32,332 bases of DNA from a virus. Shown here piece after piece: positions 1-32,332 of the stretch. Below the pieces are notes generated by a model that was given only the letters and a program-made list of their open reading frames with translations, did not search any database and was not told the DNA's origin. Position numbers and translations under genes: made by a program. The DNA is taken from IMG/VR virus record IMGVR_UViG_3300037333_000074, positions 1-32,332 of that record; one strand, given 5' to 3'. The first letter of the stretch is position 1. The number at the start of each line of letters is the position of its first letter.

Positions 1-99
1 TAAATTAAGCTAGTTTTAAATAATATTATATTTTATAATATTTTATTATTTAAAATAATTTAGAATATTTTTATATAATTTAATATAATTTTAATATAT
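1..99. repeat. Left terminal inverted repeat, candidate hairpin telomere (telL)
   Basis: Bases 1-99 are the exact reverse complement of 32049-32147 with no mismatch; identity stops at position 100. Placing 32147 next to 1 would give a 198-bp perfect palindrome centred on TTTA/TAAA, the form expected of a protelomerase target. The repeat is almost pure A/T apart from AAGCTAG near the tip and lies 68 bp upstream of the protelomerase gene, as in N15-type prophages. Seen: the repeat. Inferred: telomere function. The window begins inside or at the tip of the repeat, so the true end is not defined. Confidence 0.75.
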
Positions 100-103
100 T
101 TTA

Positions 104-160
104 TATACTTTTAAATGTTTTTATTGTATAATAAATAAAATTTAATGACTTAATAAGGGG
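104..160 (+). promoter_or_regulatory. Probable promoter and ribosome binding site of the protelomerase gene
   Basis: A perfect TATAAT (127-132) lies 35 bp upstream of the ATG, with an AT-rich upstream region that begins just inside the telomere repeat. AAGGGG (155-160) gives a good Shine-Dalgarno match about 6 nt before the start. No clear -35 box is seen. Confidence 0.5.
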
Positions 161-166
161 TCCGAT

Positions 167-1696
167 ATGTTTAACTTCTCTAATATGCTTAAAAAACATA
201 ATGATAGCTTGGATAAAAATCACAAAAAAGCTAGATGGAACTACAGGTTAAAAAAATATATAAAAACTCAAAAGAAAATACTTGAGTTTGAAAAAATAAA
301 AAATGACTACTGGTGTAATATCTATTCTGCAATAGATTTTATAGAGAATGAGAGTATAGATGATAGTGAGAGAGCTATGATATTAAACTTATTGTATAAG
401 GAACAAATTAAAGAGCTTACAACTCAAGTAAATAGCATTCCAGAGACTGAAAAACATAAAAAACAAATCAGTAGCGACAAAACAAACTTTAATTTATATG
501 ATGTAGATAACATAGAAGACTTAGGTCATAAAATAGTTGATGAAATTTCAGAGAATGAGAGAAGTGTAAGTGAAATTTTTAAAGATTATGTTTATTGCTT
601 CACTTATTTTTATAAATATAATTCTATCGCAACTAATATAGCAACTATAAGAAAAGTTATAAGAGATTCAGAGCTTAGTGATGAGGTAAAAGATGAAGCT
701 CTTAAAGAGTTCACTTTATCTGGTAGAATATATGACTACTTAAACGAGGGTGGGAGAAAAAAAAGAGACTCTAATATGAGTATGACTGCAAATTTAGAAA
801 ATATAGAAGTGCCTATGCTTTATGATCTAGTTACAAAAGCAAAAGAAGTTATGACTTATAAAATAACCAGACATAATAAAAAATTTATTTTTACATATCT
901 TAGTGCCTGTATAAGTTTAGCAGTAGGTAGAAGACTTACAGAGATAGTATATCAATCTGAATTTAAAAAAGTTGCAGATTATAAAATGAAAATTATAGGT
1001 TTAGGAAAAAAGAGAGATGATGAAAAAGTAGAGATAATTATTCCTACTCTATTCTTAAGTGCTAATGATGTTATTAGAGCTGTAAACATTGTAAGAAGTA
1101 TTATCCCTAAAGGTTTAAGAACTCAAGCTCAAATAGAGAAGTTTGGGCATAACCTATCTGATTTTAAATTGATAGATATATATTATGGAGCTAAAAACTA
1201 TTTAGATATAAAAGTAACTGATGAAAATAGAAAAATAGTATTTACTTATTTAAAAGATTTTTTACTTATGTTTACAGGTCGTGAAGCTCTTGAAGTTATA
1301 GCTCATAATCGTTCTGCATCTAGCTACTCTCAAGATGAAAAAATAATTATAGAAAAAATAAAGTCAATCTTTCCAAGTGATATGACAAATCCAAAAGATA
1401 GAAAAGCATACATGAGAGAACTATATGACAGCTCTCTTATAAAACAGCTTATCAAAAACAATAATGCGAAATATGACAATACTAGAGCCATGTGTGCATT
1501 AGTAGCTGAAAAGATATATAATCATAACACTCCAAATGAAGAGAGTTATAAACCTCAAGCAAGTTATATACAGAGCATACTTGGACATGGAGACAAAGAT
1601 AGAAATACTTATGAATACTACTACAAGAGACAGGTTTTACTCAAGAACTTTGATTTAAAAGCATATCTATTAACTGCAAAAACTGCAATGCTTTAA
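167..1696 (+). CDS. Protelomerase (telomere resolvase), 509 aa
   Basis: A tyrosine-recombinase-like enzyme that cuts a palindromic telomere junction and rejoins each strand as a hairpin, leaving linear plasmid DNA with closed ends. Visible catalytic landmarks are the arginine box GRRLTEIV (R255/R256), a basic hairpin GLGKKR (K281/K282) followed by a strand leading into IIPTL, the histidine motif ILGHGD (H474), and a tyrosine cluster at Y482-Y486 that should hold the nucleophile. The GRR..EI then G..K.R spacing is typical of the ResT/TelK/TelA family rather than phage integrases. Length lies between TelA/ResT (about 440-450) and TelN/TelK (about 630). The N-terminus is lysine-rich. Its place beside the terminal inverted repeat supports the call. 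An ordinary tyrosine integrase is the alternative, less likely without an attachment site. Confidence 0.85.
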   Translation: MFNFSNMLKKHNDSLDKNHKKARWNYRLKKYIKTQKKILEFEKIKNDYWCNIYSAIDFIENESIDDSERAMILNLLYKEQIKELTTQVNSIPETEKHKKQISSDKTNFNLYDVDNIEDLGHKIVDEISENERSVSEIFKDYVYCFTYFYKYNSIATNIATIRKVIRDSELSDEVKDEALKEFTLSGRIYDYLNEGGRKKRDSNMSMTANLENIEVPMLYDLVTKAKEVMTYKITRHNKKFIFTYLSACISLAVGRRLTEIVYQSEFKKVADYKMKIIGLGKKRDDEKVEIIIPTLFLSANDVIRAVNIVRSIIPKGLRTQAQIEKFGHNLSDFKLIDIYYGAKNYLDIKVTDENRKIVFTYLKDFLLMFTGREALEVIAHNRSASSYSQDEKIIIEKIKSIFPSDMTNPKDRKAYMRELYDSSLIKQLIKNNNAKYDNTRAMCALVAEKIYNHNTPNEESYKPQASYIQSILGHGDKDRNTYEYYYKRQVLLKNFDLKAYLLTAKTAML

Positions 1697-1706
1697 ATTT
1701 TTAATA

Positions 1707-1734
1707 GCCTCCATATATTACTGGAGGTTTTTTC
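1707..1734 (+). terminator. Rho-independent terminator after the protelomerase gene
   Basis: CCTCCA (1708-1713) pairs with TGGAGG (1722-1727) across an 8-nt loop and is followed by a run of six T residues. It sits 11 nt after the stop codon. Confidence 0.8.
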
Positions 1735-2189
1735 TCAACTAAACACACTTTTAAAACTTACAAACTGAAATTTCTCATAGCTCTATCTCTTTAAAGGTTT
1801 TTCATACAAAAAAATCAATACTTCAAAAATTCCCCGACGGGTGCCGACGGGAAAAAATACAAAAAAGCTAAAAAAATCAATAAAACAATCAAAAAATATA
1901 AAAAATTACAATATATGTATTTAAAAATACACTAAAAATACAATAAAATTACAGTTAAAAACCCCTATATTACTAAATTACAAAGAAAAGATAAAAAGAA
2001 TGAAAAAAAAGTTAAAAATATAAAAAAGTTGTGGAGTATTTTTCCTCTATAATCAATAAAAAAATGTAATTCCGTAAAATAGGGGTTTAAAATGGTTACA
2101 AAAATATTAAATATATGTAAAAAAAGGCTTGTAGTGTCGAAGTGTACGAAACAAAAGGAGAAAATTGTTTAATTACAGGTTTGTTTATT
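1735..2189. other. Gene-free A-rich region with short repeats; candidate replication origin
   Basis: A 455-nt stretch between the protelomerase terminator and the repressor. It holds two CCGACGGG copies 10 bp apart (1834-1841, 1844-1851), a GC-rich island in A-rich DNA. AAATTACA occurs three times (1903-1910, 1946-1953, 1975-1982), with an inverted near-copy at 2065-2071. AAACCCCTAT (1959-1968) is matched by inverted ATAGGGGTTT (2079-2088). Iteron-like repeats, a dyad and A-tracts fit an origin, but this is inference. TATAAT at 2048-2053 could drive a rightward transcript. A 26-codon reading frame (ATG 2092, stop 2170-2172) follows AGGGG at good spacing, but nothing else supports it as a gene. 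Confidence 0.4.
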
Positions 2190-2873
2190 TTAACTTCTTA
2201 AAATTCTACCGACAACAATACCTATTATTTTTAAATATTCTTGAGAACAACACTTGATCACTTCATCTGAATAAGATTTATTTTCAGATGAGATAATGAT
2301 GTCTCCATTCATTTTAAAAGATACATTTTTAACCATAAGTCCGTTTGAAGTTTCTATGATATATTTTCCACATGAGTGAGAGAAGTTAGGCTCAAGAAAT
2401 GAGAACAAAACTATATCATCTGGATTAACATAAGGAGACATACTGTCGCCTATAACTCTAATAGCATTTACTTCTTTCTTTTTAAAGGCATCTAATATAT
2501 AGTTGTTATCAATGTATAAATAATCAATGACTTCTAAATCATCAAGGTAGCTAGAACTACCAGCTCCTATATAACCATCAAGTAATGGTATCTTAGTTGT
2601 ATGTTCTATAACATGTCTAAAATTTGGCATTGCTGATTTTACAATTTTATCAATAGCTTTTTTAGAATCATCAAATAAGAACTGCTCTGGTATATCTAAA
2701 ATATGAGCTAGAGCAGATATGATGTGAAGTCTAGGACTCGCTCCGTTGCTCTCCCATTTGCTCACAGTTCCTTTTTTAATATCTTCTCCAAGATAGTCAC
2801 TTAATAATTTTGCTATATCCTCTTGAGTGTATCCTTTTGATTTTCTATACTTTTTTAAATTATCTCTTAGCAT
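2190..2873 (-). CDS. CI/LexA-type phage repressor (HTH_XRE + S24 peptidase), 227 aa
   Basis: Prophage repressor that binds operators as a dimer and is inactivated by self-cleavage after DNA damage. The first ~65 residues form an XRE helix-turn-helix (YTQEDIAKLL...GTVSKWE). The C-terminal half is a peptidase S24 domain with catalytic serine in GDSMSPYV (about S144) and lysine in LMVKNVSF (about K182). An Ala-Gly pair in GYIGAGSS (about 104-105) is the likely cleavage site. I chose the ATG at 2873: AAAAGGA stands 6 nt before it, while longer in-frame starts lack a site. It is divergent from the Cro-like gene across an operator-like intergenic region, the usual immunity layout. Confidence 0.9.
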   Translation of the reverse strand: MLRDNLKKYRKSKGYTQEDIAKLLSDYLGEDIKKGTVSKWESNGASPRLHIISALAHILDIPEQFLFDDSKKAIDKIVKSAMPNFRHVIEHTTKIPLLDGYIGAGSSSYLDDLEVIDYLYIDNNYILDAFKKKEVNAIRVIGDSMSPYVNPDDIVLFSFLEPNFSHSCGKYIIETSNGLMVKNVSFKMNGDIIISSENKSYSDEVIKCCSQEYLKIIGIVVGRILRS

Positions 2874-2900
2874 CATAAATCCTTTTGTTATATGTATCAT

Positions 2901-3032
2901 TGAAGAAAGTGTCTTTAACCATACATATAAATTTATATATAATTATAGGCTTTTTATATAGATTTATAATCTATTTATAATATATATCGGAGTTTTAAGC
3001 AAAAAAAAGAAGATTTATAATATACTACAAAA
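2901..3032. promoter_or_regulatory. Divergent immunity promoter/operator region
   Basis: This region separates the repressor (left) from the Cro-like gene (right). It contains a perfect 14-bp palindrome, ATATAAATTTATAT, at 2925-2938, and three direct copies of ATTTATAAT at 2962-2970, 2973-2981 and 3013-3021. The third contains a perfect -10 box, TATAAT (3016-3021), for rightward transcription. Both element types are candidate repressor/Cro sites. Their shared use as operators is inferred from position and repetition. Confidence 0.55.
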
Positions 3033-3239
3033 ATGAAAACGGAATTTATAGAACAAATTGCAAAAATAAAAGCTGAAGAATTACAAAAAGTAGTTAATGT
3101 GAGTTTATCTACAGCACATAAATATAAAAGTAGTTTAGTATTACCATCACTAGAAAAAGCTGTGCTCATAGAAGATGAATTGCAGATACCAGCTAGAGCA
3201 TGGGTGGATATGAAAAACAAAAAAGAGGTTACAAAGTAA
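3033..3239 (+). CDS. Cro-like small DNA-binding protein, 68 aa
   Basis: The first rightward gene of the immunity region. The sequence has a helix-turn-helix-like stretch (EELQKVVNVSLSTAHKYKSS, residues about 15-34) followed by another helix and a lysine-rich tail, consistent with a Cro or CII type regulator. No strong family motif is recognised, so the call leans on position opposite a CI-type repressor. No convincing Shine-Dalgarno precedes the ATG. The -10 box ends only 11 nt upstream, so the transcript may be nearly leaderless. The stop codon directly abuts the next start (TAAATG). Confidence 0.65.
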   Translation: MKTEFIEQIAKIKAEELQKVVNVSLSTAHKYKSSLVLPSLEKAVLIEDELQIPARAWVDMKNKKEVTK

Positions 3240-3695
3240 ATGTACTCAACTGCTGAAGTAGCCACTATCTTAGAAGTCGAAGAGCGAACAGTAAGATACT
3301 ATATTCAGCAAGGATATTTAAAAGCCTCAAGAGATGGGAAAAACTACCAAATAAATAATAATGATTTATCTTCTTTTCTTAAAGGATATTTTCATAATGA
3401 GAGAAAAACAAATCCAGTTCTTCATAAAACATTTGATAAACAAGCATTTAAAAAGTTTGAAGAGTTAATAAGTTCTGCAAAAGATGGAATGTCTCTTGAG
3501 GAGCTTATAGAAAAATATCAAAAGATAGAGTTTAAAGTTCCATCTTATGAGAACTATATGAGATATGAAAGAAACAAAGAAATTTTTAGAGATAAGCTCA
3601 GAGGATTATCTATTAAGAAAATAGCAGAAAAATATAATCTATGCAGAGCGAGTGTAGAAAACATCTTAAAAAATAGAGGAGATGAAGAAAAATAA
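3240..3695 (+). CDS. MerR/excisionase-type helix-turn-helix regulator, 151 aa
   Basis: The N-terminal ~50 residues are a winged helix-turn-helix of the MerR/HTH_17 class: MYSTAEVATILEVEERTVRYY, then GYLKASRDGKNYQINNNDL. A second, C-terminal helix-turn-helix-like part (SIKKIAEKYNLCRASVENIL, about residues 122-141) resembles resolvase/Hin-type DNA-reading helices, with a charged helical linker between. It begins immediately after the preceding stop, so the two are probably translationally coupled. The likely role is early regulation (CII- or excisionase-like); the target is unknown. Confidence 0.7.
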   Translation: MYSTAEVATILEVEERTVRYYIQQGYLKASRDGKNYQINNNDLSSFLKGYFHNERKTNPVLHKTFDKQAFKKFEELISSAKDGMSLEELIEKYQKIEFKVPSYENYMRYERNKEIFRDKLRGLSIKKIAEKYNLCRASVENILKNRGDEEK

Positions 3696-3793
3696 CCACG
3701 ATTTAAAAAGTATTAATATATATACATATATTTTTACATATATTTAAGATTTAAAAGTGTATCATTTACAAAACGATATACAAGGGTCTTAAA

Positions 3794-3994
3794 ATGACAA
3801 AGCATTTTACAATACCAGATAATGAAAAGTTGATAGTTAAAAATCATAAAAAGAAATTAGCTAGTTATACTATTCGTGAAGATGTGTTAAAAGAGTTTAA
3901 TGCTTTTACAAAAGAAAGCAGACATAATAAATCTGGAGTAGTTGAACAGCTGATTATAAGTTTTTTAACTTCAAATGGTATTTTAATAGAGTGA
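3794..3994 (+). CDS. Ribbon-helix-helix (CopG/Arc-like) protein, 66 aa
   Basis: Residues about 22-60 fit a ribbon-helix-helix fold: a short strand (LASYTIRE), helix 1 (VLKEFNAFTKES), a turn with N-K-S, and helix 2 (GVVEQLIISFL). Such dimers bind short direct or inverted repeats. AAGGG lies 8 nt before the ATG. It is followed by two strong inverted repeats (4004-4079), which are plausible binding sites, and then by the replication genes. It may therefore regulate copy number or early expression. That role is inferred from location; no toxin partner is visible. Confidence 0.65.
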   Translation: MTKHFTIPDNEKLIVKNHKKKLASYTIREDVLKEFNAFTKESRHNKSGVVEQLIISFLTSNGILIE

Positions 3995-4003
3995 GTGTGA
4001 ACT

Positions 4004-4021
4004 GGTAAGCAAAAGCTTACC
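4004..4021. repeat. Perfect 7-bp hairpin GGTAAGC-AAAA-GCTTACC
   Basis: A perfect inverted repeat with a 4-nt loop in the gap before the primase. No T-run follows, so it is more likely a protein-binding or RNA structure than an intrinsic terminator. Confidence 0.7.
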
Positions 4022-4027
4022 GATTAC

Positions 4028-4079
4028 AAAAAGTGTTTTATAATACGAGTTCGTGGTTGTCCGTATTATAGCACTTTTT
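4028..4079. promoter_or_regulatory. Large 52-nt stem-loop upstream of the primase gene
   Basis: AAAAAGTG (4028-4035) and ATAATACG (4040-4047) pair with CGTATTAT (4062-4069) and CACTTTTT (4072-4079). The arms enclose a 4/2-nt internal bulge and a 14-nt loop (4048-4061). The 3' arm ends in five T residues, so it could terminate or attenuate early transcription. It also resembles initiation hairpins or operators near plasmid replication genes. Sequence supports the structure only; the function is open. Confidence 0.6.
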
Positions 4080-4118
4080 ATAGAATATTTCAATAATTTA
4101 TAAGCAAAGGTGCATAAT

Positions 4119-5195
4119 ATGAGCAATAATACCTCATTAGATGAAATAAAATCAAAGATAGACATTATCTCTTTAGCAGAAAGCTATGGTTTCGAGTTTG
4201 AAAAACCAAGAGGCATACGATATAGAGCTAGAGTAAATCTACTTAGAGATGAAAAAACATCATCAATCGACTTCTTTACAGACTCTCAAAAGTATTATGA
4301 TAGAGGAGCTGGTACAGGTGGAGATTGTATAGACTTAATACGACATATGGAAAATATATCTCCATCTGAGGCAATTAATAAAGCTAAGAGTATGGCTGGT
4401 GCCGATGTGTATGAAGTTACAAAAAGAAAACAAGCTCCAGCACTTAATCTTCAAGAAACAAAAGAGATAGATTTTAATAAGCTCAAATATATATCTCAAA
4501 AAGAGTTAGCAGAAAATACTCCATACCTACCAAGAGTAGTAGAACATGAGTTCAAAGATAGCAACGGATATACTAGAAAACGATGGCAAGAAATTCACAT
4601 ACACTCAGAATATCAAAAGCTATTTGAAACTCAAAAACTAGACATAAAATACAAAGCAAAACTAGATTATATATTTAAAAATCTACTTGGATATTCTAGC
4701 TTTTGGAAATGCCCTACAATCATCTTACACAATCAGCACAATCAAGTAGTAGATATTATTGCTTACAGACCAAAGAGTAAAGATACTGGCGAAGAGATAG
4801 CCAACATGAAGTATTACTATAAAAACCAAAAAAATAGAGGTAAGTTTTTTATATATCCTTTTGAAAATCTAGTACAGAGGATAGCTCATAGAGAAAAATA
4901 TATCATAGTCGGGGAGGGTTTAAAAAATGCACTCAATGCACTTATATATGATATACCTTTTATCTCTATTGAAAGCTCTAGTAACTCAGTCAAGATGGAT
5001 GAGCGACTTCTTGAAGTTATAAGAGACTTTAGAAATAAAGGCTATGGTCTTGCTACTGCTTTTGATGGAGACAAAGCTGGAGAGGAAGCATATAAAAACT
5101 TCCTTTCTTTTACAGGAGAAAAAGCTGAGAATGTTTTTTCATTTGATAGTGGCTTAGACTTCGTTGAATATATACAGAGTGATAATGATGAATAA
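4119..5195 (+). CDS. TOPRIM-domain DNA primase (DnaG-like, degenerate zinc domain), 358 aa
   Basis: Predicted to make RNA primers for phage/plasmid replication. The N-terminal ~85 residues follow the CHC2 primase pattern (DIISLAESYGF..., DEKTSSIDFF, GAGTGGDCIDLI) but lack the usual Cys/His zinc ligands. The TOPRIM signature follows: glutamate in VGEGLKNAL (E266) and the DxD in AFDGDKAGEEA (D316, D318), which bind catalytic metal. I prefer the ATG at 4119, since AAAGG lies 8 nt upstream, over an in-frame GTG at 4110. Its 3' end overlaps the helicase start by 11 nt, so the two are likely co-translated and act together. Confidence 0.8.
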   Translation: MSNNTSLDEIKSKIDIISLAESYGFEFEKPRGIRYRARVNLLRDEKTSSIDFFTDSQKYYDRGAGTGGDCIDLIRHMENISPSEAINKAKSMAGADVYEVTKRKQAPALNLQETKEIDFNKLKYISQKELAENTPYLPRVVEHEFKDSNGYTRKRWQEIHIHSEYQKLFETQKLDIKYKAKLDYIFKNLLGYSSFWKCPTIILHNQHNQVVDIIAYRPKSKDTGEEIANMKYYYKNQKNRGKFFIYPFENLVQRIAHREKYIIVGEGLKNALNALIYDIPFISIESSSNSVKMDERLLEVIRDFRNKGYGLATAFDGDKAGEEAYKNFLSFTGEKAENVFSFDSGLDFVEYIQSDNDE

Positions 5196-6978
5196 TAAAC
5201 TCAACGATTTTAAAAACAAAGCTCTACAAGCAAAACTAGCTCCTGATGATTATACTTCATATATAGAAAAATATAAACAAGAAGTAATAAGAATACAAAA
5301 TGAGTTCTCAGATGATAACGAAAAAGTAGAAGAGTTAAGAGTAGCATTTGAGGCACAAAAACAAGATATATTATCTCAACATATAAAAGGTGCAGATAAG
5401 GCGAAACAAATCAAAGAGGCTTTTGTAGAATACATGATAAGCAAAGCAAAGCTAAATCGTATCTGGAAGTCTATATTTTTCTTTGAAAACACTCAAGCAA
5501 AATATCTCGAAATAACTATAATGAAAAAAGAGTCTATCTACACAAACGAAGTAGAAGAGGTTAAGAAGATTGAGCATGTAGAAAAAGAGGTCGTATCAAA
5601 GAGAATACAGCTAGAAGCAAAAAAGATGATAAACTCGCTTCTCTCTTCTAAAGATGTAAATATAATAATGGGTTGGCTAGATCCTTATACTAAAATCTAT
5701 GCTCCAACTAAAAAGAAGATATTTGGAGAGTATTTTAATGTTTATACTCCAAATGGTTTTTTAGAAGTACAGGTGGAACAAATACAGGAACTTGAAAAGT
5801 TTGTAAGTGTATCAATGCCAGAGAAATATCCAGCTATAAATGCACTCTTTAAAAACCTTGCTCCAGAGCATGAAGAGAGAAGTTACTTTATAAACTGGCT
5901 TTCATATATTTTTAACACATCACGAAAAACAAGAAACACTATCGCATTTTTAGGAATGCAAGGAACTGGTAAAGGTGTACTTCAAGAGTTTATCATAGAG
6001 TATGCAATACATAGAGATAATTGTTACACAGTTACAAACCAAGATATAGCTTCCTCTTTTAATGGGTACTTAGAAAACAGATTATTTTTAGTGTTTAATG
6101 AGATTAAAGGCTCGTTCAATGAGTCTTCAACTCAAGCAGATAAGATAAAGCCATTTATTACAGATAGTGCTGTAAGTGTGAACGATAAGCATAAAAAACA
6201 GGTACTTATAGATAACTATGCAAACTGTCTCTTTTTTAGTAATCACGATTTACCTTTCCAAATTGAAGATAAAGATAGAAGATACTCAATCATCAAAACT
6301 CAATATAGAACTCTTACTCAAGTAGCTGAGGAAGATTTTAACATGACAATAAATGAGTTCTTAGAAAAGGTAAGAGCTGAGAGAGATGACTTCATCATAG
6401 AGTTAAAGATGGTTAAATATAACGAAGATGATGCCATCAAACTTTTAGACAATGAAGCTAAAGAGAAAATCAAAGAGCAAACAAACACTACAAAAGAAGT
6501 GATTAAGAATAAACTTCTTGATAAAGATGTAGAGTGGTTTGCAGATACGATAGATGGTCTCATAGAAAATAAGGAAAATGACAAACTCATAAAAGGGGAA
6601 TCTCAAAAGGTAGTGATAGACCAAGAGACTCAGCAAGAGGTAGTTATAAAAACTCCTGATATTTTCGAGTACACAAATGTAGAGTTTAAGAAGTATTTTA
6701 TTGATGAAATTAAACAAGGTGTATTTACAAATCAAACTCTGCTATGGTTTACAAAACTTTATGAAGTAGATATGGCGAATACTATGCCTAAGTTTGGTAA
6801 GTTTTGGAATCAGATTATAAACAAAGTAAAAGTTCATAATATTGAGGGATATGAAAATAGTCAATCAATAAGATTAAGAGTTATTGGAACATCACAAGAC
6901 TTGCCAGATGAAGTGTCAATTTTTGGAGAAGTTTACAAAGTGAATGGACAAAAACTAAGTAAAGAAATTCCTTTTTAG
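5185..6978 (+). CDS. Phage replicative helicase/primase-helicase ATPase (DUF5906-type), 597 aa
   Basis: Probably the DNA-unwinding partner of the upstream primase. A P-loop appears in FLGMQGTGKGVL (lysine near residue 263) and a Walker-B-like segment in LFLVFNEIKG, followed by a sensor-like CLFFSNHDLPF. This order matches superfamily 3-like helicases of the DUF5906 type, found in many phage and plasmid replication proteins including the C-terminal half of the Nitratiruptor phage NrS-1 primase-polymerase. The N-terminal ~180 residues are helical and charged, with no recognised domain. ATGs at 5185 and 5188 are the likely starts; a TTG at 5164 is also in frame. This primase/helicase pair is the only replication protein set seen. 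Confidence 0.75.
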   Translation: MMNNKLNDFKNKALQAKLAPDDYTSYIEKYKQEVIRIQNEFSDDNEKVEELRVAFEAQKQDILSQHIKGADKAKQIKEAFVEYMISKAKLNRIWKSIFFFENTQAKYLEITIMKKESIYTNEVEEVKKIEHVEKEVVSKRIQLEAKKMINSLLSSKDVNIIMGWLDPYTKIYAPTKKKIFGEYFNVYTPNGFLEVQVEQIQELEKFVSVSMPEKYPAINALFKNLAPEHEERSYFINWLSYIFNTSRKTRNTIAFLGMQGTGKGVLQEFIIEYAIHRDNCYTVTNQDIASSFNGYLENRLFLVFNEIKGSFNESSTQADKIKPFITDSAVSVNDKHKKQVLIDNYANCLFFSNHDLPFQIEDKDRRYSIIKTQYRTLTQVAEEDFNMTINEFLEKVRAERDDFIIELKMVKYNEDDAIKLLDNEAKEKIKEQTNTTKEVIKNKLLDKDVEWFADTIDGLIENKENDKLIKGESQKVVIDQETQQEVVIKTPDIFEYTNVEFKKYFIDEIKQGVFTNQTLLWFTKLYEVDMANTMPKFGKFWNQIINKVKVHNIEGYENSQSIRLRVIGTSQDLPDEVSIFGEVYKVNGQKLSKEIPF

Positions 6979-6987
6979 AGGTGTAAT

Positions 6988-7197
6988 ATGATAGAAATTT
7001 TTATAAATGGAAATAAGACAACACGACAAAAAAAAGAGATTTATCTTGATTTTGTAAGTACAAAAGTTTATGACTTTGTAAAAAATGGAATGACATCATC
7101 TCCAAGAGATACTATAAGAGAGTGGATTGTTGAAAATTATGCAATGAGTGAAGATGACTACGGATATATGCTTGACTATATTGCAATTAAAATTTAA
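6988..7197 (+). CDS. Hypothetical protein, 69 aa
   Basis: A small acidic-to-neutral protein between the helicase and the dUTPase. AGAGGTG precedes the ATG at good spacing and the gene is tightly packed (9 nt after the helicase stop, 11 nt before the dUTPase). The sequence starts with a strand-like MIEIFING and continues as helical segments rich in Y and D. I recognise no family. Position suggests an accessory replication or nucleotide-metabolism role, but nothing in the protein proves it. Confidence 0.6.
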   Translation: MIEIFINGNKTTRQKKEIYLDFVSTKVYDFVKNGMTSSPRDTIREWIVENYAMSEDDYGYMLDYIAIKI

Positions 7198-7208
7198 GGA
7201 GACAAACA

Positions 7209-7736
7209 ATGTTTAAAATTTTAACAAGTGGCTGTGAGCCAACGAGAGGGAGCGAGTTCTCTGCATGTGTTGATTTATATGCGAGTGAGGATATTACGAT
7301 AGAAGCTGGAGATACAAAACTTGTAGGTCTTGGTGTTTGTTTAGATATAGATTTTTTATTAAATAAAATTTTTCCAATTACAAAAGATGAAAAACCAGTA
7401 TCTTTAGAGATGCAGAATAAAGGTCGAGAACAATTTATGAAATCTCATTATTTTCAATTAATGTTAAGAAGCTCAATGTCAAAGTATTTAATTATTTCTA
7501 ATGGTGTTGGGATTATTGATATTGACTATAAAGATGAGATTAAGATAAGGCTTCATCATCCTATAATGAAAGAAGATTTAAACAGAGCTGGACAAGGTTA
7601 CCGTAGTGGATATAGAGAAATTAAAATTAAAAAAGGCGATAGGATAGCTCAAATTACACTTTTAAGACATAGCTCAGAGTTGTTCGACATTGAAACAACT
7701 GCAACTCGTACAGGTGGCTTCGGCTCTACAAACTAA
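7209..7736 (+). CDS. dut: dUTP diphosphatase (dUTPase), 175 aa
   Basis: Hydrolyses dUTP to dUMP and pyrophosphate, limiting uracil incorporation during phage replication. All five motifs of the trimeric family are visible: motif 1 SACVDLYA (18-25), motif 2 RSSMSKY (87-93), motif 3 NGVGIIDIDYKDEIKI (98-113, catalytic D104), motif 4 GDRIAQI (143-149) and motif 5 RTGGFGSTN (167-175). At 175 residues it is longer than typical bacterial enzymes (about 150), with extra residues between motifs 1 and 2 (about 45-80) and before motif 4 (about 121-138). AAGGAG lies 8 nt before the ATG. Confidence 0.92.
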   Translation: MFKILTSGCEPTRGSEFSACVDLYASEDITIEAGDTKLVGLGVCLDIDFLLNKIFPITKDEKPVSLEMQNKGREQFMKSHYFQLMLRSSMSKYLIISNGVGIIDIDYKDEIKIRLHHPIMKEDLNRAGQGYRSGYREIKIKKGDRIAQITLLRHSSELFDIETTATRTGGFGSTN

Positions 7737-7761
7737 ATCACTTCTTTTTTAAAGGACTGTT

Positions 7762-7974
7762 ATGAAAAAACAATTTTTAAGAAAAAAGATAATCGAAATA
7801 TCAAAGATGCAAAAGCAAGAGCTTCTCTCTTTTGCATGTGCCTTGTCGCTCTCTCCAGTAAACGAGAAAGCTAGAAAGTTTATGCAAAGAGCATTAGACT
7901 TGAGATTTATGCAACTCCAAGAGGTATCGGTTAGCCCTCTTGCAGTAGTATCTGAAATAGATATGGATTTTTAA
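7762..7974 (+). CDS. Hypothetical protein, 70 aa
   Basis: A small basic helical protein at the end of the early block, preceded by TTTTAAAGG, a good ribosome binding site 6 nt before the ATG. It starts with a lysine/arginine-rich helix and includes two further predicted helices with a short loop. It has no recognised domain. It is separated from the portal gene by an 87-nt gap that probably contains the late promoter. Confidence 0.55.
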   Translation: MKKQFLRKKIIEISKMQKQELLSFACALSLSPVNEKARKFMQRALDLRFMQLQEVSVSPLAVVSEIDMDF

Positions 7975-8061
7975 AAGTTCATTTTATTTCACTCCCTACC
8001 TTGAAATTTCCTATAAAGATTTAATAATACTGAAACACAAAAATTTTCAGTAGGTTAAATC
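7975..8061 (+). promoter_or_regulatory. Candidate late promoter region upstream of the portal gene, containing a duplicated 28-mer
   Basis: TTGAAA (8001-8006) could serve as a -35 box with an AT-rich -10-like TAATAAT (8022-8028) about 15-16 nt downstream. The -35 lies inside a 28-bp sequence (7988-8015) that recurs exactly at 12811-12838 within a head-tail gene. Promoter assignment is an inference from position and box-like motifs. Confidence 0.4.
7988..8015 (+). repeat. 28-bp exact direct repeat, noncoding copy
   Basis: Identical over 28 bases to 12811-12838. The partner is coding (residues FTPYLEISY of the 137-aa head-tail protein), whereas this copy is intergenic. Similarity appears to continue with a gap after the exact part (AAGATT-like tracts on both sides). 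Confidence 0.85.
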
Positions 8062-9324
8062 TTGGATAAAAAGACAAAAGCAAAAAGAGCAAACGATGGT
8101 TTCGCAAATATTGCAAAAGGTATCGGTGGCAAAAAAGATACTTTACAAAACACTTCTTATGTTCGCTCAACTCTTAACCTAGCTAAGAACTACGAACTAG
8201 CTGAGGAGCTATATCTATACAACTGGCTTGTAGGAAATATTGCAGATATTCCAGCTAACGAGGTTACTCGTGAATGGTGTGAGATAACTTCTACTCAATC
8301 AGCAGAACTCAAAAAAATCAAAAAACTTTTTAAAAAGCTCAAGCTAAAACAAAAAATAAAACAAGCTCATGCTTATGCCGACCTTTTTGGTGGGTGTGCT
8401 TTGTATATGGTTGTAAATGATGGCTTTCATCAAGACAAACCACTAAACTTAAAAACAATTAAACAAGGCTCATTCAAAAAACTTCGCATTTTAGAGCCAT
8501 CTCATCTCGTTCCTGTAATCACTAATACTTCTGAGCCTGAATATTACAGACTTTTTGCAGTTAATGGAGAGACTTTAACTATCCATCGCTCAAGACTTCT
8601 TATCTTTAAAGGGATAGAACTTACTCAAAATAAAAAAATAGAGCATAACTACTGGGGTGGCTCAAAAGTTCAAAGAAGTATAGAGCCGATAGTAGCTTCA
8701 GATACTGCAATTAATGCAATCGTAAATATGCTTACTGAAACGAATGTAAATGTTTACAAACTAGAGGGCTTGACAGAACTAGCGATAGATGATGCCGATG
8801 AAGATGCAATAAAGCGAATCCAAATCATAGATACTATGAAATCATATCTCAATGCTTTAGTTCTTGACTCTAAAGATGACTTCATCAAGAGAACTAACGA
8901 CTTTAAAGACTTACATCAAATAGACAATGCTTCACTTATTCGTGTAACTGGGTCGGCTGAAATTCCAGCTACTTTACTTTTTGGTAAGTCTCCAGATGGA
9001 ATGAATGCTACAGGTGCATCTGACTTTCAAAACTTCTACAATCGTATAAAGCGAATCCAAACTGACAAAATAGAGCCTATGCTTGAGACTCTTATCATGG
9101 TAGCTTCATATAGTGAAAATCAAAGTGATCTAGCAGATTGTGAAATCACATGGAAGCCATTAGTGCAGGAAACAAAAAAAGAGATAGCAGATAGAGAGAA
9201 AGTAGAGGCTGACAAAGACAAGGTTTATATAGATGCTGGTGTCCTGACAAAAGAAGAGGTAAGAAAAAAGCTCAAAGAGTCAAACCCTTACTACTCTTTT
9301 TTAAAGGTTGAAGATGAAAAATAA
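8062..9324 (+). CDS. Phage portal protein (DUF1073-like), 420 aa
   Basis: Forms the dodecameric portal at the capsid vertex through which DNA is packaged and to which the tail joins. Family-like features include the N-terminal segment YLYNWLVGNIADIPANEVTREW, the YADLFGGCALYMVV core strand and the PSHLVPVI region, all typical of DUF1073 portals. A stop codon at 8056-8058 excludes an earlier start and the first good ATG is far inside, so the gene probably begins at this TTG, with AGG upstream. The 3' end overlaps the protease/scaffold start by 11 nt. It heads the rightward structural operon. Confidence 0.82.
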   Translation: MDKKTKAKRANDGFANIAKGIGGKKDTLQNTSYVRSTLNLAKNYELAEELYLYNWLVGNIADIPANEVTREWCEITSTQSAELKKIKKLFKKLKLKQKIKQAHAYADLFGGCALYMVVNDGFHQDKPLNLKTIKQGSFKKLRILEPSHLVPVITNTSEPEYYRLFAVNGETLTIHRSRLLIFKGIELTQNKKIEHNYWGGSKVQRSIEPIVASDTAINAIVNMLTETNVNVYKLEGLTELAIDDADEDAIKRIQIIDTMKSYLNALVLDSKDDFIKRTNDFKDLHQIDNASLIRVTGSAEIPATLLFGKSPDGMNATGASDFQNFYNRIKRIQTDKIEPMLETLIMVASYSENQSDLADCEITWKPLVQETKKEIADREKVEADKDKVYIDAGVLTKEEVRKKLKESNPYYSFLKVEDEK

Positions 9325-10489
9325 ACTCATAGCTTTTGATAATAATGTAGAAATTATCTCTCAAAAGAGAAACGAAAACGGATACTTAGTCTTAAAATGT
9401 ATCTTTGCTCGTACAGGTATCCAAGAGAGATACGGTGCTGAAATAAATCCAGACTTTGAAGCTACAAAACTATACAGAGAATATCGCTCCCCTGAAGAGG
9501 TTTTTAAACCTGAAGTATTAGAAGCATTTAAAAATGTAGTAATCACAAACGACCACCCTCAAGAACTACTCACATCACAAAATACTAAATATCATGCAAT
9601 CGGCTTCGTATCATCTGAGGTGGCTGTAGTTGATGACACATATCTTCAATGTGAAATCACTATATATGATGATGATGCCATTGATGATATTGAAAACGGA
9701 AAATCAGAGTTATCGGCTGGGTATTTATACTCTCTTTTAATGGTTGAAAATATGGACTATGACTATATCCAAACAGACATTAAACCAAATCATATCGCTA
9801 TTGTTCAAGCTGGTCGCTGTGGCTCTGCTTGTTCTTTAGCATTTGATACAAATCCAAACCAAAACAAAGGAAATGACATGAAAAAAATAGTGTTTAAGAG
9901 AATGCTTCCAGATGGCAAAGAAGCAGTTATCTCTGAGATAGAGGTTTCAGATGAATCTGCTGAGGCTGTTCAAGGTGTAGCAGATATGATTTTTGAGAAA
10001 TCAAAAAAAATGCTAGAGGCTTCTCAAGGTAAAGATGAAGATGAAGTGAAAGCTAAAGATGAAGAGATAGAGTCTCTTAAAACTGAGCTGTCTTCAAAAG
10101 ATGAAGAGATTGATAAACTTCAAGCTCAAATCGACACAAACAAAGAGCAAAATGTAGGTACTGACTCAAAAGCAGTTATGGCTATGGCTCAAGACTTAGC
10201 TGGTGTTATCGTTGTTGCGAATGATTGTGGCATTGATACTACAGGTAAAGATACATTATCTCTAAAAAAAGAGGTAATCGGTAAGTATAAACCAGAGTTG
10301 GCACTTGATGGAAAATCAGAGAGCTATGTAGAATCAGCTTTTGACATTGTAGCTCTACAAATCAAAGATGCAGATAGTTCTTTTCTTAGAGGCTTAGATG
10401 CAGTTCCATCTAAAGCATTAGATGAGAAACAAAAAGAACAAAACGAAGCTCAAGATAGCTTTAATTCAAAATTCGGAGGTAACTCATAA
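9314..10489 (+). CDS. DUF2213 prohead protease/scaffold fusion, 391 aa
   Basis: The N-terminal ~180 residues resemble DUF2213, a capsid maturation protease-like family (YREYRSPEEVF, VVITNDHP, YDDDAIDDIENGKSELSAGY, PNHIAIVQAGRCG). The H of NDHP, the S of ELSAGY and H of NHIAIV are candidate catalytic residues. The C-terminal part is acidic and coiled-coil-like (about 240-275, repeated KDEEI), as in scaffolding domains. The ATG at 9314 is chosen because AAAGG lies 6 nt upstream; an in-frame TTG at 9308 is too close to that site. Position between portal and capsid genes fits protease plus scaffold. Confidence 0.78.
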   Translation: MKNKLIAFDNNVEIISQKRNENGYLVLKCIFARTGIQERYGAEINPDFEATKLYREYRSPEEVFKPEVLEAFKNVVITNDHPQELLTSQNTKYHAIGFVSSEVAVVDDTYLQCEITIYDDDAIDDIENGKSELSAGYLYSLLMVENMDYDYIQTDIKPNHIAIVQAGRCGSACSLAFDTNPNQNKGNDMKKIVFKRMLPDGKEAVISEIEVSDESAEAVQGVADMIFEKSKKMLEASQGKDEDEVKAKDEEIESLKTELSSKDEEIDKLQAQIDTNKEQNVGTDSKAVMAMAQDLAGVIVVANDCGIDTTGKDTLSLKKEVIGKYKPELALDGKSESYVESAFDIVALQIKDADSSFLRGLDAVPSKALDEKQKEQNEAQDSFNSKFGGNS

Positions 10490-10953
10490 TGGGTGCAAGT
10501 ATTCAAGACACATACGGTAAAAGACCAAAAGGCTTTTTAGGTGGCATTGCAAACAGCAATCCTTTAACTACAAAATCAGTAACAACTGCTGAACAAATTG
10601 CAGTAGGTAAGTTTTGTACTTTTAGTGCAAGTGGCATTATCAACTTAACAGGTCTTACAAATACTATCGCTGGTGTTGTTTGTAAATCAGATGCAATGGA
10701 TGGAGCTACAGTAGAATCTAACGAAAATGCAACTCTTTTAGAAGCTGGTAATGTTTTTGTTTACTCAGAAACTGCTTGTAATGAGGGAGATACTGTTTAT
10801 GCTCGTGTAACTGTAAATGGTGCTTTAGCTGTTGGTAATGTTAGAAATGATGCAGACAACGATGGTACAAACGATAGAGCTGTAGCTGTTAAGGCTATTT
10901 TTGAAGAGACTTTGACTGGTGCTGGTATAGTACAAATCAAAGTAAATTTATAA
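10489..10953 (+). CDS. Capsid decoration/structural cement protein, 154 aa
   Basis: A small Gly/Ala/Thr/Val-rich beta protein immediately before the major capsid gene. The sequence shows alternating short strands (AIAVGKFCTF, IAGVVCKSD, EAGNVFVYSE, GDTVYARVTVNGALAVGNV) typical of phage cement proteins that bind the capsid surface and stabilise it. A short Asp/Asn-rich stretch (residues about 124-130) could be a loop or metal site. Its start overlaps the previous stop by one base (TAATG). Family assignment comes from context and composition rather than a diagnostic motif. Confidence 0.7.
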   Translation: MGASIQDTYGKRPKGFLGGIANSNPLTTKSVTTAEQIAVGKFCTFSASGIINLTGLTNTIAGVVCKSDAMDGATVESNENATLLEAGNVFVYSETACNEGDTVYARVTVNGALAVGNVRNDADNDGTNDRAVAVKAIFEETLTGAGIVQIKVNL

Positions 10954-10966
10954 TAAAGGTATAACG

Positions 10967-11923
10967 ATGAGAAATAAACTTTTTTCAACTGTAGTAGCTG
11001 GTTTAATTGCGAGTGATACTATCGCTGATGTAAACCCTGAGAATGTTGCTTCGGCTCTTGTAAGAGTTGAGACTGAGGCTTATAAAAATGATTATGAAGA
11101 GATAACTTTTAACGAGTTATTCCCTATTGTAAATCTTAACGATAGAACTGCTACATCATTTGGGTACTACTATGTTACTGAGGCTGGTAAAGCTCAACTT
11201 TCTAACCCTGATGGTAAAATCGCTTGGGTTGATAGCTTTGTAGGTATGAAACAAGCTCCACTATTTGATGGAAATGTAGGGTACAAATACACTCTTAAAG
11301 AACTTGAGAGAGTAGGTAAACTTGGAACTAGCCTTGACTCTTTAAAGGTTGAGACTGCAATTAGTGCTACTTTAGAGTTAGCTCAAGAGATAGCATTTTT
11401 CGGAGATGACAAAAGAGGTATTACAGGTTTCTTCAATAACCCTGATGTTCCTAGTGTTGCTCCTTTAGCTGGTGCAAATGGTAATACATGGGCTTTAAAA
11501 ACTCCTAAAGAGATTTTAGCTGATATTAACCACCTTTTTGCGACTGCTTATGCAACAACAAAACAGCAAGAGTTTAAACCAAACTCTAAAACTACTCGCC
11601 TTTTACTTCCTACTGATAAGTGGTCGTATATCGCTTCAACTCCTCTAAATGATACAAGTGATACTACAATTCTTGATTTTATTGTAAACAAGTGTCCTCA
11701 TTTAGCTTCCAAAGAGAATGTAGTTGCTTCGGCACATATCGCAACTGATACTATTCGTATCTTCCAAAAAGATAAAAAGAAACTTGCTTTTTATTGGGGA
11801 CATACTATCAACTTTAAAGCTCCACAAGCTGATGACTTGATGTTCAAAGTTCCAGCTGATTTTAGTATCGGTGGTTTAGCACTTCGCAAACCTTTATCTT
11901 GTTGGGATATGGGAGGACTGTAA
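10967..11923 (+). CDS. Major capsid protein (DUF2184-like, HK97 fold), 318 aa
   Basis: Main shell protein. The sequence matches the pattern of DUF2184 capsid proteins: an early VETEAYKNDYEEITFNELFP stretch, then SFGYYYVTEAGKA, an AWVDSFVG segment, the long spine-like helix with LERVGKLG...ATLELAQEIAFFGD, and a GITGFFN segment, with C-terminal strands ending in LALRKPL. No long N-terminal delta domain is seen, consistent with a separate scaffold in the upstream gene. AAAGGT lies 8 nt before the ATG. Confidence 0.85.
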   Translation: MRNKLFSTVVAGLIASDTIADVNPENVASALVRVETEAYKNDYEEITFNELFPIVNLNDRTATSFGYYYVTEAGKAQLSNPDGKIAWVDSFVGMKQAPLFDGNVGYKYTLKELERVGKLGTSLDSLKVETAISATLELAQEIAFFGDDKRGITGFFNNPDVPSVAPLAGANGNTWALKTPKEILADINHLFATAYATTKQQEFKPNSKTTRLLLPTDKWSYIASTPLNDTSDTTILDFIVNKCPHLASKENVVASAHIATDTIRIFQKDKKKLAFYWGHTINFKAPQADDLMFKVPADFSIGGLALRKPLSCWDMGGL

Positions 11924-11925
11924 TC

Positions 11926-12288
11926 ATGAAGATTAAAAATAAAACTGGAAGACTTATCGTCTTGAACTTTAAAAAAGGTGGAAAGCAGTTTACTGCTCTT
12001 CATCTTGGTGGTGGTGTAGAACTTGAAGAGGCTGATTTAAAAGAGGCTGATATTGAGTGGTATGTAAAAAGAGGAGATATTGAGATTTTAGATACTAAAA
12101 AAACTAAAGCTCCAGTAGATCCTATTGTTTTACCTGAAAATCCTACAGCAGAGATTTTAAAAGATACTTTTAAAGTCAAAGAGCTTCGCCAGTATTGTAA
12201 AGAGAATGGTATTGATGTACCAACTGGCTCAAAAGAGGATGACATCATCGCTCTTATTATGGACTCGTTAGCTCCAACTGGAGAGTAA
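11926..12288 (+). CDS. Head-region protein with C-terminal SAP/HeH-like helix pair, 120 aa
   Basis: The start is the ATG at 11926, preceded by GGGAGGA; an in-frame TTG at 11899 inside the capsid gene is unlikely. The N-terminal half is a small beta domain (KIKNKTGRLIVLNFKKGGKQF). The last ~35 residues (VKELRQYCKENGIDVPTGSKEDDIIALI) have the look of a SAP/HeH/Rho-N type helix-extended loop-helix motif, often found in phage head proteins. A short acidic-proline linker joins the two. The function is probably structural, at the head or head-tail joint; it is not proven by sequence. Confidence 0.6.
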   Translation: MKIKNKTGRLIVLNFKKGGKQFTALHLGGGVELEEADLKEADIEWYVKRGDIEILDTKKTKAPVDPIVLPENPTAEILKDTFKVKELRQYCKENGIDVPTGSKEDDIIALIMDSLAPTGE

Positions 12289-12289
12289 C

Positions 12290-12637
12290 ATGGATGTAGC
12301 AACTTTTAAAGCAAGATATACAGAGTTTAACGATGTAGCTGATGAAGTTGTAGCAGTTCACTTAGAAGAGTGTGCAACTCTTTTGAGTGTTGATAAATAT
12401 GGAGCTAAATATAACCAAGCTCTCGCTCTCTTAGTGGCTCACGAGCTAAAGCTCATTGAAATCGGTGTAGATGACTATGAAGTAGAACTATCTCGCTCAA
12501 TCGCTGGAGGTGGTAGAACTATCAAAAACATAGCTACGACTGACTATCAACTCTATTACTCTCGTTCTGCTTATGGTAGTAAATTTTTAGCACTAAAAAA
12601 GACTATCCGTTTTAGTGGTGCTGTCTTATGCGAATAA
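12290..12637 (+). CDS. DUF4054-like head-tail connector, 115 aa
   Basis: Probable adaptor ring protein that docks beneath the portal. Typical features are an N-terminal helix FKARYTEFNDVADEVVAVHLEEC, a second long helix with ALALLVAHELKL, and the G-rich loop AGGGRTIKN followed by YYSRSAYGSKFLAL, as in the DUF4054 family. GGAG precedes the ATG, and the gene overlaps the next one by 10 nt. Confidence 0.75.
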   Translation: MDVATFKARYTEFNDVADEVVAVHLEECATLLSVDKYGAKYNQALALLVAHELKLIEIGVDDYEVELSRSIAGGGRTIKNIATTDYQLYYSRSAYGSKFLALKKTIRFSGAVLCE

Positions 12638-13041
12638 AAGCAAAAGTTAAAAGCAAAAAGCTAAATAAAAAACTATATAACGATTTAAAAAAGCTAGAGG
12701 GAAAACTAAAGGCTGGTTATCCTAAAGAAAACCCTCAAAGCCACGAACTAGATAAGAACGGAATGTCTGCAATAGACAAAGCATACGAGATAAATTATGC
12801 AAACAAAAACTTCACTCCCTACCTTGAAATTTCCTATACACATAATAAGATTAAATACAAGAAAAGATTTACATTAATTGCAAAACAAAAACCAAAAAAG
12901 CAAGGTAAGTTACTCGAAAAACTAGGAGATGAGATGGTAGATGATATTCAATCAGTTTTAGCAAATGTTAAAAAATCTCCTCTTTTAACGGGAAGTGGTC
13001 TTATATTTGGTGCTGTAAGTTATGTGAGAGTAGTTAAATGA
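12628..13041 (+). CDS. Head-tail joining/minor tail-like protein (gp10-like), 137 aa
   Basis: A basic protein that resembles small neck proteins of the HK97-gp10 class: a lysine-rich N-terminus, the KAGYPKENPQSH segment like the canonical V..G.P.., then AIDKAYEINYANKNFTPYLEISY and a late GSGLIFGAVSYV. Such proteins usually join the head connector to the tail. The assignment is by pattern and order, not a diagnostic motif. Codons for FTPYLEISY carry the 28-bp sequence (12811-12838) also present at 7988-8015. It overlaps the neighbours on both sides by a few bases. Confidence 0.6.
   Translation: MRIKAKVKSKKLNKKLYNDLKKLEGKLKAGYPKENPQSHELDKNGMSAIDKAYEINYANKNFTPYLEISYTHNKIKYKKRFTLIAKQKPKKQGKLLEKLGDEMVDDIQSVLANVKKSPLLTGSGLIFGAVSYVRVVK
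12811..12838 (+). repeat. 28-bp exact direct repeat, coding copy
   Basis: Identical to the intergenic copy at 7988-8015. Here it is read in frame within the 137-aa head-tail gene, so this is likely the parental copy. Confidence 0.85.
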
Positions 13042-13367
13042 AATCATCACTAATCTTCAAACCAGACTTAAAAACTTACTCTGTATCATCACTTGACTCT
13101 TTAAACACTAATGAAGAGGGAATCCAAGAACAAATCAGAACTACTAAGAGTGTTGATTTAGCTATTTATAACAAAGGCTCTAAAGTTGTTAAAAAGCTAA
13201 ATGAAGACTCATATACAGTATCTGTAATAGAGATATATTCAGAGCCTCATCTTCTAAACCTACTTGATGAAGTTACATATAATAATGTGGTTTACACAGT
13301 ATTAGAAGACAACTCAACTCCAAATCATCAAGATTATTCAGTTTATAAGGCTACTTCAAATGTATAA
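13038..13367 (+). CDS. Head-tail (neck) protein of unknown family, 109 aa
   Basis: Between two neck-type genes and overlapping both (by 4 nt upstream and 8 nt downstream). The protein contains a beta-rich C-terminal half (SYTVSVIEIYSEPHLLNLLDEVTYNNVVYTVLED), a pattern seen in head-tail closure proteins (SPP1 gp16-like). No conserved motif is identified. Tight overlap with the structural operon is the main evidence of coding and role. Confidence 0.55.
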   Translation: MKSSLIFKPDLKTYSVSSLDSLNTNEEGIQEQIRTTKSVDLAIYNKGSKVVKKLNEDSYTVSVIEIYSEPHLLNLLDEVTYNNVVYTVLEDNSTPNHQDYSVYKATSNV

Positions 13368-13863
13368 AAAAACTATGATTTACTTAGTAGCACATATAAA
13401 AAACATCATTCCATCTTTAGAGGTGTTTGATGCAAATCAAGATTTTAAAGAGCCTGACAACTATGCTTCTATCTCAATCTTAAATCTACAACCATCATCT
13501 CCACATGAAAACCTCATAGAGACTTACAAAAATGTAAACGATGCAACTCTTAAAAGTTTCAACTATAAAGAGACAAACTACATCAATGTAAGAGTAGATT
13601 TTAGAGGCGATAAATGTCATGAAAACATAGCCTCTTTTAGAAGTTCCTTTCTCCTGCAATCCACTAGGGAACTTCTCAAAGAGGCTGGTTTTGGTTTCTT
13701 AGGCTTTGGTGTTACAAACAATATATCTAGCTTGAGAGATACAAAGGCTAGATTAGGAATGACAACTACTCTTAAACTTATATCTTCTAATACTGTTGTA
13801 GATGACATCCAAATCATAGACAACATCACAGTAGATGTAATTCAAACAACTTCACTCACATAA
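13360..13863 (+). CDS. Tail terminator/neck protein (gp12-like, LIC_12616 family type), 167 aa
   Basis: Probable tail completion or terminator protein capping the head-proximal end of the tail. The sequence has the typical layout: N-terminal helix, PDNYASISILNLQP strand, INVRVDFRGDKCHENIASFRSSFL (strand then helix), and the GFGVTNNISSLRDTKARLGMTTTLKLI loop-strand element. These are hallmarks of the family annotated as phage neck terminator gp12-like. Its start overlaps the preceding stop (ATGTATAA). It directly precedes the sheath gene, which fits the role. Confidence 0.7.
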   Translation: MYKKTMIYLVAHIKNIIPSLEVFDANQDFKEPDNYASISILNLQPSSPHENLIETYKNVNDATLKSFNYKETNYINVRVDFRGDKCHENIASFRSSFLLQSTRELLKEAGFGFLGFGVTNNISSLRDTKARLGMTTTLKLISSNTVVDDIQIIDNITVDVIQTTSLT

Positions 13864-13872
13864 GGATAAAAA

Positions 13873-14928
13873 ATGGCTTTAAATAGACAGTCGGTAATCG
13901 CAAGTACAATCTCACATAAAAGTTACCCTAAAACAGCATTCGATAGTGTTCTTATCTTAACGGATAAAGCTACTTTTGCAGAGGATTATAGAGTTTATCA
14001 ATCAGCTACAGGCTTTTTGGAAGACAACACAGACCAAGCTCTTATAGATGCTGGAACTCTTTTGTTTATGCAAGAGCCTAAACTCGTAACTGTAATCGTT
14101 GCGAAAGTTGATAGCACTATTACAGACATCGGTGCATTAAGTGCTGACATGGTTAGACTTGACTCTGTACTAGATACAGACTTCTTCGCTGTTACAGTTG
14201 TATCTGCACATACAGATGACCAGTTGCTAGAACTAGCAAAATATATCGAAACTCAAGAGATGTTAGGATGTTTTTATTCAAACGACCCTCTGACAATAGC
14301 TGTAGATACTACAGACCTTGCTAGTCGTATATCTGCTATAGGACTTCGCCACTCATTCGTTTGGTATCACTCAACACTTCGCCTTGATATGGCTTTTATT
14401 TCTCGTTTCTTAGGGGAAAAAATCGGAATGGTATCTGCAAAACATTTAGTGCTTCCCGGTATCTCTTCAAGTGATCTCACTACAACTGAAATGACAAATC
14501 TTTTAAACAAAAATTGTAATGTTTATGACAGAGAGAGAAAAAAGTATGTATTTACAAAACAGGGTACAACTGCAAGTAATGAAAATATCAAAAGTGTAGC
14601 TGGAGAGATTTTTATAAGTGTTACATGTATTGAGGCTCTTTATGAGTTACAACTAAACAACTCAGTTCTATCTTTCAATACGATTGATTTAAAAAGAGTT
14701 GCTTCAACTTTACTGTTCCAACTTAAAAAAGCTCAAAATCAAAAAATCATAGCAGAAGATGACCCAGAACTAGGTGCAAGTTATATTCTGACTCTTAATC
14801 CTTTAAGAGCTGAGAGTAAGCTAGAAGTAAGTATCAAATATCTTGATGCTGGAGTAATGAAATTTATTGAAATCAACTTCACAGCATTTAAAGATGACAC
14901 TCAATTTAATATCGAAAGGACTGCATAA
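13873..14928 (+). CDS. Contractile tail sheath protein (DUF3383-like), 351 aa
   Basis: Sheath subunit that polymerises around the tail tube and contracts at infection, so the phage is a myovirus. The N-terminus (MALNRQSVIASTISHKSYPKTAFDSVLIL is the region, residues 1-29) and the segment with FMQEPKLVTVIVAKV match DUF3383 sheath proteins. The C-terminal domain ends with a long ADDPELGASYILTLNP-type stretch. At ~350 residues it is among the shorter sheaths, similar to minimal myophages such as cyanophage Pam3. AAGGAT precedes the ATG and its stop overlaps the tube gene start (TAATG). Confidence 0.82.
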   Translation: MALNRQSVIASTISHKSYPKTAFDSVLILTDKATFAEDYRVYQSATGFLEDNTDQALIDAGTLLFMQEPKLVTVIVAKVDSTITDIGALSADMVRLDSVLDTDFFAVTVVSAHTDDQLLELAKYIETQEMLGCFYSNDPLTIAVDTTDLASRISAIGLRHSFVWYHSTLRLDMAFISRFLGEKIGMVSAKHLVLPGISSSDLTTTEMTNLLNKNCNVYDRERKKYVFTKQGTTASNENIKSVAGEIFISVTCIEALYELQLNNSVLSFNTIDLKRVASTLLFQLKKAQNQKIIAEDDPELGASYILTLNPLRAESKLEVSIKYLDAGVMKFIEINFTAFKDDTQFNIERTA

Positions 14929-15332
14929 TGGCTGATACAGTAATAAGTTTAGAATCTCTCTTTTTAGAGGTAGGTGGTGTAAGAATTACAGGGTTTGGAG
15001 AAGATGCAATCACTATCCCAGCTCCTGAAAATATGGTCGTATCTAAAAAAGGTTTAGATACTGTTGCTTGGTTACAACAAAAGCACTCAGCTCAAGAGTT
15101 ACCAGTAACAGTAAATCTTATGGCTGATAGCGACTCGGTAAAAGTGCTAAAAGGCTTTGAGAAAACAAATGCAGTCGTTCCTTTTCGTTTTGAATGGGAG
15201 GAGCTAGGTGTATATGTAGAGGCTCTTGATGCACGAGTTCAAGAAAAAGGCGAGTTTAAAGTAGGTACAGAGATGCCAGAGCTACAGTTTGAAATCACTA
15301 TTAAAAACTTTGCAGAGATTAAAGGTCTTTAA
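14928..15332 (+). CDS. Tail tube protein (DUF3277-like), 134 aa
   Basis: Inner tube subunit through which DNA passes. It has a tube-like fold pattern: SLESLFLEVGGVRITGFGEDAITIP, SKKGLDTVAWLQQKHSAQELPVTVNLM, and a final beta strand ELQFEITIKNFAEIKG. Position directly after the sheath and before the tail chaperone is canonical. It is predicted to be expressed at high level because of the one-base overlap coupling to sheath translation. Confidence 0.8.
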   Translation: MADTVISLESLFLEVGGVRITGFGEDAITIPAPENMVVSKKGLDTVAWLQQKHSAQELPVTVNLMADSDSVKVLKGFEKTNAVVPFRFEWEELGVYVEALDARVQEKGEFKVGTEMPELQFEITIKNFAEIKGL

Positions 15333-15334
15333 TC

Positions 15335-15745
15335 ATGACAGATGAACAAAAAGCACAGAGCGAAAAAAAGATAAATGAGTTAAAAAAGAAGTACACAGTA
15401 AGAGGTTTTAAAACCACTTCTGAGTCTTTTAAATTTATGAAAAAAATCGCTGGTGCAATGTCCAACCTTGAAGACATGGAAAACTTAGAGGATGAAGATG
15501 TAAGTAAGCTCTTTGAGCTGTTTGATGAAAAACTCATTAAGAGTGTAGTAAGCACTTATCTTCTAAAAAAAGAGGGAGACAAACGAGTACCTATTGACTA
15601 TGAAAAAGAGTTCATAGGAGACATCGGAGGTCTTATGGTTGCTTTTTCTTTATGTGTAAAAACACTTATGGAGAAACTCAACGGAGGGGGAAAGCAAGAA
15701 GCTCAACCCTCAAAGGGAATGAGAGTAAAGTCGAAAAAGAGATAG
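15335..15745 (+). CDS. Tail assembly chaperone, short (G-like) product, 136 aa
   Basis: Helps wrap the tape measure during tail assembly and is normally absent from the finished virion. The protein is mostly charged helix with an acidic central section (SNLEDMENLEDEDVSKLFELFDE) and a basic end, located between tube and tape measure as in lambda-type gene G. Translation to the stop codon at 15743-15745 gives this product. About 40 codons before the 3' end of the overlap lies a lambda-identical slip site (15688-15694), where a fraction of ribosomes should shift by -1 and make the longer fusion. Confidence 0.8.
   Translation: MTDEQKAQSEKKINELKKKYTVRGFKTTSESFKFMKKIAGAMSNLEDMENLEDEDVSKLFELFDEKLIKSVVSTYLLKKEGDKRVPIDYEKEFIGDIGGLMVAFSLCVKTLMEKLNGGGKQEAQPSKGMRVKSKKR
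15688..15694 (+). promoter_or_regulatory. Programmed -1 ribosomal frameshift site, G GGA AAG
   Basis: In the zero frame the codons are GGA GGG GGA AAG; the heptamer GGGAAAG is the same slippery sequence used by phage lambda to make gpGT. Slipping by -1 re-pairs on GGG AAA and continues at codon GCA (15694-15696), exactly into the open reading frame that runs on to 15999. The frame relation and heptamer register are both correct, so this is more than a chance motif. Confidence 0.85.
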
Positions 15746-15999
15746 TAAAACTAATACAAGACAGCGAACTCTATGCTTTTGAAATTCGCTGTTTTATTTT
15801 AGTTAAGGCTGGACTTGTTTCTCATAGTGAAGTCATGGATATGAACTTCGAGGAGTTTGAGCGATTAGAGAAGTTTAATATCTTGTCAAATCAAATCGAA
15901 GAGGTACAACACAAAAAATCTTCTTCTTTTAAAGGCGAAGCTCATAGTAAAGCTGGAGCTTTATCTATAAAAAATAATGGTACTTACAAAAGGGAATAA
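15694..15999 (+). CDS. Tail assembly chaperone, frameshift-extension (T-like) part; full fusion 15335-15999, 221 aa
   Basis: An open frame in the -1 register relative to the short chaperone, with no convincing ribosome binding site of its own (the internal ATG at 15652 has none). It continues after the slip with ARSSTLKGNESKVEKE and contains the conserved-looking core LYAFEIRCFILVKAGLVSHSEVMDMNFEEFERLEKFNIL, helical as in the tape-measure-binding T domains. Expected only as the C-terminal ~101 residues of a 221-aa fusion. The tape measure starts 6 nt later, the normal order. Confidence 0.8.
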   Translation, partial: ARSSTLKGNESKVEKEIVKLIQDSELYAFEIRCFILVKAGLVSHSEVMDMNFEEFERLEKFNILSNQIEEVQHKKSSSFKGEAHSKAGALSIKNNGTYKRE

Positions 16000-16004
16000 T
16001 TAAA

Positions 16005-17426
16005 ATGACAATCGGAGATTTAACATATTCACTCGGTGCTGTTTGGGATAAAAAATCACTTCAAACCATAAAAGATGGTTTTGCCTCAGTATCAAAAGCC
16101 TTTATGTCTGCTGTTGGAATTGCTAGTGGTGCTATGGCTGGAACTTTTGCAGTCGTTAAACAGTTTGCAGAGGCAAACGATGAACTCGGAAAAATGTCAC
16201 GAAATAGAGATATAGCAGTAGATAGCCTCCAAGCCTTGCAGTATAGCTTTGAGGGTGCTGGTCTTAGTGCTTCTAAAGCTGGAGACACATTAGCAAAACT
16301 CCAAGAGCAAAAAGAGGGCTTTAGAATGGGTAAAGCCGATTATGAAGCATGGGCTAGAATCGGAATAAATCCAGAACAGTTTTCAAACACAGAGGACTTC
16401 TTTAATGCTACAATCGACGGACTGAAAAACATTAAAGATGAAGCAACAAAAGCAGACTTGGCAAAAAGACTACTCGGCTCTGCTGATATGAAAAATCTCA
16501 TAGATGGTGGTAGTGAAGCTATACGAAAACAAAAACAAGAGCTTCAAGAGTTGGGAGTTCTTACTTCAAAACAAGACTACAAAGCATCTGCAAACTTCAA
16601 CGACACACTTCTTAAAACTACTACAATTTTAAAAGGTTTAGCAAATAAGGTTATGACTTCTATCATGCCTATTTTTACTAAACTCATGAAGCAATTTAAC
16701 GAGTTTTTAAAAGCAAATAATAAGCTCATAAAGTCTGGTTTAAAAGAGTTCTTTGATGCAGTTGTTACAGGTGCTCAATTCTTCTTTTCTCTTATTGGGA
16801 GAGTTATCGGACATCTTGGAGGTATGCGAACTATACTCATCGGTATCGCTGGTCTTTTACTTCTTTGGCAATTTCCTCTCATCGCTTCAATAACAGCAGT
16901 AGTAGCACTAATGCTCATCTTCGATGATCTCATGAGTTTTTTAAATGGGGAGGATAGTGTAATAGCTGATTGGTTAGGAGTTAAAGACTTAGAAGAGTTT
17001 AAAACAAACTTTCCGATTATAACCTCTTTGGTTACAGGGCTTGTCGATATTTTAAAACAATCAGCTGAGGGGTGGAGGCTTATATTTACTGAGGGAGATA
17101 AAGCTCTTGAGGGCTTAGGCATACTCATTGATAGATGGCTTATAAATCCTATAAAAGAGGCACTTCAATATATAGAAGATTTAGTACAAAAATTTGTAGA
17201 TGCTAAAAATGCAGTCTCTGGAGGCTTATCTAATGCAGTTGATACAGCTCAGAGTTACCTACCAACTTGGCTAGGTGGAACTGAAGAAAAACAACCTCAA
17301 GCTCAAGCTGTTCCTGTACCAACTGGAGGAAATACAACGACTTACAATATAAATGCTCAAGTAGATGCAAAAAACAAAAGTGTAAGTGAAGCTATAACAG
17401 AGATAGCTCATCCATCTGGGTACTAG
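16005..17426 (+). CDS. Tail tape measure protein, 473 aa
   Basis: Sets tail length and is ejected at infection. The N-terminal ~220 residues are helical and rich in A/K/Q with heptad-like character (FAEANDELGKMSRNRDIAVDSLQALQYSFEGAGLS). A hydrophobic membrane-like block lies at about 275-305 (TILIGIAGLLLLWQFPLIASITAVVALMLI is this region). A Pro/Gln-rich linker precedes the C-terminus. By the usual 0.15 nm per residue rule, a tail near 70 nm is expected (inference). It is short for a tape measure, in line with the small genome. AGGGA lies before the ATG. Confidence 0.82.
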   Translation: MTIGDLTYSLGAVWDKKSLQTIKDGFASVSKAFMSAVGIASGAMAGTFAVVKQFAEANDELGKMSRNRDIAVDSLQALQYSFEGAGLSASKAGDTLAKLQEQKEGFRMGKADYEAWARIGINPEQFSNTEDFFNATIDGLKNIKDEATKADLAKRLLGSADMKNLIDGGSEAIRKQKQELQELGVLTSKQDYKASANFNDTLLKTTTILKGLANKVMTSIMPIFTKLMKQFNEFLKANNKLIKSGLKEFFDAVVTGAQFFFSLIGRVIGHLGGMRTILIGIAGLLLLWQFPLIASITAVVALMLIFDDLMSFLNGEDSVIADWLGVKDLEEFKTNFPIITSLVTGLVDILKQSAEGWRLIFTEGDKALEGLGILIDRWLINPIKEALQYIEDLVQKFVDAKNAVSGGLSNAVDTAQSYLPTWLGGTEEKQPQAQAVPVPTGGNTTTYNINAQVDAKNKSVSEAITEIAHPSGY

Positions 17427-17429
17427 AAT

Positions 17430-17951
17430 ATGAATATAGATACATTTAACTTCTCTTACTTCAAGGATAAAAACAAGTTCGCAAACATAGAACTAGATGC
17501 ACTCCTCTCTCAAGATGTAACTCTTACAAATATCATAAGTGAGCATCCACTAGAGACTGGAGAAATACTAAACGATGCAATCCACAACCAACCATTAGAG
17601 CTAAACTTTACAGCAGTTATCTCAGATATGCCTCAAAACACTTTAGAAGAGTTAAAAAGTGTAGTAAGTGATGTTACTGCACTCTTTAGCAAAAAAGAGT
17701 TAGCGACATCAAAGAGCTTGAGAGCATGGCAAGAGTTATATGCTCTTTGGAAAGCTAAACAGCTTGTAACTATAAGCTCTCCTATCCAGCATGATGTGTT
17801 TGAGGATATGGGAATAAAGAACATCAAAGTATCACTCTCAAGTGAGTATGCACTTACTTTTACAGTATCACTTAAACAGGTACTCATTAGTGAAAATATA
17901 ACGAAATTCAATCTAGCTCCTGAAGTTGGAAAACAGAGTATAAGACTATGA
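17430..17951 (+). CDS. Dit-like distal tail/baseplate protein, 173 aa
   Basis: The first gene after the tape measure. The pattern fits the Dit-like N-terminal family of small myophages: an N-terminal short strand, LSQDVTLTNIISEHPLETGEILNDAIHNQPLELNFTAVIS, a helical middle and a final strand VSLSSEYALTFTVSLKQVLI. Such proteins form the ring at the tube end to which the baseplate attaches. The 3' end overlaps the next gene by 4 nt. Confidence 0.65.
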   Translation: MNIDTFNFSYFKDKNKFANIELDALLSQDVTLTNIISEHPLETGEILNDAIHNQPLELNFTAVISDMPQNTLEELKSVVSDVTALFSKKELATSKSLRAWQELYALWKAKQLVTISSPIQHDVFEDMGIKNIKVSLSSEYALTFTVSLKQVLISENITKFNLAPEVGKQSIRL

Positions 17952-18199
17952 CAACACACAAACTGACAAATAAGCTATTTCAAACATACTCAAATGAGAC
18001 AGAGACTGTTCGCATAGATATACTCTATAACAACACTTTTGACTTTTTTTATTTTGAGACCTATGAAGATGATGTGCTTACTCAAGGAACGACAAGAATC
18101 GTAAATGACTATGAAAACGATAAGCTAAGATTTTTCTCTTTACAGGCTGATTATGCTTCGTTTGATATGGTTGAGACTTTTAGTGTAGAGATGAAATAA
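17948..18199 (+). CDS. Small baseplate protein (Pam3 gp18 plug-like?), 83 aa
   Basis: A beta-rich protein, with TVRIDILYNNTFDFFYFETYEDDVLTQGTTRIVNDYEN and KLRFFSLQADYASFDM segments. Size, order (between Dit-like and hub) and strand pattern resemble the small plug/baseplate proteins described in minimal myotails such as cyanophage Pam3. The family link is tentative. It is coupled by overlap to both neighbours (4 nt upstream, 1 nt downstream). Confidence 0.5.
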   Translation: MTTHKLTNKLFQTYSNETETVRIDILYNNTFDFFYFETYEDDVLTQGTTRIVNDYENDKLRFFSLQADYASFDMVETFSVEMK

Positions 18200-19050
18200 T
18201 GAAGAGCGATTTATCTACAAGAAACATAAATATCACTTTAGATGGTAAGTATGAAATATCTCCAAATCTTCACATAAAAGTAACAGTCATAAAAAGCAAC
18301 TTATCACTTCCAAACTCTGCAAAAGTAGAGATTTACAATGTAAGCGATAAGAGCTTTAAAAAAATGCTCACAACTCCAAAAGTAGTGATTAGTGTAGATG
18401 ATACTCAGATATTTGTAGGTAAGATAATCAATGCTACAAACGAGTATCAAGGTACTAGCTGGAAGTGTACTATGTACTGCAATGACATTCGCACAAACCC
18501 ATTTAAAAAGCCTCAGTTTTTAGCTATTCCAAAAGGTACAAGTAACGAAGATGTACTCTCAAAACTTACCTCACTAATATCTACAAACGGTTTAAATGTA
18601 GATGCCTTTAAAGAGTGTGCAAAATCAAAAGGAAGCCTTTTAAAACAGTTTATGCTTGAGTATAAAAAAGAGGGCGACATCGTAAAAGCTATGCAAGATA
18701 TGCTCAAAGGGTGTGAAAAAGAGATTATAAAAGAAGATGGTAAGGTAAAAATCTCAAACACTACAGGTGTACCAAATCAAGCTAAACCTCTTTTGTTTGA
18801 CAGACTACTGGAGTCTCCAAAACTATCGCACAAAGACCTCATAGTAAAAGTGCCTATGAATACAAAAGTTAAACTCGGTTTAGGCTTCAAGATAAAAGCA
18901 AAAAGCATAAGTAAAACTCTTATATCTCCATACACTTATCAAAACCAGTTCAAAGATAGAATCTATCGCATAAGTGAATTTACTCATGAGGTAGATAACT
19001 ATACAAATGCAGTCGCTCAAACAACTGTTAAAGGATTAAACTTTGGATAA
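18199..19050 (+). CDS. Baseplate hub protein, 283 aa
   Basis: Central hub of the baseplate, linking tube and spike. The first ~110 residues are a beta domain (INITLDGKYEISPNLHIKVTVIKSNLSLPNSAKVEIYNVS) of the gp27/gpD type found in phage hub proteins. Next come a charged helical middle and a C-terminal RISEFTHEVDNYTNAVAQTTVKG segment, which is typical of the hub family end. It begins at a TAATG overlap and ends 8 nt after the start of the spike gene. Confidence 0.7.
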   Translation: MKSDLSTRNINITLDGKYEISPNLHIKVTVIKSNLSLPNSAKVEIYNVSDKSFKKMLTTPKVVISVDDTQIFVGKIINATNEYQGTSWKCTMYCNDIRTNPFKKPQFLAIPKGTSNEDVLSKLTSLISTNGLNVDAFKECAKSKGSLLKQFMLEYKKEGDIVKAMQDMLKGCEKEIIKEDGKVKISNTTGVPNQAKPLLFDRLLESPKLSHKDLIVKVPMNTKVKLGLGFKIKAKSISKTLISPYTYQNQFKDRIYRISEFTHEVDNYTNAVAQTTVKGLNFG

Positions 19051-19693
19051 TCAACAACTAAAACTATTTGAGTATATGGAGAATTTATTTGATGATAAGC
19101 TCGGTATGGTTTACACAGCTCAACCAGCTACTATAGTAAAATTTAATGCAGATGAAAATACAGTTAATTGTACTTTGGATAAAGAGGGGATAGAGCTTCA
19201 AGATATACCTATATCACTCTTTGGAAATCCTACAAGCTACATAACTACTCCAACTCTTGAGAGTGGCACAAAAGGTTTACTTCTTTTTTCAAAGCATGAC
19301 CTCTACTCATGGGTAGAAGATGGAACAGATGCAGAGGCAAAACCAAACTTCTCTAAAAACAATGCTTTTTTTCTTATAGGAGCTACAAATCAAAAAAATA
19401 AAATCTCTTACAATCTTAATGCGATAGAGATAAAAACAGATAAAGCAATAGAACAGATAGCAGACAAACACATACACTTAACAGCTCCTCAAATATCACT
19501 TATAAATTCGGCTTCAAGTGAGGAGCTTTTTGCTTTGCTTGTAAATACACTTGATGAGTTAAAAGCATTTGCTACAACATTATCTCAGTCTCAAGATGAG
19601 ACATATAAACTACCTCTGACTAATTCTGATGAGATAGCTTCATACATAAGTAAGTTTGGAGATTTAAGTTCAAAATATGGGAGTTTTAAATAA
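19043..19693 (+). CDS. Baseplate spike protein (gp138/gpV-like), 216 aa
   Basis: Membrane-piercing tip protein. The N-terminal OB-like domain matches the Gp138 type: VYTAQPATIVKFNADENTVNCTLDKEGIELQDIPISLFG followed by GTKGLLLFSKHDLYSWV. After that come repeated short beta segments (NLNAIEIKTDKAIEQIADKHIHLTAPQISL) typical of a triple-stranded beta-helix spike, then a helical C-terminus. The start is probably a TTG at 19043 with AAAGGA 7-8 nt upstream, overlapping the hub gene; the next ATG would remove part of the conserved N-terminus. Confidence 0.75.
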   Translation: MDNQQLKLFEYMENLFDDKLGMVYTAQPATIVKFNADENTVNCTLDKEGIELQDIPISLFGNPTSYITTPTLESGTKGLLLFSKHDLYSWVEDGTDAEAKPNFSKNNAFFLIGATNQKNKISYNLNAIEIKTDKAIEQIADKHIHLTAPQISLINSASSEELFALLVNTLDELKAFATTLSQSQDETYKLPLTNSDEIASYISKFGDLSSKYGSFK

Positions 19694-20052
19694 TGGCTGA
19701 TTTTAAAGTACACGAAATCGACTTAGATGGTGGACACTTTGACTACGATATAGGCTTTGTAAAAGTTGAGAATTTCGCTCAAGAGGTACTCCTCACTCTA
19801 AACACTTGGAAAAATGAGTTTGCATACGACACTACAAAAGGTTTAGATTATGACACGATAATGAGAGAGAACTTTTCAAGTAGATCTCTTGAAGCATTTT
19901 TGCTTTTTAACCTCAAAAAGCAACTTCCAAACTTTGATACATTCGATAACTACAAGCTGGAGTATGACAAGCTCAACTCTCAAGCAAGTGTGAGCTTTAT
20001 AGCTTACTCAACTACTGGCGAAAGTGTAGCAGTACAAAACTTTACATTATAA
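19693..20052 (+). CDS. Baseplate wedge protein, gp25/gpW-like, 119 aa
   Basis: A small protein with the layout of lysozyme-like wedge proteins of the T4 gp25/P2 gpW family: an early strand (DGGHFDYDIGFVKV), then FAQEVLLTLNTWKNEFAYDTTKGLDY with the helix leading to an aromatic turn, and a C-terminal strand pair (LEYDKLNSQASVSFIAYST). Starts at TAATG overlapping the spike stop. Position between spike and baseplate J protein is standard. Confidence 0.75.
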   Translation: MADFKVHEIDLDGGHFDYDIGFVKVENFAQEVLLTLNTWKNEFAYDTTKGLDYDTIMRENFSSRSLEAFLLFNLKKQLPNFDTFDNYKLEYDKLNSQASVSFIAYSTTGESVAVQNFTL

Positions 20053-20060
20053 GGATAAAT

Positions 20061-21203
20061 ATGTTTGATGAAAACGGAAAACTAATCATACCAACTCTGG
20101 TAGAAAACCAAGAACTCTACCAAAAAGAGTACGAGAAAACTTTTGGACTTATAGACATCGCTCCATCATCTGCACTTGGCTCAGATATTGCCATAACTGC
20201 TGAGATGAAAAAAAATGCCGATGAGTTCATACAGTATGCTTTTATGCAAAACTCTCCTTTTGAAGCGATAGGACAAGCACTAGATGACCTTTGCTTTCTT
20301 AGAGGTATAAAAAGAAAAATAAATGAACATTCTGTCTGTTTAGTTGAGTTTAGTGGTGCAGATGGAACTCTCATACCAAAAGGCTCAATCGTTAAAAACT
20401 CATTGACAGATGAGGAGTTTACAACAAATGAACAGGGAGAGATAACAGGTGGAACTTTTACAGTATATGCAACTGCTGTAAATGCTGGTCGTGTTGTATG
20501 TAATGCAAATACTTTAACTGTTACAGATATTACAGGTGCAACTGTAAACAATCCTCTTGATGGGATAGTAGGCTTTTTAAAAGAGAGTGATACTGACCTT
20601 AGAAAAAGACTTCTTACTTATGTAAATGCTTTAAGCATTGATGAAGAGCTATATGTAAATTTACTTAATCTTCAAGATGTAAAATATGTAAATATCGTTT
20701 CAAATCCTGAACTCACAGCAGACACAAACGGAGTACCAGCTAAGAGTACAGCTGTTATCGTTTTAGGTGGAGAAAACAAAAGTATAGCTAAAGAGATATT
20801 TTTAACTATTCCAGCAGATAAAAGAACTTATGGAACTCTAAGCGAGGTTATAAGCTCTGAAGTATCAAAAAAAGATTATGTCGTGAATTTCTCAAGACCT
20901 GAAGCTGTAAGTGTAGCAGTAGAGGTAACAATCACTAAAGATACAAATTTTAACACAGATGATGTCGGAGTTATAAGAGAGTCTATACTTGACTTTTTTG
21001 CAGATAAGTTCGCCATATCTGATGATGTACTTATAGACTTTTTATACATTCCGATACAACAAGACTATAATAATAATAATCCCTTTTTTAAAGGAATAAA
21101 ACAAGTCTCTATTAAGATAAATGGTGCGACTTCTAACATAGCTATAGCTTACAATCAGTATGCAGTCCTAAGTGATGATAACCTGACAATCATAGTCGTG
21201 TAA
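20061..21203 (+). CDS. Baseplate J-like wedge protein, 380 aa
   Basis: Main wedge subunit of contractile tails. It shows the J family pattern: an N-terminal helical segment with LGSDIAITAEMKKNADEFIQYAFMQNSP, LDDLCFLRGIKRK, SGADGTLIPKGSIVK..., EFTTNEQGEITGGTFTVYATAVNAGRVVCNANTLT, then ESDTDLRKRL and a C-terminal region with VEVTITKD. AAGGA lies before the ATG. It is essential for baseplate assembly and the trigger for sheath contraction by homology. Confidence 0.88.
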   Translation: MFDENGKLIIPTLVENQELYQKEYEKTFGLIDIAPSSALGSDIAITAEMKKNADEFIQYAFMQNSPFEAIGQALDDLCFLRGIKRKINEHSVCLVEFSGADGTLIPKGSIVKNSLTDEEFTTNEQGEITGGTFTVYATAVNAGRVVCNANTLTVTDITGATVNNPLDGIVGFLKESDTDLRKRLLTYVNALSIDEELYVNLLNLQDVKYVNIVSNPELTADTNGVPAKSTAVIVLGGENKSIAKEIFLTIPADKRTYGTLSEVISSEVSKKDYVVNFSRPEAVSVAVEVTITKDTNFNTDDVGVIRESILDFFADKFAISDDVLIDFLYIPIQQDYNNNNPFFKGIKQVSIKINGATSNIAIAYNQYAVLSDDNLTIIVV

Positions 21204-21213
21204 GGGGTGTGAA

Positions 21214-21873
21214 ATGATAACAGATACAGCAATCTCAAGAATATCAGAGCCACTAAGTCGTGGAGAAAACATTAAAAAACTTCTTACTCTACATGTAAGT
21301 CCATACCAAGAGCAGTATGAGAAAGCTCTTACTCTTGAGAGTTTAAAAAGCATAGACAAATCATACTCAAACTTTTTAGAGTGGTTTGGAGTTCTCAAGG
21401 GAATTAAGAGACCAAAAACTACAATAAATAATGAGGTGTTAAATCAGTTCTTAAACACTATGACTCCTGATAAACTAGGATTTAGTGATATAGACATTTC
21501 AAAACCTATGTACTTCAATCAAAAGAACTACTTTAAAGTTGGAGACTTGGAGTTCAAAAGGATTATAAGAGCATTTTGTAATCTTACAGGCTTCAAAGGT
21601 AGAGTAGATGAATACTCGTATATTTTTCAAGAGCTTTATAATGTAGATGTGCAGATAAGACTACAAGATGATTTAGAGTTCATCATAGAAAATACAAATA
21701 GTGTAACTGTGGATGATGTTTTAATGTTTGCTTTAACTCCAGAACTACCACAAACAAAAAATCAGTTTTTCAAAAGTCCGTACTCTCTTTTTTCCTTAAA
21801 CTTTACTAACATTGAGGGAACGAAGCTAGACTTCACAAGTGATGTAACTTCATCATTTTACTTCTCTTTTTAA
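21214..21873 (+). CDS. Baseplate/tail protein I-like (DUF2612-like), 219 aa
   Basis: Follows baseplate J and precedes the tail fibre, the position of P2 gpI. The sequence includes an N-terminal helical part (YEKALTLESLKSIDKSYSNFLEWFGVLKGI) and FKRIIRAFCNLTGFKGRVDEYSYIFQELYNVDVQIRLQDD with a ferredoxin-like feel, both characteristic of DUF2612 tail proteins. Probably the attachment site for the fibre to the wedge. AGGGG stands before the ATG. Confidence 0.7.
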   Translation: MITDTAISRISEPLSRGENIKKLLTLHVSPYQEQYEKALTLESLKSIDKSYSNFLEWFGVLKGIKRPKTTINNEVLNQFLNTMTPDKLGFSDIDISKPMYFNQKNYFKVGDLEFKRIIRAFCNLTGFKGRVDEYSYIFQELYNVDVQIRLQDDLEFIIENTNSVTVDDVLMFALTPELPQTKNQFFKSPYSLFSLNFTNIEGTKLDFTSDVTSSFYFSF

Positions 21874-21882
21874 AGGAATAAT

Positions 21883-23316
21883 ATGCCAAATCCAAGTCTC
21901 TTAGAGCAGTTCTGTTCAGATGGGCAAAAAGATGCAGTATCTACGATACTACAAACAGCTGGGTGGTCTCCTGAAAATCCAAATATAAACGGATACCAAC
22001 TAAACACAATCTTCAATGAAATCTACACTTATCTTAACTATCTAAAAAACAAAGGTTTGAGCTTTTGGGAAGATACAAAACCATACAAAGCAACTGCTGG
22101 AGATATTGACATAGTAAGATATGCAAATAAAATCTACTTCGCAAAACTCGACTCCAACCTCGATGGACTCACTCCAAAAACTCCAGATACAAATCCAACT
22201 TATTGGGGGGTTTTGTATGACTTGGATAATCCACTTGAGTCATCTTATGCTTTGAAAAGCTATGTAGATGAACAATTTGCATTAGCTACAGATTTTATAA
22301 AGCCATCAAAACAAGTTTTATTTACGAAAACAAGTCCAGCCGACTTTACTATTCCAGTTGGGTTTAAAGTTACAGTCGGAAGTACAACGGTTGAAGTTTC
22401 AACATCTGCTTCACTAAGTTTAAATACAGACTTAGACACTGGCACTAAAACAGCTGGTACAGACTACTATGTTTATGCAAAAGTGGATAGTACATTTTAC
22501 ATTAGTGCAGATAAAACAATAACAGCTGATAGGCTTATCGGTGGTTTTCACTATGGTTTAATTCCTGAAACTGAAGCTTTAACAGGTAACAAAACTGAAG
22601 CTGATATGGTTGCAATTCGTGGTATAAATCAATATAGTTTTTGGGACTTAAAATTTAGACCAGTAGCAAATCCAGAAGGCATGGCTTTTATTAACGGTCG
22701 TTGGTATGATATTTATTTATTAAATAGTGAACATATTACAAACGGAACTTCTAAGGCTGGTGCTGTTATAGCTGGTGGTGTTGCAGATACTACTAACTAT
22801 CGTGCTATTCCTAAAATACCTTTAGAGTTTGGTGGAGATGGTGCTACAAACTATGGTAAGTTTACTTGGTTTCAAGCTTGTGAAATTGCCAAATCTCATT
22901 CAAAAGAACTTATCTCTTATTCGGAATTTCCTACTATCGCTTATGGTGTTACTGAACAAAAATCATCTCAAACAGATGGTTATGAAGTAGTAGTTGGAAA
23001 AATTGAACATTACTCAAATCTTACTTCAAAATGGGGTATAGAACAAGCGACTGGTACTCAATGGCTTTGGGGTGCTGATGTTGGTGGTAATCGTGATGAG
23101 GGTTCTACTGATTGGGCTTGGAGAACTGGATTAACTGATAATCGTGGAGATATTTATGCACTTCATAACAATCATGTTACAGCGGTGCTTCTGGGTGCGG
23201 ATCGTGGCAACGGTGTCAATGCTGGGTCTCGTGCCTCGAGTTGGCACTATTATGTTTGGAACTCGGGCTGGTACCTTGGGTCTCGTTTCGCTTGTGACCA
23301 CTTGGAACTTGTGTAG
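21883..23316 (+). CDS. Tail fibre/receptor-binding protein with C-type-lectin-like variable domain (DGR target), 477 aa
   Basis: Host-recognition fibre whose tip is diversified by the adjacent retroelement. Residues about 60-115 hold a carbohydrate-binding-like segment (FWEDTKPYKATAGDIDIVRYANKIYFAK...NPTYWG). A linker ends near residue 145. From about 263 on is a CLec/formylglycine-enzyme-like fold of the Mtd type (NPEGMAFINGRWYDIYLLN, FGGDGATNYGKFTWFQACEIA, SEFPTIAYGVTE, SKWGIEQATGTQWLWG, DEGSTDWAWRTGL). The last ~45 residues hold the variable repeat with residues D, G, S, H, Y, G, Y and L where the template would give N, D, N, N, N, N, N and I. AAAGGA lies before the ATG. Confidence 0.9.
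   Translation: MPNPSLLEQFCSDGQKDAVSTILQTAGWSPENPNINGYQLNTIFNEIYTYLNYLKNKGLSFWEDTKPYKATAGDIDIVRYANKIYFAKLDSNLDGLTPKTPDTNPTYWGVLYDLDNPLESSYALKSYVDEQFALATDFIKPSKQVLFTKTSPADFTIPVGFKVTVGSTTVEVSTSASLSLNTDLDTGTKTAGTDYYVYAKVDSTFYISADKTITADRLIGGFHYGLIPETEALTGNKTEADMVAIRGINQYSFWDLKFRPVANPEGMAFINGRWYDIYLLNSEHITNGTSKAGAVIAGGVADTTNYRAIPKIPLEFGGDGATNYGKFTWFQACEIAKSHSKELISYSEFPTIAYGVTEQKSSQTDGYEVVVGKIEHYSNLTSKWGIEQATGTQWLWGADVGGNRDEGSTDWAWRTGLTDNRGDIYALHNNHVTAVLLGADRGNGVNAGSRASSWHYYVWNSGWYLGSRFACDHLELV
23181..23297 (+). repeat. DGR variable repeat (VR), 117 bp
   Basis: Matches the template repeat 23685-23801 at 108 of 117 positions. All nine differences (VR 23200, 23207, 23240, 23245, 23248, 23266, 23267, 23272, 23275) are A in the template, here G, G, G, C, T, G, G, T, C. 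In the fibre frame they alter codons for eight residues, seven of them AAY/GAY Asn or Asp codons in the template. The last 22 bp are invariant and act as the candidate initiation-of-mutagenic-homing site. Confidence 0.95.
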
Positions 23317-23322
23317 CGAACG
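23284..23322. promoter_or_regulatory. Possible DGR stem-loop just downstream of VR
   Basis: TTCGCT (23287-23292) and AGCGAA (23315-23320) form a 6-bp stem; with one bulged T it extends to 8 bp (CG/CG). The 3' arm lies past the fibre stop codon and is absent from the TR side. Known DGRs have a short hairpin at this place that aids retrohoming, although loops there are usually smaller than these 22 nt. Confidence 0.45.
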
Positions 23323-23336
23323 GAAGTGAGTGGTAA

Positions 23337-23711
23337 ATGAAACAGACTCCTAAAAACTTGATTATCATTGAAAAATATGAAGAGTTCGTAAACTATACTT
23401 ATCCAGTATTGCAAAATATACCTCGAAAACATGGTGTAGTTAAAGAGCGAATTTTACTTATTATCTTTGAACAAGTGGAGTTGTTTTACAAGGCTTTAAA
23501 ATCTGGTCAAAAATCTAAACTTTATGAGGCTGATAGTAACCTTGCAAGTATTAGATTTTATCTAAGATTTTTGTCAGATGAAAAAAGAAAACTGATAAGT
23601 AAAAAACAAGACCGAGTCGCTGGAATAAAACTAGCAGAGGTTGGAAAGATTTTACACAGTTGGATAAAAAAGGGCAAACAAGATAGCGGTGCTTCTGGGT
23701 GCGAATCGTGA
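23337..23711 (+). CDS. avd: DGR accessory variability determinant (Avd), 124 aa
   Basis: A small basic four-helix-bundle protein that binds the reverse transcriptase and template RNA and is needed for mutagenic homing. The helix pattern fits the Avd family: KYEEFVNYTYPVLQNIPRKHGVVKERILL, ELFYKALKSGQKSKLYEADSNLASIRFYLRFL, then KKQDRVAGIKLAEVGKILHSWIKKG, with the typical Pro-Arg turn after helix 1 and the EVGK..HSWIK end. It lies between VR and TR as in BPP-1. Its last codons and stop (TGA 23709-23711) run into the template repeat, so the template RNA and avd message overlap. GGAAGTGAG precedes the ATG. Confidence 0.88.
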   Translation: MKQTPKNLIIIEKYEEFVNYTYPVLQNIPRKHGVVKERILLIIFEQVELFYKALKSGQKSKLYEADSNLASIRFYLRFLSDEKRKLISKKQDRVAGIKLAEVGKILHSWIKKGKQDSGASGCES

Positions 23712-23801
23712 CAACGGTGTCAATGCTGGGTCTCGTGCCTCGAATTGGAACAATTATGTTTGGAACTCGAACTGGAACATTGGGTCTCGTTTCGCTTGTG
23801 A
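23685..23801 (+). repeat. DGR template repeat (TR), 117 bp
   Basis: Partner of VR 23181-23297. It has 23 adenines, of which nine differ in VR; no non-adenine position differs. Read in the fibre register it encodes many AAY (Asn) codons, the usual device that lets A-mutation spread to many amino acids without stops. It overlaps the end of avd and ends 167 nt before the reverse transcriptase start. Confidence 0.95.
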
Positions 23802-23968
23802 GTATAAAGTTTAAGAATTTTGCTCTCGTAGTGAGTCAAGGCTTCTACGGAGCGACCTTAGAAATATGGTCAGCTTGTTTGTCCTACTTCGGTAAATACA
23901 TTGAGAGGTTTGTAAAAGTTAGAGTAGCTTTAATAGCGAAAAAACAAGACAACACACAAAGGTTAATA
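23802..23968 (+). ncRNA. Spacer of the DGR template RNA between TR and the reverse transcriptase gene
   Basis: A 167-nt stretch without a likely gene (an open frame runs through it but has no start signal). It is less AT-rich than its surroundings and has foldable segments (GGCTTCTACGGAGCGACC). In BPP-1, RNA just downstream of TR is needed to prime cDNA synthesis. The equivalent role here is inferred from position only. Confidence 0.5.
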
Positions 23969-24985
23969 ATGGGAAAAAGATATAAAAATCTTTTTGAAAA
24001 AATAGTTGATATTGACAACATAAGACTAGCATATAAAAAAGCCTTAAAAGGTGGAAATAGATATACAGCTGGACACTTAAAGTTCAAAGAGAATTTAGAA
24101 GCAAATCTTTTTCTTTTACAGGAACAATTAAAAAATGAAACTTATGAACACGGTCGTTATCATACTTTTAAAGTTTATGAACCTAAAGAGAGATTAATAG
24201 CTTCACTTCCTTTTAGAGATAGAGTAATTCAACATTCTATAAATAACATAGTAGAACCTATATTTGAAAATATGTTTTATAAAACTTCTTATGCTTGTAG
24301 AACAAATAAAGGCACTCATAAAGGTGTTAAAGATGTTCAATCAAAGATAAGAAAACTTTCTAAAACTGGAACTGTCTATTATTTAAAAATGGACTTTTCA
24401 AAATACTTTCATTCAATAGATTTAAAAATATTATTTATTGAAATTGAAAAGAAAATAAGTGATAAAAAAGTTCTTACTTTACTTAAAAAGTTTGCAAGTG
24501 ATAACAAAGTAGGTATTCCTATTGGTAACTTACTAAGTCAATTATTTGCAAATATATACGGTCATATTTTTGATAGGTTTATCAAAACTAAAATCAAAGC
24601 TAGATACTACTTTAGATATATGGACGATACAGTTATTTTATGTAATGACAATTTACATTTAAGAAGAACTCAAAAACTGTTAAAAATATTTAGCAGATTT
24701 TATATGAAGTTAAAGTTTAGTCATTGGCACATTAGTTCAATAGTTAAGCCTTTAAACTTTTTAGGTTATAGAATTACAGAGAGCTACAAGCTCATAAGAA
24801 AAGATAGTGTTGTTCGTGCAAAGCGAAAAATAAAGAGATATAAAAAACAAAATGATGTAACTAAGTTAAAGCTATTTTTAGCCTCGTGGGGTGGTCACTT
24901 AAAAAGTGCCGATAGCTGGAACTTAGTTAAATTCATAAATCAAGAGGAGCAGTTATGCAAGATGAAATTAGTGTTAAGCCGTTAG
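23969..24985 (+). CDS. DGR reverse transcriptase, 338 aa
   Basis: Copies template RNA into adenine-mutagenised cDNA that replaces the variable repeat. Motifs in order: RLIASLPFRDRVIQHSI (finger region), YYLKMDFSKYF with catalytic D142, IGNLLSQLFANIYG (185-198), which has the SQ-containing form typical of DGR enzymes in place of the retroviral/group II pattern, and catalytic YMDD (Y217-D220). A thumb-like basic C-terminus follows (LNFLGYRI...RAKRKIKRYKK). I chose the ATG at 23969 (AAAGG 6 nt upstream); the frame is open further back into TR but lacks a start signal. It overlaps the next gene by 31 nt. Confidence 0.93.
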   Translation: MGKRYKNLFEKIVDIDNIRLAYKKALKGGNRYTAGHLKFKENLEANLFLLQEQLKNETYEHGRYHTFKVYEPKERLIASLPFRDRVIQHSINNIVEPIFENMFYKTSYACRTNKGTHKGVKDVQSKIRKLSKTGTVYYLKMDFSKYFHSIDLKILFIEIEKKISDKKVLTLLKKFASDNKVGIPIGNLLSQLFANIYGHIFDRFIKTKIKARYYFRYMDDTVILCNDNLHLRRTQKLLKIFSRFYMKLKFSHWHISSIVKPLNFLGYRITESYKLIRKDSVVRAKRKIKRYKKQNDVTKLKLFLASWGGHLKSADSWNLVKFINQEEQLCKMKLVLSR

Positions 24986-25461
24986 TAGATATATTGAGTG
25001 AACAGCTTGGGGAACAAGTTGTAATGAGTGGAGACAGCTATGTTTATCATGTTGGTCTTTTACCAGTTAGCCAGAATGATGTCGATATTGCATTATTAGA
25101 ACAGCAGTCAGAACATTTAAAAGACTTGAGAGAATACAAACAAAATGAAATTTCAAAATCTTTCAACGATGCAGTAGAAGCAATCACTACAGCTCTACCA
25201 CATGAAATGGTTAGCTGGAGAAAACAAGAGGATGAAGCTAGAGCATATAATGCTGATAACACAGTAGCAACTCCTTTTATAGATGCTCAACTCGTAACAA
25301 GAGATTTAGGCGAGACAAAAAATGAGCTTATCGCAAAAGTGATAGCAAATGCAGATGCTTACCAAGTCGCTTATGCTACTTTACTCGGTAAGTTTCAGAA
25401 TCTTACAAATAAGATAAGTATAGCTACAACTGTAGATGAACTTAACTTGATTGTTTGGTAA
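24955..25461 (+). CDS. Tail fibre assembly/DUF4376-like protein, 168 aa
   Basis: An acidic helical protein with the DUF4376 pattern (LKDLREYKQNEISKSFNDAVEAI, then HEMVSWRKQEDEARAYNADNTVATPFIDAQL). Related genes sit next to fibre genes and are thought to assist fibre folding or attachment. Here the retroelement genes lie between fibre and this gene. GAGGAG lies about 6 nt before the ATG. The start is inside the reverse transcriptase 3' end, so the genes are coupled. Confidence 0.7.
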   Translation: MQDEISVKPLVDILSEQLGEQVVMSGDSYVYHVGLLPVSQNDVDIALLEQQSEHLKDLREYKQNEISKSFNDAVEAITTALPHEMVSWRKQEDEARAYNADNTVATPFIDAQLVTRDLGETKNELIAKVIANADAYQVAYATLLGKFQNLTNKISIATTVDELNLIVW

Positions 25462-25464
25462 GAC

Positions 25465-25785
25465 ATGAAATACCCAGTAGTAAAAGCCACAGAGAGAAAC
25501 ACTTTCTTTTTAGAGGAAAACTACCAAGTTAAAAACATACGAGTTCCAAAAGGCTATGAGAGTAATGGTGCAAACATTCCTCGCCTTTTTTGGAGCATAA
25601 TCCCACCTTTTAAACCAAAATATCAACCAGCAATCTTCATACATGACTATCTATGTGATTTAGAAAAATACTCACTTGCAGATGATCTCTTTGAAGAGGT
25701 ACTTTTTGAGATAGAAGAGTCGTGGAGAACTAAAGCAATGGTAAAAGCTGTAAGACTTTACCACAAAATCAAATACGGAGTATAA
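25465..25785 (+). CDS. DUF1353 family protein, 106 aa
   Basis: Sequence pattern IRVPKGYESNGANIPRLFWSIIPPF...AIFIHDYLCDLEKYSLADDLFEEVL is characteristic of DUF1353, small proteins common near lysis and tail genes of phages. The biochemical role is unknown. The conserved His-Asp-Tyr (HDYL) and Asp/Glu clusters suggest a metal-binding or hydrolase-like site, but this is not established. It starts 4 nt after the upstream stop. Confidence 0.75.
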   Translation: MKYPVVKATERNTFFLEENYQVKNIRVPKGYESNGANIPRLFWSIIPPFKPKYQPAIFIHDYLCDLEKYSLADDLFEEVLFEIEESWRTKAMVKAVRLYHKIKYGV

Positions 25786-25789
25786 AAAA

Positions 25790-26134
25790 ATGCCTTACAA
25801 TAATTTTAACGACATTAATTCAATGTCCACTATTATAGCTTTTGTCGCTGGTGCATGGGGAGCTGTTCTCAGCTTCTTTAGACGAGATATAAAAAGTTTT
25901 AGTATATGGAAAAATATGAGTTTTTTCTTTATGGATATGTTTGTAAATATTGGATTAACAATGCTTGTTTATCTTGGACTTATAGGCTATGGAATAAACG
26001 ACCTTTTATCAGTTGCTATTAGTGGATTTATAGGTCATCAAGGTACAAGAAGTTTTTATCTTATTGAGCTAATCATAACAGAGAAAATAGGTGCGAAAGC
26101 AACTTTTGAAGAAATCAAAAAAGGGAAAAAATAA
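25790..26134 (+). CDS. Holin candidate, LydA-like, 114 aa
   Basis: A small inner-membrane protein that may form lysis pores. Hydrophobic segments are visible at about 13-30 (TIIAFVAGAWGAVLSFF), 44-65 (FFFMDMFVNIGLTMLVYLGL) and 71-82 (DLLSVAISGFIG), followed by a charged tail with lysines. The GHQGT motif (82-86) after the last hydrophobic segment resembles the LydA phage holin family. GGAG lies before the ATG. It ends with a one-base overlap with the next gene. Confidence 0.65.
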   Translation: MPYNNFNDINSMSTIIAFVAGAWGAVLSFFRRDIKSFSIWKNMSFFFMDMFVNIGLTMLVYLGLIGYGINDLLSVAISGFIGHQGTRSFYLIELIITEKIGAKATFEEIKKGKK

Positions 26135-26484
26135 TGGACACTACACTTCAAGAACTAATCAATCAAGGTCTTATACTTCTAATTACTGCAATTTTTGCGA
26201 TAGTAGGAGCATATCTAAAACAGCTTATCAAAACTAAGATAGATGTAACAAAGTACGGTTTTGAAAATGAGAGAGTAGAGCGAATACTTGACAATGCTGT
26301 CTCGTATGCAGAACAAAAAGCAAAAGACTACTCAAAGTCTCAATCTGCAAATATCGCCTCAAGCAAAAAACTAGACTTTGCACGAAAATATATCAACACA
26401 GTAGATAGAGCAGTCGTGGAAAAATACTCAACTGAACTAAACTCGATGATAGAGCGAAAAGTAGCTCAAAAGTTCGGAGCTTAG
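26134..26484 (+). CDS. Holin candidate, LL-H family-like, 116 aa
   Basis: One N-terminal transmembrane segment (about residues 12-29, LILLITAIFAIVGAYLKQL) is followed by a soluble, charged domain with AVSYAEQKAKDYSKS and ARKYINT motifs, as in the phage LL-H holin family (PF09682-type). With the neighbouring LydA-like protein this may form a holin/antiholin pair. Which one is the holin cannot be read from sequence. Starts at TAATG. Confidence 0.7.
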   Translation: MDTTLQELINQGLILLITAIFAIVGAYLKQLIKTKIDVTKYGFENERVERILDNAVSYAEQKAKDYSKSQSANIASSKKLDFARKYINTVDRAVVEKYSTELNSMIERKVAQKFGA

Positions 26485-26486
26485 TT

Positions 26487-26678
26487 ATGGAATGGGTAAA
26501 ACTTCTTTTAGACTTTTTAAAAGAGGTAGTACCTACTTTAACAACTTTTATAGTAGGTAGAAAATCAAAAGAACTGGAGCAACTCAAAGATGAAAACGAC
26601 AAACTCAAAAAGTATGATGATATTGAAAACGATGAGCATAGCCTTAATGATGTTTACACTTCAAGCATGTGGAAGTAA
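26487..26678 (+). CDS. Inner-membrane spanin candidate (i-spanin, Rz-like), 63 aa
   Basis: A short protein with an N-terminal hydrophobic helix (WVKLLLDFLKEVVPTLTTFIV) and then a charged coiled-coil-like segment (KSKELEQLKDENDKLKKYDD). This anchor-plus-coiled-coil layout and the embedded lipoprotein gene in another frame fit the Rz/Rz1 arrangement of phages of Gram-negative hosts. It is very short for an i-spanin, and the hydrophobic segment contains charged residues, so the call is moderate. Confidence 0.55.
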   Translation: MEWVKLLLDFLKEVVPTLTTFIVGRKSKELEQLKDENDKLKKYDDIENDEHSLNDVYTSSMWK

Positions 26679-26817
26679 AACTTTAATCTGCCCTAAATAC
26701 CATCCACCTAGTCAAAACACACTAAACAAAATCTCTTCTTTAAAGGATAACGATGTCAATGATTGGATGTTAAAACAATACAAATTAAATCTAAAACTAA
26801 AGGCTTGTAATGAATGA
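26590..26817 (+). CDS. Outer-membrane spanin lipoprotein candidate (o-spanin, Rz1-like), 75 aa
   Basis: Starts inside the i-spanin gene in a different frame. It has a signal peptide with a hydrophobic core and lipobox LQAC (cysteine C27), with Gly at +2, as in outer-membrane lipoproteins. The mature part is short, about 49 residues, and contains prolines early (PKYHPPSQ), as in Rz1. It overlaps the endolysin start by 8 nt. With the i-spanin it should fuse inner and outer membranes in the last step of lysis. This supports a Gram-negative host. Confidence 0.75.
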   Translation: MKTTNSKSMMILKTMSIALMMFTLQACGSKTLICPKYHPPSQNTLNKISSLKDNDVNDWMLKQYKLNLKLKACNE

Positions 26818-27202
26818 ACTTATAAACAGTATAAAAGAGCATGAGGGCTTTGTATCAGAGCCATACAATGACTCTCTAGGCTTTCCTACTCTTGGGTATG
26901 GAACAAAACTACCACTCTCTAAAAAAGAGGCTGAACTCATACTCAAACATCGTTTAAATGAGAAGATAGAGTCTATCATAGAGAAAAAACCTTTTATATT
27001 AACACTTCCTCAAGATAAACAGTTTGTACTTTTTGAGATGGCATACCAGCTCGGTGTAGGTGGCATACTAAAGTTTAAACGAATGTGGAAAGCATTAGAA
27101 GATAGAAACTATAAAGAGGCTAGTGTAGAGATGCTAGACTCAAGGTGGGCGAAACAAACTCCAAACAGAGCTAAAGAGCTTAGTGAGAGAATGAGAGCTT
27201 AA
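26810..27202 (+). CDS. Endolysin, T4-type lysozyme (GH24), 130 aa
   Basis: Cleaves the beta-1,4 bond between N-acetylmuramic acid and N-acetylglucosamine in peptidoglycan. The catalytic triad of the family is visible: E12 (HEGF), D21 (PYND) and T27 (PTLGYG), followed by the helix-rich C-terminal lobe (FEMAYQLGVGGILKFKRMWKALEDRNYKEA and SRWAKQTPNRAKELSERM). There is no signal peptide or SAR segment, so a holin must release it. It starts inside the end of the o-spanin gene and is the last rightward gene. Confidence 0.92.
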   Translation: MNELINSIKEHEGFVSEPYNDSLGFPTLGYGTKLPLSKKEAELILKHRLNEKIESIIEKKPFILTLPQDKQFVLFEMAYQLGVGGILKFKRMWKALEDRNYKEASVEMLDSRWAKQTPNRAKELSERMRA

Positions 27203-27208
27203 TGCTCT
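27192..27208. terminator. Possible bidirectional terminator between convergent operons
   Basis: GAGAGC (27192-27197) and GCTCTC (27203-27208) form a 6-bp stem with a 5-nt loop at the 3' end of the endolysin, 7 nt from the stop of the leftward gene. There is no T-run, so termination efficiency is doubtful. Confidence 0.35.
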
Positions 27209-27214
27209 CTACTC

Positions 27215-27595
27215 TTAGTTGTATCGTGTTTCATTTATCTTTTTTTTAAAGTTCTCTGGAGACTTAATAGCTGGTATAACTAAACTACTACTTCCGGAGC
27301 CAGTTAAAACAATATCTCCATATCCAAAAATTCTTCCAAGTACACTTTGCTTAACATCAATAGACTCTATCTTATTTAATCCATACTCGTAAGTTTCTCT
27401 TCGTATAATTCCTTTTTTTCCTATAACTCTATGGTTAGTAATTACAATCTCACTAAACTTCTGATAAATATAAATAATTGGTATTAAGATACCAGCTGAT
27501 ATAACAATCCAAAAGAAATTATCCCATAGAGCAAAAGCTCCCTCATAAACTATATTTTCATTATCCACTAATGAGTTATTAACAGAACTACCCAT
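27215..27595 (-). CDS. Membrane protein with bacterial PH domain (bPH_2/YdbT-like), 126 aa
   Basis: One or two hydrophobic stretches (about residues 25-45, NFFWIVISAGILIPIIYIY) precede a PH-like domain: SEIVITNHRVIGKKGIIRRETYEYGLNKIESIDVKQSVLGRIFGYGDIVLTGSGSSSLVIPAIKSPENF, which is the pattern of bPH_2 proteins. These are of unknown role in bacteria, often at the membrane. It is the last gene of the leftward block, so it may be a lysogeny-expressed accessory gene (moron). The ATG at 27595 has AAAGGA 6 nt upstream; the TTG at 27601 is too close to it. Confidence 0.75.
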   Translation of the reverse strand: MGSSVNNSLVDNENIVYEGAFALWDNFFWIVISAGILIPIIYIYQKFSEIVITNHRVIGKKGIIRRETYEYGLNKIESIDVKQSVLGRIFGYGDIVLTGSGSSSLVIPAIKSPENFKKKINETRYN

Positions 27596-27639
27596 TTTCA
27601 ATCCTTTGTATTTTATTTTGTAATTGTATCTTATATTAT

Positions 27640-27834
27640 TTACTTATCAAAGTGAAACACTTGTCCACTATATAAGTTCGGTATAGAACTCTGAGGGATA
27701 TTTAAAGAAGTAGCTATAAACTTTATAGTATCTTTTTTGTTACCCTCAAAAGCGACAAATTTAACTCCATGCTCTACACCTGTATCAATCACTCTCCATC
27801 TTCTGCCATGTTTTACTATTTCGATTTTTTCCAT
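27640..27834 (-). CDS. Hypothetical protein, 64 aa
   Basis: A small basic protein with strand-like segments (IEIVKHGRRWRVIDTGVEHGVKFVAFEG) and a helical part (KDTIKFIATSLNIP). The start lies inside the previous gene's end (19-nt overlap), so it is translated in the same operon. I recognise no family; the compact beta-alpha look is common in small phage proteins. No function is assigned. Confidence 0.5.
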   Translation of the reverse strand: MEKIEIVKHGRRWRVIDTGVEHGVKFVAFEGNKKDTIKFIATSLNIPQSSIPNLYSGQVFHFDK

Positions 27835-28340
27835 AACTCAATCTTTTCTTTTAAAGGAGATGGTAACTCTCTTCTTTGTACTCCAGTATAAACTGCTAAC
27901 TTGTCTAAAATCATATCCGTTACTTCTTTTGTGCTTCTCTCTATCTCAAGAGTGGTAAAATCACTCATAGTACAGGAGAACTTTTCTATAAGTCTCTCTG
28001 TAAGGTTTACTTGTTTTGCTAAGATGCCATCATAGAGATTATAAAAGCTCGTAACTGTAAGAGTAGCTTCAATAGACACATTTAACTTTTCAAAGTGATC
28101 TATCGTACTTCCCCAAACCTCTTGAGATATTTTAATAGCTTGAGAAAATTCCCTTTTATTTGTTTTTGCTTTTTTAGAGAGGTACTTCTTAACTCTTTGT
28201 CTCACTTTATTTATAGACTCAACTCTCTCCTCTCTTCTTTGTGGGTTATAGTTGAGCATAATTGAATCTATCAATATTGATAGGATTATCGCTTGTGTTA
28301 CAACCGATAACTCTTCTTTTACAGGAGGAACTTTGCACAT
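27816..28340 (-). CDS. Hypothetical protein, 174 aa
   Basis: An all-helical basic protein with a lysine/arginine-rich segment (QRREERVESINKVRQRVKKYLSKKAKTNKREF, about residues 34-65) followed by amphipathic helices. I do not recognise a domain. It lies downstream of the terminase in the leftward operon, so a small-terminase or host-takeover role is possible but unsupported. GAGGAG lies about 10 nt before the ATG, and its end overlaps the following gene. Confidence 0.5.
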   Translation of the reverse strand: MCKVPPVKEELSVVTQAIILSILIDSIMLNYNPQRREERVESINKVRQRVKKYLSKKAKTNKREFSQAIKISQEVWGSTIDHFEKLNVSIEATLTVTSFYNLYDGILAKQVNLTERLIEKFSCTMSDFTTLEIERSTKEVTDMILDKLAVYTGVQRRELPSPLKEKIELWKKSK

Positions 28341-28342
28341 GA

Positions 28343-28504
28343 CTAAAGCTCCTCTTTTAAGAGTCTGTAACCAAACTCAATAGCCTTACTCGCTACAGCA
28401 AATCCACCTACTTGTCTCTTGCTCTCATTCATCGTTACAAAGAACTGAGACACTACAGGGGAAAACTCAATCGTGAAATCTTCAAAGTTTGCATAATGTA
28501 TCAT
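28343..28504 (-). CDS. Hypothetical protein, 53 aa
   Basis: The likely start is the ATG at 28504, which has AGAGGTAG just upstream and overlaps the stop of the preceding small gene (ATGA). An in-frame ATG at 28528 would give 61 aa but lies without a site inside that gene. The protein has strand-like FTIEFSPVVSQFFVTM and a helical end (VASKAIEFGYRLLKEEL). No family is recognised. Confidence 0.5.
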   Translation of the reverse strand: MIHYANFEDFTIEFSPVVSQFFVTMNESKRQVGGFAVASKAIEFGYRLLKEEL

Positions 28505-28641
28505 TTTTCTACCTCTATAAGTCCACATCCACTAAACTGAATGTATTTTGCTGTATCACTATCTATCACTTTTTCATGCAAACAACTCACTCCATCAAAG
28601 AAGATACATTGCTTACAAAGTTCTACTATTTCTTTTTTCAT
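28501..28641 (-). CDS. Small cysteine-rich (zinc-finger-like) protein, 46 aa
   Basis: A short open frame with good translational signals: GAGGA about 10 nt upstream, an ATGA overlap with the stop of the gene before and another with the start of the gene after. Cysteines C9, C12, C20 and C39 (CKQC...C...C) and H22 could bind one zinc ion. The function is unknown. Its position in a chain of overlapping genes argues that it is real despite its small size. Confidence 0.6.
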   Translation of the reverse strand: MKKEIVELCKQCIFFDGVSCLHEKVIDSDTAKYIQFSGCGLIEVEK

Positions 28642-28877
28642 GCTTTTAAATCCTCGTGAACTAATTTATTGTCTATGAGAAACTGTTTAATAGCTCTCAT
28701 TCCTTTATCATGTTTCTTTTGACACTTCTTACACCTTGAATAAGGTACTTCATTTTGTGTTTGACAACCATCAATACAATATTTATTTTTAGAACATTCC
28801 CTACATAAATGTTCTGTTTGAAATTCTTTCTCTTTCTTGCAGTGAAAACAAACATCCATCTGTAAAAATATTGCCAT
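28638..28877 (-). CDS. Cysteine-rich zinc-ribbon-like protein, 79 aa
   Basis: Eight cysteines arranged in CxxC-type pairs (C10/C13, C25/C28, C34/C38, C49/C52) suggest two zinc sites, followed by a helical C-terminal tail (DKGMRAIKQFLIDNKLVHEDLKA). It directly follows the terminase gene (stop 1 nt before this start) and runs into the 46-aa protein by an ATGA overlap. The start may be at the internal Met7. Possible roles are DNA binding or terminase accessory; both are speculative. Confidence 0.6.
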   Translation of the reverse strand: MAIFLQMDVCFHCKKEKEFQTEHLCRECSKNKYCIDGCQTQNEVPYSRCKKCQKKHDKGMRAIKQFLIDNKLVHEDLKA

Positions 28878-28878
28878 G

Positions 28879-30228
28879 TTATAAACTCGATTTTATAGTG
28901 CTTCCACCTTTTACGAAAAGCACTTCTAAAACATTTATCATCGCTTTAGTAGCAAAATCTCTTTTGCTATTTGGATAAAGTTTTAGTTCTTCTTTAAAAG
29001 CCTCATAAAGCTCATCATCTTTTAGCTTTATTTTGCCACCTTTTAGAAGCCCTACAGCATAAAAAGCTGATAAGCCTACATTTGTACTCTCTTCTAACTC
29101 TTCGACCTTGAGAGGCTTTAGTTCTTGCCTTACTGTTTTAGTAATGAGAGAGCTTGGTATGTAAACCTTTTTAGAGTTGTTTTGCTCACAGAACTCATGA
29201 ACAGACTCAAAGAAACTATCTGCCTCGATGATGTTCTCTCTATAATCTAAGATAACTGCATCTTTATCTTTCTTTTTAAAGGCTACTAATACGATAGGCT
29301 CTGCTGTATTCTCTGGGTTAAAAGAGATGATAGCCGAGCTTCTATCTTTTGCGATGCTCTCGTAAGTCTCGAAGTGTTGATTTTTAAAGTATTTGCCATC
29401 TACATTCTGAGGCTCTTGCATAAGTTGAGACCAGTAGTAAGATGGGTCTTTCTCTTTTTCAAGAGCTAACATCTCAAGAGGGTACTCTTTGTGAGCGATA
29501 GGTTTTCCGTTTATCTCAGCAGACAGCTTGAGCTGTTTAGCTCTGCCATCTACAAAATAATCAGAATATAAGTCCATTAAGTAACCAGTCGCATCGAACT
29601 TGTGAAGTCTCTGCATAATAACTATAATAGGTACTCTATGATTATTCTTTCTGTTTAGAACTGCACTCTTGATAGCATTATTTGCAGATGCAATTCTCAC
29701 GATACTATCTTGAGCTTTGTGAGGGTCATCTATAACTATACATCCGTTAAAGTTGTCCATGTCATCTTTACGACCAGCTCCGAAGCCTGTTACTTGTCCG
29801 AGAGTTGTTTGTGCAAAAAGTCCACCACCTGAAGAGTTACTAAAGTCCTCTTTTTCTCTTTTATAGGTACTCTCAACATGCTCACTAATCTCTGGTATTT
29901 TGAAAATCTTTGTAATCGTTGAATACATACGATTTACAAGCAAATCAGAATATGTATAGTAGTTATTATAAGTCCTACCACTTTTAAACATAGTCCAAGC
30001 GATGAAGTATGTTAAAAGGGTGGTTTTACCGAGTCGTGGTGGAATGTTTATAAACAGTAGTAAATACTGTAATTTATAAACATTCATTAACTCTGTTTTG
30101 ATTTTTTTATTGTAGCCAAGCCACTCAAACTCTTCGCCAGTTATTCTTTTATGAACAAAGTTTACAAAAAACTCAAAGTCGTTCTGTAATTGCTCAATAA
30201 TATCTAGCTGTTCAAAAGTATCGCTCAT
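28879..30228 (-). CDS. Terminase large subunit (DNA-packaging ATPase/nuclease), 449 aa
   Basis: Motor and nuclease that packages DNA into proheads. The ATPase domain has a P-loop NIPPRLGKTTLL (about 61-72, K68), a coupling region FKSGRTYNNYYTYSD and Walker B CIVIDDPH (163-170). The C-terminal ~150 residues should form the RNase-H-like nuclease (AIISFNPENTAEPIVLVAFKKKDKDAVILDY). The first conserved aspartate of that fold is not obvious there (Asn-Pro-Glu is found instead). AAGGAG lies about 9 nt before the ATG. Unusually it lies in the leftward operon with the partition genes and not beside the portal. Confidence 0.85.
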   Translation of the reverse strand: MSDTFEQLDIIEQLQNDFEFFVNFVHKRITGEEFEWLGYNKKIKTELMNVYKLQYLLLFINIPPRLGKTTLLTYFIAWTMFKSGRTYNNYYTYSDLLVNRMYSTITKIFKIPEISEHVESTYKREKEDFSNSSGGGLFAQTTLGQVTGFGAGRKDDMDNFNGCIVIDDPHKAQDSIVRIASANNAIKSAVLNRKNNHRVPIIVIMQRLHKFDATGYLMDLYSDYFVDGRAKQLKLSAEINGKPIAHKEYPLEMLALEKEKDPSYYWSQLMQEPQNVDGKYFKNQHFETYESIAKDRSSAIISFNPENTAEPIVLVAFKKKDKDAVILDYRENIIEADSFFESVHEFCEQNNSKKVYIPSSLITKTVRQELKPLKVEELEESTNVGLSAFYAVGLLKGGKIKLKDDELYEAFKEELKLYPNSKRDFATKAMINVLEVLFVKGGSTIKSSL

Positions 30229-30456
30229 CTATTTATCTCCTTGTATGTCAAATAATCCACCGAGAAGACTATCATCACTTAAGGCAATTTCAAACTCTCC
30301 ATCTTGTAAAAACTTCAAGTCTATTTCTTCGTTTGCTCCACTTCTAAAGCAATCACATTCAACATCAAACCAGATGACCGTATAATCGCTCCACCACTTT
30401 AACTTCACTCTCACATCTTCATTCTTTGCTTTTTCAAGTGCCTCAGCTCTGTTCAT
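30229..30456 (-). CDS. Hypothetical protein, 75 aa
   Basis: An acidic protein with a strand-rich look (VRVKLKWWSDYTVIWFDVECDCFR) and an acidic C-terminus. It directly precedes the terminase (stop TAG adjacent to the terminase ATG) and begins at a TAATG overlap with the 27-aa frame upstream. It is too short and lacks a visible helix-turn-helix for a typical small terminase. No family is recognised. Confidence 0.55.
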   Translation of the reverse strand: MNRAEALEKAKNEDVRVKLKWWSDYTVIWFDVECDCFRSGANEEIDLKFLQDGEFEIALSDDSLLGGLFDIQGDK

Positions 30457-30539
30457 TAGAACAACTTTTCTGCTAATATTTCTAGTTTTTGCTCAAATTT
30501 CTCAAAAAGAGAATCTACTTTTTTTATCATTTTTGCCAT
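30456..30539 (-). CDS. Putative small protein, 27 aa
   Basis: A very short frame that begins after AAAGGA (6 nt before the ATG) and ends with a one-base overlap (TAATG) onto the next gene. The protein would be a single amphipathic helix (SLFEKFEQKLEILAEKLF). The good site and coupled stop/start support translation, perhaps as a leader peptide for the operon; its size limits certainty. Confidence 0.45.
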   Translation of the reverse strand: MAKMIKKVDSLFEKFEQKLEILAEKLF

Positions 30540-30568
30540 AACATATCCTTTTATGTTACAATGCGAAT

Positions 30569-30600
30569 GATTTTTAAAACGAGTCGAATTGTTTTAAATC
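30569..30600. repeat. 32-bp imperfect palindrome, candidate operator
   Basis: Arms GATTTTTAAAAC and GTTTTAAATC (two extra T in the left arm) surround a core whose centre is TCGA. The block 30576-30595 pairs as a palindrome with one mismatch and one wobble. It stands upstream of the terminase operon and downstream of the partition genes, so either a regulator or the RHH partition protein could bind it. Confidence 0.5.
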
Positions 30601-30604
30601 ATTA

Positions 30605-30660
30605 CATGTACTGGTTAGCCCTTTCAGTTGGTAGCTACAGGGCGACTGGTATTCCTCCTA
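30605..30660. other. GC-richer structured site, candidate packaging (cos/pac) site
   Basis: GCCCT (30618-30622) and AGGGC (30639-30643) form a stem whose loop contains the palindrome GTAGCTAC (30631-30638). The direct repeat ACTGGT flanks it (30610-30615, 30645-30650). On the plus strand CCTCCT (30654-30659) and a T-run (30660-30666) follow. The site is gene-free, GC-rich for this genome and lies upstream of the terminase operon, where cos sites are common. The segment GGGCGACTGG is reminiscent of lambda cos. All functional readings are inference. Confidence 0.35.
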
Positions 30661-30670
30661 TTTTTTGAAG

Positions 30671-30904
30671 TTACTCAGAGATTCGTCTATACTCATCCCA
30701 AATATAATTTTCATTTTTTGTTAAAAATTCTAGTACGGATTGAATAAGCTCATTATTAATATCAGTTATTACTGTAAGCTCTTTCGCATTATTTAGAATA
30801 TTTATGATGTCGGTATTACTTGGCTCTTGCTCAACAATATACTCTAATCTATCAATTATTATTCCAAATGTTTCTAGTTTTTCTTGAAGCTCTAATATAT
30901 TCAT
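30671..30904 (-). CDS. Hypothetical protein downstream of the partition genes, 77 aa
   Basis: An acidic helical protein (LELQEKLETFGIIIDRLEYIVEQEPSNTDIINILNNAKELTVI). The likely start is the ATG at 30904 with GGAGAG upstream, 2 nt after the RHH gene's stop; a longer in-frame start inside that gene is less likely. It is probably co-transcribed with parA and the RHH gene. No known domain is recognised; a coiled-coil accessory of the partition or packaging complex is only a guess. Confidence 0.5.
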   Translation of the reverse strand: MNILELQEKLETFGIIIDRLEYIVEQEPSNTDIINILNNAKELTVITDINNELIQSVLEFLTKNENYIWDEYRRISE

Positions 30905-30906
30905 TT

Positions 30907-31209
30907 TTAACTCTCCTCGATCTCTTTTAAAACAGCTTTCATTTTTTGATTGATAGCCATTTGCATAAAAGACTTTGTATCCATTCCTAAATAGTCTGCA
31001 CATTCCTCTATATACTGGAAGTCAATATCGCTATAAAATACTTGTCTCGCTTTTTTCTTTAGGTTTTCAGATACCTTTTTACGACCAGCTTTCCCACCCT
31101 CTTTTTTAGAGGCTGTATCATCTGCTTCTTTGTAAGTTTTATTTGTAGCACTCTTTTTAGCCTTGCTTACAATGTCATCCATTATGTTTAAATCTTTTTC
31201 GTTTGCCAT
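30907..31209 (-). CDS. Ribbon-helix-helix partition protein (ParB/ParG-like), 100 aa
   Basis: Centromere-binding partner expected for a small ParA. The N-terminal half is a lysine-rich, flexible region (KKSATNKTYKEADDTASKKEGGKAGRKKVSE), as in ParG-type proteins. The C-terminal ~45 residues fit an RHH fold: strand RQVFYSD, helix 1 (FQYIEECADYLG), turn and helix 2 (TKSFMQMAINQKMKAVLKE). It starts 2 nt after the parA stop. Likely role: bind a centromere site and stimulate ParA ATPase for plasmid segregation. Confidence 0.7.
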   Translation of the reverse strand: MANEKDLNIMDDIVSKAKKSATNKTYKEADDTASKKEGGKAGRKKVSENLKKKARQVFYSDIDFQYIEECADYLGMDTKSFMQMAINQKMKAVLKEIEES

Positions 31210-31211
31210 GT

Positions 31212-31823
31212 TTACTCTCCTATTTCATTTTTAATGTAAGTTATATATCTATCCCATTGCTCAAGGATAGACTCTGTTTTTTGATTTTTCTTTTTACCAT
31301 AAGCACTTCTAAGTATCGCCATGCTGTTTAAATACTCTTCAATGCCTAAACCTTTGTTTAGTGAGTTATTGAATAGCTCTGTCTTTTTTAACTCAAAAAA
31401 GGCTTTTATCTTGAAATCTTTAAAAACCTTTTTGATGTTTTCAAAATCAGCTTTATTCGTTGTCATAGTTGCTACTATGATTATATTTTTGTTAAGTTGG
31501 CTCAATTCATCAACTGCATTAACACTTCTCTTGAGAGAGCTTATATTATTGACTACAGGTACAACTACCAAATCACATCTCTCTATAATAGATGTAGTTC
31601 CAGCTTCAATAAATCCACCAAAGTCTATAACTGTATTTGGAAGAGAGTCGAAGTCCAGCTCACTTATCTCTTTCAAGGACATTACTTTAGTGTTCTTGTG
31701 GACAACCTCAACCACATCATCATCATTAGTGAGTATGATTGAGTCCGTAGCCTTAGCTGTATTAATAGCTATAGGAGTCTTACCAAGCCCACCTTTACGG
31801 TTAATAACTGCTATTACTGACAT
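31212..31823 (-). CDS. parA: ParA-type partition ATPase (ParF-like), 203 aa
   Basis: Segregates plasmid copies to daughter cells. The deviant Walker A motif KGGLGKT begins at residue 10 (VINRKGGLGKTPIAINTAK), followed by an Asp/Gly motif (NTVIDFGGF) and a VVVPV strand, the signature order of small type Ib ParA proteins. There is no N-terminal helix-turn-helix. It forms an operon with the RHH gene and overlaps the 64-aa gene upstream by 10 nt. Its presence near the right telomere supports plasmid rather than integrated maintenance. Confidence 0.88.
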   Translation of the reverse strand: MSVIAVINRKGGLGKTPIAINTAKATDSIILTNDDDVVEVVHKNTKVMSLKEISELDFDSLPNTVIDFGGFIEAGTTSIIERCDLVVVPVVNNISSLKRSVNAVDELSQLNKNIIIVATMTTNKADFENIKKVFKDFKIKAFFELKKTELFNNSLNKGLGIEEYLNSMAILRSAYGKKKNQKTESILEQWDRYITYIKNEIGE

Positions 31824-32008
31824 ACTAGCTCCTCTCCATCATATTTAAACACACTACCGACCTTTAAATCAATAAGTGCATTATCCATTACATAGTTAAG
31901 AGCTTTCTCTTTAGCACTATCTCCTCTATAGGAGCAGAGTGTTTTTTCAGTAACCTCAACAACTATATCCTCATCCAAAATTCTAACTTCTATACTAATC
32001 AGTTCCAT
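31814..32008 (-). CDS. Hypothetical protein, first gene of the partition operon, 64 aa
   Basis: An acidic small protein with strand-like segments (ISIEVRILDEDIVVEVTEKTL, VGSVFKYDGEEL). AGGAG lies before the ATG and its stop overlaps the parA start (ATGTCAGTAA), so it is translated with parA. No family is recognised. Its place at the head of the operon would fit a small accessory or regulatory protein. Confidence 0.55.
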   Translation of the reverse strand: MELISIEVRILDEDIVVEVTEKTLCSYRGDSAKEKALNYVMDNALIDLKVGSVFKYDGEELVCQ

Positions 32009-32048
32009 TATAAATCTCCTACTTGTTAGAGTAATAGTATAATGAAAT
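32009..32048 (-). promoter_or_regulatory. Probable leftward promoter of the partition operon
   Basis: Reading leftward, TATACT (complement of 32036-32041) is a -10-like box 28-33 nt before the ATG at 32008, with AGGAG before the start. The upstream DNA, where a -35 would be, lies inside the telomere repeat. Confidence 0.45.
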
Positions 32049-32147
32049 ATATATTAAAATTATATTAAATTATATAAAAATATTCTAAATTATTTTAAAT
32101 AATAAAATATTATAAAATATAATATTATTTAAAACTAGCTTAATTTA
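32049..32147. repeat. Right terminal inverted repeat, candidate hairpin telomere (telR)
   Basis: Perfect inverted copy of 1-99. Base 32147 corresponds to base 1. Immediately past it the sequence has no partner in this window, so this copy is 185 nt away from the window end. Confidence 0.75.
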
Positions 32148-32332
32148 AGTTTATTTCAAACCTTAAAGCATATTTTACACAAAATAATAAAATATTATAT
32201 AAAAATATCACTCATAACTTTACTTAAAAACTTCTTAGGCTATACAAAGCCCTAAAATAGGCACTTCTAGGACATATAAAAAATAATTATAAAATTAAAA
32301 CTTAAAAAATAATAAAAACTTATAAAAATTAT
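32148..32332. other. Gene-free AT-rich terminal segment beyond the right repeat
   Basis: 185 nt with no open frame of note and no copy at the left end. It contains an imperfect hairpin (TTAGGCT pairing with AGCCCTAA around 32237-32255) and short TAGG repeats nearby. It may be telomere-proximal DNA whose left counterpart is not in the window, or DNA joining both repeats if the molecule was circular. Confidence 0.5.

Follow-up and report, generated by a model that had tools for sequence, protein, structure and literature searches.

A complete BPP-1-type diversity-generating retroelement with a predicted variant G·A hairpin at its target site in an apparent telomere phage

A tail-fibre gene that ends in a repeat, and that is followed by a second copy of this repeat and a reverse transcriptase (RT) gene, raises the question of whether the locus is a complete diversity-generating retroelement (DGR) and how its target is marked. 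To address it, we analyzed a virus record of 32,332 bp, hereafter the window, that contains genes for portal, capsid, tail sheath, tape measure, repressor, and endolysin. The cassette is encoded on the plus strand in the order target-variable repeat (VR), hairpin, avd, template repeat (TR), RF03022 RNA, and RT. The target gene (positions 21883 to 23316) encodes a tail-fibre receptor-binding protein of 477 aa that is homologous to Mtd, with matches to PF21916 (Mtd domain 2; about 4e-15) in Pfam and to phrog_11262 (8e-78) in PHROG. Residues 134 to 476 form the Mtd-like part, which matched the solved structure of Mtd-U1 (PDB 1yu4) with an E value of 2.3e-47; this homology supports the CLec-like domain with VR at its C terminus that had been predicted in a preliminary description of the locus. 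The alignment of relatives revealed module swapping, in that the N-terminal part (21883 to 22280) was wholly different in most of them and the Mtd-like C-terminal part was conserved. The AlphaFold prediction for the fibre, with a pLDDT of 44.6, was too poor to be used.

The two DGR proteins, avd and RT in canonical order, had likewise been proposed, and both assignments agree with the Pfam and PHROG matches. The avd gene (accessory variability determinant; 23337 to 23711), the 3' end of which overlaps TR, matched PF22296 (7.3e-35) and solved Avd structures (PDB 4dwl/8ub7; 8e-28). The RT (23969 to 24985; 338 aa) matched RVT_1, phrog_1423 (1e-106), and the structure of Brt (PDB 8ub7_A; 1.4e-87), and its alignment with DGR enzymes showed the motifs IGNLLSQ and YMDD; the closest phage record is Bordetella phage BPP-1, with 47% identity. 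The start codon assigned mechanically (GTG at 23699) was rejected in favor of ATG at 23969, which fits the alignment with Brt. All cassette genes are open, with intact catalytic motifs. Between TR and RT, at 23823 to 23953, we found the DGR RNA spacer element Phage_DGR (Rfam RF03022), which matched over its full length (1 to 127) with 93.4 bits against a gathering score of 50 and occurs at the same location in BPP-1 and five relatives. Despite this strong match, single-sequence folding of the spacer was no better than that of shuffled sequences (z, -0.17).

A repeat search over 20 to 27 kb returned a sole long repeat pair, namely, VR at 23181 to 23297 and TR at 23685 to 23801, of 117 nt each, 92% identical, and 504 bp apart. 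They differ at 9 of 117 positions (20, 27, 60, 65, 68, 86, 87, 92, and 95 of the repeat), all of which are adenines in TR. Given 23 adenines among the 117 TR positions, the chance that all nine differences fall on A is 1e-7. Repeat search and base comparison reproduced exactly the coordinates, the length, and the nine adenine differences reported initially. The likeness of the repeats ends abruptly past TGTGA, where VR continues with CCACTTGG and TR with GTATAAAG; the 3' end of VR (23276 to 23297) is invariant and resembles an IMH. The variable codons correspond to residues 440 to 465 of the fibre. TR contains 12 variable codons, mostly AAY, from none of which a stop codon can arise, and the theoretical repertoire amounts to 2.5e12 protein variants.

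Relatives were retrieved by an RT search of viral and genome contigs, and their TR/VR pairs were located by a repeat scan, resulting in 27 loci. Adenines make up 22.5% of TR and account for 278 of the 295 TR/VR differences (94%), an excess with a pooled p of about 1e-155 if substitutions are assumed to spread evenly over sites. The other 17 differences are few and scattered, several of them close to the ends of VR, a pattern expected from ordinary drift. Three cassettes, those of the window, L003, and L117, are near-identical (RT identity of 95 to 96%). Their TRs differ from each other at none of the 23 adenine sites and at 1 to 4 other sites, whereas their VRs differ at 9 to 14 of the 23 adenine sites and at 1 to 4 of the 94 others (Fisher p from 1e-5 to 2e-11). 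Since the VRs differ at adenine sites and the TRs at none, the VRs were rewritten after these cassettes had separated. Two expectations of the preliminary description, namely, that VR is not invariant among related phages and that TR/VR differences in relatives stay at adenines, were thus borne out, the latter with the 17 scattered exceptions. Its claim of adenine-specific mutagenic homing stands for past homing; the word "direct" was slightly strong for evidence drawn from sequence. Second, remote VRs were observed in additional Mtd-like genes (L006:4569-4681 and L016:16668-16775), where TR adenines underlie 10 of 11 and 7 of 7 differences, respectively. Another locus contains a near-perfect 122-bp repeat (L007:7613-7840; spacing, 105) within a long fibre gene.

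In our judgment, it is nearly certain that the window carries a complete BPP-1-type DGR in a contractile-tailed temperate phage and that this DGR diversifies the tail-fibre tip. Two similar repeats 504 bp apart could also be the copies of an ordinary duplication, driven apart by point mutation or gene conversion with no involvement of reverse transcription, but the differences are one-sided and located at TR adenines in the window and 26 other loci, RT, Avd, and RF03022 are all present beside the repeats, and the pooled excess at adenines already contradicts such an origin, leaving it a negligible probability. A complete DGR that is now inactive, its VR diversified in an ancestor and frozen since, would agree with the single VR that one genome yields. 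We consider this highly improbable, given the open genes and intact catalytic motifs and the VRs that differ at 9 to 14 of 23 adenine sites next to TRs that differ at 1 to 4 positions, none of them A. By every defining feature testable here, the window contains a BPP-1-type DGR; taken alone, the cassette is a textbook DGR of a known kind. What goes beyond it are the apparent telomere-phage setting, described below, and a variant cis element.

This element is a hairpin at 23316 to 23331 (plus strand; GCGAAC-GGAA-GTGAGT) with a tandem A·G/G·A core. Its GGAA loop starts 24 nt past the end of VR, and the element is located 5 nt upstream of avd. In the window and its relatives, a stem of six positions surrounds a loop of the GRAA type; the outermost pair in the window is a G·T wobble. 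Counted from the loop, stem positions 3 and 4 consist of A·G and G·A at 27 sites and in 16 of 16 distinct aligned elements. The remaining four positions form pairs in all 16, with two-sided covariation at four pairs. We observed 24 two-sided changes against a shuffled mean of 6.4, and 0 of 500 shuffles reached this value, a count that is not a probability because the sequences are related; the signal disappeared when the alignment was slid. The canonical form was also found in L117, L119, and L120. Exceptions are L118, in which an A·A mismatch is beside the G·A core, and the remote VR of L006, which has a degenerate form; in L016, the G·A hairpin accompanies the remote VR although avd does not follow. 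At L005:9981-11020, the G·A hairpin is directly followed by an RT with an Avd-start-like N terminus (MQQTAKNLIIIEK), and the repeat scan found no TR/VR pair at this locus, which reads like either a deletion of avd and TR or a collapse from VR to TR in the assembly.

Since the 27 G·A sites had been picked by hairpin score from a set that came from RT, we rescanned the viral contigs with a pattern for the VR 3' end that does not include the hairpin. Among the resulting 27 targets, 12 had the G·A form, 11 had a stem fully paired in Watson-Crick fashion and an identically placed loop, 2 were irregular, and 2 had no scorable hairpin. The type of VR protein differs between the G·A and Watson-Crick forms, and on the RT tree the hairpin form changes three times, compared to 13.8 times for shuffled labels. 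The RT clade of the window (22 rows; 99/98 support) has the G·A form except for L032. In 3.15 Mb of fetched loci, some of which overlap so that some sites were counted twice, we recorded 55 occurrences of the G·A motif. In 47 cases it lies at most 45 nt after the VR-end codon motif, and 7 of the remaining 8 were judged by eye to be behind a VR-like end as well.

Efficient homing in BPP-1 depends on the hairpin that follows VR (PMC3240598). Hairpins of phage DGRs have been described to have GC-rich stems of 7 to 10 bp and 5'-GRNA loops, a common but not defining feature (PMC3240598). The window hairpin does not possess such a GC-rich Watson-Crick stem. The computed stability of the G·A hairpin is 0 to -1.3 kcal/mol, compared to -11.4 kcal/mol for that of BPP-1 (ViennaRNA, DNA parameters), so that its folding is not supported by the DNA nearest-neighbour model. 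Tandems of 5'-GA-3' form sheared pairs in DNA. Furthermore, DNA mini-hairpins with a GNA/GNNA loop and at least two G-C pairs were reported to be extraordinarily stable (PMC4686876). In light of both precedents, it is plausible that the G·A hairpin folds as DNA.

Its position 5 nt upstream of avd, its purine-rich GGAAGTGAG, and its low computed DNA stability could indicate that the 16-nt element is a protein-binding site or a translation leader of avd instead of a retrohoming hairpin. We consider this unlikely, since the element has covarying pairs, shares loop position and GRNA loop type with the Watson-Crick hairpins of sister DGRs, and also occurs after the remote VR of L016, which has no avd behind it. 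Still less probable is that the real hairpin of the window is the longer CCACTT...AAGTGAGTGG fold proposed by the energy model (MFE, -5.9 kcal/mol; z, -2.5). This fold is possible in the closest relatives only, and its 3' arm is missing from L006, L016, L118, and others, which nevertheless keep the G·A element. The tandem G·A hairpin would take the role that a Watson-Crick hairpin has in BPP-1. We give about even chances to the broader reading that, two RT lineages of DGRs have as their retrohoming address a DNA hairpin that is not of the Watson-Crick type and in which the tandem G·A core is obligatory, and that recognition follows a lineage-specific structural code matched to RT/Avd rather than requiring any stable GC stem. 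This lineage maintains a G·A structure instead of stable GC pairs, which suggests recognition of shape and not of stability. The literature search returned no description of G·A hairpins in DGRs, which is weak evidence because subscription journals were mostly outside its reach. With the conserved hairpin, it becomes possible to test for what reason DGRs require such an element downstream of VR and what recognizes it; as a second target address, the hairpin might allow two DGRs to work independently in one cell.

By analogy with BPP-1, an RNA that runs from the end of avd through TR and the RF03022 spacer would be reverse transcribed by the RT-Avd complex, which would misread template adenines. 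VR would be marked as the recipient by its GC-rich 3' end and the adjoining hairpin, and homing would alter as many as 12 codons in the tip that binds the receptor, generating the above repertoire free of stop codons. Variation of the fibre would be expected to shift host tropism.

The preliminary description had passed over the RF03022 RNA, the hairpin, and the setting of the cassette, as the window looks like the genome of a telomere (linear-plasmid) phage. It encodes a predicted telomere resolvase with a ResT/TelK catalytic domain (167 to 1696, plus strand; 509 aa; PF16684, 1.8e-12) and a ParA-like partition ATPase (31212 to 31823, minus strand; phrog_164, 1e-10). An exact 99-bp terminal inverted repeat has its left copy at 1 to 99 (plus strand), with an imperfect palindrome at 14 to 55, and its right copy at 32049 to 32147 (minus strand), beyond which 185 bp extend. 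This layout resembles the linear prophage form of N15. Contig G001 (L112 and L113), which appears to be a telomere phage as well, carries a DGR as in the window (RT identity of 95%) and, in the same place, a resolvase that is 50 to 60% identical and related to that of the window at 8e-14; PF16684 is above the cut-off in both. Its terminal inverted repeat differs in sequence and is also exactly 99 bp long. These exact lengths on both contigs may represent an assembler k-mer overlap, which makes the true length of the inverted repeat uncertain. The window resolvase had no relative in phages, plasmids, genome_contigs, or 397 Campylobacterota genomes and only one in viral_contigs; about 95 of its residues (near 338 to 433) are absent from this sole relative (L112:150-1385). 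Its AlphaFold model (pLDDT, 43.9) was too poor to be used.

The host is probably a Campylobacterote, as the nearest cassettes lie in metagenome-assembled genomes (MAGs) of Campylobacterota, but cassettes move. A search with the portal protein gave only matches of 23 to 27%, and no other gene settles the host. The cassette would place a mutator of host range in what appears to be a telomere phage, and its relatives sit in sulphur-oxidising Campylobacterota. The literature search, which was thin on subscription journals and hence is weak evidence, returned only incidental co-mention of DGRs and protelomerases.

Comparison with known systems places the window as follows. (i) The cassettes in Campylobacterota MAGs, namely, L117 (Helicobacteraceae), L118 (Sulfurimonas), L119 (Arcobacteraceae), and L120 (Sulfuricurvum), share its TR/VR design and have RTs that are 59 to 96% identical. 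They differ in the A·A mismatch of L118 and in that the telomere resolvase was not found in the 397 genomes of this phylum. (ii) Vibrio phage VP58.5, a telomere phage (Vhmlvirus), also has a DGR with Avd and RT, here with a SUMF1-type target, and a ResT/TelK telomere resolvase near ParA, so that the combination of DGR and telomere resolvase is not new. Its RT is 41% identical, its gene order is different, and its hairpin is of the Watson-Crick type (GGCGCAC-GGTA-GTGCGCC). (iii) BPP-1 shares with the window the annotated order mtd-VR, avd, TR, and brt, the spacing, the Mtd-type target, Avd, the RF03022 RNA between TR and RT, adenine-biased differences, the RT homology given above, and a hairpin with a GRAA-type loop after VR. 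The window fibre has an extra N-terminal region, and the phage types differ. The BPP-1 stem (GCGGGGCC/GGCCCCGC) is Watson-Crick paired and, like that of VP58.5, fits the description of a GC-rich stem of 7 to 10 bp with a GRNA loop, whereas the window has a six-position stem with tandem A·G/G·A.
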